Positions 1-64,000 of a stretch of 64,000 bases of DNA are shown in pieces. The first letter of the stretch is position 1, and each line of letters begins with the position of its first letter. This stretch comes from Isoetes taiwanensis. Its lineage: Eukaryota > Streptophyta > Lycopodiopsida > Isoetales > Isoetaceae. The position numbers and the translations under genes are program-made. A model generated the notes under the pieces. That model did no database searches. It had not been told where the DNA came from and saw nothing but the letters and a program-made list of their open reading frames with translations. The stretch lies in NCBI GenBank assembly GCA_021234155.1, contig JAJEKV010000167.1, forward strand, positions 1-64,000, written 5' to 3'.

Positions 1-600
1 TTATAATGCTTGCTAAGGTCATTATTGTAATGCCTTTCTTTTGACATTGTTATACTTTGAAGCTCATTCTCTTTGTGTATTGTATTGGGTGTTGATGGGT
101 AGTAAGCTTTCCAAAACCCTAAACTAAGAGTAAAGACCATCGCTTTTATTCTCGTAAAGCATGAGCACGCGAAAGATATTTCTTTTCTGCTCTACTTTAT
201 TTCATTCTCGTTTCTACTATGCGTGGCATATTATATATCTTAGTCGATATACATTTTATTTTTGTACTTCTTTGCATGTTACAGGATTAAGGACAATAAC
301 TTCTTTATAATAATTCTTTGCATTTTATGCAGTCTTGAGCTTCTTGTACTTTTCATTGCTTTTCGCATGCAAATACCATGAATAATTGCAAGATAGTGGA
401 CCGTGTCGTTAAAAATGTCAGCTAGTGGGGCACAACTTTTGGCCGAGAAAGCGTTCCAGCACTAAGTCACGAAACTGGGGCGTCAAGCCCGTCCGCCTTC
501 TCCCTCCTTTCCCACGGTAGCGAAAACTTCAGGTCGGTGTTCTTGTTGTGATGATGGAGCATGGAAGCAGCGGATGATTTCACCATCGGAGATGCAATGC
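1..600. other. AT-rich stretch, no gene seen
   Basis: No motif, splice-bounded exon or repeat could be supported here. The overlapping minus-strand reading frames at 467-725 lie opposite the start of the degraded region that follows and show no recognisable family. Confidence 0.5.
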
Positions 601-2080
601 AATTGAGTTGAAGCCGAGGAAAAAGCGGTTGGAAAATAATATCGCGAGGATCGAGATTGGGATGCATTTGGACAAAGAAGTTGAACAAAGGGAAGATAAA
701 ATGGCATTGTGCAAGGCATCTTCAAGAGAAGTTGGAAACACTCTGTGAAAAATCTACAAAAATTGTCACAACAAAGTAAGAAACAATACGGCCCTTGATT
801 TTGCGTTTGAAAATTGCACTAGATCAATGCGCACGAACACAAAATGGCTGGGCATTTGGTCGGCACATCAAAGATACCACAACAATAGACAAGTAAAAAA
901 CGGGCGTGACAAGTTGTAGCAAATATTAGAAACTGAAATGAAAGAAAGCCAAAGGTGGCCAAATGATCAAATGAGGTCATAGGCATGTGGGGAAAACATA
1001 AAAAACCTTAGAGAATGCAAAGATGAGATTGGAAAAATCGGTTTACTTATCACAAAGAATCTGGAATTAGGAAGTGAGCTGAAAGGCAATGAGAAGGCCT
1101 CCGATTCTGTAAAAATGATGTTGGAAGAATTTGAGAAAATAGTTGGAAGAGCAAACCCTGAATGATTTGGCTACAAAACAAAGAGGAGTTCAAAAGCAAT
1201 CCAACATGTGAGTTGGAGGCGAGAAATTAAAGATTTGGAGCATCCGAGGATGGAAACTTAGTACAGAACAAGGTACAAAAAGCAATGAACCCCACATCAT
1301 TAGCCAATGAGCGGTCAATAAACTCAAACTTGAGGAGGAGTTAAAAGTTCTCGAAGAAGAAACGAAGAGACTTCTACATTTCTACATAAAATATTTGTGG
1401 AAGCTGAAAATGGATACTCACACAACATTTAGCATCTCTACTATTATCACAGAGATAAGTTGCTAGTGGAAGATTCATTTTATACATGTTAGGCATGTGG
1501 TCTGAATTCACTAAAGCTACGGTTAAGTTTAGCACTGAATTGCCAACATGACCAGTATCATATAGCTTGTTGTTCATTGTTGAGAGGAGGACAATGTATT
1601 CATGGTTTGCCTTCGGTGCGGGAAGGGTGTATTTGTGAGCTAGGTTTTAGCCATGTGCAGTGCTTCAAAATGAGTACACCAAAAGGATGTGTTAATCCAT
1701 TCACGCGCAATTGAGGTCTCACTGCTGAGGTTCAAAGAAGGACAATGGTGCCATTTGAAGATGCACAACACCTTGAAAGTCCTATAGAATCTGATCAATT
1801 GTGGTGATTTGATTACCAGCAGAAACCACCACCACCGGTCAAGAAACTGTCCGAAAATTTATAGAAAGAAATTTTGTAAACATGAAAAGACCATCGGAAA
1901 AAACAAGACCGATTGTACACTGAAGCACCTAAGGAAGTTGAGGGGAGTAATTCCATGGATGAAAACCTTGTTGAATATTTGCAGAAAGGAAAGGACGAGA
2001 ACAAACAAGGGGGTAAGGAGGATAGCAAAGTAGTTGTTAGGGCTACAAGAAAGAGAACAAAGTAGCTATGCAAAAAGATG
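600..2080 (+). pseudogene. Degraded upstream part of FCP1-like gene A (coiled coil, linker)
   Basis: Short open stretches in shifting frames look like eroded coding sequence. Around 600-720 and 1010-1165 the plus strand encodes highly charged, coiled-coil-like peptide (for example ECKDEIGKIGLLITKNLELG near 1015). At 1595-1790 there is a Cys-rich piece (CLRCGKGVFV) and then a piece ending in PFEDAQHLESPIESDQL. At 1920-2050 a K/E-rich linker is visible (DENLVEYLQKGKDENKQGGK). Stops separate all of these. The order coiled coil, acidic/basic linker, then phosphatase domain resembles the minus-strand gene at 57.0-58.7 kb, so I infer this is the front of the same decayed gene. No start codon or splice sites could be assigned with confidence. 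Confidence 0.4.
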
Positions 2081-2419
2081 CAGAAGGGCCCTCAATCATG
2101 ACACCACACATACTCGAAGTGTGTTCAAGAAAAATGCGTGAAGGCCCCCCAGAGTTTCAGTGAGCCCGATCTTCAACAAATGATTCTTTGCCATTACTAA
2201 CCACGAAAAGGGGTATAAAGCATTGTTGGGCAAGAAGGCCACAAATTTAGTGTTGATTAAAAACATTGAATATTATTGATTTTCTTTTGTTGCATTCCTT
2301 GTGGGATTACCAGTTCATACATTTAGGTCGAATCTGCTGTTGATCTGAAAAGGTTTCCACATTCAACCCATTTTTCATTTTCATCTTCATCTATTTATTC
2401 ATGTAGTAATTCTGTTGTG

Positions 2420-3010
2420 TAGGTATTGAGGGATGTTCCAACATACTAAATATTGATTTGCCAGCCAAAGATAAACTCATTGTCTTGGATTTAAATGGTG
2501 TGTTGGTAAAAACATTTGGTGCAAATGAACACATACAGCTTGGAAGCGGGATTGACAAATGACATACACTAGCGTAAAGAAGTGATATTCCGGTGGAAGA
2601 GTGTTCTTCTTGAAGACTTTGTTAAGTGTTGTGTTGGTATATGGTCATCAATGCAACTCTCCAATGTGGAAGATGTCTTTTGCAAGTACTATGTCAGTTG
2701 AGGGGGAATTTGACGAATTTGTATGGGAATGGCGGGAAAAATGTGTGCGCACTTGGGGTTTCACCACCCTAACAAACTGGCTGTCCAGTCATGATGAAAC
2801 ACTTGGGGAAATATATAGTCATACCCAAGATTCTCGGGTAAGACTTTGCTTCTTGATGATTCATTGTACAAGTCTTACCTTAGCAAGACCACGGAAATTT
2901 AAATTTTGCATTCCAAGAAGATGGATGTCCATGATGAAGTGCTACCGGTACTCACCCAAAGATAGAAAAATACTGCAGGCCAAAGGCCGAGGAAGAAATG
3001 AAATTCTTGG
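2420..3010 (+). pseudogene. FCP1/NIF-type (HAD) phosphatase-like domain, copy A, broken
   Basis: This is the remnant of a phosphatase-like domain of the FCP1/NLI-interacting-factor family, HAD-fold enzymes that in other proteins dephosphorylate Ser/Thr, for instance on the RNA polymerase II tail. Three family landmarks occur in order. LIVLDLNGVLVKT at 2479-2514 is the nucleophile motif, with Asn where canonical enzymes have the second Asp. CVGIWSSMQLSNVEDVF follows near 2630-2680. TLLLDDSLYKSYL at 2843-2881 is the late acidic motif. The first landmark is in a different frame from the other two, and stops follow VEDVF, so there are frameshifts and nonsense codons. A tail resembling the family C-terminus continues to about 2970. 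The DLN variant suggests the ancestor was already a weak or non-canonical enzyme. A second copy lies on the opposite strand at 49.9-60.2 kb. Confidence 0.75.
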
Positions 3011-3179
3011 TGAAAATACACATAGATACAAGCCTTGGCCTAAGAGCAGATAGAAGATTATGAAGAGCTATGCTTGGAAAAAATACCGGAAAAGCGATTA
3101 GATTCTGGGTTTGTGAAGGAGGTGGAGAAGGTTTATGGTGATGGCGGCTTGTCATTCTCCATGATTATTGGTCTGTTTG

Positions 3180-3980
3180 GTCATTTTATTTAGGCCAAAG
3201 GAATCTACACTTTCATGTACCATCTTTATCTTAATTTAAAATATTTTTTGCTATATTGTTTATGTAGTTCAATGTAGAGACTTGTCTATAAAGTTTTTGC
3301 TATATTGTTTATATATACTTCAATCTTGTTGAAAGGGATGCTTAAAACTTATCAAGTGCTTAAAAAAAATTACGCAAGTGCTATGGTTTTGAGTCTTAAT
3401 GGCAGTCTGCTTGTTGTCTTTGTGTGAGATACTTTTATGTAGTTGCTTAATGTCATCCTGTGCTTACCCTTGTCATCTTGGTGGAGTGCGATTCTTATTG
3501 TTAAGCCATATAACCCTATTAAAGTAGTTGTTTATTGCGCAAGTGCTGCATTAAAGGCTTGTTACTCACCAGCCTTGCTGAAAGTGATTAAAATGCGTTT
3601 AGTGTTTGAAACTAATGAAAGAGCTAGAGCACTGTTACATTCAAGCAGAATCTGAATGGACTGCACAGGAATTCGAACTTCATAAATTTGATAGATAGAC
3701 AAAAATAACATTTCATAGATGAAGAAGAAGAGATCTCAATGAAACAAGAAACAAAGTTACAACAAAGTTTGATGGTAAACAAGATTTTTTATAAAAAAAA
3801 GGCCATTAGGCCAATGTATTAAATTTTACAAAATTTTTACAAAATTTTAGCCCCGAGAGGCCGCTGTATTCTTCAAAGGGGTGTCTTCTTCAAAGGGGGT
3901 TGTCTTCTTCATCAAGGGGGTGTCTTCTTCAAGGGGTGTCTTCTTCATCATCTGCTTCCCCTCGATTCATTCTCCATCCA
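3180..3980. other. No gene; short pyrimidine tandem repeat at 3870-3960
   Basis: Mostly AT-rich sequence. At 3870-3960 a unit of about 17-20 bp containing GGGGGTGTCTTCTTC is repeated four or five times with small indels. The plus-strand frame at 3443-3655 has no recognisable domain. Confidence 0.5.
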
Positions 3981-4081
3981 TCAGAACAAATGAAACAAAC
4001 GAAAAATTAAACAAACGAAGATTAAACAAACAAAAAAAATGAAAACAGGAAACAAATGAAAATTTGTGCATGTACCTTTAA

Positions 4082-4427
4082 GGAAAAGCCCCGAGCTCCT
4101 CCGTCGTCGCCTTCCCTCGTCTTCCTCTTCCTCTTCCTCTTCCTCTTCCTCTTCTTTCCTCGCCTCCTCTTCCTCTTTCCTTAAGCCTATCCATCCCCTC
4201 GCATCACGGCGGTGACATATTCCTAATTCATTTCTCTCGATTCTCATTTTCCATTCCTCATAGGAATCAGAAGATGAGGAATCGAATCGACTCCTCAAAC
4301 CGGGAGGCGTGAGAGTGGGCGGAGAGGAGGCAGCAGAGGGGGGGCAGCAAGCAACCTCCCGGCGGAAGAGTGGAGGAACACCTCTTCGACGCCAGTGCCC
4401 GCCGAGGTGACCTCCGCCCCTCGCCAC
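4082..4427 (-). other. Possible first exon with poly-Glu tract (unrecognised)
   Basis: An open minus-strand frame runs from an ATG at 4427 and ends in GLFLK followed by a plausible 5' splice site (AAAG|GTACAT) near 4080. It is unusually GC-rich for this window. It encodes an Arg/Gly/Pro-rich start, a Ser-rich patch and a long Glu run made by a CTTCCT-type microsatellite (about 4118-4180 on the plus strand). The Glu run and the reading frame open on the other strand as well warn that this may be simple sequence rather than a gene. No family is recognised. Confidence 0.25.
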
Positions 4428-5059
4428 GCGCTCGCCTCATGCCTGAGGATTGGGAGGATTGGCGGAGTGCGAGGGAGGAATTGGCGGGCGATGAATTAGA
4501 GCTTGTAGGGCGTGAGCTGGAGCTTGTGGGCTTAATACCGCTAAGTCTCCGCTTTAGGGCGCAAGCACGATAAACCTCACACGCCACGGAACAATTAATT
4601 GTAACCAGCCGCAATATTTCTCGGTATGACTACCCAATTGACACATGTCATCAAGGAAACGCCTTGACAATATAATTTTGCCAAGAATGTTGGGATAGTG
4701 ATGGTACCAAAATAAATAATTGAACCTTATTCCAATGTCACAAATCTACATTCTTATAAAACAACAATTCAATCTTCAATTGATATACGTGTCCATGCAC
4801 ACCACCCTTGTGCATCCCTCACTATTGTTAATATATATAAAAATATGTGCTTACATGCTTAGGTCTTTGGAACAACAAATCACTTGAAAAGAATAACATC
4901 AATTTGTTTTAGTGTCAAACAATTACATTGTTATTGGGAGGCCCGGCCATAATTTTTCATGGGTCTCCTGTGAAATTTCGCATATGTCTGCCTTCTAGTT
5001 TTCCATATTAATTTTAGGATATCTTACCACATGGCTGTGCACGGAGGCTTGGGTTGTTT

Positions 5060-7870
5060 AGTGAGCAACATATATACTTGAAATTACCCAAGAATTGATA
5101 ATACAATCCACTTAAGATAACCTCATGCACTCCAAATTTTTTGCCCCATCCATCTTTGTATGAATCTTCAAGTGTGCATTTGGGTTCACATTGCGCTTGA
5201 GGATGTAGAAGTCCACACCCTCAATTGTCTACCTCAGCATTCACCGCAAAATTGTCACCCACCTCTACCAAATTACTGATCCATTCATTGGCTTGTTCAA
5301 GAGTCTCCTTTTTCTTCTCAACTCCCCTGTTTTAAATTCGGTTACCTCCCACTTTCCAAATCTACGTATTGATGCAGGAGTCCCAATTATGATCCATGCA
5401 AAACGAAAGGGAAACATGACGGGCATCTATGAGCAAGCCTGTTTGGTCTAGTCCTGGCGACAGTGTCCTGATGGAATCTTCTTTGTGCCTTTGAGTGTTT
5501 CAATTTCATATTCTTCCATGTTTGCCACAAATAAAGGGTTCAATTTCCCAAAAATATCTTTTTGATCTCATCTGTTTCATCGATCGTAGGCTGGCAAAAA
5601 ATATGTACCACGAAATTTTATAATATCTTTAGCATGCCTCCGCTTGCACACCATTGGGTTTGAGTTGTTCCTTACTTAGCGACCTTTTGATAATGTAAAG
5701 ACACGCACCATCATGTTCACCTTTACCATGGCATGAGGCAAAGTAGTTCCACACTATTTCCTTTGTCATTGATTGTGAAGTACCGCCTAAGAAAAAAAAA
5801 AAGTTTTCTCGACTTGAATTGTGATGAGCAGCCATCACTCCAAAACCAATGCTTCTCATACTCTATTTCGTTGCTCCTTAAGCCATGCAACATGCTTTTT
5901 GTAGGCGGTGTTCCACAAATAATGAGTCATGCACTTTATCATCGAAAATGTAAAAGTGAGTCTCTTTTATGATCTTCCTACCGTTGTTGAGTCTATTCTT
6001 TGATCCGCTCCAACCTTACGTTCTTTTTCTCTTCTTTTTGAAGTCTTCTTAAATGCGACAGCGAATGGTGGAATATCGTTACTTTTGTCATGCCTATATG
6101 TTATGTGAACAAGTATAGAAACTTATGGTCTACGTATGCGCATTGATGGGGCTCATTCCGGATCTTGATGTAATTTTTTCGCAAAGTCAATAACGGATAC
6201 AATTGTATCTTCACGGAAATAATGACACACAATGTTTAAACTGATTGGCACATAATGTGCTATGTAATTGTGTGGAACAAAATCTGATATTACCTTCTTC
6301 ACTTCCTCTTGAAATTCTTTGGGTTCTTCACTTCATACATACTAATCTCAAGGCAGTTTGTACCTCAAAGCCTTTCTTGATCCCTGAATTCTCGTCCCGG
6401 TCCACGGGTTGCTTTTCAAATGTCTTCCAATTAACTAGTAATGAACCCGTGGCCATCCATTTCTGTGGACATTTTCTAATTCTATCCAACCCACATTTTT
6501 TACACGCCAACATCAAGCGCTTATGATCAAACCACTCCTCATCATCACCTTTGTTTGCCCAGACCACTTGTCTCCATAAATCACCGGTAATTTGATTGTA
6601 TGCTCCTTGGCTGCACATTCTCCGGCGAGGCCAAATCTCCAAGATGGCCAATTGTCATGAACTCCACCCGATTTTCTCGGCATTGCTCAATCCTTGCATG
6701 ATGTATTCAAATTTCAAGTGGTAAATGCAACATGTATGCCCTCTCGCACCATCCTCCTTACAAAACTAGGTTTCAACCTCTCAAAAGTCTACGAAATGCA
6801 ATTTTGATATGAGGATTCTCCTCTCTAAACCCAGGTAGAATTGCAACCTGTGGGAAATCGTGTGAATGCCAAATAAATGCTACATATAATGAACCCTACA
6901 ATATAGGATGAATACTTACTTACTTGCTGACTTCAAGAAGGTGAATTGGATGTTCCATCTTTATTCCCGTCTCGATACATACTTCCCTCCGTCTTTCTTG
7001 TATGGAGAAACTCTTGTATTTTCTCGTCGAGAACTTGATAACAGCCTTTCTATTGTGATCTAACATGCTATCCATCCGCTTCCTCCTCCCGAACATTGAC
7101 CAAGGTCCTTCCCCTTTGTTAGCTTGCACCCTTCTTTGAAAAGCATTTGAAATTGTTTTTTCGGGGATCTTGAGCAATCAGCCACTTTTCGCTTGATTCA
7201 ATGGCTTGACACCATTTGTACCTACTTCAGCGCCATTATCGGGGTGGACTTCCTTTAATGAAGCATGTCATAATTCCTCTCAAACTTATGTTCTTGCATT
7301 GTTTCCTTCAAATTCTTCACCATTTGCTTTCGGCCATATAGTAACCTGCTTAGATTTCTTTATAGAAGCAATTGGTAAAATCCTTGCCCTCCAAAGAAGA
7401 CGTCAAGGATGCGCCTTTGTCATTGTCATCAACATTTGTCTTGATTTGGTTGAATACTTCATAAATTTCTCCCCCAAATTTCTCTTATTCTCTTGGTCAC
7501 TTTCGGCCTCAATTTCTTATTATTCGTCTTTTGAAGCTGAATCTTTAGAAGAGAAATTCTTCTTCATTGCTACCTTCTTTGCATACAATCTCGCCTCGAT
7601 CTCTTCTTGCTGTATCAATGGCTCTCAGAATTGAACGGGAGAGGAATTGGGTTTCATCTATCCCGATTTACGTGTATTGCCGAATTGGTGAGGGCAAATT
7701 GTTGAATTTCGTTCGTGCAATTCTTGGAAACAATTAGTCCCTCCATTTTGCTTGAATTCAAGATGGGTTAGCCCGCCATCCGGGAATATGGCGGGGCTCT
7801 GAGGTGCATTCATGTTTCCGCACCAAACATGTTCATGATTCTCTCTTTTGTCATTTGACGGGCGGCGCAC
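5060..7870 (-). pseudogene. Decayed transposon-like gene with DGCxxQFK and CHGKGxHDG motifs
   Basis: Reading the minus strand from 7870 to 5060 gives a long coding remnant split over all three frames. In order: a charged N-terminal part (EEIEARLYAKKVAMKKNF near 7570); a segment ending LLEVS at a good donor (GTAAGTAAG, 6928-6936) with an acceptor (TTTCCCACAG) near 6850; a segment with VAILPGFREENPHIKIAF; a Cys/His segment with CIYHLKFEYIMQGL near 6700; CKKCGLDRIRKCP near 6490; EHWFWSDGCSSQFKSRK near 5830; FASCHGKGEHDGA near 5720; and WGKKFGVHEVILSGLYYQF near 5100. From memory, a similar set of motifs occurs in many uncharacterised, often multicopy animal and plant proteins that look transposon-derived; I cannot name the superfamily. 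Numerous frameshifts, including a poly-T run inside the SDGC segment, show it is dead. Confidence 0.55.
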
Positions 7871-9120
7871 CTACATGTCAATACTTTCAATCACGCCGTC
7901 GTGTTTAAAACACACCGATTTTAAGCACTTGTAAGCGTCCGGACGGTGATTTCTCGCTACCCAAGACCGATTTTGCACCCAAATGCGCCATTAAGATAAT
8001 TTTAAGCACATTTCTGGAACCTAAGTGTCCATATCTTTCTTAAGTGATCTCTACATCACTCTCTTTACAATTAATTTACGATATGCAATTTTTGTGCATG
8101 TACGCCCCTCATTAAGTAATTTACGCTTCGGCGACATTTTCAACATCGAGTTTTATGGATCACATATCACCGCTAGCTTTGCTTGAGTTGCGAAAATGAT
8201 ATATAGAACACAATGCAACCTTGTTACCCGTCGGCACAACTTATTTATAATGACACTCAATTTTGTTATTTCACCATGCGTGATGTGCTTTAAAACCGGC
8301 TTGACCATACTGTTTCTCATTCTCGGTGGACTTGCAATTGCAACCGCTTTTACGTGCATTAATCCCTTTGCAGCCTAATCTTCTTTTTGCCCTCGCTATG
8401 CCTTTTTTATTTTCAGGAGCCTTTGTTCCATCACAAAACATCACAGCTTACCATCATGATTACCTTTGGGAGACCCACCATCTTGACCTACCAATTGTTG
8501 AGGCAATCTCATTTCCGGCTTGGACAATAATTTCAAGTCCCGCTTCATCATGGGAATCCTGCTTGTTGTAAGTCCATAATTTTTACTTTTTGGCAAAGCT
8601 AATTACCTTGCTTATGCAGGCTACACGGGTTCAAGTGCATGGAAAGTTTGTCTCTGGAGTTTTGCTACCTTCGCAACTCTGCACTACAGAAGTTAGAGGT
8701 CTGTAATCTGTTATAAATAGAAGGATGACATACGTTGTTTGCAGATTCGTTTTCCTGTTGGTGCAACACACGATATTGCAATCACAGTTTTATGTTTATG
8801 AATTCCCCAATCGTGATGGTCTGCATCATATCATTGGGTTTCAAAGAGTTGGATATTGAGCTTTCATCCTTACCATGGGATATGAATATATCATGGCTGG
8901 CAATTTAGTACATATCAAGAACCATGTATTCTTTTGTCTCAAGCCAATTGTTCCTGCAGTCAAAAGGAGTATTGACTCACTGTACCTACACCAACACTTT
9001 TAATATGTACAAAAATCTATTGCATTCTAATGGTCATAAAATATACATAGTCATTACAGATAAGGATTGCTTGTATTGCTCATGTCTTTATGCACCATAC
9101 TGGCTGCTTCAGAAAGTGCA
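7871..9120. other. No confident gene; one exon-like stretch near 8622-8710
   Basis: A stretch after TTATGCAG (8613-8620) is open for about 30 codons, preceded by a donor-like GTAAGT near 8569, so an intron may be present. No family is recognised. The plus-strand frames at 8196-8571 have no domain I can name. Confidence 0.25.
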
Positions 9121-9123
9121 ACC

Positions 9124-9210
9124 TATCTCAGCAGAGAGGTACTCCAAATCTGCAGCAAGGTCGACAGGAGCTCTGGCTCTGGTATTTTCAATCTTTTTGA
9201 AACCTAGCAA
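9124..9210 (-). pseudogene. Histone H2A fragment
   Basis: The minus strand encodes FKKIENTRARAPVDLAADLE followed by YLSAEI. This matches the H2A core around helix 2, where family members have FLKxGxYxxRVGAGAPVYLAAVLEYLxAEI. Only about 28 residues are left and the following bases do not continue the H2A fold, so this is a scrap, probably from an old retrocopy. The plus-strand frame of 161 codons across this place (8924-9409) is unrelated. Confidence 0.5.
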
Positions 9211-9214
9211 ACAG

Positions 9215-11335
9215 AAGGACAAACATTTAGCTAAGATTATTCTAATCTTCCCTATTTTCTCCATGCATGTTACCTTCAGAATGTTTCCAGGCAAAGCTTA
9301 TTCCACCCTTCAATCAAATCTGCAAAACAGTCACACAATTTTGCGTGATGATCAACAACTACATGTGAGATGGTGCCCTGGGATCACTACAAAATTAGCA
9401 GACATTTGAACATAGAATAGAGACAGAGAAAGCATACATATTCTAGGATAAGCCACGTCGAACATGGCAGCCCATGGTCGTTTCCAATTCCAATTTCTCA
9501 TATTTCTACAAATAAGAATATTTCTCATATTTTTAATCTCAGTCATTGCCAGCAAGACCCAGCTTGGCAGGCTCCAAAACCTAAACAATATGTAGAAACC
9601 CACATGAAAAACCCGCAAAAACAATTCTTGAACTAAGATGTTTGCCGGATTCATATTGAGCTTTTGAAGCAATGATAGACAAAGGCACGCGAGGCACCAC
9701 ATTTAATTTCTAACATCATAGATGCCTCACCATGACCACATTCATGTCTCTAGACAATCCGGCAATGTAGTCTGCACACTGCAGACTTACAACAGTAAGA
9801 AAACATGCCCTAGTAAAGAATGTCCCTTGCATAATTACTTTGGTGCATCATGCGAAGAATTTTTCAAGGAGCTCACCCCTGTCCATCCCTTGCTGTCATC
9901 AAGCACTCTATTTTCTTATTTCTATGCAACTCTTTCACCGGATTGAGAAGCAAGCATCTAGAGTTATGGAGGTTAAGGTTAAGCATGGGATATAGGGACA
10001 CCCTCTCCTAACGGCTAATAGAAACCTGTCACATAACTTTGCCCTTCGATAACAGAAATTTTTTTTGTCCAGTGTGGGCCGTCAAATTTGCTCAGGTTAA
10101 TTCTAGCTGCCCGATCTAGGGCGTGATCCATGACAAATAAATCTTCATGGCAAATAATTGATCTGCTCCAAGCCGATCAAAAATAAAAAAGATCTCAGAT
10201 TATGAAGGAAGCTAAAATCGTTCAGAGGCGTGTATGCCATTGCTCTAGATGCTCCTGCATTTGTAGAACCCTAGTGCAGTTCTCTGCTCCGGTGATGGTC
10301 TATTGCAGAAAACTCTGCTTCGATGATCAAAGCCTACAGAGATCAGCCTAAGTTTCTGCAACTTACCGTGGCTCCAACACAGGAATGCCCCTTGTTGATC
10401 CAAAAAGCATGATAAGGATGAACTCGAAATGAATGCATCCCTTCCTTGTGTTCAACAAAATTGGCCCATCGGATCTACTCGTTGAATTCTAGCCATTGGA
10501 TTTAGGGCTGGATTCAACACCGCATAACATTATAATATAGGATAAGATAATATGTTATATTAAAAAAAAGCAAGGATAAAAAAACTAATAAAATTTTGAC
10601 CAACGTTTTTATCATACATACGTATAATATGTTTGTTTCGAAAAATACGTTTGGTATATGTAAAATATGCTTATTTATACAACACTGGTTGCATTTACAG
10701 TTATAAATGGAGCCCTAGCATATATAAACAACCAGCACACAGAATAAGGTTTTCTTAAAGCAAAAATGGGTTACATAGCTGTGGTTAGGGAGTATCAATC
10801 CCAAAAAGATCTGCATGGAGTATTTGAAATGTAAGCTAACGACAGATTTAAACGCCAAGTTTTTTTTTTTATGATTAGCAACAACCTTTCTATTCTTTCT
10901 TATTTCATATGATGCAATTGAATTTTCATTGCATCCGCAATTCCAGAAGACTTTCATGGTACGTGATACAAATTTTTGGTTTGGGCAAACTACTATGACA
11001 TTACCATATCAAGATATTTTATAGCACATGCATTTAGAATTAGTATCATTGTTGCTTGATAGTACGCTTAAGATAGCATCTTAACATGGAAAGATTCAGG
11101 GTCTGATCAACTTAATCTATGCAAAATTAGCTCCTATAAGAATGTTAATCATGATTTTCTCCATATTAAAGAGCTCCAATATCCGTCTTAATGTGTGCAA
11201 AATTACAATGATTTCATAGCTTATATGGGTGTTCCTGTGCCTTTAGTCTTAAAGGCATTGGCATTTTGTTGCAAAGACCAATGTTTTAGCATTCACAATA
11301 ACGGACAGGCAAAGCAAACAGTTGTTGTCATTTTT
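9215..11335. other. Intergenic, nothing recognised
   Basis: AT-rich sequence with small scattered open frames on both strands but no domain, splice-bounded exon, tRNA or clear repeat. The frames at 9352-9702 (minus) and 9722-9946 (plus) were inspected and show no family resemblance. Confidence 0.45.
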
Positions 11336-11338
11336 ATT

Positions 11339-11822
11339 TGTAACAGGCCCATGGTAGACCGCTCGAGTATTCGATCCTTGAATGTGCCTGTGGGGTGTTC
11401 CCGAGACACTGGCATAAATAGGTAGAAACGACTACTCATAAACGTCTAGACGGTTTTGCCCAATTGGTTAAGGGCATGTCGGTTAGGAATGTCACAGTTG
11501 GTATTAGAGCAGGTCTCGAGTTCGAGTCTCCATGGGTGCCTGTATGCATGGGTAATTTACAAAGACTTGGTAATCATTGTGACATGGTATGACATAGACA
11601 TGGTATAGCCTTGGATGCTCGAGGACGAGCATAGTTCTAGTGGGAGAGACTGTAACGGGCCCATGGTAGACCGTTCGAGTATTCGATCCTTAAATGTGTA
11701 TGTCATGGTATAGCCTTGGATGCTCGACTAGTGGGAGAGACTGTAACGGGGGTAGACCGTTCGAGTATTCGATCCTTGAATGTGTCTGTAGGGCGAGACA
11801 CCGACATAAATGGGTATTAGCT
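11339..11822 (+). mobile_element. TRIM-type miniature LTR retroelement, recombinant LTR array
   Basis: An LTR starts TGTAACAGGCCC at 11339 and ends near 11496. It contains a TATA-like CATAAATAGG. It is followed at 11498-11513 by TTGGTATTAGAGCAGG, which matches the initiator-Met tRNA primer-binding site used by plant retroelements with one mismatch in the core. About 125 bp of noncoding internal sequence ends in a purine tract (AGTGGGAGAGAC, 11639-11650), directly before a second, truncated LTR (TGTAACGGGCCC at 11651). A short piece of internal sequence with the same purine tract then precedes a third LTR start at 11742, which runs to about 11822. The order LTR, internal, partial LTR, partial internal, partial LTR suggests recombination between copies. 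There is no coding capacity, so movement would depend on another element's enzymes. Confidence 0.8.
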
Positions 11823-12509
11823 CATCATAGCATATTCTTGCAACTCTTTCTTCCTTTAGTGCGACTTTGATATTTGATGTAATATAATTGGTTGTTGCTT
11901 TTCCATAAGCATGTTACGAGATTCTTAAAGCAGCGTAAGGACAACTTAATTATTTGGAAGGAAAAATCCTAGAAGTGGCAGCACAGAAAAAGAAAGATAA
12001 AAATAATTATTTGCACAATCATTTACCTATATGTGAGATTATGATGATATAAGAGGCTATTCTGCATGCCAGATTCTTGATATCCATATTAGAAAGTGGA
12101 AAGAGACTACTCCTTTGGAGTGCTGACAGTGTTATTTGCAATGCCACTTTTTGCAAATGTTCCAAGATGCTTGCAGGGACAGTAAAAAGGATATTCACCA
12201 CAGCGTTAGATTTGGGTTAGAAACAAAACTGTATTTATTTCACACTATTGCTGATGTTTTCATAAATATAATATTATGTCTCAGGACCTGTGGTTATGCA
12301 GGCACGTGTGTTGTAAGTTGCACATGTGATTATGCATGCACATGTGTTGTCATTTTAATGCTTATGCTAATTGTCTTTACCATTCGATTTGTTTGCAAGC
12401 ACAAATATACAAGCTGGCTTTGAAGGAAAGTAGAATACAGAAGGGCAGTTGGTCCATTCTAGGGAGATGCAAAATGACCTACAGAGGGCGATTTCTGTAT
12501 TTGAATGGC

Positions 12510-12880
12510 GCACTTAGAACTCAAAACATGTCTTGCAGGGGCTTTGCCAGGATAAGCCATTTGAAAACTTTATGGATTGTGGCTTCTAGATGAAATATCT
12601 GTAGTTGAAATGTGATTTTCAGGAACTATTTTTCAAATGCAATGTCTAGATTAAAGAATCAAGATCTGCTTTCTTCTGTAAACTGCAGTTATTAATGAGA
12701 AAAAACAGGCCCTATTCAATAAACATTTAGTCTCAAATATCGTTTTAGGAATGGGATGATTGAAGTGGTTTGGCAGTCATATCTAGCCTACTCTATTGAT
12801 CCATTGAACCGTAACGGCATTGCCCTGTATTTCTTGAAGTGTAGAACGTAATGTGCAGATAGAGCTACTTAAATACTACT
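12510..12880 (+). repeat. Dispersed repeat, copy 1 (partner 17605-17935)
   Basis: The segment starting around AACATGTCTTGCAGGGGC and ending around GCAGATAGAGCTAC is present again, same strand, at 17605-17935 with many substitutions and small indels. The best conserved part is the last 160 bp. No coding is evident. Whether this is a mobile element or an old segmental duplication is not clear. Confidence 0.65.
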
Positions 12881-12890
12881 TAAAATACTA

Positions 12891-12918
12891 CTAGTTATAG
12901 TGCCCGGCGTTGCCGGGC
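12891..12918 (-). mobile_element. Helitron 3' terminus (minus-strand element)
   Basis: Read on the minus strand, a 7-bp hairpin GCCCGGC-AAC-GCCGGGC is followed by 7 bases and then CTAG|T. This is the canonical Helitron 3' end: a subterminal hairpin, CTRR terminus and insertion before T. The element body would lie at higher coordinates; its 5' TC end was not located. The same family end is found at 62079-62106, and flanking bases beyond the hairpin (TTTGAAAGG) are shared with that copy. Confidence 0.7.
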
Positions 12919-12924
12919 CTAGTA

Positions 12925-15900
12925 ACAATTTGAAAGGCGGTTGTTTAGTACGAAAAGAAGATTTGGAGCATGAAAATATGCATTTGAAGATCGTAGGAGC
13001 AATATGGGGTAGGAAATTTGCATTCTTGCCACATATGTTTTATATATAAGAATCTAGCATTTCCAATGCGTTCTAAAATACTCGTGTTTTCTTGTCCGGG
13101 CCATGTTGGAGTCTCTAGTAATTTGTAGATGACGAAGGACATGATTTTCATTGGTATTAATTCGATCAATCAAAGGCGTACATGGTGTGAAATTTTGATA
13201 AGTAAATACCAATAAATTTTGTAGACATTGTTTTAATCGTTGCAACAAATTATTCACTTCTATTTTACAATGGCTATAACATCAATATTTTTTTCCTCCA
13301 TTACTAAGTTGTTATGATGCACAATGTAACATTGTTATTGTATTGGTTGACAATGACCTTAATACACCATGGGTTCACAGTGTGACATTGTTATTATATG
13401 TAAAGGGCGATGAGTAGGCTAGCAATAGACCATAAAACACATAGGCATACACCATTTTAAGCACATTTAGTACCATTATTATTTTGCCAACGATAATTGT
13501 GCAAACTCATCTGGTCAAAGAATATGCAATGGGACTTAAAGTCCTCTGAAGTGTACTCCTATTTTAAATTTACCAATATATAAAACTTTGGTTTTTCTTA
13601 GAATGGCTCTCTTCGTCATACATTTTGTTGTTTTCCACGTGGTTTTGCACCTAGAATATATACCATACTTTCTTTGTCTTACATATGCCATAAGTATGTT
13701 ATGTCCATACTTTCTTTGTCTTACATATGCCATAAGTATGTTATGGCTGCAACGACAGTAACAATAATTACACCAAACTTGCCACAGATGTAATACAAAC
13801 AATCAGATTCACGTAAGCCGGAATCTATTCTTGGATGAAAATCGCAGACAACAATGGACAATGGGCTATCTAAATAGAATAAATTAACGGATCATAAATT
13901 AACAGAATATGCTAGAATCTTGTTTGATCTTCTGGAATCACCATACAATGTTCTGCCCGTGAAGATCACTCTTCTTTTTCAAATGTTTCTTCGCTAAACT
14001 ACCTAGATGCATAATCCATTAAAAGGTGCATTTCTATCGCAATTTGCCAAATGAAGCGACACTTCCTGAATCTATCAAAAGGATCAGCTCACACTGGCTA
14101 TGCAAGCTTGTCCCTAAATTAGAAGAAAAGATCTCAGCTCACGCTGATCTATGCATGCTGATTGAACTCTTTATGATCTGCTCTCCATCCAAAAATGTCC
14201 AGATTAGGACTTGAAGAAATAATATTGATAGATAATAGCAAGGGGCTATGGCCCCAAAATCAATTCCTCATATTCAGCTTGTGAAAAGGTTCTAAAATGT
14301 AATAAAGAGTATGGCAGTAGCCATTTGATAAAGTCATTTTGATAAAAAAAAACCCCAAGATGGGATCTAGATCCTAAATTAAGATTTGACAAAGCCTTAA
14401 TAAACCGGACCCAAAATCTTAATTTCGAAATCTCAAATCTTGACAGACTAATCTGGCCCAATTTTTTGAATACTGGAATAATCATTGTATAACATGCAGG
14501 ACTTTTAAGACCCAAAAAATGACAGGGAAAATAGCAATCTGAAGACAATGCTTACTTGATCATAATCCTATACGGTATATATAGAGCAGGAGCTTTTGTT
14601 GGCTTCGGCAGAGAAACCTATATATTAATCAGTAGACAGATTAGCCTGGAAATGTTTCAACAACAAAAAATATGAAATTGAAACATTTGGAGAACTATGT
14701 CTCTAAACTTGTACATTTATATTTGAATAAACAGATTGGATTTCACACCGTCCGCCTTATCTGCCCTGCAAATGCGTGGACTTAGTAAACCTGATGCCAA
14801 CATGTCCCTAATACCCAGTCTCTTCTAGAACCCTTTGCTCAATGCTATACAGTAGACAATCTTGAGCATAATAAGGCAATCATCATTGTAGAACAATCCT
14901 TTTTTCAGACATGTATGCGTGTAGAAATAAACAAGGTGGATGCGAAGTCAATTAATGATCTATTGATAATATATGCTCTGGAATAAAGTCATCTCATGAC
15001 TCAGCCCATACTGCCAGATATAAATGTCCATGTAATCTGTGGTCAGTCCATGAAATAGAGGTGGTGCACAAATACACTGAGGGTTATGCATGAACTGGTT
15101 ATAACTATGACATCCACTCTGGCAGTGTTACGCCAATCAATAATGAAATAATAGAGATGCCATGATGGGAAAATATAAAAAATGGATGATTACTTTCAAC
15201 TTAGACGCTTGACTATAGGACATGCATTGAGCTTAATTATAGGATATGCATTGGTGTAGATATCATGTTCTCTCGGCAACGTTTACGATGATGCACTGGC
15301 ATGGATCCAAAACTAAAAGAGAAGCATTTCAATACATACTCATTGATGATTGAGCTGTGTTGCTGTTGACAAAGGGAAAAAAGTTCTTTGTATAGAAATA
15401 AAGATATTATGACATTCAAAAAAACGGGCACCTTGTGCTGAAGTTTCTGCATTTAGTACAATTATTATAAAGAATTGCTCCTACCTAGGCAAACTGAAAT
15501 AGATCAGGACGAAGAATGGAAGGGCTAAGTTCCAGACCTCAGAGATGCAAATAACCATATGTGTTGCAACTGTTAAACATAAAGAAACTCTTTATTATGT
15601 CTTATGGCTATGCTATGAAGTAAAAATACTTATCTATAGCAAGGGAATTCGATGCTTCACCTGAATAGATTGTTAATCTCCAGCTCATAAACCTTTCTAG
15701 GTTCTCGAAATGGGACAGACTTATGTCTTGGCCTCGTATCCAAAAAGCCTAGGTCTTAGATGCACCAAAAGATCCCATCATAATCTCAATAAACTGTAAG
15801 GTAGGGTTAGAGTCCTCCACCCCGCTGCAAACTGAAGCAAATTCTTGAAGATAGGACTTGCTAACCTCGTTGAAGATGAAGGGGCTCTGCCACTGGAATA

Positions 15901-16716
15901 CGGCAAGAAGCGTGAGGCTAAAACATCATCAGCATGTGACAACATGAATGAATCTAGAACTCAACCTAAGATGATTGTGGCAATTGTGGCACACATGCCT
16001 AATGCCAGATACAATCGGATGGAACCATGTCCATTGGCCATCACTCTCATCATTCAGTGCACACGCCAGATATATTATTTTGCTGACTCCTGGAATGTGA
16101 AGCACATGAAGAAATCAAATCCACGGGATAAACATGTTGGAGTAGCAGGACATGAGATAGCCAGAAAAATAGCACTTGCCAAAGAATGCATAATCAAATT
16201 CTAGACGTTATCAATGCCATAGCTTTTTAATCTGTAGTTGAAACCACATCCATAGGCCAGCAATCTCAACCTACTCATAAATTGTTAATACATCTCATAG
16301 TTGTTAAGAACACAATCTATGAGCATGTTAAGAACAAATAATGCTTTGTCCTTGGCCTGATCAATTGTGCAATATTTTCCTGCATCAATAATCTAATGTG
16401 CATGAGTTGACCTCCTTGGAGACTTGAACTCTGAGCAGCGACTTAGCTACTTGGCTCTTGGGTTTTCTTGTATGCTTATTCCGCCTATGCCACGCCTACA
16501 TAAAGAACATGGATAAGATACAGAGCATCTGCACATAACATCCCCGACGATAGCAGATCTTTGTTTCCAAATAAAGCATCTACCATTATTATTTCATATA
16601 TTCTCCTAACAAAAGATGCAAAGAACATGTGATTCTATATGTCAAGACTTCTTGATATATCATGCAAGGTACGAATCTTGATAATCAACAAACAGGCTGG
16701 AAAATTCAAATACAAC
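12925..16716. other. Intergenic; 41-bp tandem duplication at 13662-13744
   Basis: A unit containing CATACTTTCTTTGTCTTACA is present twice back to back at 13662-13744. The remainder shows no recognised gene. The 119-codon plus-strand frame at 15845-16204 has no family resemblance and no splice or promoter context. Confidence 0.45.
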
Positions 16717-16897
16717 TTATTGTTGCAAATATCTACCCATGAACCCCAGATCAGTAAATCCCTGCAATTGAGAAAATGAAAAATAACATTAAGTTTACCT
16801 TAGCAAGCTCGTCCAAGCAGCTCTTAGAGGAATCACAAATGGCCTGAAATTGTCGTATTTCATACCTAAACTTGGCAGACGGTGGAAATATAATCTC
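16717..16897 (-). other. Two exon-like segments of an unrecognised gene
   Basis: On the minus strand, 16897-16799 is open for 33 codons. It is bounded by an acceptor (TTTGTAG|GAG) and a donor (AAG|GTAAAC). A short intron with acceptor TCAATTGCAG leads in phase into 16761-16717, encoding GFTDLGFMGRYLQQ then TAA. Joined, they give the C-terminal 47 residues of a small protein, including FRYEIRQFQAICDSSKSCLD. Upstream, an ATG with a donor lies near 16950 but its phase does not fit without a stop. No family is recognised; it could be a real small gene or another remnant. Confidence 0.3.
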
Positions 16898-17600
16898 CTA
16901 CAAACAGGTGCCTAATTTGGCCAAGAAAGCCTCTTACCAGGATCGTTAGCAATCATGGACTTTCAGGCTGTGCCGCCTATGCAATTAAAAGAAAGAACCC
17001 AAAAAATTATGTTATTTGAATAGAGATAGAAGTTCGTTTACCTCCCTCTGCAACTTCTCCTCCCTCCATGCAGACCCATCGATCCCAAGGCTACTAAAAA
17101 TATTCGGAGCTCGAATTATCCTGCACATGGCATTATCCCGACGGATTTTGATCCAACATGCTAGCTACAGTAATCAAAAGAGCAAGAAGATGCACCAACC
17201 GTGGAGGCAAGCCATCCGGATCAGATTGTCAGAAACCTGTAAGGCCCCAAAACCCTGATCAGATTGCCACGGAACTGTAAACCCTCAAAACCCTGAATAA
17301 AAGGGGGCAAATCGATCTGCTCGGGGTTAGGGAAAATGGAAATCATACTAATTTTTTTTTTCCTAATTTCTGGAAATCGATTTTTTTTTTCGGCGGCCAA
17401 AAACCCACAAAATCTTAGGAAATCGATTAAAAAAAAATTCCAAAAACATTTTCCTCCAGACCGGAAAATCCCAAATTAACAAGATTGATTTAAGTAGTGT
17501 TTGGTGTTGGTCACAATTTTCACCTTGCATGATCCGCCGATACTTGAAAAGTCATGTGATGCACTGTCTTATGGTTGTAGAACGTGTCATCCAGCATCAT
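16898..17600. other. Intergenic, nothing recognised
   Basis: Includes poly-T and poly-A runs around 17350-17440. The 80-codon plus-strand frame at 17016-17258 has no recognisable domain. Confidence 0.4.
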
Positions 17601-17604
17601 GCAA

Positions 17605-17935
17605 AGAAACTCAGAACATGTCTTGCAGGGGCTATCGATATTGATTTTGATTATGCATATGAAGATGCATCTATTGAGCTGTAGATATCTGATACCATGT
17701 AGCCACTTAAGATTAAAATCTCTATTAGCTAGACCTACTTTTTGCTCTAAACTGTAGTTATTACTGAGAAAGCAGGTCTCAATAAACATTTAGTCTCAAT
17801 ATTGCTTTAGGGATGGGATGGTTGAAGGTGATTTGACAGCCATATCTGGCCTGCTCTGCTGATCCATTAAACCATAGCAACATTTCCCTGTATTTCTGAA
17901 GTGTAGAATGCCATGTGTAGATAGAGCTCCCATGA
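17605..17935 (+). repeat. Dispersed repeat, copy 2 (partner 12510-12880)
   Basis: Same order of conserved blocks as copy 1: AACATGTCTTGCAGGGGC, then AATAAACATTTAGTCTCAA, then CCCTGTATTTCTGAAGTGTA. Direct orientation, about 5.1 kb away, clearly diverged. Confidence 0.65.
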
Positions 17936-17939
17936 GCTT

Positions 17940-19470
17940 GGCTTGTATGTATTGTTCATGATAACATGCATCATCTGCCGAACTTAGAGTCATGTAGTGC
18001 ACTGCCCTATACCAGTAGATAGTATCATCGAGCATCGGGCACTTTTTGTTCAAAGCAATTTTCGATAGGGAGAGGCTTGCAATTTTAAGTGTGGACAAGG
18101 GCAAGGAGCACACAATTGTTCCATGATTCGGTAACCACCCCAACAATAGCATTTATTACATAATAATTGTAGTAAATTCAAAACATTAAACCTCAAAAGA
18201 TCTCGATGCATATGCTAAATGAGCACGACTTTCACATTCTTAGAGATCCTTTACATGTTGGGATCTCTTTTATAGGTTGCCAACTTAAGCCCACAACCCG
18301 ATTAATGTTTAATGCAATTCTTGATTTCTGGATCCAATTCATCCCTTCTGCACTTTTAGTCCCCTTCTGATACCATGTTGGAATGCACAGACTTTTTGTG
18401 AAAAATCTTCATAGAGACATTTTCGAATCATCTAAGGAGTATAGGTATAGTCCGTAGTCAATCATTTGAAGCATATAGAAAAAATAAACTCACTTTTCCT
18501 CTAATTGCTTAGAGGCATTGCAGGGAAAGTTAAGACCAACTGGAATTGGTCAGCAGAAATCTATGATACAGTCGCTCAATATACATAAATATCTTTTTAC
18601 ACAAAAATTTTAAATAACCCTGAACTTTACATGCATAATGCAGACAAATCATTCCAATTGACAATGTAAACATGCCACAAAGAAAACGTAAAGAAACCTT
18701 GCAAGACGAGAGGAAAGACTCGCAATTGATAGAAGAAGGTACCATATCAAAAGGCAACAAATGCTTGCTAAACAGACAGACATGGAACAACAACTTAAAC
18801 TACAATAAGATGCATCACGGAAGAGAATCCTACGGGCAAAAGCACATGCAACACAAAATAAGAGAAACAGCCCATAAGCTACATCAACAAAGCAACAAAT
18901 ACGCAAAAAGCAAAAAAGGCAGAGAAAATCCTCATAGATATAGACTAGGTCGAACCAATACTAGCATAGTTGATGTTCAAAATGCACAATAGGACATACA
19001 ATAGTGTACTAGCATTTGCTTCATTTGGAGCTAAGATTGAGCAATTTATGTTTCAAGATCCATGGACAAGTATATCATAGAAGGGGAGCCGCACAACGTA
19101 ATCCTGGTGTGAAACCAAAGTATGCACAATTATACATTTTGGACACAAAATATGGAACTATACAACGAGCACAAAATCAAGACGCTACTCTAATACAATA
19201 CATACAAGAATCAAAGATTTTGGTAAACAACATAGAAATGCTAAAATTCAGTAGAAAAGCTAATACCATCAAGTCTTACCATCTATTAAAAAGATTACAT
19301 TTACTCTCAATAATTATCACTCTATTTTTCTATCTCAATAAACATATCAACAGTATAATCCAACATAACATGGCAACTTCATGGTACAATTGTCAAACAA
19401 AGAACCAAGTTTCTATATATTCATTTTCATATCTAGCCAATATTCATACTAATACTTGCACACACACACA
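17940..19470. other. Intergenic, nothing recognised
   Basis: The plus-strand frames at 18672-18992 and 19016-19519 are Lys/Asn/His-rich low-complexity translations and are not supported as genes. A (CA)n run at about 19459-19480 leads into the inverted repeat that follows. Confidence 0.45.
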
Positions 19471-19472
19471 CA

Positions 19473-19907
19473 CACACACAACTACCATTAATATTATTAA
19501 CACAAACCATTGCATTTGACACATTTAAATTAAAATCCCCCTTAAACCCCCTTTGGTTTGGGTGCATATTCACACGGGGGGTTACTCCGGGCAACGAGTG
19601 CTGTCGGATGGGCATATTTGCCCTTTATTCCAAGATCTGGACCGTACATAGCGATCCTCGTTTGTGAGGTATGTATGTACAAGTTTTTGTATACTGTATA
19701 TTAAGGTTTGCAAAATACTATAAGGTTTGAGAATATGTACTTAATGGTGTTAATTTTGTACATGTATTATAAATTTTTTGGGGCTCTCTGCCCCCTCGTA
19801 ACCCCCGTGAATATGCACCCAAACCAAAGGGGTTTAAGGGGGATTTTAATTTAAATGTGTCAAATGCAATGGTTTGTGTTAATAATATTAATGGTAGTTG
19901 TGTGTGT
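19473..19907. mobile_element. Inverted-repeat (foldback/MITE-like) element with ~110-bp arms
   Basis: The left arm (about 19473-19585) and right arm (19798-19907) are reverse complements over about 110 bp. I see only a few single-base length differences, in the C/G runs and the TTCACACGG part. A 212-bp spacer separates them. Arms this long and similar mean a young element or gene conversion between the arms. The transcript would fold into a long hairpin. Outer ends sit in CA/GT repeats, so a target-site duplication cannot be read. Long terminal inverted repeats fit a Mutator-like or foldback MITE, but this is only inferred. Confidence 0.8.
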
Positions 19908-20019
19908 AAAAAATATTTTGGCCCCTTCGGGGCCTTAAGAATGTTGTAGGGGTGTACATATAGACGTTACCTAGAAATCCATAAATGCATGTAACAATTT
20001 TAGAAATGCTTCTGCATGT

Positions 20020-20110
20020 AATATTATGCATGTAATATCTGTGCATGGAGATTCCTTAGTGCATGTAATATTGTGCATATATAATATCTGTGCATGGAGA
20101 TTCCTTAGTG
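20020..20110 (+). repeat. Tandem duplication, ~50-bp unit
   Basis: The unit ATATCTGTGCATGGAGATTC with its flanks is present twice in a row, with a small indel in the ATGTAATATT part. Noncoding. Confidence 0.75.
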
Positions 20111-20529
20111 CATATGAATCATAATAGAAAATGGTAGTAGAGCTAATACTTTAATTGCTAATCACATCCAAAGAGATTGTTTCCAATCAGCACGCAAAAG
20201 TTCAACATGTAGCTTTTTCTGCACCATGGCAAAGTTGCTTGTTAATGCAACTACAAGGCATTCTCACATGTTTTGAAAAACATAAGATGCACCACTTCCC
20301 ACTGTACATCGACTTTTGAACAATAGACAAATAGATTAATACAAAATGTCAACGGACCAGAAACAACAAAAGTGACTGAGTATATACTAGGAATTACCAA
20401 TCTCTCTTGTACCAGTTCCATTTTCGGTCTTCTTTGTAACCATTGCACAAGTTTTGTAAAAGTTTGGACTTAGCTATCCATGAGAACTCTATGCTCCATC
20501 AAAGGTCCAAGACATATGAAGAATGCAAC

Positions 20530-20765
20530 TAGACCACGATCCCTCGATTCGGTGATCTCCCGCGCCATAAAATTCATCCACTTTTTCACCATTCGGTAGA
20601 AATTTGAATGTTGGAGTCGCGGCGTATGTCCTTTGTTTCTTCCGGACATTCATCGATGTCAGCATTAATGAATGAAGTTGATGGATGGTCATTGCTAAGA
20701 TTGCAAAATGTCGGAAGCATTTGTTTGCAGATATAACATCTATTCGTTCAAGCATGCATAAGCCA
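20530..20765 (-). pseudogene. Thioredoxin-fold exon with a frameshift
   Basis: On the minus strand, CYICKQMLPTFCNLSNDHP, then STSFINADIDECPEET, reads like the first half of a thioredoxin: a CxxCK redox site with YI in place of GP, then the strand ending in DIDE. One extra A in the following A/G run (near 20635) shifts the frame. The second half then continues as YAATPTFKFLPNGEKVDEFY and GAGDHRIE, with the cis-Pro TPTF motif and the usual NGEKVDEFxGA strand. Both halves are colinear with ordinary thioredoxins, which reduce disulfides in many compartments. Without the shift this would be a plausible domain, so it is a recent-looking pseudogene or a fragment of one. Flanking exons are not recognised. 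Confidence 0.65.
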
Positions 20766-21411
20766 ACATCAAAAGCAAAACCTCTAATCACAAAATTGAA
20801 AAGAAAGGTCATACCAACATGCTCCATAGCTCACTACGGCTGCACAAGTTTCATCCCGGCACAAATTATTCCAACAACACGAATTATAACAAACAATCTC
20901 TTCTCAACCTGCCTTCCATCCACGAGGTATTAATTTGTTGTATACCGATGTACAAAAGCCACAAGGTAAAATATCGGAGGCCACATATGTTCTCCAAAAA
21001 GACTTTAAGAAGTTGAGCTTTCTCATTTTTCCGTAATTTTTTTACCTAGAAAAGATCAAGCTGTTGTGCACTTAGGTCGTTTTGAAGTCCTGTTTTCTTC
21101 GGATAAGACTGCTAGCTTCAGAGTCATTGTTAGTAGTAACAAGATTTCCATTTGTTAATGGGCGATTGGCACTCCACATTACCGTCTAATCCTCCTCTTT
21201 TGCCGCGCAAGCGGATCCGGTGTTCCGGAGACCCGAATCCGAAAGCGAGGCAATATAGCTATGTCTAGACTTTGCGGTGAACACATCTCGTCGAATCAAA
21301 AATGAAAGGCTTGAAACTCACCACGGCAATCATAGAATTAAAAAAAAGGGGCCGCTGAGAGCCATGAGCTATGCACGATTCGGCATATCAAAAGCGGGTG
21401 TGCTCCATAGA

Positions 21412-21655
21412 ATCCTGTAAAATCTGCTTTCACGCTTCTTGACTATGCATCCAGGCTACACAAGTCGGAAAAAGCCTTTCTTGGCCTTCTCGGTTAGTGC
21501 TTTAGTAAAGAGATTTGGTACAAAACCACGTAACCCTAAATCCTGTAAAAATGCTATGCTTCTTGGCTATGCCTCATCACACAAGTCGAAAAGCCTTTCT
21601 TGGCCTTCTCGGTTCGTGCTTTAGTAAAGAGATTTGGTACAAAACCACCCCTAAA
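21412..21655 (+). repeat. Tandem duplication, ~125-bp unit
   Basis: Two adjacent units both start AATCCTGTAAAA (21412 and about 21537) and both contain GCCTTTCTTGGCCTTCTCGG and AGTAAAGAGATTTGGTACAA. They differ by small indels. Open frames crossing them are a by-product. Confidence 0.8.
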
Positions 21656-22032
21656 ATGCATTTGGTCGAGCCGTGCATGCTTCAGAAATTCATATGTGAA
21701 CCATTGAAAGTTGGCACTAAAATCAAGGCCGGCGTATGCGCACTCTAGATGTACCGATTAGTACGTCTCATAGAATACCGTCATCAAATCATATAAAACC
21801 CTTAAGGAAAAAAGTATAAAAATACAAAAGAAACCCCCTGTTATTTTGCTACATATTAATAAATTTTAATATTTATTGATGATTACATTCTCAAAATTTT
21901 ATTTAACATTATTATTACAAATCCTTATAACCCATACTCAAGTTTTCATAATTTAACATGTCATAATAATCGTAACACATTAATACCCCACACATTAATG
22001 TCCCACTCTTCATGTACAAATCACATGGAATG

Positions 22033-22058
22033 CCCACCGAAGGTGGGAAATTTTCTAG
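22033..22058 (+). mobile_element. Helitron 3' terminus (plus-strand element)
   Basis: The hairpin CCCACC-GAA-GGTGGG (22033-22047) is followed by AAATTTT and CTAG, with T as the next base. This is the canonical Helitron 3' end with the A^T insertion rule. The loop and stem differ from the ends at 12.9 and 62.1 kb, so it is another family. The 5' TC end was not identified. Confidence 0.65.
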
Positions 22059-22064
22059 TAACTT

Positions 22065-23235
22065 ATTAAATTTTAGGTGTACGGTCTATGATCTCAAGAA
22101 TGGTGATTTATACATCCATATAACCCCCTATTATTGTGCTACATATAATTAGACACCAAGCCAGACTTCACACGCATGCACTCATATAAATGAGAATATT
22201 CCCAATGGTCTTAAATTTCTTGTATTTGTAAATATTGAAGGCCATAGAAATAATTTTTTTGTATTTGTGAATATTTAGCTTTAAAATGTTAACCAACTAT
22301 ACAAAAATAAATTTATTAAAAGTTACATGGCATAGATGCCGAGGGTGTGAGGCTTCAATAAGATTTTCTAATTACATGTTTAACATTTAAGACATGTTCA
22401 ATATTTATGGGTTGCACATGCAACCGTTTAAGCAAATACCTGTACGAAAGAGAGACATGTTCAATATTTATGAGTTGACAATTTAAAAGCAAATATATCT
22501 AGTACAAAAATAGCTAGTACGAAGGAAGAAAAGTCAACAAGGTGCTGCGCACGGAGGGTTGCCCTCCATGGCCAGAGGGTGAAGTGGCCGGACAATCAAT
22601 TCAAAACCATAACCCCGAACATTTAGAAACAAAATCCTCTGTAGCCAACGAACTGCCTTTATCTTCCAAAATGCAGCTAAAGATTTAGCAACCTGTGAAA
22701 TAAAGAACACACGAATTTCAGAACTATAAAATATACGGGGCTATTTGGGAAAATATTTAAAATTTAAGGGCATTTTGGGAGTTTTAAAAATACGAAGGGC
22801 TTTTTGGGAATTAAGTCAAGGAAGGGAGCCACAGAAATCGGTTGCAACTTGCATAAGGCAACACTTGTTAAACACATTATACTTCCAAACAATCTTGTTT
22901 ATTTCAAAGAATCATGTACATAATGAGACTAGAGAATGCCAAACTTTTAAAATGAGATATATATGTGAGGAATGATAAGATTGGACGTTCAAAGCGTTTA
23001 AGCTAAGAAAAACGATAAGCCAATATTGGCACACATTTAAGCATTTGTCGTTACTTTTATCTTTGGTAATGATAGAGGTCAATGCATTTTGCTTAACAGG
23101 CATTCCGTTGTGAATAATATATTCTTCAAATCTTGTCTTTGGAATGTACACTTCAAAATCTAAATCGGTTGTGATCACTCTAGAAGAAAAAAGACATACA
23201 AAAAATAAACTGCTACTATAGGTCTAAAATACCAC
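22065..23235. other. Intergenic; one exon-like minus-strand stretch at 22912-23178
   Basis: The minus-strand frame encodes TDLDFEVYIPKTRFEEYIIH, preceded by an acceptor-like TTCTTCTAG. The composition looks like real coding sequence, but I cannot assign a family. The rest is AT-rich and silent. Confidence 0.3.
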
Positions 23236-23239
23236 AAAC

Positions 23240-23345
23240 ATATCCGAGAATATCCGGCCTTATGCTTAGGATATGCTAAAAACCCACATGAGCAAGGGTT
23301 TGGCCCCCTAGGGGCAACCCAAAAATTTTCGTAAGAAATCATTGA
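23240..23345. repeat. Dispersed repeat (partner 26705-26825)
   Basis: A block of about 90 bp centred on AAGGGTTTGGCCCCCTAGGG occurs again in the same orientation near 26760 with scattered changes. Noncoding. Confidence 0.6.
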
Positions 23346-23360
23346 GCACATGAATAGGTT

Positions 23361-23403
23361 TAGAATAGAATAAAATAGAATAGAATAGAATAGAATAGAA
23401 TAG
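23361..23403. repeat. (TAGAA)n microsatellite
   Basis: Eight or so pentamer units, one imperfect (TAAAA). Confidence 0.9.
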
Positions 23404-23404
23404 T

Positions 23405-24415
23405 GCTTTTAGCATATGATGATATATTTTTAATTATCCGAATAAAGATATTAATAACAAGGTTTGGATGGACTTTCATACAGAGCTATGTATGGATTAC
23501 CAATGGGGCATAGAAAGGGATTCAATGTCGTTCAAAATAATTTGTCGATCTAGATATATATGTAAATAAATATATATGTGAACAATGATGAGACAGGGGG
23601 TTGGACCAGGGCGGAGAGAAGGTGAAGGATCTTGACATAAATAAAGTCAAAGAAATGCAAGAGTCTTTCTTAAAAGGCGGCATGTATCTATGATGGCTTA
23701 GAAGATCTTTTGGCGTGATTACATTGCTTGAAGGCTTCGGTTTATGGCATTCATTGTTTTGTAATTAAAGCAAACATGCTCTAATTTTAAATTGGCCATC
23801 ATAAATCATGCCTAAACCACTTAAAGCACACTAGAGCAAGGTCAATCGAGAGACTTTCGTTTACAATATATGGACTTATAACTCTTGGTAGTACTTTCTT
23901 AGAATTTATGTTGAGATAATTCCTAAGCTGTTGTAAATCTAAGTTGAAAGAACGTTGGAGCTAAAGTCCCCAGTATAGACCTTGATTTGAATGAATGGCT
24001 AAATATGAGGGAAGCAATTGACATCTATGTTTATAGGGTGAGTTTGATTTGACATTACATTGACGAGAGTTTGGCGTTAAGCTCATAGCAATTTTGAACT
24101 TGGCCTTTCGGTTTTTTAAGATTTCCTCTTTTAAGTCTTTAATAATGTCCTTGGTCTAGCGATATGAAGTCCCCACCAAATGAGAAGGTTTGCGTTTTAA
24201 ACCCTAGATGGTGATTTTGTTTGGAGTAAAGTGCCCCAGGATGAAATTGATCAACTTGAAGATAAAGTTGGCAAATGCAAAGAGAGACTAAAGAGAGACT
24301 GTTGGCCTCATTGGCAAAAGCTTTAGACTGTGCCAACAATCTTGTAAAATAAACTATGGATAATTGTGCATCAATATCTTCCACTTTTCGCGGGTTCCCT
24401 CTCTTCCATGGTTCT
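23405..24415. other. Intergenic, nothing recognised
   Basis: No domain, repeat or convincing exon. The minus-strand frame at 24139-24384 lies just beyond the 3' end of the IBR3-like remnant and matches nothing known to me. Confidence 0.4.
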
Positions 24416-24419
24416 AATT

Positions 24420-26215
24420 ATGGGTTCACAAAATCAGCTCCAAATGCACTTCATCTGGCCCATCCGCAAGACGAGGTCCTAGATGCAGCCCATAAATGAG
24501 CAAGTTCAAAATCGAGATGTACTCCGGCAGCTCCGTGCACTTGGATAGCCGCATCCAACACTCTGAGAGCTACGCAAGGGGCAACTACCTGCAATTAACA
24601 AGAAAAAGTATTATCATATATTTATTCTAGTTAAATTTACCTATTTGATGAGTGTTGACATAAATATTACCTTTGCCATAGCCAGAGATCCTCTTGCAAC
24701 TTTTGCACCATGGAGATCCAACTCATGAGCCGCGTTTAGAACCAATGGCCTTGCTTGAGTGATGTCCGGGCGACCTTTCGCGGCTTAACAGAACACCCAC
24801 TTTAGCTAGCTCTATGAAACTTAGAAACTTATCACTACTAACATCTAAAATATAACGTGCAGAGTGCTGAACCAAGGCACCACTGTTGGAAAATATACTT
24901 CCAAATGCCTTCCTTGAAAGTGCGTTTCTACCATCAACTCAATTGCCCGCTCTGCAGATCCAACGAAGTCTCATGCGTTGGTGCAACCACCCGTGTCCTA
25001 GCCTCCCCTTTTGTGCCAATTTAGCATGGTCCACGAATACTAACATTATGTCCATGATATTTCAAAACCACGCCCTTCTTCCCAGTTATGTTGAGTGCGG
25101 GCATACGAACATTTTCAAATACTATTTCTGCGTATCCATGTGATGCATCATCAAAACCCATACACCAAGAAAGGCAGATTATTTTGACCCCTGTATTTTT
25201 ATGTCCACTAGGATCATTGGACTGTTGTCTGCGTAAGGCAGGTGCATTTACATGTTTTCCCCTATCATGATCACAGGGATTATCTTTGAAACCGATCAGC
25301 ATATAAAGGAATAGATTTGTGAAACGCGCAAAATCATAAGAATTTCTTGCAAATATAAGTAATCAAGGAATATTAAGTAATGTGGCCATGACTTAGCAAT
25401 ATGAAAAGTTCAAACATGCTAAGGTTTTGTTTAAATCGGATCTTCAAGCTCCTTTTGAGAAGTTACCGTTGTGTTTGAAACTTACCATCAAAATAAGTAT
25501 TTGGCATCTTGGATCCATTGCACCACTTCTCCATCACTTCCATTGATGATGTAATGATCTCCCACATTTACCGATACATTTTGCGGAGCAATTATTTAGT
25601 AGTTGCTAATTATCACTTTATTACCGATCCAACTCATTCAATATACCGGTCAATTTTGCACTCTATGTTTGTTGCATCCGACGATGCAACTTGAGGTTCG
25701 ATCATTGCACATCCGATCATTTTCTCATTCTAAGAGGGGCTTCAACCGGTTTTTGCTGTTCTGCATTTCCATATCTTAGGAGCACCTGTAACCATTTTAA
25801 GCTTTACATTGTATTTGGTGTCACTTGCTCAGAATGTAGTGACAATACGGAAGAAGATAACATGTTATCTACTAACAAACATGCAGAGCCATAATGAGAT
25901 CAAGGAACCAAGCTATGGCAATTCCTAAACCTACCTCCATATTGCACAATATCCGGTGCACTATCGTTGGTAAACTCCTGGCAGATGGCGACCAAGCGAA
26001 AAAGCGACAATGATATATACCACTTCCGGCTTTTCTCCGGCCATGGTGTATTCTACAAGAAAACCAAGAAGATAGTGCAACCAAAAGGGACCGAAAGGAA
26101 AAATCAAATGGGTGAAAACTAACTTACCGATGCGAGAAAGAAGTAGCTAAGTATTCATCTTGGGATGGAATTCCAGCAGGAGAAGGGGGAGAAGAAAGGC
26201 CATAAAATGGAGGAC
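24420..26215 (-). pseudogene. IBR3/ACAD10-11-type acyl-CoA dehydrogenase, broken
   Basis: Remnant of the plant IBR3-type protein, an aminoglycoside-phosphotransferase-like (APH) domain fused to an acyl-CoA dehydrogenase and linked in Arabidopsis to peroxisomal indole-3-butyric acid response. Minus-strand pieces in order: SPAGIPSQDEYLATSFSHR ending at a donor (26128). Exon 26052-25935 with VAFSLGRHLPGVYQR (end of APH), then an APDxGNME-like stretch, implying that roughly 100 residues between them are gone. Exon 25785-25486 with LLRYGNAEQQK and IEPQVASSDATNIEC. Segment 25302-24880 with GFDDASHGYAEIVFENVRMP and GRLGHGWLHQRMRL. Exon 24785-24672 ending HGAKVARGSLAMAK at a donor. Last exon with DAAIQVHGAAG and LAHLWAASRT, then a frameshift before ADGPDEVHLE. 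Introns are short. Stops and frameshifts occur in at least four places, so it is not functional. Confidence 0.85.
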
Positions 26216-26219
26216 CTGG

Positions 26220-28125
26220 ACTTTTCTTATTGCTTATAACATATGGTCAGTATAATGCAAAACCCGTAAATCTAGAGGCATTAGATTCTTTAGAAAAAGC
26301 AAGAAAATCACCATCGAGACGTACCATACAAATAAGCAACATCTCGACTTTCGATTTCACGAAGTCGGCGACTCCCAGTCCAACACAAAGAACAACAGTA
26401 GAAACCACGCTCCCATCACATAATGAAACATCCAGACCCTCGCCACCGCACCTTCCTCAGCTAATCGAACCTAAGCTATCCACCAGACCTTCCTCGCTGC
26501 TAATCGAACCTAAGCTAACATGAACTGGTAGAAATTGTTGGAGACCCATGTATACACAAAGGGCAAATAGAAGCTTCAACGGTGCATTACAAATACCAAT
26601 TTAGAGCAAAGGCGAGCCTCTCTCAGAAGCCGGTTTGAAGAGTGGCTGCCCAACAACTAAAACCCAGAGCATTTACAGCCAATAAGGGGTTTTTAGCAGT
26701 CATAGGCATATTTCAAGCATATACTGGCATATACCTATAATATGCCACAAACCCACATAAACAAGGGTTTGCCCCCTTAGGGGCAACCCAAAAAATTTGG
26801 CATGATAAGAAATTGTCCAAAATGAAAGCGAGAAGAGGCTACATGACGGAAATTGAGGGCCCACTTCCAAGGGGCGATCTCATGGAAATCCAATTTTTTC
26901 AACGGTAATCAATATACCGATTGCAACCTGCGCACACAAAGAGCATCCAATTTTATTGACATTAGAATTTAGGAGTAGGAAAAAGATTAGAAGTTCGTTA
27001 AAGTGGTGAGACAACGGACTAGTTCAAACAAGCCACGTAAAGGCACCTGGATATGAATGAAGGCGGGGAGCTTTATTTTATCGAGATACTTAGAATAAGG
27101 AAGTCGTATTTAATTAAAGTGGGACTCATTCCATTCCCATTTTTTTTCGGAACCATGTTAATTTACACAAAAAGAAGCACCCCGACCCGAAAACTGGCCA
27201 TAATTGGAATTTTTGTCTATTAGTGTGCATCCAAGCTTTTCTTCCAGTTTTCTTGGATAGCGTGTTGAGAACAAGAACAATGCAATGCAAACATGCATTA
27301 GACCTATCAAGTTCTAATTGAAAAAGATTCTTAGTTGAACATTTTGGCTCTATTTTCTTAGGTGGGTAGACAATAGATCACAAATTCCAACAAAAATTAA
27401 GCAAATTGTTTACTTAATCACCCAAATATACTAGTTTTGAGATACCTTATATTTATAAATGGGCTCATTACAATATATAGTACAGTGGGTGAAGAGACCA
27501 TAGTGGTCGTATGGGCACAATGATTACACCCTCTTCACACATGAATACCTAATGCAAAGGGCGCGTGCGAGTTTTAGCTTTGATGGGTGTGCTCTCTTGG
27601 CTAGCTCTAGTTTAAGAATACAAAGATATGTTCTATTCTTCCTTCCTTGGAATGATTAATCTTTCATACATAATCGGATTTTGGTGATTCCTTGTAGTTT
27701 TTACTGCATTCTTAGGTCCATTAATAAATCCAGTGATTGATTTTGATATATGGGATGCACTTCAGGTTATAGATATTGCTTTTGACAATTAATGTTACTT
27801 TGCGCTTGATGCCTCAAAACCAAATGTGAAAAGAATTATACTCACATATTTTTTTCATTTGGCTTGCATACAATAGATGTGTTTCTTGCAAGACAAGATT
27901 CGTTACCCTTCTTATGTCAATGAGGTGGACACATATTGTAGGGGGTTGTGATGTAGGTGAGACCCTTGCTGCAGAAGAAAGCATAGGGGTCTTTTTGTTT
28001 TAGAAGGTAGTGGATTGTGGCCAATGTAACTCTCAAAACAGTTAGCTGCTCCTAGATTCACAATTATATTTTACGGCGGATTAAGATCTTATCCCTACTA
28101 GGAGCATTTCTGGCGTCGCCCGCAC
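26220..28125. other. Intergenic with dispersed repeats
   Basis: Contains the partner of the 23.24-kb repeat (26705-26825). At 27101-27125 there is a 25-bp segment beginning AAGTCGTATTTAATTAAAG that is repeated exactly at 31616-31640. The plus-strand frame at 26230-26523 is Ser/Thr/Pro-rich and not recognised. Confidence 0.5.
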
Positions 28126-28126
28126 C

Positions 28127-28520
28127 TATAACGTTCCTAACCGACATGCAATTAACCAACTGAAAAAAACTATCTAGACGTTTTCTACCCATTTACGCCA
28201 GTGTCTCGAGAATGCAATACCAAGATCTACTCTAACAGTCTCCCATGGGTCCATTACAATCTCTCCCACTAGATCTAAGCTCATTCTCGAGCATCACAAA
28301 CCATATCCACACCATCCCGTGGTGTCCGAGACCAAGTCAAGACCTATTGTCTAATGGTATTTCGGGCCATACTTGACCCTATACTCGAACTCGGGCCCTG
28401 CTCTGATACCAAATATAACGTTCCTAACCGACATGCCCTTAACCAATTCAGCAAAACCGTCTAGACATTTATGAGTAGTTGCTTCTACCCAGTTTATGCT
28501 GGTGTCTCGGGAACGCGACA
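28127..28520 (-). mobile_element. TRIM-type miniature LTR retroelement, second copy
   Basis: This is the same family as the 11.3-kb element, inverted. On the minus strand the 5' LTR (truncated at its outer end, about 28520-28414) ends TTAGGAACGTTATA. It is followed by TGGTATCAGAGCAGG (28411-28397), an exact initiator-Met tRNA primer-binding site. About 125 bp of internal sequence ends in the purine tract AGTGGGAGAGAT (28271-28260), abutting the 3' LTR, which starts TGTAATGGACCC at 28259 and ends near 28127. No coding sequence. Confidence 0.8.
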
Positions 28521-28524
28521 TCTA

Positions 28525-28580
28525 GAGAGGATGCCTTTTGAGGATGCTACTATGAGAGGATGCCTTTTGAGGATCAAGTT
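28525..28580 (+). repeat. Short tandem repeat, 33-bp unit
   Basis: GAGAGGATGCCTTTTGAGGA occurs twice, immediately next to the truncated LTR end. Confidence 0.75.
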
Positions 28581-28584
28581 GCTA

Positions 28585-30410
28585 ATATGCAACAGACTTC
28601 AACTGCTATTTAATTAACCTTGAATATGATGCTCTATAATATTGTTCAGAAAAATTTTCTAATTTCCAGTTGCCTCTTGATGTGGGCTGCCACCGATAAC
28701 CATTTTAAAATGAAATGCCCCTCAGCATCTCAGCTCCTCAATGTGGTGGCTTAATTGACTTTTCATCATCAGACGTTGCAAACCATGACTTTTGGGGCTA
28801 AGAACCGCTTATTGTTCAACTATAAAAGAATACTACTTATTTGCTTGTAAAAAGAGTAGATTAAAATACTACTTATAGTAACTAAAAGATAGCATCAAGG
28901 TGCTATCAGTGTACTAAAGTATCACAAATGACATGCTTTAATGTGGACATAAATTCTCTTGATGTCCCTAATTTAGTTCATGTATCATATGTCTTAAGAT
29001 AGCTCAAAGCGTCTTCAAGGATTTATGCTTGCATTATAGGAGCCATTCTTTGGTGCAGTGCAAGCCTTCGTGGTCAAGCAGAGGTAGCACTAAGATGCTT
29101 TCAAACTTAGTTCAAATTACCCAGCAAAGTGCTGTAATATCACAAACATCTACTCAGTGGCAGGCAAGCATATAGGAAGATGTAATTAGAAAGCAAGTTT
29201 TATATTTGCCACAAACCATGTGATACATATGTAGAAGCGTTGTGTAGGCGACAATACGAGTTCTCCACAGGCCAAACAGACAAACGCATTTTATGGATGC
29301 ATTAAGATATCTAATGGGAGAAGAAAGAGATTGTAAAGTAGACTGGTATTGCTTGTTAGAAGCATATGACGTTAACTGACATTATGCACTGGTAATGAAT
29401 AATAGTTCCACATAGGAGTAAAATGATTTGTAATGCACACGATTATGCATAGTGATTTATGTGGTATGACATAAGCCTGAATATAATGATATTCTCAACA
29501 CACAAGTACTCTACAATTATACGCAAATATCAAGCGACGACTTACTTTCATAATCACGTAAACTTTAGTATTGCATTTCTTTCTACAATCTTTTCGGGCA
29601 AAACATATTTTGCAAGAAAGTTAGAGTTATACAAAAGTTTCATTCAAGATCTTGCAACTTGCTAGCTGAAGAGTAATATGACCATGATCGTTTGCTTCCA
29701 TCATTGTGAAGAAGGATGATCTATGACTAAAGCATTTATAAATCCTGCTTGCCATTTAAGTTGATGATACATTTAGAAAATGAATTTCTTTTTGCAGAGC
29801 GCAACTTTGAAAGGGACAAGAAGGTAAGGAATGAAGAAGAAGAAGAAGAGATTTTAACGTCACGCCACAAGGCAGCGTCCTATCGGACATGTGACACTTT
29901 ACAACACACCCAGATGGGTCCTGCCCCCACCAACTTTACATTGAATGGAGAATTGTTGTTAAAGGCTCCCTTCATTATTTTTGTGGTAAAGTATATTTAG
30001 TATCAAATATGGCGGCAAAATAGAATATCATTTTTGTAGGCAAATGTAAATGCATGAGAACACGGACAATATGGAAGTAATATATTCATCTTGATAGTAA
30101 ATAAATGACATCATAGCGTACAATTTCTTGCTGCTATATATGTTAATTCACCAGATTCAAAAGGAACGGAAAACAAAAAGTAAAATGGATGGTTTATAAA
30201 GGTACTTATGCAAATAATATACTAAAGCAAAAGCACAGAAGAAGAGATCTGGCTGGGAACTTAAAGTTCTAAAAAAAGATATAGATAGGTAGATAAATAA
30301 TATTTTTACGTCATGCCACATTGACAGCATGAGGACATAGGACATATGACGGACCCAATACAACTAGAAGTCAGAAAGCAAGAGGACATAGTACATATGA
30401 CGGACCCCAA
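28585..30410. other. Intergenic, nothing recognised
   Basis: AT-rich. The duplicated phrase around GACATA(G)GACATATGACGGACC at 30335-30405 lies just downstream of the dirigent copy. Frames at 29459-30000 show no domain. Confidence 0.45.
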
Positions 30411-30415
30411 TAGAA

Positions 30416-30937
30416 CTAGAAGTCAGGAAGCATAAGGAAGGTATCGAACAAGACAACACTATCAGGAATGTCGAGGTAAGTGGTGGTATAGGTAGTGTAG
30501 CCAGTAGCAGCGCGGAAGTCACCGGTACCACCAAGGACAGCGATTTCTTTAGAAGCAAGGGGACCGACGGATTTGTCAGTGCCTTGGCAGGCAATGGTGC
30601 CGTTAAATTTGGGAGACTGAAGCACAGCGCTAAAGACGAGGGTCGCGTGGGACGCATCGACGGCCGCGATCATGAAGGTACCCTTTGCTCGCCCGATTTC
30701 GTTGGCCGTTGTGAAATTTGGGTCGTCCAGAATCTGGTTGTCCATTACAAACAGAGATCCGAATTGTGTCTTGGTCGTGTCCCCGTTTGGGCCTGCTACC
30801 CGAACCCCTGTTGCATTCGGAGTCGTGATCTTGTCGTATAACCACATCTGGAAGTTTATCTTCTTCCCCTCTGCTCTTCCCACCGATACCAACACCATCA
30901 CCTACACCATCACTAGAATGGCTACTTTTCCCTTCAT
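30416..30937 (-). pseudogene. Dirigent-family gene with a stop codon in its leader
   Basis: Dirigent proteins are secreted, act in the cell wall and steer stereoselective coupling of phenoxy radicals in lignan and related pathways, or act in allied cyclisations. The natural start is the ATG at 30937, aligned with the start of the sister gene at 36723. The leader reads MKGKVAILVMV, then TAG (30904-30902), then VMVLVSVGRAEG. The sister gene has Gln at this place, so a CAG to TAG change is likely. After the stop the whole dirigent domain is open: WLYDKITTPNATGVRVAGPN, FGSLFVMDNQ, IGRAKGTFMIAAVDASHA, FNGTIACQGTDK, KEIAVLGGTGDFRAATGY, and a normal stop at 30416. No intron, as in most of the family. 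Re-initiation at the ATG at 30898 would give a protein with almost no signal peptide. I rate it a young pseudogene; readthrough or an upstream alternative exon cannot be excluded. Confidence 0.8.
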
Positions 30938-31080
30938 TTTTCCTCTCCGATGTTAAATAAATTCAATTCAACAAACTAAGAACCTCTCGGATGTTAAATA
31001 AATTCAACTCAATAAACTAAGAATGCTAAGTAGCATCTAGCCGGATCTGCATCTGCAGTGTGAATTGCTTCCAAGTGAAA

Positions 31081-31120
31081 GGCTCAGTATTTATAGCGTG
31101 CCAGGCTCAGTATTTATAGC
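31081..31120 (-). promoter_or_regulatory. Duplicated TATA box upstream of first dirigent copy
   Basis: The unit GGCTCAGTATTTATAGC appears at 31081-31097 and again at 31104-31120. On the minus strand each carries TATAAATA (31095-31088 and 31118-31111), 23 bp apart and about 150-180 bp before the ATG. The sister gene has a single TATAAATA about 95 bp before its ATG. Confidence 0.6.
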
Positions 31121-31245
31121 ATGTCTCTGCTCAGATTCCAGCGCACTATCGACCTGATCTCTCCATGATGCCCATGGCCATACACGTTCTCGCCTCCAGC
31201 AAAGATAACAGTGCTCCGGGTCGTTTACCAACTCAACGGTTCTTA

Positions 31246-31613
31246 GGGTCCTTTCCCATGAATTTGCAGACCTGAAAAATCCGTACTAAGGTAAAAAACC
31301 TAAGGCTCAGAATTGTGTGGAGAATACTTTGTGACTCAGGTCCTAAACCTGAATCAAGCAAGTAAGGCGCTCATGGGAACACCGGAGCCCTCGGCCTGAC
31401 CTCAAGAAAATCTCCGGGTTTTAGTCCCATGGGAAAGCACCCTTATTCCCATTGGCAGAAAACCTTCAGGTTTCCTGAAGGTCTGGTCTGCTATTCTGAT
31501 GTTCCTATGAGCTAAGAACCTGAGTGGCTGAGGTTAAGAACCTCATTTGGAAAGTAATCCGGACGATTACTTTTAGACCTCATCCAGGTCCGTCCATCCA
31601 TGGGAAAGCACCC
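31246..31613. mobile_element. Nested Harbinger/Tourist-like MITE pair
   Basis: TTA is followed by GGGTCCTTTCCCATG at 31246. The matching inverted end CATGGGAAAGCACCC, followed by TTA, occurs twice: at 31428-31442 (TTA 31443-31445) and at 31599-31613 (TTA 31614-31616). Short inverted ends starting GGG with TTA target duplications are the signature of PIF/Harbinger-derived MITEs. The simplest reading is one complete 197-bp element at 31246-31442, followed by a second whose left end is truncated (TTCCCATTGG after 31445). They sit about 130 bp beyond the TATA boxes of the broken dirigent gene. Confidence 0.65.
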
Positions 31614-31689
31614 TTAAGTCGTATTTAATTAAAGTGGGACAAATCTCGAATTTTGGGAATTTCTCGAATTTTTACATTGAATCAAGATT

Positions 31690-32010
31690 GTTAGATCGGG
31701 GGAGGAAGGGGAAGGGAGAAGTTGAGAGAAGTAATGGAAGGGGATAAGTTAGAAGAAGAAGGGGGAGGGAGGAAGTTCGAAAGGGGGGGTGAGAAGAGGG
31801 GCAAGGGAGGTGAGGGAGGGTGCAAGGGAGGTGAGTTCAAAACGGGGGAAAGAGGGGGCAAGGGAGGGGGTGAAGAGGGTGCAAGGGGAGGTGAGTTGGA
31901 AGGGGGTGAGAAGAGGGGCAAGGCGAGGTGAGTTCTGGAAGGGGGTGAGAAGAGGGGCAAGGGGAAGAGTTGGGGGAAGAGGTGAGGGGGGAAGGAGAGA
32001 GGGAAACCAA
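31690..32010 (+). repeat. Polypurine tract with GAGGGGCAAGG-type repeats
   Basis: Over roughly 320 bp the plus strand is almost entirely G and A, built from variants of GGGGGTGAGAAGAGGGGCAA. Open frames on both strands here are low-complexity artefacts. It borders a stretch of nearly pure A/T at 32020-32125. Confidence 0.85.
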
Positions 32011-32129
32011 AATAATATCATCTTGAGATTAAAAATAATAATATTAAAATATAATTAATAATTAATTTAATTAAATATAAAATAATTTAATTAATTTAAT
32101 AAAAAATATAAATCGTTCTCTTCTCTAAC

Positions 32130-33685
32130 TAGTGAGTCGAGAATTGAAAAAAGTATGCCTCATTTGAGGTTTAAAAATCACCGATCAAATCTTAGCATGC
32201 CAAAGATCAAGGGCGGCAGAATAGAGGGCGCCCATATCTTTGAAGGGAGCGTTTTTACCGCCGGAGAATCCGTGAAAATTAGCTTCAAGGCTACATTCAC
32301 CGCGCAGCCTTGACCCGTGGTGGCTCGGCCCATAAAAAGCCGCCAAATTCTACAACCAAAATGCCGAAAACAAGCAAGAGAATTCAAACCCCAGTTCAAA
32401 ATCCTAAAACCCAAATGGCGTAAAAACAAGCAAGAGATTCAAAAATCGAAAGCGTAAAAATGGGAAAGGAAGAAGAAATTAACCCGCTTTTGAGAATTAA
32501 GCGGGTCATCGCCACTATCGCCAGTTGCCGAAATGGAATGCCGGGTCGATTAATATTCAAGTTGCCGAGTAAGGATTGGTGAGAGTAAACATGCCGAAAG
32601 GAGTTTGAGAAGAGGAATCGAGGTTCAATCCGCCGATGGGCGCTCTGTTGCTGGGGATTCGGGGATTCGCTCTGTTCTTCCACATCACCGCTTTATTTGG
32701 GCACAAACACAGTATTCTTGGCTTTATGAATTTTCGTGGTCCCTCTCTCTCCTTACTCAAATGTCTCATAGATTGATTGATCAAGCTTTCCCTACCCGTG
32801 TGCAGTAATTTTGAAATCCGCATCTAATATGACCAAAATCAATGAGTTAGGGGCGAAAACGCCCAAAGGCTTCCATAGATCTTCACCAGAGGCGACCTCT
32901 TGCCATACAAGGCGGGAAAGCAGCCAGCCATGGAGTATTATTCAAGCAAAAAGTATTATTCAAGCAAGGAGATGGATGCAACACTCGCCCCTTTACACTT
33001 ACTCCAACACGGCAGGAGCAGATTCAACGGCTATGGGCCCATTAGGCTGGTGCTTCAAACCTTTTGCTTCTGCAAGCTCTCCATCAAATCGGTTCTTCTG
33101 CACACTCTGCTTCAACTCTTCTGCTTCTGAGGGTCTCTGCTTCAAATCGATTCTTCTACTAAGAATTGGTTCTTCTCCAAATCAGTGCTCTTCCGCTAAG
33201 AGCTAGAAGTTGGCGCCGGGTGACGTAGAGCGAGCCCCATTCCATCATTCAAGAGGATACAAGGCAAGGGAAGGGAAGGGAAGCACTTTACTGGGTCTCC
33301 GCAAGATGCATGCACAAGTCGGGCAGCCTAAGCACAAGATACAAGCCTAAGCACTTGCTTATTGCCGGAAAGCCCTGAACAGATCGATGAAAAGATCAAA
33401 GGTGTTCCGGCAGCCTTAAACTCCTTTGTTCACCTTATTGCCGGAAAGCCTTAAACTTTGATTTCTGTATAGGCCTTTGATCGGAAGGTGTCCACGCTTT
33501 AAACCGCCCACCTAACGGTCGATGAAGAGAGCTCCCATCAACGATCGATATCGAGAGATTCAAAGGGCAATGCGAAGATTTGGCGGAAGGTATCGAGGAT
33601 GCTAACACCGGGGGATTAGAGCCACTCGTAAGAACGTACCCAAAGGTATGTACCAAATTTTAAATTTCAAGTATAGGGGAAAAAA
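32130..33685. other. Moderately GC-rich sequence, no gene recognised
   Basis: Overlapping frames on both strands at 32178-33206 look coding-like in composition but match no family I know. A phrase with TTGCCGGAAAGCC is repeated at about 33361-33376 and 33438-33452. Poly-purine GGGAAGGGAAGG lies near 33270. Confidence 0.35.
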
Positions 33686-33688
33686 GGC

Positions 33689-33792
33689 GGGTAAACGTTA
33701 ATATATTAAAAGGGTAAACATTAATATAAAAAAAAGCCGGGGTAAACATTAATATATTAAAAAGGGTAAACATTAATATAAAAAAAAAATGC
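33689..33792 (+). repeat. AT-rich tandem repeat, four units
   Basis: GGGTAAACATTAATATA-type units alternate with A runs. They are followed by a longer-period repeat of TCTATTTTTTCAGAGAAAAT at 33885-33940. Confidence 0.8.
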
Positions 33793-34439
33793 CCGCTCAA
33801 AAATAGGAGAGGGTCCATTTGTTTTCTATCACGTATACCTAGAAAATACATAGCATATAGTGTCCATTCCAAGATACATAAGGAGGGTCTATTTTTTCAG
33901 AGAAAATACATGGGGTGGTCTATTTTTTCAGAGAAAATATATGGTGTCCATTGGAAAAATACATAAGATAAAACAATAAACTATAGTGTGATAAAACAAT
34001 AAATTAAGATGAGAAAAATAATAAACTATGGTGTTTTAGAACTCAGATTTTCCATGTTTTAGAACTATGGTGTTTTGGCATTTAAGAAAATACATCTTTT
34101 ATTTATTAGAAAATATATAGGATAGGATATTGTATTTATTAGAAAACGTTGACATACCAAAAAGGGGAAAAGGCAGGGAGGGGGTTATTTTTGGTCTATG
34201 TATACATAGAAAATGCAATGTATGGTGTGCACTTAGAAAATACATAGGATATGGTGCAACTAATAATGATTTGCACTCTATGATATTGGAGGTAGAAAAC
34301 TATTTTTGTAGGCAAGTAGGTTCGCCACAAAATGGCTGTTGTGTTTTTCACTCTAAATGGCTTTAGACCCTGTTTTTCATCTTGAGGAGCCTTAAACCTA
34401 CGTTTTTTTATTTTGGAGGGCCTTAGAACTTATTTTCGA

Positions 34440-34680
34440 GAAAGGCCCTCAAACCTGCGTTTTTTTGCCGCCTTTCTTTCGACTCGCGAGTCGAAGAAAA
34501 GGCCTTCTCTGCCCCTTAAAACTTTGGTTGCCTTTCTCGACTCGTGAGTCGAAAGGCCTTCGTCCCTAAAACCCGCGTCTTTTGCTTTGAGTCGCCTTTC
34601 TCGACTTCATGGTAGAAAGTCCTTCCGGACCCCTAAAACCCAGTTTTTGCTTTGAGTTTGTCTTTCTCGACTTCGCTGAA
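34440..34680 (+). repeat. Tandem ~65-75-bp repeat with palindromes
   Basis: At least three units share CCTTTCTCGACT and CCCTAAAACC. Unit 1 holds the perfect 18-bp palindrome TTCGACTCGCGAGTCGAA (34478-34495). Unit 2 holds a near-palindrome of 28 bp around CTCGACTCGTGAGTCGA (34530-34557). The third is degenerate. No coding role is evident. Confidence 0.7.
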
Positions 34681-34699
34681 AAATGTGCCCCAAAAAAAT

Positions 34700-36180
34700 G
34701 AGAAATCCAGTTTTTTCATTTTTTGCGTTACCGTCACCCAAAGAAACAAAGAGAAGGGGAAACTGGTGGAAATAAGAAGCGCAAATCGAGTTTTCTGCAA
34801 TTTTCTAATTTTAATGGCCATAGATGCAATAATATGAAAACCTATTAGAAAGTGAATTTATGCTGATGTGGACATCCACATGGATAGGCTAGAATTTCAA
34901 GGTGTGTTGTGGGGTGTTAGACAAGCCTGTTAAAAAAATAAATAATAATAATAAATAAATAAAAAACTCAAGCTCAAATAATAATGCAGGGGATATCATG
35001 GTGGTCATATTAACATTAATAGGGTAGATAGATGGATGGATGGATGGATTAACCAAAGGTGATATACTCAAATCATGAAGTATTGCCAACATCATAATAT
35101 TGACATGACTTGTCCAAGATTAACCAAAATGCAAGCTTCCAATTGTCAACGTAATCTAGAATTTTATAATGGCAAAGTACTATATGAGAAAATATTCAAA
35201 ACAAGATGTACACCTAAAGGTCCAAAGTAGTAGAGTATATGTCTTTATCTCTCGTCCTTCCCATTTGTAATGGCGGCGTACACAACATATCATCATTGTT
35301 GCTATGGTTATTATTTTAATTAATCCAATCCTCTTTGCTTTAAGATCATATCAGATCTTTTGTAGTGAGTGAACATTAACCTAGGTGCTTGTTCATACCT
35401 AGGTGCTTGTTCATGTTAACCTGGCATGAATTTGAGATCTTTTTTTTTTTTTATGGACATTAAGCTAGGGCTCAATTCAATTTATTCATGCTAGCCTGTA
35501 CAATCAACTTGCTTCTTATCTGCCTTGCGTTTTTAGCATAGTTAAGGGTTCACAGGATGGGGTTAAATGTTAGTCTTTGATAGATATTGGACCTTTAAAT
35601 CATTGTTTTTTGAACGATAATACATGTGAAAGACATGTTGTCTTAGTGAAAACTATATTCTCTCCCTCTAATCAGAGTAGTGGCCCTCCCCATGCATCTT
35701 GGACGGTCCCTAGAACACTTAAGTTGGATTTCTATGAACAAATGGATAAGTACATTGGGAAGAAATTGACATGTTAGCATAAAAGATTATTGAAGTATGG
35801 CGCAACTTATGATGGTGGGGCATGAGCATTTCAAACAACTAGGTGAACAATAAAGCAAAGTAAAAGAAAAGAAAAGAAAAAGAGAAAACAAGCCAAAAGG
35901 GTTCCACAATTCAACAGTCCGTTATTGATAAATAAGTAACAAAGTGTCACAACTTAAAGCTTGTTACATGAAAGAGAGAGTGCCCGGGAACAGCAACAGC
36001 AATAACAATAAGGAAGGAAGGAAGGAAGTATATTTTACCGTTCATGGGGCCACTAAGGAAGGAAGTATATTTTACCGTTCAGGAAGGCCAACTGACCTAT
36101 GGTCTATGAGAAATTAGCAAATTAGACAAACTATAGAACTGTTGAATCATGGCCGAAATCAAAAGGAAAAGGAACAGATC
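34700..36180. other. Intergenic; short repeats 3' of second dirigent gene
   Basis: A GATG tetranucleotide run at about 35028-35050, poly-T at 35442-35452 and purine-rich AAAAG runs near 35870 are present. The 27-bp unit starting AAGGAAGGAAGTATATTTTA occurs at about 36013 and 36054, downstream of the dirigent gene. No gene is recognised. Confidence 0.5.
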
Positions 36181-36189
36181 TGGCCGAAA

Positions 36190-36723
36190 TCAAAAGGAAG
36201 GAACAACGATGTGGCAATTGAAGCGAGCAACGCTATCAGGAATGTTGAGGTAGGTAGTGGTGTAATTAGCGAAACCAATAGCAGCGCGGAAATCTCCGGT
36301 GCCACCGACAATGGCGATTTCCTTGGATTGTTTGGAGCCGACGGATTTGTCAGTGCCTTGGAAGGCGATTGTGCCGTTGTATTTCTTGGTCTGAAGCACG
36401 GCGCTGAACACCAAAAACGCATGGGAGGCATCGACTGCAGCGATCATGAAGGTCCCTTTGGCTCGCCCGATCTCGTTGGCCGTCGTGAAATTGGGGCCGT
36501 CGAAGATCTGGTTGTCGATCACAAACAGAGACCCGAACTGGGTCGTGCTCGTATCCCCGTTTGGGCCTGCAACTCGAACCCCTGTTGCATTCGGAGACGT
36601 GATCTTGTCGTAAAACCACAGCTTCAGGCTTATTTTTTTGAACGGCTCCTTGCCCTCTACCCTCGCCAGCGACACCACCACCAGAACCTGCATCAGCAAA
36701 ATCGCTGCTACTCTCGCCTTCAT
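36190..36723 (-). CDS. Dirigent-family protein, apparently intact
   Basis: Single-exon gene for a 177-residue dirigent-like protein, normal length for the family. A 24-residue hydrophobic leader (MKARVAAILLMQVLVVVSLA, then RVEG) predicts secretion to the apoplast. The mature part shows the family eight-stranded barrel landmarks in order: LWFYDKITSPNATGVRVAGP near 37-56, NGDTSTTQFGSLFVIDNQ, NEIGRAKGTFMIAAVDASHA, YNGTIAFQGTDK, KEIAIVGGTGDFRAAIGF, and a terminal TTTYLNIPDS strand. Several N-glycosylation sequons are present (NAT, NFT, NGT, NYT). Family members guide phenoxy-radical coupling in lignan or lignin-related metabolism, or related cyclisations; the substrate cannot be told from sequence. 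A TATAAATA box lies about 95 bp upstream. The broken sister at 30.4 kb shares strand and design, so they are tandem duplicates. Confidence 0.9.
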   Translation of the reverse strand: MKARVAAILLMQVLVVVSLARVEGKEPFKKISLKLWFYDKITSPNATGVRVAGPNGDTSTTQFGSLFVIDNQIFDGPNFTTANEIGRAKGTFMIAAVDASHAFLVFSAVLQTKKYNGTIAFQGTDKSVGSKQSKEIAIVGGTGDFRAAIGFANYTTTYLNIPDSVARFNCHIVVPSF

Positions 36724-36813
36724 CTTGCTTGCAAAATTTAAGTAAGCTTTCTCAGATTGCCGGATCTGCTCGAGGTTTTGCTCGCTTCTGAACTCAACTG
36801 AAGAGCTTTTCTG

Positions 36814-36821
36814 TATTTATA
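36814..36821 (-). promoter_or_regulatory. TATA box of intact dirigent gene
   Basis: TATAAATA on the minus strand, 91-98 bp before the ATG at 36723. This spacing allows a normal transcription start with a leader of about 60-65 nt. Confidence 0.65.
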
Positions 36822-37059
36822 ACTTATAGCCTAAGTGTTAGTGCCCCCATAAGTTCCTTCCCCGTTAGACCTGCTCTTCCCATAACATTGTCAACTCTAT
36901 AGGCTTCTTCCTTTTTTTTTTCCCTTATATATTCTTGTCCTATCCTACCTCACTTTTAAAACTTTTACCCCTCGCTGAACCTTTCTTCCTTGCCTCTCGC
37001 CCTCTGCATTTACTCGTCCCCTCGCCTCATTGGTCATCATCGTGGACGTAAAAGAACCT

Positions 37060-37580
37060 ATCATACCTTATCTTTATCTTATCTAGTTATCATTTATCTA
37101 CGTTAAGTGTCCCATAAGCTACGAGCTTTCGTCATCTTATCTTATCACTTATCTACGTTAATTGTCCCATAAGCTGGCTTTCCGTTGACATTAAAATTCA
37201 TCATCATCATATCATCATTTTATTACACCACACCCTCGTATTTTATCACTACTATAGATCTCGTTTAACGTCTTGCCTCCTTTGGGCCAGGCTTGATTGC
37301 TTTTAATTGTCTTATGTACAGTAAACGCTGCTTTCTAGAGGCTTCTCATGCCTGATTGAAAATTTTTTAAAAAATACTTCATTCATCCCATGTCCAACTT
37401 TGGAAGGTATTCAGTCCATCTCCAATTTGAAAAGTAGAGCTAAAAAGTAAACGTTGCTTTCTAGCAGCTTCTCATGCCTGGTTGAAAATATTAAAAAAAT
37501 ACTTCATTCATCCCATATCCAACTTTGGAAGGTATTCAGTCCATCTCCAATTTGAAAAATAGAACTAAAATAGGTACTTT
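37060..37580. repeat. Two tandem duplications (about 67 and 120 bp)
   Basis: At 37075-37160 the phrase CTTATCTACGTTAA(G/T)TGTCC with its flanks occurs twice. At about 37325-37450 and 37448-37570 a 120-bp unit containing AACTTTGGAAGGTATTCAGT is duplicated with a few changes. Both are noncoding. Confidence 0.75.
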
Positions 37581-37584
37581 ACTT

Positions 37585-38450
37585 TAGACCTACCATCACA
37601 AACATGTACGCGTCCTTTATCATAGCATATTTGCTCTATAATATTCTATTTTCTACATAAATTTTTAGGATTTTCTACATCTTGTTTGTTTTTTTACTCC
37701 CCACCAAACACGTCATGTTTTGAATGGTTCCTACGCTCTAGGTAAGCCTTTCATCTTTGACTAGTTGAAGATGAAACCATTCTGCCTCTCCACATTCTCC
37801 AAAGGAGGTTGACGTTCTCCCATTTTGGGATGCATAGGAAGAGAAATTCGTAGTAAGACCATCACCAAGAATGTTATGCTCACGTAGAAAAAAGGCACAT
37901 TCATGAAGAGGAACGTTCCCCTTGAGATGCACTGGCCCCCATAAGGCGTATATAACATTTATGAACTCGAAAAAGTATATGTCCTCATAAGCAAAGTCTA
38001 TATAATTATGTCCAATTGCTTTGTCTAATGACATTAGAGATAGATGTATACAAAAGTATGCTCGACTACATATTCTAAGCAAAGTGTGCCCTGGACTATC
38101 ACAGTCGTCTGATCCATCCATCCTATGGTTCAGATCGTATATTAGTGCCTCTGGGCACCTCTAGTTTTGATCATGGTCAGTTATGATTGCGAGCGCCTAC
38201 GATTTTAAAATATAAAATACAAGTTCGCCTAAGGCGAGATATCAAATAAAAGGACTCTAAGGTTCCGAGATATCAAATAAAAGGACTCATCTCATACATG
38301 TTTGCCTAAGGTTTTAGATTATGAAATATCGAGACTCCAACCGCTAACAAAATAATTCAATATCTTAGTAAGAATGCTTTAACCAATGCAATCAAAGAGG
38401 GCCAAGGAGCTAACATGCTTGTTTTTTCTATTGAATCTATATTTTCAATT
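37585..38450. other. Intergenic; unrecognised 127-codon minus-strand frame
   Basis: The frame at 37738-38121 has coding-like composition (LWGPVHLKGNVPLHECAFFL) but no domain, splice or promoter support. A 26-bp unit around GAGATATCAAATAAAAGGAC is duplicated at 38238-38292. Confidence 0.3.
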
Positions 38451-38456
38451 CTATAA

Positions 38457-38484
38457 CTGGTTAAGATGCCCAGCGTTGCTGGGC
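38457..38484 (-). mobile_element. Degenerate Helitron 3' terminus
   Basis: On the minus strand GCCCAGC-AAC-GCTGGGC is followed by ATCTTAA and CCAG, then T. Hairpin position and loop match the 12.9- and 62.1-kb ends, and stem changes are compensated (G:C to A:T pairs kept). The terminal CTAG has become CCAG, so this is an old copy or a decayed end. Confidence 0.45.
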
Positions 38485-38489
38485 ATAAG

Positions 38490-41285
38490 CCAAAAACATG
38501 TAAATGATAAGGCAACAATTATTAAGGTTCAATTAATTATCTGCTTTTATGTCGTGAGTTTTGAACCCAATTACACTATTGAAATATTCTTTAAAAGAAC
38601 CTTCTTATCTAGCCAGCAATCGTCCTCAAATGCATCATAGACAATAGCAACATTCTATTGTGTTTAAATCCCAACCATACTATTATAGTCATTTTACTAT
38701 TCTAGTCTATTAGAGTCTATTTGGAAACTTACAATCATGCCTTGTGTTAACATGAGAATTTGCATAAGAGCAGGTATTTATTTTTTCTTTAAGTCAAGCA
38801 TTAGACTATTGATTTTTGCAAACTCTAATATGTGAACTCGAACATGGGAGCCATCAATGACTATAATATAGACTTCCATTGTCTAAGGGCAAAATGCCTT
38901 AAAATATATGCCTCAATTCTAAAGGCAAATGTTCAAAGTTCTATATTGTTAAGATGAATGATAGGACTATTGCCAAGGAATCAATGTAAGGTCTTGTTAA
39001 TATTCATATACATTTGTGGTAACAAAGATTTGATCTATATTGCTTACAATTACGAGGTCTTGTTCAGTCTAATCACTTTTCTATTATATACTTAATGGGA
39101 TGTTTTCATTTTGCAAGGCCCTCGATGGGAAGAATATTCCTCCTTTTATGCCAGATCAAGGGCCCTTTGTTTTTTGCAGGCCACGACGGGTGAAAGCACG
39201 CTGTGATGTTCCAATTCGGCTGTCCCCCCTGTCCCCCCAAAATGTGGCGTACATCCACCACTTTTGTGGTATGAAAGTATAATTATGGCACCGCTCAGCT
39301 GCCGTTATTTAAGAATGGAGTCCCAATTTGTGGGGGAAATTCTAATTTCAAAAACTAAAATTCAAATTCCTATTCTTTGGCCCCTTCCTGTTCTTTGCCT
39401 TCGTCCTGTTCTTTGGCTCCCTCCCTGCTGCAAGCTCCAATCCATTGTGGATATGGATGTCAATGAGGTAATCTCGTCCTGAGCCGGCATTTTCGACGGA
39501 GGAAAAGCGAAAAGAAGAACCAAGGAACAAGAAATGTTGAAGAAAAAGCCTTGAGAGGAAAAGAAGAAGAGAAGAAAAATTGGAGCTTATGCGGGGTTGG
39601 CATAAGGATCCGGTTCATCAAAAGTGCAAGCAATGCGCCCGTGTTGTCCTTAATTTGCTAATGTCTTTCCATAAAACGAGACCAAAAGAATGGAGGATAT
39701 ACGAAGAAAGAAATTTTACTTGAGTTTTGAGGGATAAAACATTGGAAAAATTCATAGGTGGAGAATTAAAGGAGTTTGGAAGCCAAGAGCATCGTTATAA
39801 AGAGCCTCACGGAACTCCATGCGGTATCCAAACTCTCTACCAGCAATGGCTACCCCAGCGACCAAGAATAGCAGCCTTGCAATATGCAGACTGCCGTACG
39901 TCATTCTGAAACAAGTGACAAAATCAGCCCGGCGAGATCTTGGAAAGGTATGAGGTGTTCACCCAAGAAACCCCGCAAAAGGCAAAGAAAAAGAGGAAGA
40001 GATCGACACAATGGTGGAAAATGGGTTTCTTACAAGAGGGCTAAAAAGATTCGATGCAATTTCGGATGAACATATAGAAAAGATTCAAAATTTTTGGATT
40101 GAGAACACGTGAGTGTCTCCTACCACAAAAGGATGTTAGAACTAGAAGATTGGAGAGAAGTGTAAGAAGAACATCTTGCCCACTATCCGGAGGAATCACG
40201 GGTTAGTTTATTTCGCATATTCATGTTTTCTTAGTTATGGTGCTTAGTGTGGTGGTGCATGTGGTGGTTATTGTGTTGTCTGATGATTGTGATGCAATTT
40301 GTATGCGACATGTAAATAGTGTGTAGTTGACTCTAGTCCGAAATGCAATATTTAATGTTTGGAATGTTAGAACATGGCAATTAGTGATACTCTTTATCGG
40401 TGTGTATGCAGTCTAAAAATATTTGAGAATGATAACTAAGCGATCCTAAGATACAAATTTTTTGTTGAATAAAGACAATTTTTTGTCGTTCAAGCACGGC
40501 TCTGTTGGAAAGTATAATATATTAAAAAAGGATCTTACAAAATTTGGCTTTACAAAATTTGGCTTTCCATTGAAAGCTCGTGCACTGAACTAAATTTACA
40601 TGTACTTCCTAAGCAAATGTGAAAATTTGGTATGATCGGCTCGAGAACCGGGTGCATCCAAAATTATTGTTTTACGCACTAAAGCATCTAAGCTTTACGT
40701 AGTCATCCCGGGAATTTAACAGATGAGGTTTGTCGCTGCTTCCTCGTGATCCCCGGTGGTAAGAACGCAAACCTTACCGGGGCATTCCCCGCCATTGGGT
40801 GAAATGTCCAGGCGGACAAGCGACGAGAACAAATAAACCCGGTGCCCGCTAGAAGATAAAAACATAAGCTCATGGACCTTGTCTAAGAGCTCACTTCTGT
40901 CAATCGACCCCAAGCATAGCCATTGAAGGCCCAACATCCAAATTTGTATGCCTTTAGGTTGGATTTGAAATCGAAAAGAAGGTGGATTTTACGATTTCCA
41001 CCTTCAGAGATTGGTCACGAGCCCCGCTTAACATGTGCGAATGCCCTCCTCGCCACCCTCTACAATAGCCGTAGTGATCTGAACATCCCTCCTACCATGT
41101 TGCCGAATGAACTTGTTCAATTGAGAATGGAACGCCAAAAATCGATGCATGAACGTGATTTAGGACCCAAATCCTTTTCTAACGATTAGAAGAGGAATGT
41201 AATTATTATCCGGGTGTACGAATTTCATAAATGTTTATGAGAGCGTGCTAGGCGATTTCTTTATTTCAGACGGAATAGGATAAAA
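38490..41285. other. No confident gene; coding-like remnants at 39.5-40.1 and 40.7-41.2 kb
   Basis: Between 39480 and 40075 the plus strand has Lys/Glu-rich and then mixed open pieces (EKFIGGELKEFGSQEHRYK). Between 40730 and 41189 both strands are open for 70-90 codons in a GC-richer patch (LTCANALLATLYNSRSDLN on plus). None matches a family I recognise. They may be further gene or transposon debris. Confidence 0.3.
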
Positions 41286-41287
41286 GT

Positions 41288-41475
41288 GATGTGATGTGAT
41301 GTGTGGTGTAATGGTGTGGTGTGGTGTAAATGATGGTGAATGGTGTATGGTGTATGGTGTATGGTGTGTGGTGTGGGTGAATGGTGTGGTGTATGTGATG
41401 TATGGTGTATGGTATATGGTGTGTGGTGAATAGTGTGGTGTGTGGTGGGGTGTGGTGTGGTGTGTGGTAATGTAC
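41288..41475 (+). repeat. GTGTATGGT-type simple repeat
   Basis: Irregular G/T-rich repeat of TGGTG, TGGTGTA and GTGATG units. The minus-strand frames across it (Thr/His-rich) are translation artefacts. Confidence 0.9.
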
Positions 41476-41522
41476 ACAGCCTTAAGGTGCTCGATGCAGT
41501 GAATATGATGAGTGTGGGCATG

Positions 41523-42200
41523 CACTACCACCCCAAAACTGGTCCACATGTTGTTTTCGGTGTCTTTTTGCAAAAGAAACAACACCAAAAAATTACGTGT
41601 TGTTTTTTATCCCGGATTTGCTAGAAATGACGTGTAGTTTTTAGCAAAATTTTATACATGTAGTTTTTGTTGCCAAAAAGTCTACGATAGAGTTTTGTCA
41701 AAATTATCTACACACGTAGAAATTAACGATATATTTCTGTATTTGGTTTAAAAGTAGATGTAGTTTTCAAAGCGTTTGCTTTCTTCAAAATTAGACATGT
41801 GGTTCGTAATAAAATTTAAAAGGTCCACATGTTGTTTTTTAACCTGTTGTTTTGCCAAAAGCAACACTAAAAACCATGTATAGGATTTTTGTCCGACTTT
41901 TTGCTAAAAACTATCGTAGTTTTCTGATTTTTCTTTTAATTATGTTGTTTTCAAGTGTTGGTTCTTCAAAAAATGATATGTGGTTTTGAGAAGCAATGTA
42001 TTTTTTCAAAAATAGGTGGTGCCTTTATTATTTTACATAAAATGCACATGTGGTTTTATAGAATTTTCAAGAAACAACATGTCAAATTAATATTTTTAAG
42101 TGTTGTTTATGGTTAAATGACATGGCATTAAAAAAAAACAATATGTTGAAAATTTGAAAATTGTATTATTTTTTACCATAATATCTAAAATTAACTATGG
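41523..42200 (+). mobile_element. CACTA-type transposon end with subterminal repeats
   Basis: The sequence switches at 41523 to CACTACCACCCCAAAACTGG, a CACTA terminus. The next 600 bp carry many degenerate copies, on both strands, of a 12-bp motif close to ACATGTNGTTTT (for example at about 41547, 41593, 41630, 41655, 41826 and 42045). Dense subterminal arrays of one short motif are typical of CACTA elements, where the transposase binds them. The opposite terminus (GTAGTG) is not visible downstream, so the element is truncated or diverged. No transposase coding sequence is recognised. Confidence 0.5.
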
Positions 42201-42204
42201 TCTT

Positions 42205-42820
42205 TAAGCATTGTTTTATTACTTTCATGATTGTTGGAATCTTATTAAAGTTGTTTTTAGCTCTGATATAATTGTTATTTTCAGGCCAGTGGTGTTTTGT
42301 TTACCATTCTTTTTGAACTTTTCTATCACAGCCAAGATCGAGATAAAATACTCCACAAATTTAAGAAAACTCTCATTGGCTCCATCATTTCCATGGATTT
42401 CAACCTTAAAATCAGCATTTACAGAGCCAAACTCTGTAATCTACACATCCGATTTGGGAATATACATATGATATACATAAGTACTGCATTAGATTCTTAA
42501 GATTGGATTCTTCTTAAGAAATGTCTGTAATTATCTGCTGCTGGACCGATCACCACACAACACTGCTATACATTTGATTCAACTTGTGAATCAAATAGGG
42601 AAAGTCGAAGGCAGAAGAGCCAAGTATGCATAAATCCGATGCATGAATGATGCATGAATCTGCAAAAATAAAAAAGGGATTAATAGTGCAGTCTTTGAGG
42701 ATAGAAGAAATCTGGAAGCATGAGACTGTGTAAGAACAATAAGAATGTTTCTCAGAGTTGGGATGATTTTGAATGAATGAATTATTTGACAGATTGAAAA
42801 GACTGCAGAAATGAATGAAT
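42205..42820. other. Intergenic, nothing recognised
   Basis: Sequence between the CACTA-like end and the HD-Zip remnant. The plus-strand frames at 42211-42500 show no domain. Confidence 0.4.
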
Positions 42821-42824
42821 GACT

Positions 42825-43464
42825 GGTAAGTGTTGCAGCACGCAAGGGCATGAAAAAATCCTGTGCAATTACACATGGAGGAGGCACTTTTATGGCCCTC
42901 AACTCCTGCAGTTCCTTCTGCAACCTCCTGTTTTCTCTTCAGCAGCATGTCTTCAGCAGCTCACAGTCAATTTCAGTCTGTTTCAGCTTGGTCCTGATAA
43001 AAAAAAACCCACAAATCTTTAGAAACCTTCTCAGATACATACACAATAACTTTTCTTCTATAAACTTCGCAAAAAACTTAGTTCAGATTCATTTCTCACC
43101 TTGCTCTATGGCTTTGGAACCACACTTCTACTTGTCTGGGTTTCAAATTGAGCTGTTTAGCCAGTGCATTCTTTTGCTTCTGCTAAGAAGAAGAATTCGG
43201 AGATAGGGTGAGAAACTGAACAGACAATTTTCATACCAGAAAAAATCCCAAATCGGAAACAGGATGAGGACCTACCGGATTGAGAGTGCTGTGCTCTTTA
43301 AAGCTTTCCTCGAGCAGAGCGGATTGTTCTCTAGTAAGACGGAGCTTCTTGCAAGGCATGCCATCTTCTTCATCGCTGGCTCTAGATGTGGCCTCGCAAG
43401 CCCTATCGGCGCTAGGATTGAAAGATGTGGCCTCTGGCTTATCCGGATTTGCCTCCGGCGTACT
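42825..43464 (-). pseudogene. HD-Zip class II homeodomain-leucine zipper gene, broken
   Basis: HD-Zip II proteins are plant transcription factors that bind CAATNATTG-type sites as dimers and act in shade and auxin responses. Three minus-strand exons are clear. Exon 43464-43276 encodes an acidic stretch and then the homeodomain start ([26 protein letters not shown]) and ends at GTAGGT. Exon 43179-43100 encodes KQKNALAKQLNLKPRQVEVW, then FQSHRA, ending GTGAG. Exon 42993 to about 42825 encodes RTKLKQTEIDCELLKTCC, then TGA, then RENRRLQKELQELRA and PPPCVIAQDFFMPL. Lesions: a TGA and a small deletion where the zipper should read CCETLTEENRR; the invariant Asn51 and neighbouring Arg of helix 3 changed (WFQNRR to WFQSHR); a stop just before the first exon; no EAR-containing N-terminus; and loss of the CPxCE tail. 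Introns are 96 and 106 bp. Confidence 0.9.
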
Positions 43465-43469
43465 TCATG

Positions 43470-44030
43470 CACAGCCCTACGGTGGCCAATCAGGGCAAGA
43501 TCATGGCGCAAATGAATGATCTGGGCGGGATCATCTGCGACAGATGAATGATCTGGGCGCCAATGAACTGTCTGTTCCCGCCAAGGCGCCATAGATTTCT
43601 GCCAAAAAGAGACGGCCAATGAGATAGAAGGGCATGGATCGACATCCAAGCCCTTGATTTGTCTTTGATCTAACGGCCATCCATGCATTGGATAAACAAC
43701 TAAAAAAGTTGGCTCCTAATTGGTAAATCTCTGGTTCCTTTGTTTGTTTTGTTCTTAGACTAAAACTTCTTACCTAGCAAATCGAACTTTAAATGCCACT
43801 AATTTAACAAATTATGCCATTGCCTTTGCAAATCATGCCCTTTGCAACTCAGAAAAGGAAGCAGAGATTAGAAGCGGGAAAGGAGGGAGATAGAAGCGGC
43901 ATAAAAAAATACAATGCAGGGATCAAATTTGGGTTGTTAATCTTGGCCATTAACTTAAGGCCAATAGGATCACAAGACTTGGATTACAATCTCAGTTGCT
44001 CATCGCGGCCATTGAATCTGGCCGTGTTTA
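43470..44030. other. Intergenic, nothing recognised
   Basis: Short inverted phrase around AATGATCTGGGCG at 43520 and 43545. No gene. The 138-codon minus-strand frame at 43272-43688 is a shadow of HD-Zip exon 1 in another frame. Confidence 0.5.
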
Positions 44031-44034
44031 ATGT

Positions 44035-45372
44035 TTGAGACTGTGGCATGTTTGAGCCACATGTCACGTTTGAGCCTATGTGGCATGGCATGTTTGAACC
44101 AAGGTGACATATTGTAGCCTAGGGGCATGTTTGAGCCTAGGGGCACAACATTGCAACCATAGAAAAAACATATGAAATCATATTCCATCCCTAAAAAAAA
44201 TAAATCATTTAAAAGAGCCACGGGTCGTATTTGAGCCAAGGTGGCATGTTTTAGTCTAGGGGCATGTTTGAGCCTAGGGGCACAACATTTCAATCATTAA
44301 AAAAAAATATATACAAAATTCATATTTCATCCCAAATAAAAATCATTTGAAAGAGCTTTTTTATGGCCCTAGTGGCATGTTTTAGCCACATGTCATATTT
44401 GAGCGAAGGTGACATGTTCTAGCCTAGGGGCATGTTAAAGTCTAGGTGCACGTTTGGGCCACGTGTCATATTTTGCCTAGAAGCGTGTTTGAGATGCATT
44501 TCACATTTGAGCCTATGTGGCATGTTTGAGCCACGTGTCATGTTATGGCCAATGTGACAAATCCTAGTCTAGGGGGGGATGTTTGAATCTTGCCGCACAA
44601 CATTTCAACCATAAAAAAAACATAGGAAGTCATATTTCATCCAAAAAAAAAAACATTTGAAAGCCCATTTTTATGACCCAAGTGGCATGTTTTGAGCCTA
44701 GGGGCATGTTTGAGCCATGTGTCATGTTTGAGCCTATGTAGCATGTTTGACCCTAGGGGCAATGCCCTATGTGGCGTCTTTGAGCCGAGGTGGCATGTTT
44801 GAGACTATATGGCATGTTTGAGCCAATGTAACATATTTGCGTGCGTGGCATGCTTGAGCCAAGGTGGCATGTTCGAGCCCAAGGACATGCTTGAGCCTAG
44901 GCGCACAACATTTCAACCCATAGAAAACCACAAAATTATATTTCATCCTTTCAAAAAAGTAAATCATTTCAAAGAGCATTTTTATGACCCTAGTGGCATG
45001 TGTTGAGCCACATATCATGTTTGAGCCACGTATCATGTGTTGAGCCTAGTGGCATGTTTGATACTATGTGGCATGTTTGAGCTAAGATGGCATGTTTGGG
45101 CCACGTCGATTTGGGCCATGATGGCATGTTTGAGCCTATGTGGCATGTTTGAGCCTAAGGCCGCCACGGTGGCATGTTTAAGCCTATGTGGCATGTTTAA
45201 GCCACGTGTCCAGTTTGAGCCAAGGTGACATGTTTGAGCCTATGTGGCATATTTGAGCCTATGTGGCATGTTTGAGCCAAGGTGGCATGTGTGAGCCTAT
45301 GTGGCATGCTTGAGTCACTTGTCATGTTTAAGCCAAGGTGGCATCGAGCCTAGAGGCATGTTTTGAGCCTAT
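44035..45372 (+). repeat. 19-bp satellite with ~310-bp higher-order structure
   Basis: The basic unit is TGGCATGTTTGAGCCTATG and close variants (GCCAAGG, GCCACGTG), repeated dozens of times with length changes. Embedded in it, about every 140-310 bp, is a second module that starts CACAACATTTCAACCATA. It runs through an A-rich stretch with ATATTTCATCC and CATTTGAAAGAGC, and ends TTTTTATGACCCTAGTGGCA (seen near 44146, 44280, 44593 and 44905). Frames crossing it translate as repeats of CLSLCGMFEP and similar and are not genes. The last 200 bp consist of the 19-bp unit alone. Confidence 0.9.
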
Positions 45373-45439
45373 AGTCGACAAGGTAAGGCGAGCAGGCAGT
45401 ATCCTGCAGGCACCACCTACGCCAATGGACTGCGAGCAT

Positions 45440-46959
45440 GTTGGACATGACCTATTTTGGCACTTCTTGGAGAAGGCGTGCTCTTCTTTGGCCCACGACA
45501 CGATTTGGCTCAATTTGGATCTGGAATGTCTAAGAAAATCGAGTTCAAAGTTGGAAGAAAATTTGGCCAGTGCACTTTCTTGAGACAAAAAAAGGTCTAC
45601 ATGCTCAAACGATGATATTACAAGTTTTACCAGCATTTTTTGGATGATTTTTGATATACTATCGAGGAAAAAGTTGTAGCAATATGTGGGAAAAAAGCTT
45701 GGCCTAATTTGGAACCGAATGATGGAGAAAACCGAAGTTCAAAGTGGATAAAAAATTCTCAAAGTCCCGAGGTAATGTCGACTTTTGAGTCCATTGGCGA
45801 GTCGAGTTCCACGGGATTCCCGAGTGGGAGAATTGCCCGTCGGTGGCGGGGGCCTCGAGAGAGGACCTTTGGGACGAACTGCTTCCGGAAGGTTTTAAGG
45901 GTCCGTCTTTTGGCATCAACACCCTCCCTCTACGTCATGACATTATGCAAGATTCTGGCCGAATCTGACTAGGATATGGCCTCTAAAACATAAACCCTGT
46001 GCGTTGCTAGGTTATTGAAGGGTTTACATTATGGAGGCCGAGTTTTAGTTGGTTGCACATGGGACATGGTCGAGAAGCTGCAATTGAAAACACGAAGCAA
46101 TAGGAACTGAGGGAATGGGGTTTGGATTTATCCTCCTCCCAATGTGGCAATTAGAAAACAAGAGCGCGTTTTGCAGTAGCAAAATTATTTGGGATCATTC
46201 GGGATGCCCAACAGATCCAAACTTTGTTATTTCAGTTCCCATGGCTCCGCATTTATGTTTAGAAAAGATGCACTTAGTTATCCTAAAAAACGACCATGTT
46301 TTGGCCTCCGAAAAGTAAACCCTATATGTACCTAGGTTATTGTAGGGTTTACCTTTGAAAGGCCAAAACGTCGTCATTTTCTTTGATAACTAGGTGCACC
46401 TTTTCTAAATATGTATCTTGAGCCATGGCAACTAAAAATAACGAGTTTGGATCTATTGGCCATCCCGAATGATCCCAAACAATTTTGCTCTTTTGCAAAG
46501 GCTCTTGACTTCTAATTGCCACACCGGGATGAGGATAAATCCAAATCCCATTTAGATCAATTCCTATTCGCTTCGTGTTTTCAATCTGCAGCTTTCACCA
46601 TGTCCCAAGTGCAACCACTAAAACTCGATCTCCATAACGTAAACCCTTCAATAACCTAGCAACACACAAGGTTTATGTTTCGGAGGCATATCCTCATCGA
46701 TCCAATCGTGGATCTTGCACAATGTCATCGGATACAGGAAGGGTGTTGGCGCTGGAAGATGGGCCCTTAAACCTTCCCCCGGGCGCCCGCCCCCCAAAGT
46801 CCTCCCCCAAGGCCCCTCGCCATGGATGGGCAACTCTCCCACCTGCACTGTGAATTGACTCGCCAATGGACTCAAAACTTCAATATTACCGGAGACCAAG
46901 TTTAGCCAGGCGTAAGACCATCCCTTCTCCAAGAAGCACCAACGTAGCTCATGTCCAAC
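45440..46959. repeat. Large imperfect inverted repeat (palindrome) centred at 46333
   Basis: From 46333 outward the two sides are reverse complements with moderate divergence. At the tip GTAAACCCTA (46315-46324) pairs with TAGGGTTTAC (46343-46352). At the outer limit GTTGGACATG (45440-45449) pairs with CATGTCCAAC (46950-46959). The left arm is about 270 bp longer through extra sequence at roughly 45500-45770. A 66-bp block (GGCCTC…TAAACCCT…TAGGTTATTG(A/T)AGGGTTTAC) is present three times: in each arm (about 45975 and 46625) and at the centre. Each arm contains coding-like pieces, best at 46932-46648 minus (KIHDWIDEDMPPKHKPCVLL), not assignable to a family. Confidence 0.8.
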
Positions 46960-47300
46960 ACGTTAAGTAGTCAATTGGCCTAAGAGGTGGTCAGAATACC
47001 GCCATGTAGAGGGTTCGTGTTTCTTTCATTGCCAAAAATGACCATGTAACTTGGTCCCTAGGGTAATTTTTGCCATTCTAGGCGACATGACGAAGTCGAA
47101 TCTCCATTCCTGAGCCTTTGTGCTTGCCCGGAATGACAAAACAATTGGGTTTCTACAAGGTCGACCAGCGCAGACATTTTCAGCGTTTGATAAGTTCTCT
47201 CGGATCGATCTTGGATTCTTTTGAACCTGCCGGGCGAGGTTACTTGAACGATAGATTCAATCTACGGATAGGGAACCGAGTTCGGGAAGGGGCATTGGCA
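46960..47300. other. Intergenic, unrecognised 81-codon plus-strand frame
   Basis: The frame at 47118-47363 encodes FEPAGRGYLNDRFNLRIG; no family is recognised. Confidence 0.3.
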
Positions 47301-47302
47301 TT

Positions 47303-47893
47303 TGCAAATTCACACCACGCTATCTTGAGGCAAGAACTGGAAAAGCAAAGTAACACAAAATAAAGTCAAGAGTCTTCATCCTCAAACAAAATAGAAATGA
47401 AAAAAAGTTACTGTAATGCTTCATCTACATAATTTATTTGACATATAGTTCAATGTAAATTACTTGATGCAAAGATGTACACTAATGCAGATGTACTTCT
47501 ATGCACACATAGCTTTGACATCCATGCATGTAGATTCTCTGCTTCCCCACGAACTGGAGTACTATCAAGTTGAGCCACAATCTACAAACAAATGTAAATA
47601 ATGTCTGAGAATACATAGTCAAGAGCAAGTAAGAAGTGATCGCAAAATTTCAAACCCTCTTTGCTTGATGTTGTTTTATGTCCCCGGCTATATTTCTTAA
47701 GTGTAACATGGTGTTAAATGCGATACTGGATCTCCAAAAGCGACCTTCTCAGGTTCCTCAAGATGCTGGATAGAGGACATTTTAGCAAATTCATACACCC
47801 TATCTTGAGGCAAGAACTGGAAAAGCAAAGTAACACAAAATAAAGTTAAGGGTCTTCGTCCTCAAACAAAATAGAAATGAAAAAAAAGTTACT
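47303..47893 (+). repeat. Pair of ~95-bp direct repeats flanking 390 bp
   Basis: The segments at about 47310-47413 and 47790-47893 share TATCTTGAGGCAAGAACTGG and the following A-rich 70 bp, with two or three differences. The second copy ends exactly where the CACTA terminus begins, so the transposon inserted at its edge. The intervening sequence has no primer-binding site or purine tract, arguing against LTRs. Confidence 0.7.
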
Positions 47894-47895
47894 GT

Positions 47896-48250
47896 CACTA
47901 CAAGAGAATGACTGTTAGGCGTCAGAAAAATCGTCAGACTGTCTAAAAAGATTTGACTTGATGTTTATACTGATGAAAATACTGACGAATAACTCTCTGA
48001 CGTATTTTTTGACGATTTTGCATCAGAACGTTCGTCACATCAATCGTCAGATTATTCGTCAGATCCTGCGTCAAATATATCGTCAGGCTATTCGTAAAAA
48101 ACTATTCGTCAAAAGTTTCGTCAGGTGAAACGTCAGTTTTTAGGTCAGAAATTTTCGTCACTTTTTTCGTCAAACATATCGTCTGGCATTTCGTCAAACA
48201 TATCGTCATGAGATTCGTCAGAAAAATCGTCAGATATTTCGTCAGAAAGT
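47896..48250 (+). mobile_element. CACTA (En/Spm) transposon terminus with TCGTCAG subterminal repeats
   Basis: CACTACAAGAGAATGACTG starts at 47896, an almost canonical CACTA terminal inverted repeat. The next 330 bp hold about twenty copies of TCGTCAG/TCGTCAA, mostly direct and a few inverted, matching the transposase-binding subterminal arrays of this superfamily. A plus-strand frame at 48396-48611 (GIVFTTQICAIRLHMPPTKH, ending LPEVLSDDDEM) and the Ulp1-like remnant on the other strand lie inside the likely element. The far terminus (TTGTAGTG) is not seen in the window. The bases before it (TGT) would be the 3-bp target duplication. Confidence 0.7.
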
Positions 48251-48639
48251 TCAAATTTTTTATGAATACGGTTTTAATCATAACTTTTGATCCAGGAGTC
48301 CGTTTTGGATGAAATTTGATGCGTTAGAAAGCTCTCTTTGTGATCTGTTTAATGATATATAGTATGGCCTCGCCGGTGATAGTGTCATAGAAGGTATGTA
48401 TTACAAGAAGGGCGCAAGATCAACCGTCAGCTATGATCTTTGCAGTAAAGATGCCTTAGGCATAGTATTCACAACACAGATCTGTGCAATCAGACTTCAC
48501 ATGCCACCAACTAAACATCAAAACAGGACTGTATATAGGCTGGATCCTTTAGATGAGGAAAAAATTTTACAGAATTTACCCGAAGTTCTTTCTGATGATG
48601 ATGAAATGTAAAAACATTCTGTAGTTTTCAGAACTCATG

Positions 48640-49572
48640 TGAAGTTTTGTGCTTCAGCTGTGAAAATGAGTTTGTCTTGATTTCTTTTAAAGATTTGAAT
48701 TCTTTTGAACACTTGATTCCTTTGTTTGTGAGATGAATTGAATATGAATTTTCATTCAAATGAATCGAGGTTACAATAACAATTATGTACATAAGAAAGA
48801 TATCTGATGATTTAAAGTCGAGGTGACTCATGCACCTACATACTTCCCAATACATATGTTCCTCTCTGGGTTCGGCTTTTGTTGCTTCTAATCTTAAAAC
48901 TTCAAGCATGAACACTCTAACATCAACTAGATCCCAGGTGCGAAATGTCCACAACCCGCAACCGATTAACCACACTTTGTCAATAACGGAGTTTGGTTTG
49001 TCTGCTACATTTGAGTTGACTTACTAGATCGGGGCAACAATATATTCACTCCTTTCAAGTACCCCCTCACAAATTTGTGCATAAACGAACATATGGCGGG
49101 GCCATGAATGACCATCGGTTTGAAGAGGCGTTCTAGAAATTTTTACAACATCCGAGGTTGTAAAGCTGAAATTATTGTGTCCAAGCAATTCGAGGAACTC
49201 CATTCAAAGTTTGTTGTCATTGTGCCACAACAAAATCTCCGAGAGCAAGCACTAACCTCTCAATATGTGCTTACGCCATGCAAGCCCGAAGCTATCAAAG
49301 TGATATATCCCCGGTTTATATCTAGAGTCATATGCGAGACACGCGTGGCTTACAATCGAAAATTGTGGTCTAGTGATGTCCATCACAAGCGTGGGCAAAA
49401 ACATATAATCGCACTTATCCAGATTCACATGTTTCTTTATTGTTTTGTAACTATTTGTGTCCTTGGACAATGTCGAGTGAAAAAGAGGGTCAAAGAAATG
49501 AAAGGGATGGCTCATTCCTTGGAGCATCAAGTAGTATTCCATGTATCTGCAAACATATGCATATGATGGCAC
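48640..49572 (-). pseudogene. Ulp1/C48-type cysteine protease remnant
   Basis: Ulp1-type (SENP) proteases process SUMO, and many plant transposons of the Mutator and CACTA groups carry a diverged copy. The minus strand shows, in order, NLDKCDYMFLP near 49425 (strand before the active site) and QFSIVSHACLAYDSRYKPGI, then YHFDSFGL near 49285. Next comes TPLQTDGHSWPRHMFVYAQ near 49095, corresponding to the P-x-Q-x-D/N-G-x-D/S-C-G motif. The expected His of HW is Gln here, and the catalytic Cys-Gly reads Trp-Pro, so both catalytic residues are lost. Frames shift between pieces. A further open piece (48975-48760) encodes LVDVRVFMLEVLRLEATKAE. I infer it is cargo of the CACTA element starting at 47.9 kb. 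Confidence 0.5.
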
Positions 49573-49897
49573 AATCCCGGATGATCACAAATCGATGAAA
49601 GTATCACCTTGAGAAGAGGAGGATCAATTGATCATTGAACCAATCGCTGCGTATCGACTTCCAAAATTTTGATGTCGGTGGAGCTAATCACGACAGTTTC
49701 AGTTCCACTCAGCACCACTTCCAGATGTGTATTTGGCTTTAGATAGACAGGGACTGCCAAAACTCTATCATCTCTAGTTCTAAACACACATGAGAACAGT
49801 TGCTCACAATCCATTCAAATATTTTAAATTGAAAAAGTACAACACATATCATAGAAATTTTTTTACTTATATTGACTTTCAAAGAGTTTTACAAGAT

Positions 49898-50094
49898 TCA
49901 TTTATGAAAATACTTGTCGAGCATTTTCATGCAGTTGCGCGACTCTTCAGAATCCCACATGTTCCACATTTGATGTTCCTTCACATAAGCTGGCACACTT
50001 TCTGCAGCCAGAAGTCCCTCCAGCCATGGTTTGAGTTGCTCCAAAAGGAAATTGGAATCCAACCTGTCGGGAGCAAAACTATTTGGACATATCG
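49898..50094 (-). pseudogene. C-terminal exon of FCP1-like gene B, cut off by an insertion
   Basis: The minus strand reads ICPNSFAPDRLDSNFLLEQL, then KPWLEGLLAAESVPAYVKEH, then a short tail ending LDKYFHK and TGA at 49898. LKPWLEGLxxAxxVxxYVKxH is the typical end of the plant FCP1/NIF-like phosphatase family. The other half of this exon (ending SRYKASANQPNT) is at 57003 and higher, 6.9 kb away. Joining 57003 to 50094 through one TT restores the frame across the junction (NT-T-ICPNSF), so an insertion split one exon. No lesion is seen in this piece itself. Confidence 0.8.
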
Positions 50095-51642
50095 TTCCTA
50101 GGATGGATCCTATGACAACATCTATGTCGGCCGAAGTGAAGTGGTGTTCTCATTGAGCTTTGTAAAACATTGAGTACAAATGGATCCCTCACTAGGGATA
50201 GATAAATTTGGAAATATGAACTTTAAATGCTCCAAAACTAGACAATCATCGAGAGCATGATGAAACTGAAGAATACGACATAAAAAATGGTTTAATCCGC
50301 CACTTGGTCGATGCAAAGGTAAGAAGACCTGGTGACTGCTCCTCATCGGGAAGAAGAACCACGCCTTCTTGGGTTTTTGAGGAAACCCAAGCAAATAATT
50401 AAAGCACGACCCCATGCACTATGGCAACCACAAAGCCTTAAACAATCCTGCAGAATCAAGGCTGAAAGAAAAATAACCCATCAATGAGTTAGATGCCATA
50501 GGCAAGAAGACTCGGAGGCTCGAGGCCCGCCGAAAAGAAATAACAACCGACCAATCGGGAACCGTCCGCGGAATGACCATCACGGGAAAAAACAACCGAT
50601 TAGTGCTGCCTCGGAGGCTACAACGCCACAGAAAAAAATAACAAATATGATCTCTAGGCAAACCTTGTTTACGCCCGAGAGAAACATGAATAATAAATAT
50701 TGACTTCGGAAGCTACAAAGCCACAATCGAGAAAAACATGAATGAATAAATAAAATACTAGAGCCATGCCGAGAAAGAGTAAACCAATAAGTATGCCTCA
50801 AAAAGGCTACAAAAGCCATGCTGAGGAAATAAAGAATGCAAATTTAAAGGACATAGAAAAAGAAATAACTAACACGATCAAATGAAAAACCATCAAGGGA
50901 AGGAGGATGAGGGAAACTGATAGGATAGAGAAGAAGGAGAAATCTAGCTCAAGAGAACGCCGATGATAGAACGATGAAGAGAGGCTGAATAAATAGGAGG
51001 AGTGACAAAGGGCGTCCCCATCCAGGAATGTCGGTTGATTCTTTGTCGCCAATAGAACCGTGGCTATCAAGATAAATGGAAAATAAATAAATACTTTCTC
51101 GAAGGCTACAATGCCAATGCGAGAAAAAGAAACAATGCAAACAAAATTGTCACCACGAGCCACAAAATAGACGGAACAACACGCCTGTGGAAATGAATAA
51201 TAAATACTATCCGAGAGAAAAATGAACAATCATTTAGTCACGGAGGCCACATCTATGCCGAGAAAGAAAGAGATCATAAGAATGAAATGATAAGAATATA
51301 TGTATTATAAAAAACATAGAACGGAAACCATGGAAGATTTAGAGGATCTGCAGGCGACCCAAAATGTGGAAAACAAAGATGAGATGGTTAACGGACTAAA
51401 AAGGAAAAAGAAATGGAAAGGGATAATGGGAAAAAGAAAAAACACGGATACGGGCCTGATGTAGACAAACTATCAAGGGAGGGAGGGTAAGAGAGCTGGT
51501 AAGACAGAGGAGAAGGAAAAACTAGCTCAAGAGAACGGGTGACGACACAATGAAAAGAGGCTGAATAAATAGGGAGTACGAAAAGGGGCGTCCCCATCCA
51601 AGGAATGTCGGTTCTATTGCTATCGCAATAGAACCGTGGCAT
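50095..51642 (+). mobile_element. Helentron-like element, short copy B (tandem with A)
   Basis: It starts TTCCTAGGATGGATCCTATG directly after the host exon. Its first 42 bp match the start of copy A at 51643. Its last 150-180 bp (about 51470-51641, ending in the hairpin and GTGGCA) match the end of copy A. The middle is different and carries a 93-bp hairpin minisatellite plus an internal degenerate copy of the 3' end at about 50890-51063. No coding sequence. Shared ends with unrelated middles are usual for non-autonomous rolling-circle families. Confidence 0.6.
50511..51270 (+). repeat. ~93-bp minisatellite whose units contain small hairpins
   Basis: Unit starts at about 50511, 50610, 50704 and 50797, with diverged units at 51098 and 51239. 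Each has a core like CTCGGAGGCTACAACGCCA followed within 10 bases by a GAGAAA-type tail. The core folds: GGC pairs with GCC and the outer CTCG/CTCA with CGAG/TGAG (for example CTCGAAGGCTACAATGCCAA then TGCGAG). Changes in one arm are often matched in the other, so the fold rather than the sequence seems kept. The last units carry a conserved AATGAATAATAAATA spacer. Confidence 0.6.
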
Positions 51643-54600
51643 TCCTAGGATGGGTCCTATGACAACATCTATGTCCGCCGATAGAAGAGGAACAAATCTC
51701 ATCCTAGACAAAGAAAGAAAAGAAGCCAAAATGAAATATGTTCGATGAGAAGGGAGAAATGAGGCCTACCAAGGGTCAACCGGAATAACATGAAAGAGAA
51801 TACACAAATAAGGCTGATGGCAAAAGCGGAACGGCCACAAGTGTGAAGGTACAGAGGGGATGAATCCAGATAAAGGAGGATGAGCAGACTAGGTCAAGCG
51901 AATGGAACAAATGAAATCATAGATAGAACAATATAGGATGAATAGAATACAAGATATCAAAGGAACAGATGAGATGAAAGAGATAAGAGGGGATAATGAG
52001 ATAAAAAAGATAAACGAGCAATAGGACAAACAAGAAGAAGGGGCAAGGAAGGAGTTCCCGAGTACTGGGAAAGGTTCATCTTGAACAAAAGAGCAACCAA
52101 AGCAAATAGAGAAAAAAGGAAGAAAGAGCAAACTAAGGAAAATGGAGCGAAAGGGAAAGCAGAGACGTAAGGAGCCAAGAGAAGCAGAATGAGCAGGTAA
52201 AGCCGGAATCCGAAGAATGGGATGCATACATGAAGGACATAAGAGAACCAATGCCGTGAAAGATGGAAGAGGAGCATGAAAATAGAAGATGGAATAGAGC
52301 AGTAAGAGATGAGAAAAGGAACTCATGGAACAACAACCAACAGAGCCATAAACATGACGACATCAACAGAGTAATGATGGCAATGACTAATGCACTAATA
52401 AATACTATACTAACAAAGATTCATAAATCCGAACTATCCTAACTAGCAATAAACAAGGAGCAAGAAGACAAAGAAATCGAAGAAGGAACTGACGCAACTA
52501 AAGGAGTAATAGTATCATCAGAGTTGAACAAAACAACAAGCCAAAGGAAATTAATGAAGGGAACAATGCATACATACTCGAATAGAGCCATATAATGAGA
52601 AGCATAAAGTAAAAATAAGCACAACCAACCCATAATGGAGCAAGTCAAATCTCATAGAATAAATTGAAAATGTGGAATAAAAAAAAAGGGGGAGAAACGA
52701 GTCCACAAGGATCAGTGGAACAAAATGAAACAGAATGCACAGATGAGGCTAATGTGTCATATGGAGCAAGTGAAACAAATCTAAAACGGAGATAACAAAG
52801 GGTCAATGCGAAAAACACAGAAACATAAAAATCAGAGTAAAGAAGGGCAAAAAAATACCCAAATGACAAAAGTAAAAATGCCTCAAAAACAAACAAACCT
52901 ATTGACAAACTTGAACAAACCGAAATAAAGGCAAAAAATACGTGGAAAAAATGGAAATCACGGAAAAACAAAATGAGCAAACTTGGATAAAAAACAAATC
53001 GAGAGGATGAAGCACTGGCAAGTGGATGGAAATAACTGGAATAAGGACATCAAGCAATGAAGCGGAGTAACTTAAAACAAAAGGGACAATTGTGCAACTG
53101 TGAGAAAACAGACTAAAAAATGTGCAAAAGACACCGAGTGAAACAACGGGCAAATAGCCCAAGGGATCAGTTATCCATGCGAAGCAAAACATAAGTGAAA
53201 CCAAGCAAGTGAACTGAACGTGCAAAAGAAACAAAAATGCAAAATACGAGAACCATGCTAAATGGATCTTATGCTCATGCATCTGAAGAAAAAGAGTGCC
53301 TCAAATATAGGCATAAACCATGCAGAAGTCTCAACGCAGAAAGGAACTATGTAGAGGGCAATCAAGAACAGGGGAAAAATGAGTAAAGGAGCAAAGCGGT
53401 TACATAAGGCAATCAAGAATCACGGGCTGGCCGACAACCTTGCACAAAGCAACATAGAGAGAGTAAATGGAACATGTCAGGACAAGTGAAACCAAACACC
53501 ACAATAAATCAAGGAAGAAAGATGCTCAAAAACGAAATAAGAAAAAATGAAAACTAGGACAACTCATGCCAATGAGACAAAAGTATAGTAAAAATTAGTA
53601 AGCACTGACAAATTCATAGAACACATGGGACCACCAGAATGGATCATAACCTGCAATCTGGAACGAACCTGTGAGGGCAATACAAAGGAACAACCATGAT
53701 ACCCAAAATATTGAGCACCCAAAATTGTTGACACCATAGCCAAATATAATAATGAGTATGCGGGCAAAGGCACTAGAAGCTGGACAAAGTGTCATGGAGT
53801 CATTGGAGTAAATAGGAAAAAGAAGACGAGAAATCATAGAGAAATACAAAACTAATGGAAGTGACGAGGCAAATGAAAATAGTACCAAATGGAAAAATAC
53901 AAGCACGCCGAGGAATGAAGAGAGTAGACCATCTGTCACGAAAAAATTCAACAAACCAACAAATCACGTAATGATATAATACGAGTTAGCAATAACTGTA
54001 AATCCCATAACTTGTGAAAGAGGACCAATAAAATTCTCCGAAACCTTCCATTCGCACCAGATGTTTGCTGAACAAGAGCATAACCTAGACACATTATCTA
54101 ATGTAAATGATCATAAACAACTCCGAAAACATGCAAGACCACCAGTAACTATAGACATGCAAGCCACAAGGAACATTCCAATAGAAAAGACGGATTTTTG
54201 AAGCAAAAAATGCTCATAAGCAAAAAGAGAACATTGACAGGATTAGAAGAATAGGTGGTATGCACGAGGAAAAGGACCCATGAAAAATATAAGTGGAGCA
54301 CGATGAATAATTGGCGCAAATACGACTAAAGAGCAAATAGGAAAAAAGCAAAGAGAAACAACTAAAGTAACATGAGCATAGCAAAGAACAAATATCGAAG
54401 GAAGCTGCTGAATATGAAGTATATTTGACCTACCGAAGGAAAGGGCGAAGGGATACAAGACCATCCTATAGCCAAACCACACCAATCCTAGCCAAATATT
54501 AAAACACCATGCCCAAACATGTTCACTGGAATGAGAAAAAACGGAGAAGGTCTTGCAAATGTGGCAATCCAACAAAAGAAAATTAAAGAAATAAAGAGAG

Positions 54601-57002
54601 GGGTTCGACTAGATGGTACTAGAGAAAAATTCAAAACAAAAGGGATCACCCTAAAACCGCCATATAACAAAATCCAAAAGTGACAAACAACTCAAGAAAC
54701 TATGTAAAGCAATCACGGCACAACGAAACCACGTCGAGAAAATGAGAAACTATAATTGACATAATAGCTCATTAAACTACGTGAAGCAAGCACCCCTTGT
54801 TAATGCGAACTACAGATGTCAGGATAATGGGGCCATGGGACATTGGAACCATTTCGAGGTAAGGAGAAACAAAGAGAAGAATTTGAGGAATTATGCAACC
54901 AAACCAATGTTGACGGTACAATGATTAACCACCATAATGAGCCGCACTAATAATTGAGCACGATGTTAACTGTGCCAACCTATGAAATTCACCCTAGTGC
55001 TAAGAGGAGGCAAAACATGCATTTGAGGGGCATTCCAATCTATAAAAACTTGATTTCCAAAAAAGTGCACAACCCATAGTGGTTCATGCAACCTAACGCA
55101 AAGACAGTCAGACGAAAACCATGAAATACCAACCATCATTATTATGATAAAAACAACATGCAAATGTCGAACAATTCAAGGGCATCGAAGCGAGAGAAAC
55201 ATGGATGCATCTACGGCACCATCGAACATATGTAAGGGCCATACAACTCAACGAGGTTAGAAAAAATGCATATAATGGACAAACCAACAAACGTAAAGGG
55301 ATACCGCGAAACAAACGAGGTTAGAAACCATCACCCGAAGATGACTTTCAAAGAAGTGGGAAACATATCAAAAGCGCATATCTTAAATGCATTCCAAATG
55401 TAACCGCATTCCAACAACGTGAAGACTTGGCCTTGCCTGGCATGTTCTGATTTTGGCACCCCTAGTCAAAGGGCGTTGGAATAGCGCGCATGTAGATGCA
55501 ATAGTAGTCGAAAAGGATCAGAAACGAAAAAGAACACCATTGTTAATCCGAGAAGAAACCGTGAAAAAAATGCTAGCGATAGAATAATGCTAAAGAAACC
55601 ATACTCTAGCGACCGGGGGAACAATGTGAAGCGATCCCAAGAACTCAAGGGGCGTGAACCAACAAGCTTAAAAAGAAGCGATATAGAAAATGTCAAAGAC
55701 AAAATCCAAAGAATAAAAGGAAGGCAAATGACCATTAGAAAAATCCAAGGAATAAACTTGTAGGGAAATGGAGACCCCGGTATCCCGAAAAAGGGAAAGA
55801 ACAAGGGGAAACCAATTCCTAGTATCCCTCCAAAAAATCAGAATAACCAAGCGTGGTGGAAGCGGTTGTGATCGGCGGTGACCTTTGCAGCCAGGGATCG
55901 ATTGAGGAAGGATTTTATTTACAGGCATAAGATCAATACCAAGGCACAACCAACGCAAAAAACCATACTTACTGCTTTGGATCACAAGAATAGAAATGAA
56001 AGAAAATGATTATAACCAACAACCTCTAAGCGAATCGGTTGTACACAAAGCTTTTGAACTATATGACCTTCGAGCTGACTAATCTCCTCTCAAACTGCAT
56101 CCTGCGCTTGCAAATCAAACCGACTTCCAGCACGGTGTGAGGGAAAGCCATCACAAAGAGCATTCAATTCAAAGTCGAGCTCCTGATGCCGCCATGTCAA
56201 ATCGATTCCAAGATGACCTCCAGACCTGCGAAAACCGAAAGCAATAAAAGATGCTGCATCTAAACAAGAGTCGCCCCCAAAACTTCTGGCAACTCAGAAA
56301 AACCATTTACTTGGTTCACCGACAAGATCACTCAGTCCCAGATCCCACATCTATAAAAAAAAGCTGACGAAATAAGAACAATCAGAGGTTTTTGATCCCA
56401 CAGTGGGATCTGCAAAAAAAAAGACTACACTTAGCACAAAAATCTCTGGTACTAATTATATCAAACGAAATCTGTTGTGGTCGCCTCAGCATAGCGTGGC
56501 ATCAGGAACATCATCCGCCTCTCTCCGAGCTCAACAGGGTACCGGATAGGGATTGACAGCAAAAAGGCACTCTATCTAGAGCATGCAGACCCTGGCCATC
56601 TGAAGACTTGGGAAGCAACCACGGCAGCCATGCCATGCCCCCAAACATCCTGCCAGCGCTCAAATCCACAGGCCAGAGCCCCAACTCGATCCAGATGAAA
56701 GGGAAAAATCACAGAAAAAGGGTTTGACTATAGAAGGGAAAGGGAAAACTTCCAGATCTAAAAAGCTTAACAAAATGATTCGGTAGAAGTAAAGCCTGAT
56801 TGGATCGAAGCAAAGCTGCAAATTCAATCCAGTAGAGAAGTGAAGGAGAAGCTGGTAAGACAGAGGAGAAGGAAAAAACTAGCTCAAGAGAACGCCGATG
56901 ACGAAACAATGAAAAGAGGCTGAATAAATAGGGAGTGCGAAAAGGGGCGTCCCCATCCACGGAATGTCGGTTCTATTGCTATCGCAATAGAACCGTGGCA
57001 TT
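51643..57002 (+). mobile_element. Helentron-like element, long copy A (5.4 kb, A-rich, noncoding)
   Basis: The 5' end TTCCTAGGATGGGTCCTATG directly follows the 3' end of copy B (GTGGCA|TT|CCTAGG). The 3' end at 56968-57002 consists of the perfect hairpin CGGTTCTATTGC-TATC-GCAATAGAACCG, then TGGCATT, then host exon. An inverted copy of the 5' end (CCATCCACGGAATG, about 56954-56967) precedes the hairpin, giving asymmetric terminal inverted repeats. The plus strand is strongly A-rich and T-poor throughout, and no plus-strand frame of 60 codons exists; minus-strand frames here are Phe/Leu/Ser-rich by-products of the bias. Insertion at TT without longer duplication, the 3' hairpin and the head-to-tail pair fit Helentron/Helitron2-type rolling-circle elements. 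An LTR reading was considered and is weaker. Confidence 0.6.
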
Positions 57003-58720
57003 GTGTTCGGCTGGTTGGCAGATGCCTTATATCTGCTGTCATCTATCAACAATGTGTTTTTCACTTGGTATTTCCAGAATTTCTAGTACACTTTGGACCT
57101 TAAGGAAAATTGGCTTATTAACCACTTTTAATTTTGTGTTGGTGCAGTCATCCTGATTCCAAATAAAAAGAAATCTGCCCTTATATTCCTGCAGCAACTT
57201 TCTCATCAACAAGTCAACATTACTCTTAGCCATGCTGGACCACAATGCAATCTCAAATTTTGAAAAACACCATTCTAAGAACTCCTGTGTAATCCAGGCC
57301 TGGAAACTGCTGCCTTTTGAAGGTTCAATTTCTGGAGGGTCACTTCTGGCTCGGCCGATGCAGGGATCCTCTCTTTCAAGTCATAAAATTTGCCTAAAAC
57401 CCCATTAAAATCCAGAACAAGGAGAATTTCAGTTAACCTCTTGGCTTTTCTTGGTTGAGGTTGTATTGGACTCGTTGAGCAGTCTGCATCTTTGTCCAGG
57501 ATCCGGGATTTCTTGGTTAACATCATCACCTGCATCCGCATTTGGCTCATGTTCAGCACCAAAACTTTTTTCTGGTGAAGGACCCCGTGCAGAATGAATC
57601 TCGAGGGAATTAATTTCCCCCCCTAAAACAGATGCACTAGGAATCTCTTCGTGATGGCTTCCAGTTGCAGTAGCATTTATCTCTGTAACATAATTGAAAG
57701 AAGACCACAGAAAAATACAAAAAAATAAGTCATGTATGTGGCATCGATACTTACTTGATATGACTGCATTCAGTTCACTATCCAAATTTCGTTTTGGAGT
57801 TTCCACGCCATCAGCAGCTGGGATTGACTTAGAAGTATCAAATGGGGTGAATTCTAGGTACAACAGGGAGTATCTTGCAGTCTCATAACTGATCGAGGCG
57901 TGGATAACTATTGGATATCCTTGGTCTCAAATTTCTGCAATTCTGCAAACACTAAGTCAGTAGACCTGTGACAACATCAGTAAACATTAGTTAAGGCACT
58001 TACTTGTGTCTATTGGTTCTTGTGGTACTACTCGAACACCAAAAGCCAAAAGCCATGTCGCAGTCATAATGTGGGCACAACTGGGGCTGCAGCAGGTTCT
58101 AGAGTGTCTGCAAAACAAATTCAAAATCAATAGAGTCTTTAGACGAGGGTTAGAGATGATAATATTTACCTCAAATGGTGTGATAGAATGGAATGTGATA
58201 CTGGTGACTACATTCTGCTATCACAACTGGCAACATTTTACCCTCCCATTTCAGACAATGTCCACAAAATGGACAACCTTCATCACCCTCTTCTTATGCC
58301 TCAGGAAGCATTGGAAGTGCAGGATCTAAAGGAGTGTCATGACCACTACGCTCAGAAAAAATCTCAAATCTTTGCATTCGAGGTTGCAGCTCCAAAGATA
58401 AGAAGTCTTCACATGCCTTTAGCTCAATTTCGGTTTACGCTAGTTCCTTATTTAATTGATTCAGCCTAGGCAACACTTTGTACCATTTAGCTCTTTCATC
58501 CTTTGGTTAAACACAACCCGAACACCCTCTGCCGCTGGATTTGTTCTTTGTCATGATTGATTGCCATCCTGCAGGTAAAATCAGCTCTAATTTCGATGCT
58601 TTATGCTCCATCAACTCAATCTTTCTTTTGATATCATTTTTCCTATCCTCGTTTGCTTGCAATCGTTGCTTTGCATCTATCAAACCTAGCTGATGTTGCA
58701 GCCAACCATTCCTTCACAAG
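57003..58720 (-). pseudogene. FCP1/NIF-type phosphatase-like gene B: coiled coil, linker and catalytic domain
   Basis: Minus-strand order: a coiled-coil piece (LIDAKQRLQANEDRKNDIKR near 58690) ending before LPAGWQS; LSLELQPRMQRFEIFSER near 58390; a linker exon near 58107-58015 ending at GTAAGT; an exon ending NLDSELNAVIS at 57755; a 72-bp intron (57754-57683); an acidic linker exon; then the phosphatase-like domain. The domain has LTEILLVLDFNGVLGKFYDL (nucleophile motif with Asn for the second Asp, 57404-57412), EWCFSKFEIALWSSMAKSNV, FIWNQDDCTNTKLKVVNKPI, FLK, and NTLLIDDSRYKASANQPNT. Lesions are a frame change near 57480, a 2-base insertion (CACA for CA) at about 57288, one A lost at about 57058, stops in the linker, and the element inserted at 57003. 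It is therefore dead, but the intron positions and domain order of the ancestor are readable. Confidence 0.8.
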
Positions 58721-58795
58721 TCTGCCATACTCTTCAAAACAAAACACTACGTATACATCAGCCTCCTAACATAGTAAGCCACGTACTGATGGAAA

Positions 58796-59340
58796 ACCAC
58801 AATCACACACCACACAATACAAGGTACTCTCTACACACCACCACATACCACACACCACACAACATATACGCCTGCACAAGACACACCACAAACACGCCGG
58901 TGGTAGCAAGGAGTGGTGGGACATTGTGCTTGGGGTGAAGTGGTGTGTGGTGGTGGTGGTGTGTGTGGTGGTGGTGGGGTGGGTGGTGGGGTTTGGTGGT
59001 GGTGGTGGTGGTGGGGTGTGTTGTGGTGGTGGAGTGTGGTGTGGGACATGGTGGAGTGTGGTGATGGGGGGTGGCCGGTGGTGGTGGTGTGGTGTGGTGG
59101 TGGTGGAGTGTGGTGGTGGGGTGGGGTGTGGTGGTGGTGGATTGTGGTGTGGGACATGGTGGAGTCTGGTGGTGTGGTGTGGTGGTGGTGGAGTGTGGTG
59201 GTGTATGCGTGGTGGAGTGTGGTGGTGGTGGTGGAGTATGGTGGTGGTGGAGTGGTGGTGGAGGGTGGGAGTGTGGGTGGGGAGATGGTAGAGTGTAGTG
59301 GTGGAATTGGTGGGGTGTGGTGTGGGACATGGTGGATGCC
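58796..59340. repeat. CA-rich then GTG-rich simple repeat with strand switch
   Basis: At 58796-58890 the plus strand is CA/CCACA-rich. After a 20-bp unique bridge it flips to TGGTGG/GTGTGGTGG repeats up to about 59340. GTGGGACATGGTGGA recurs four times. Open frames on both strands are low-complexity artefacts. It lies between the N-terminal exons and the coiled-coil part of gene B. Confidence 0.9.
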
Positions 59341-59559
59341 AACAACTCACCACTCACCCAGACCACACATACCTCATCTATCATTCGCATCCATTGCACG
59401 AAATGCCCCATGAGATGGCATCATAGAGATACAACATGACAATACATACCAACATGATGCAAAATGGTAGTAGACATACACGATTCTTGAAGTGGATTTG
59501 ATGTTACCTTTTACGTGAAGATAGAAACAATCTAGGTCAAGCTTGAGATTTTTTTTACG

Positions 59560-60161
59560 TTATAACACCACTAATAATTGAACATACACAAGAATGGCAT
59601 GTTTTGGTCTCAGAACATTGCTCTGCTTTTCTGTTTTGATTGTGAGTTCAGATTGAATGTTTGGTCTAGAGGAACCTGATTTGGTTTTTTTCCTATCATC
59701 TTCATCGTCCCTGTCACTTTTACTATTTTTCTCCTGGTCAGCTTGGATTTGCCTATGCTTTCTCTTGGGTCTAGAAGAACTGGCCTCTGCTTTCTCATCG
59801 GGAGTTTTATAATAATCCGAGAAGCTCTTCCAATTAACAGCCTCCCCCTTTATATGTAGATAATAAGCCACTGCCCAGGTTCCAGGAGCCATTCCACCCC
59901 ATGTATGTGGCTTCCCTGTAATTCTTTTGTAAATTTTCATGAACTCTTTGTATTGTTCATTGCTCAGATTCTTCAACCTGTACAAGAAAATATATGCCTT
60001 AATTTTTCAGTTTGAACAAAAACATTTGGGGGAAAATACCTGTAGCCAGATTTATTTGGAACTCTGCCACCCCAAAGCTTCTTTAGATCTTCATGGGGCA
60101 CAATCTCTTGTTTGAGGAGAGATTTCGTCGTGTAACTAGTGGCATTCAATTCTGAGTCCAT
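59560..60161 (-). pseudogene. N-terminal exons of FCP1-like gene B
   Basis: Exon 1 starts with the ATG at 60161 (MDSELNATSYTTKSLLKQEI) and ends at 60040 before GTATTTTCC. Exon 2 starts at 59977 after TTTCTTGTACAG and continues in phase: RLKNLSNEQYKEFMKIYKRI, then GKPHTWGGMAPGTWAVAYYL, then a basic Ser/Lys/Arg-rich tail with likely nuclear localisation signals (RPKRKHRQ, DRKKTK), open to 59560. The intron is 62 bp. The first 110 residues look like a compact domain (KLWGGRVPNKSGYR, WKSFSDYY) that I do not recognise. The phrase DSELNA recurs at the linker exon near 57775. Placement in the same gene as the phosphatase part is inferred from strand, order and spacing. These two exons show no lesion, so they could still be transcribed. 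Confidence 0.5.
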
Positions 60162-60164
60162 TAG

Positions 60165-62075
60165 GGTTCAATCGGCAAGAAGCGGCAAAAAAAAACAGAA
60201 GAAGAGGTGTGATTATTTCTTAATTCAAATTGAGGGACAATGACGTGGCATAAAATTCAAATTAACCGACGCTCATTAATTCGCACTCCCGCAATCTCCG
60301 CTTCGGTATGCACCACCCGATTCTACCACAAAGGTGGTGCCAAAATGTGGCGTCAAAATACGCGTTTTTGATACACCACATCGTGCTTTTATCCCAACCC
60401 ATACAAATTTCAAAGGTGCAGAATTCATACACACCACCATTGCCGTTATGTGAACCGAAATTCCTGTGGACAATAGCCATATTCATATATTCATATTCGA
60501 CTGTCACATCTACATTGCTGTTTCACCATAACAGTCAATCCAAAATCTCGAACTGCTTGAATGAATAAATCAATCCTACACAATCTCGAAATCAATCTCT
60601 CGAAATCAATCTCGCAACTGGATCTACCTGTACAACAGAGATGGCTGTTTACACCAGGGCTGGAGGATTCGAACCTCCAGGCCATGTCGGCCTCACCAGA
60701 ACCTACATCTTACCTATCCTGCATAAATGGATAAATCCTACAAGCAAGCAGCAGCAAACTAAGGCATTCAGATGCATAAATGCAAGCAGCAGCATACAAG
60801 CAAGCCGACATGCCACAGCCATGATTAGTGCTGCTCATGATTAATGCAAGCCGACAAATTACTGCTGCTCATGATTCAGCCATAGCCGATGGCCTCGTCC
60901 GCCATAGCATCTGTGGCCTGTGAACGACATACCACATACGAAGCTAAAGCCACATACGAAATTTTACCTATCAGATTATTTGGTGGTACAAATTCTTCCT
61001 TCACAACTACAAACCCTTGACCAAATCTGTGTGTGGAGAGAGCGAGCCAGAAGGCAGGCATAGCCATGCCGAATTTGGCAGAAGCTTCGGATGCCTGCCC
61101 AGACTCAGGAAACCGGGGCTCCAAATAGAAACCCCGATCTGCTCTGGAGATGCCCCAGCTAAAACCGGCCGCATGAACGCGTCACCCAGCTTCGTGGCCC
61201 TCCTTCGATTCAATGACACCGTCCGCTTCCAAACTTTGCCCACTGCCATGTCCACACAACAGAGCTTCCAAAAACAGACCCCACATTTCCTTCCTCGAAC
61301 CATTGAACTGACTTAAAAAGAAAATAACACAAACACACCACTCAAATAGAAACTTGCCCCTCAAAACAAATAGGCAGCTCCAACATGCACAAACATACCA
61401 TTCTCAATACAATACAATACAATACCAGAATCATAGTTCCCACCATTGCGAGAATACCCTCCCCAAATACTAAACGAATTGGGCAAACGTAATTGCAACT
61501 ATTATACTATGTCCATGGACATCCATGACCTTTCTCAACTTGTTGACTTGCTATGCTTAGCTTGTGACAAAAAAGCCCAGGCATATTGAGTAGCTTTAAT
61601 GGTACACAACTTAAATGTGGTCTTACAATGGGGCATCAAGAGTTCCCACCTTGAACAACACAAATAACCATTATGGTATTACAATGGGGCAGTAAGAACA
61701 CCCACCTTAAACAATACAAATTATTACAACTACAATGGTCTTGTATTTCAGTATAAGCATGTTTTCCATCTTTTTACTTCATCTTCTAGAAAGAGTTTGT
61801 TGTCATAAATCTTGCTCCAAGCTCTTGCATACAATTCCTACATACTATAACAGCAAAAAGTTTATTTAAGAAAGCATGGCCTAAATATATAATGTTCTTG
61901 ATGGTGCAAGCCATATTGGAAAATGTTATTATCAATATGACATGACAGCAATGATGCTGGCTATATGCCGATAAACTGTCAATGCATCGTAGAACTAAAA
62001 AAGAGTGATTTACACTCTGTGCGCATGCTAGAAACCATATTGTACATAGACTTTGATTGCATGCAATTTCAAGAA
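60165..62075. other. Upstream of FCP1-like gene B; no gene recognised
   Basis: Contains a 5' flank without a clear TATA box, a T-arm-like palindrome at 60660-60680 (see rejected items) and overlapping unrecognised frames at 60876-61316. An (ACAAT)n run lies at 61403-61424. A phrase with TTACAATGGGGCA is duplicated at 61624 and 61679. Confidence 0.4.
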
Positions 62076-62078
62076 AGA

Positions 62079-62106
62079 CTAGTTATGGTGTCCGGCGTTG
62101 CCGGGC
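62079..62106 (-). mobile_element. Helitron 3' terminus (minus-strand element)
   Basis: On the minus strand GCCCGGC-AAC-GCCGGAC is followed by ACCATAA and CTAG, then T. It is the same family as the end at 12.9 kb, with one stem mismatch. The bases inside the element (AACATTTGAAAGG on plus) also match. The element would extend to higher coordinates; no 5' end was found. Confidence 0.65.
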
Positions 62107-62109
62107 TTA

Positions 62110-62985
62110 ACTAACATTTGAAAGGGTGTTTTTGACATGATGCCGAAAATAGAGGAAGGTGTGAATGTGAGTGTGGGTATGAGGAGCATTATTGCATGTT
62201 TTGAGTTGATTTGTTGTGCAATAGAAATGCCAAAGGAGACGCCTTCAGCTTCATGGTGAAATGCATCATAATCTGAAATAGATAGAAATGTGAAGATGCC
62301 ACTTCTGGCATACTCCATCCCTTGATTGAGGCATTGACTACATTCACAAATTGATCATTATAACAATAAAGAATAATGTTCTATTTATTTTGATTCGGAA
62401 ATATCAGTGGTGAGTCTATTAGTTACTTTACCTATTTTCACTTCCTTTCTACATTAATGATGAAGCTCTCAATGTACATACAGTCATAAGTGTCATAAGT
62501 ATCTTGTTCATTCGAAATGAGCTTTGTGTAGCACAAATATAATTACATGTCACCAATATGCTTTTGATTGACATACACCAAGATGTAATATAACGACTCA
62601 GTGTTTAGTAAAAAAAGGAAATCTATAGAGTCCAAAAATTTTCTCTTCTATTTTATAGGCAAGAAGGTGGTTATATATAACTTTTGATCATTGTCAATAC
62701 TAAGTGTTTCTTTGACATCAACACACACACACATTGGCTTTGAGTCTTTTTAAGAAACCAAAAAATATTGAAATCTTAATTTGCAAAGCTTAAAGTGACG
62801 ATGCATAGCATTGGCAGGCATAGGTACAAATATTACCTAGAGGCGAAGAAAGCAATGGGGGAAGGATTGTGATATGCTCATGATTCTAAATACAATACTG
62901 AAACAACAATTAAATACTTTTAGGATATTGATAAGTCACATATTCCGACAAAAGTCTCGATTTTATATGTTAAAAAATTGGAAGC
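62110..62985. other. Probable Helitron body, nothing coding
   Basis: AT-rich. Contains a (CA)n run at about 62720-62733. No Rep/helicase coding sequence is seen. Confidence 0.35.
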
Positions 62986-62989
62986 ATTC

Positions 62990-63660
62990 TTGTATGAGGT
63001 TGTCAAATAATTCATGACATGATTGTATGAGGTTGTCGAATACTTCACAACATGATCCAAAAGGTTGCGAATCACTATTATATTGGCCATGCGAGGTTGT
63101 CAAATAATTCATGACATGATCATATGAGGTTGTCGAATACTTCACAACATGATCCAAAGGTTGCAAATCACTATAAAACTATCTTATTATGTTGGCCATA
63201 CATCCATGCAAGCTACTGGAGGCAATTCAGGCAACTAATATAATGTTTATAGGTGAGTTTTGTACTTAAAATTTGACGATTTATTGAAGGACGTCTTTAA
63301 AAGCTTAAACATTCGTTACGGCAGCGGGCTTATCTAAACAATCTTCATTGGGTTCATCTCATCAAACTATCTTATTATATTGGCCATGCGAGGTTGTCAA
63401 ATAATTTATGATACATGTATCATATGATGTTGTCGAATACTTCACAACATGATCCAAAAAACTATCTTATTATATTGGCCATACATCCATGCAAGCTCTT
63501 TGGAGGCAATTCGGGCAACTAATGTAATGTTTATAGGTGAATTTTGTACCTAAAATTTGACGATTTATTGAAGGATGTCTTTAAAAGCTTAAACATTAAG
63601 CTCTGGCGGTTTATCTAAACAATCTTCATTGGGTGCATCTCATCAAAGGCGGGCTGGCTT
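62990..63660 (+). repeat. Nested tandem duplications (about 80-115 bp and about 280 bp)
   Basis: The short unit GAGGTTGTCAAATAATTCAT with GTCGAATACTTCACAACATG occurs three times (about 62996, 63091 and 63389). A longer unit from CTATCTTATTAT to CATTGGGTTCATCTCATCAA occurs twice (about 63179-63365 and 63462-63648). The order implies successive unequal duplications. Confidence 0.8.
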
Positions 63661-63664
63661 AGTG

Positions 63665-64000
63665 TAGGTAATTCATTATAGAATCTACATTTTTTGAAAG
63701 CAAAAATAATATGAAATAATGAATACATGACCATGAACACACCTTGCGGCATGCCAATAAATGAAATAGTAGTTGCAAAGCTAGCTAAGGGCCTCTAGAT
63801 TCTTTGATAATATCACGGATATCCATTTGCCACCCAATTACGCTTTTAATATAGTAAAAAAGCGAAAACGAAGAGTTGCAAAACCCGTCATCTGCGCAGT
63901 GTTACTACATTCCTTTCTGTTTGTCTCAAGGTCATCGCAAGGTGCGTGCCTTCAACTTCTTATATTTAGTGTTGGTACTGTAAAAGGGAAACCACCAGCC
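63665..64000. other. Nothing recognised
   Basis: AT-rich end of the window without repeats, exons or RNA genes that I can support. Confidence 0.45.

Follow-up and report, generated by a model that had tools for sequence, protein, structure and literature searches.

The window, a stretch of 64,000 nt of Isoetes taiwanensis DNA, contains on its plus strand an insert of 6,908 nt (50095..57002, counting one additional TT; coordinates checked in the sequence). The left border at 50094/50095 reads ATATCG/TTCCTAGG and the right border at 57002/57003 reads GTGGCATT/GTGTTC. The TT at the right border (57001..57002), together with that at 50095-50096, corresponds to the target's TT, either duplicated or split. 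Joining the left flank (49945..50094) and the right flank (57003..57099) with one TT gave a single continuous match in 40 of 40 genome copies scored, each DNA search giving scores for 40 candidates. The insert is real and exact to the base, as a sequence-only reading of the window had claimed. That reading had also seen a phosphatase exon rejoined in frame upon removal of the insert. With one TT kept, an open frame on the minus strand does result; it shows similarity to PF03031 (NIF phosphatase; profile positions 107-158, E 0.0071), as does the adjoining exon (positions 45-97, E 0.0018), both matches being under the Pfam cut-off. However, since the joined site was present in all 40 scored copies and had 486 candidates at first look, both flanks belong to one high-copy repeat carrying a phosphatase-like exon (minus strand) and not to a single host gene.

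In copies of the insert's family, the base preceding the TT is A in 13/17 and the base following it T in 0/29, position +2 is T in 21/31, and the outer 5' boundary falls exactly at the TT in 16 of 17. The target of the family is shown to be A-TT-V, with only one TT gained per insertion. The TT after GTGGCA is imposed by the pattern used to search for 3' ends; it is free in 11 outer 3' ends of the first unit (c1, see below) found by similarity, of which ten have TT and one, in the decayed locus L110, TA. Another of the 11, locus L105, shows a repeated half-terminus ahead of its flank. Insertion into TT without a longer duplication, already noted in the sequence-only reading, was found in 40/40 empty sites for this copy and again in 40/40 for a second copy on contig C1034.

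Structure of the two units

Empty site and end structure define an element of two units, c1 followed by c2 (form B; 50095..57002). Unit c1 extends from TT to TT (50095..51643) and unit c2 from 51642 to 57002, the TT at 51642-51643 being common to both. The outer 5' end (50095..50112) consists of the 5' asymmetric inverted repeat TTCCTAGGATGG and a predicted hairpin TAGGA/TCCTA, which is weak (-3.6/-3.8 for the 40-nt end). Unit c1 closes with a 3' end of about 150 conserved nt (51494..51643) that includes the internal 3' asymmetric inverted repeat CCCATCCAAGGAA (51593..51605; 12/13 to the 5' end) and a hairpin with a 12-bp stem and the loop TATC (51609..51636); the terminus lies 38 nt beyond the repeat. 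The units abut at GTGGCA-TT-CCTAGG (51636..51649), as previously read, and this is the sequence expected of a closed circle. The internal 5' end of c2 (51642..51681) is conserved in 21 loci. The outer 3' end (56850..57002, about 150 nt) contains the repeat CCCATCCACGGAA (56952..56964) and a hairpin (56968..56995) identical to the internal one.

The two units had been described as sharing the same 42 bp and the same 150 bp with a common hairpin. This was slightly overstated: the 5' ends agree in 38 of their first 40 nt and diverge beyond, the 3' ends are 95.4% identical over 153 nt, and the 28-nt hairpin is indeed identical. The middles differ as claimed, the sole further forward match at E<=0.1 in the sequence between the ends being 20 nt long. 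None of 20000 shuffles reached the 12/13 match between the 5' end and the commonest 3' end, whereas the match between c2's own ends is weak (133/2000 shuffles reach its score, position unconstrained). The 60-nt 3' end, with its 28-nt hairpin outside the repeat, has a DNA fold of -16.3. A third, decayed 3' end with a broken hairpin (50917..51064; 80-82%), missed by the earlier reading, lies within c1 and recurs in L009, L010 and L012. Conservation across the profiled loci (L009-L028) is partly selected, because these were picked by junction similarity.

The plus strand of the insert has an excess of A (47% A against 15% T in 51644-54000) and is less prone to fold than the flanking DNA. That a single-stranded stage had left this skew behind was considered and rejected, since the excess resembles T-to-A change and not deamination.

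The ends fit rolling-circle elements of the Helitron2/Helentron type, and TT target, 3' hairpin, asymmetric inverted ends and head-to-tail orientation all support the earlier assignment. Neither the 3' CTRR end nor the A^T target of Helitron1 was found, the ends being GTGGCA(TT) and the target A-TT-V. With a cut at T^T, TC would be the sequence at the 5' end, like Helitron1. We regard it as highly improbable that the insert is a cut-and-paste transposon with terminal inverted repeats that duplicates a 2-bp TT target. A TT on either side cannot formally be told apart from such a duplication, but the inverted repeats are asymmetric, set 0 nt from one terminus and 38 nt from the other, and the 3' repeat has a hairpin beyond it; neither head-to-tail junctions sharing one TT nor permuted copies are expected products. 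The chance that the insert is a tandem satellite or comes from the termini of an LTR retrotransposon is practically negligible. Repeated ends and a strongly A-rich plus strand, the latter known from some retroelements, would agree with it; against it, direct repetition is limited to 40 nt of 5' end and 150 nt of 3' end, in place of long identical flanking copies, the target change is 2 bp and not 4-6 bp, and no element gene was recognised within the insert, whose pieces lay outside the Pfam search.

An inherited pair of units

A 35-nt pattern from the 3' end has 1,098 genome matches with up to two mismatches, and a 29-nt pattern across the c1/c2 junction has 714 at the same threshold; reversed-pattern controls gave 0 in both cases, and positions are given for the first 100 places. 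The insert is probably a member of a large, non-autonomous family of Helitron2/Helentron type that moves by way of circles. Among the first 46 listed 3' ends, taken in order, 20 are junctions. We fetched 41 3' ends, namely 39 of these 46 and two on contig C982 (the seven skipped either were known junctions or proved to be junctions later), and obtained 14 junctions, all 14 with c2-type DNA downstream. In 20 of 20 loci selected by similarity, c1-type DNA lies upstream and c2-type DNA downstream. Over 21 loci, distances on the c1 and c2 sides are correlated (Mantel r 0.786, 0/5000 permutations).

The form most often seen is shown to be a fixed two-unit element, 5'end-c1-3'end.TT.5'end-c2-3'end. 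Because of the 714 junctions and the single history on both sides, we regard the pair as inherited and not as a chance meeting; two separately inserted copies, as first proposed, do not account for it. Such independent insertion, in which a second element enters the terminal TT of an earlier one, is an improbable origin of the pair. In its favour, GCA-TT-CC at the junction agrees with the A-TT-V target. In the first 100 exact 3' ends listed, neighbours lying within 20 kb of each other form 29 pairs, each with both members on one strand. Contig C907 carries an array c2.c1.c2 with exact junctions, in which identity between the two copies of c2 is no more than 84% over 516 nt; different elements were evidently stacked there. 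Yet the unit types are constant in the 20 fetched loci and in the 14 less selected junctions, and the correlated distances rule out a main role. Purely recurrent tandem insertion was dropped on these grounds.

Lone and permuted copies and a candidate mechanism

A lone c1 is present at C907:19375637-19377099, with unrelated DNA on either side (read save for the middle 740 nt). No lone c2 was found among the copies examined; candidates on contigs C1034 and C1 were discarded, as both end in c1. A few copies have the permuted order c2-c1 with the other junction deleted; two of them, L092/L099 on C1034 and L094/L100, were read except for middles of about 4 kb. The 40/40 empty sites at the C1034 copy mean that its two read ends belong to one insertion. 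In its two sequenced parts (1,174 and 475 nt), L099 shares 98.9% and 99.8% identity, respectively, with a single c1-c2 locus (L015); its identity to the other permuted copy, L100, is about 78-80%. Such a match to one c1-c2 locus is what a circular intermediate opened at the other junction would leave. One exact permuted join occurs three times in the genome and the other once, against 714 c1/c2 junctions; because these joins are so few, we tentatively prefer c1-c2 as the older form and set aside the permuted order as ancestral. The lone c1 and the rare permuted copies are new here.

As a candidate mechanism, a Helitron2-type Rep/helicase supplied in trans would nick the 5' end and peel off one strand, and transfer would halt at a 3' hairpin. 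If the internal hairpin is often passed (terminator bypass), both units would leave jointly as a circle with two joined-end junctions. Opened at the usual one it would give c1-c2, at the other c2-c1; a halt at the first terminator would give a lone c1, and a further element landing on the terminal TT would build longer head-to-tail arrays. Tentatively, and at somewhat less than even chances, we read the element as an obligate two-unit rolling-circle transposon, whose junction is kept by use and whose circle, having two start/stop sites, may re-enter in either order or singly.

An unlikely but serious alternative derives the permuted copies from arrays (c1.c2.c1.c2), by a transposition that starts at the second 5' end and stops at the third 3' end, or from ordinary recombination between neighbours. 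The C907 array does hold an intact c2/c1 junction, and two junction pairs, on C534 and C922 (7.3 and 6.8 kb apart), look identical over the roughly 100 nt compared around each. An array of different elements is disfavoured because the C1034 copy is about 99% identical to the single locus L015 in both units; transposition from an array of identical units could produce the same permutation as the proposed circle. About 148 nt of junction sequence are missing from each permuted join, and the loss falls at almost the same place in both; a simple circle model leaves this without explanation. Likewise, the near-perfect conservation of the internal terminator needs explaining if bypass is so frequent; it is partly an effect of locus selection.

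The sequence-only reading had asked for a search for a larger relative encoding Rep and helicase with the same ends. Helentron-type Rep genes exist in the genome (E below 1e-6 for the 50 strongest places; RGSPH in 4 of 8 read), but no Rep/helicase copy bounded by family ends was found and none of these Reps was linked to the ends; around one further Helentron-like Rep, 9 kb of sequence to each side contained no family end. Helentrons in the strict sense carry an AP endonuclease fused to Rep/helicase. Within 20 kb of the 100 listed 3' ends or 100 listed junctions are three Rep places, two of them weak (C527:15342 and C967:730513, E 0.05-0.07) and one stronger (C907:39685713, E 5e-10), 12.8 kb from a junction. 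Canonical Helitron Reps carry RGLPH, the Helitron1 sign, in 20/20 sampled from the top 150 PF14214 matches; they are a possible remaining partner.

Comparison with known rolling-circle systems

The SMo in the name Helitron-5_SMo presumably stands for Selaginella moellendorffii, another lycophyte. The comparisons below refer to portions of the cited papers. Rarity in land plants had been offered as a ground for novelty, which does not hold, as Helitron-5_SMo is already listed in the Helitron2 group (Bao & Jurka 2013, PMC3627910). Helitron2 resembles the Isoetes family in its asymmetric inverted repeats (ATIRs) of 8-15 bp, of which the 5' one is terminal and folds into a 5' hairpin and the 3' one lies immediately upstream of the 3' hairpin, in the T at the 5' end, and in full-length copies without target duplication (PMC3627910). 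It differs in its target (TTTT^T/C in Chlamydomonas versus A-TT-V) and in the distance from the 3' ATIR to the end (20-30 versus 38 nt), and the portions of this description that we cite contain neither a fixed two-unit structure nor permuted copies (PMC3627910).

Helentrons and HINE/DINE-1 elements (Thomas et al. 2014, PMC4067079) share subTIRs of 12-15 bp, whose distance from the terminus is 2-4 nt on the 5' side and 38-60 nt on the 3' side (38 nt in Isoetes), as well as a palindrome near the 3' end, a TT target and high-copy non-autonomous forms. They have a variable number of Ts at the site, as opposed to just two here, and an autonomous Rep/helicase/endonuclease partner, whereas none is linked to the Isoetes family (PMC4067079). 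FoHeli of Fusarium likewise has ATIRs, hairpins and insertions beside its own kind, and its joined-end PCR products suggest circles; in contrast to our family, its target is TNAT^T for two subgroups, its autonomous members encode Rep/helicase, and the tandem cases reported are few, not a fixed pair (PMC5148889). The bat Helitron1 Helraiser offers a precedent for circles and hairpin read-through: it forms active circles with precise head-to-tail joined ends, and its 3' hairpin is a terminator that is sometimes read through, but its ends are TC/CTAG (PMC4778049). Canonical Helitrons target A^T, unlike A-TT-V (PMC4067079). The wheat Helitron Xuan-Feng, also a plant rolling-circle element with reported circular DNA, differs by inserting at AT dinucleotides (PMC13286980).

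Evidence for eukaryotic rolling-circle circles in Helraiser, Fusarium and wheat is experimental, according to the portions cited (PMC4778049, PMC5148889, PMC13286980). With its junctions, lone unit and permuted copies, the family would make it possible to count intermediate topology, terminator bypass and unit order using nothing but an assembly, for the Helitron2 branch and in a lycophyte. If the obligate two-unit reading is true, circular permutants in an assembly would preserve, like fossils, a legible record of Helitron2 circles from a land plant. A tandem pair of rolling-circle elements can become an inherited mobile unit, and such elements may be divided or overlooked by annotation tools that assume a single 5' end and a single 3' end. 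Titles and abstract openings of the best-ranked, mostly open-access literature contained no description of a fixed two-unit or permuted Helitron2. The Helitron2 kind is already known; its two-unit architecture looks new.

A two-unit element inherited as one

The insert (50095-57002, 6,908 nt) comprises two units in head-to-tail order, c1 (50095..51643) and c2 (51642..57002), for which sequence comparison places the 5' ends at 50095 and 51642 and the 3' ends at 51643 and 57002, the TT at 51642-51643 being common to both. The two 5' ends are identical at 38/40 nt and the two 3' ends share 95.4% identity over 153 nt. c1 also contains a third 3' end, now decayed (50917-51064), which three other genomic loci share (L009, L010, L012). 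Open-frame reading revealed no recognisable element gene inside the insert, the longest stop-free stretch being 157 aa and of low-complexity appearance.

The sequence-only reading had regarded the units as two separate adjoining copies. Instead, the c1-c2 pair is inherited as one element. The 20 loci retrieved by similarity to the unit junction (GTGGCA-TT-CCTAGG, 51636-51649) all contain it, 19 as GCATTCC and one as GCAATCC, with c1-type DNA upstream and c2-type DNA downstream in every case. The distances on the two sides of the junction correlate (r 0.786, 0/5000 permutations; 21 loci including the window), and 14/14 junctions drawn from the list of 3' ends, which were not junction-selected, run into c2-type DNA. 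The 35-nt 3' end has 1,098 genome matches at ≤2 mismatches (control 0), and junctions account for 20 of the first 46 of these. Of 40 scored candidates, 37 are c2 5' ends, and 35 of these are preceded by a 3' end, in some cases decayed. In loci partly selected by junction similarity, identity peaks at the internal ends, at 0.99, as against 0.77 before them and 0.80 beyond.

The plus strand of the insert (50095-57002) is rich in A (~0.36-0.47) and poor in T (~0.15-0.20), and its folding is weaker than that of the flanks (mean -8.8 versus -13.4 and -10.8 per 150 nt; p 3e-7). In 20/21 loci the plus strand is also strongly skewed towards A in the first kilobase past the junction (AT skew +0.39 to +0.57), the exception being L016 (-0.01) with its truncated c2 part; flanking kilobases mostly show an AT skew near 0. 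L089, in which similarity to c2 was found solely in the terminal 55 nt, is skewed too. Among the loci examined (L009-L028, L089, L090), very strong strand asymmetry is also common to elements with unrelated middles.

Ends, target and empty sites

When the commonest subterminal CCCATCCAAGGAA is reverse-complemented, it matches the 5' TTCCTAGGATGGG at 12/13 positions; shuffling the 26 nt that precede the hairpin reached this agreement in 0/20000 trials. A looser test, in which c2's own variant could match anywhere, gave no significant result (133/2000 shuffles). The 3' hairpin has a stem of 12 bp, and at the 5' end folding predicts a small hairpin (TAGGA/TCCTA). In fetched loci, the boundary between outer 5' end and flank falls precisely at TT in 16/17 cases, and A precedes the TT at 13/17. 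T follows the TT at 0/29 of the outer 3' ends having TT and occupies +2 in 21/31 3' ends, two internal decayed ends included; the target reads A-TT-V-T.

Two copies (C907:45924749 and C907:47185270) both lie within (ATT)n and have ~90% identical flanks, which may reflect either one repeat struck twice or a segmental duplication. Directly before the unit junction at C1034:21409917-21410216, the terminal hairpin stretch occurs twice in tandem, as if a terminator had been copied twice. At C919:15653380-15653520, a junction 5' end is shortly followed by GACATTCCTTGG, which resembles an inverted 3' inverted repeat.

Empty sites were sought with the joined flanks of two copies, each retaining one TT (window, 249 nt; a copy on contig C1034 with permuted unit order, 252 nt). 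Continuous matches were found in 40/40 scored copies for the window (244-249 nt, 96-98%; 486 first-look candidates) and in 40/40 for the C1034 copy (250-254 nt, 97-99%; 1,411 candidates), whose joined flanks retain an open frame. At both sites, insertion thus added one TT and nothing longer, which bears out the TT junctions of the sequence-only reading. The insert interrupts an NIF-phosphatase-like exon (49945-50094 and 57003-57099), which had been read as a gene exon; since the joined site recurs in 40/40 scored copies, it belongs to a high-copy repeat and not to a single-copy gene, and appears to be a phosphatase gene fragment that was amplified or is carried by a transposon. Elsewhere in the window, 44044-45372 is a minisatellite of GGCATGTTTGAGCC-like units.

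Search for an autonomous partner

RGLPH, a sign of Helitron1 according to Thomas et al. (PMC4067079), occurs in 20/20 replication initiators (Reps) sampled from the top 150 PF14214 matches. A Helentron Rep query (cut-off E≤1) matched 145 genome places, the best at 1.9e-17 and 50 below 1e-6; the weakest include canonical Reps found also by PF14214. Eight fetched Helentron-like Rep domains (L114-L121) form two groups, four with RGSPH and four with RHSLH, and fall on one side of a tree with the 20 RGLPH Reps on the other (support 93/93, with a long-branch warning). PF14214 matched 4/4 of those tested. No family-type ends were found in 9 kb of flanks beside one Helentron-like Rep place (C908:21166896, assigned by search match). 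When 100 listed 3' ends and the same number of listed junctions were scanned out to 20 kb, three Rep places came to light: two weak ones and one that is Helentron-like. The latter (C907:39685713, minus strand, E 5e-10), 12.8 kb from a plus-strand junction (C907:39685713-39698545), is a lead, a candidate for the autonomous partner. By its ends and target, the family is provisionally filed as Helitron2/Helentron-type.

Lone, permuted and stacked forms

Of 40 scored c1 3' ends, 38 reach the terminus, 25 bordering the junction and 13 other DNA. In one of the 13, at C907:19375637-19377099, a c1-type 5' end and a c1-type 3' end are separated by 1,463 nt, and the DNA flanking them is unrelated on either side; this is apparently a lone c1, read on both sides of a 740-nt middle. 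Two of 37 c2 5' ends border other DNA (L092 on contig C1034, L094 on C1), and the 3' part of both elements is c1. As c2 is cut at 5249-5251 and joined there to c1 at 39-41, these elements have the order c2-c1, judged from two sequenced outer parts with a ~4 kb middle between them. Both joins are without ~148 nt of the second junction, nearly the same stretch being lost.

The two sequenced parts of the C1034 permuted copy match the c1-c2 locus L015 at 98.9% identity over 1,174 nt and 99.8% over 475 nt, but the other permuted copy at 78-80%. Its join has 3 genome matches, all exact, and the C1 join has 1 exact match, as against 714 for the unit junction. Permuted copies are rare, small lineages, and their rarity favours a change from c1-c2 to c2-c1. 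Two 3-mismatch matches to the C1 join (C1089:17618034 and 17660163) are c2-to-c1-like and possibly represent a third permuted lineage. An array at C907:47173417-47185320 has the order c2.c1.c2 with exact junctions; the two c2 units in it share only 84% identity over 516 nt, so stacking of different elements also occurs.

The element is probably peeled off by a rolling-circle route with its internal hairpin bypassed, which would give a circle with two joined-end junctions that could be opened at either one. For Helraiser (PMC4778049), activity is reported for joined-end circles, and the hairpin acts as a terminator but is read through on occasion.
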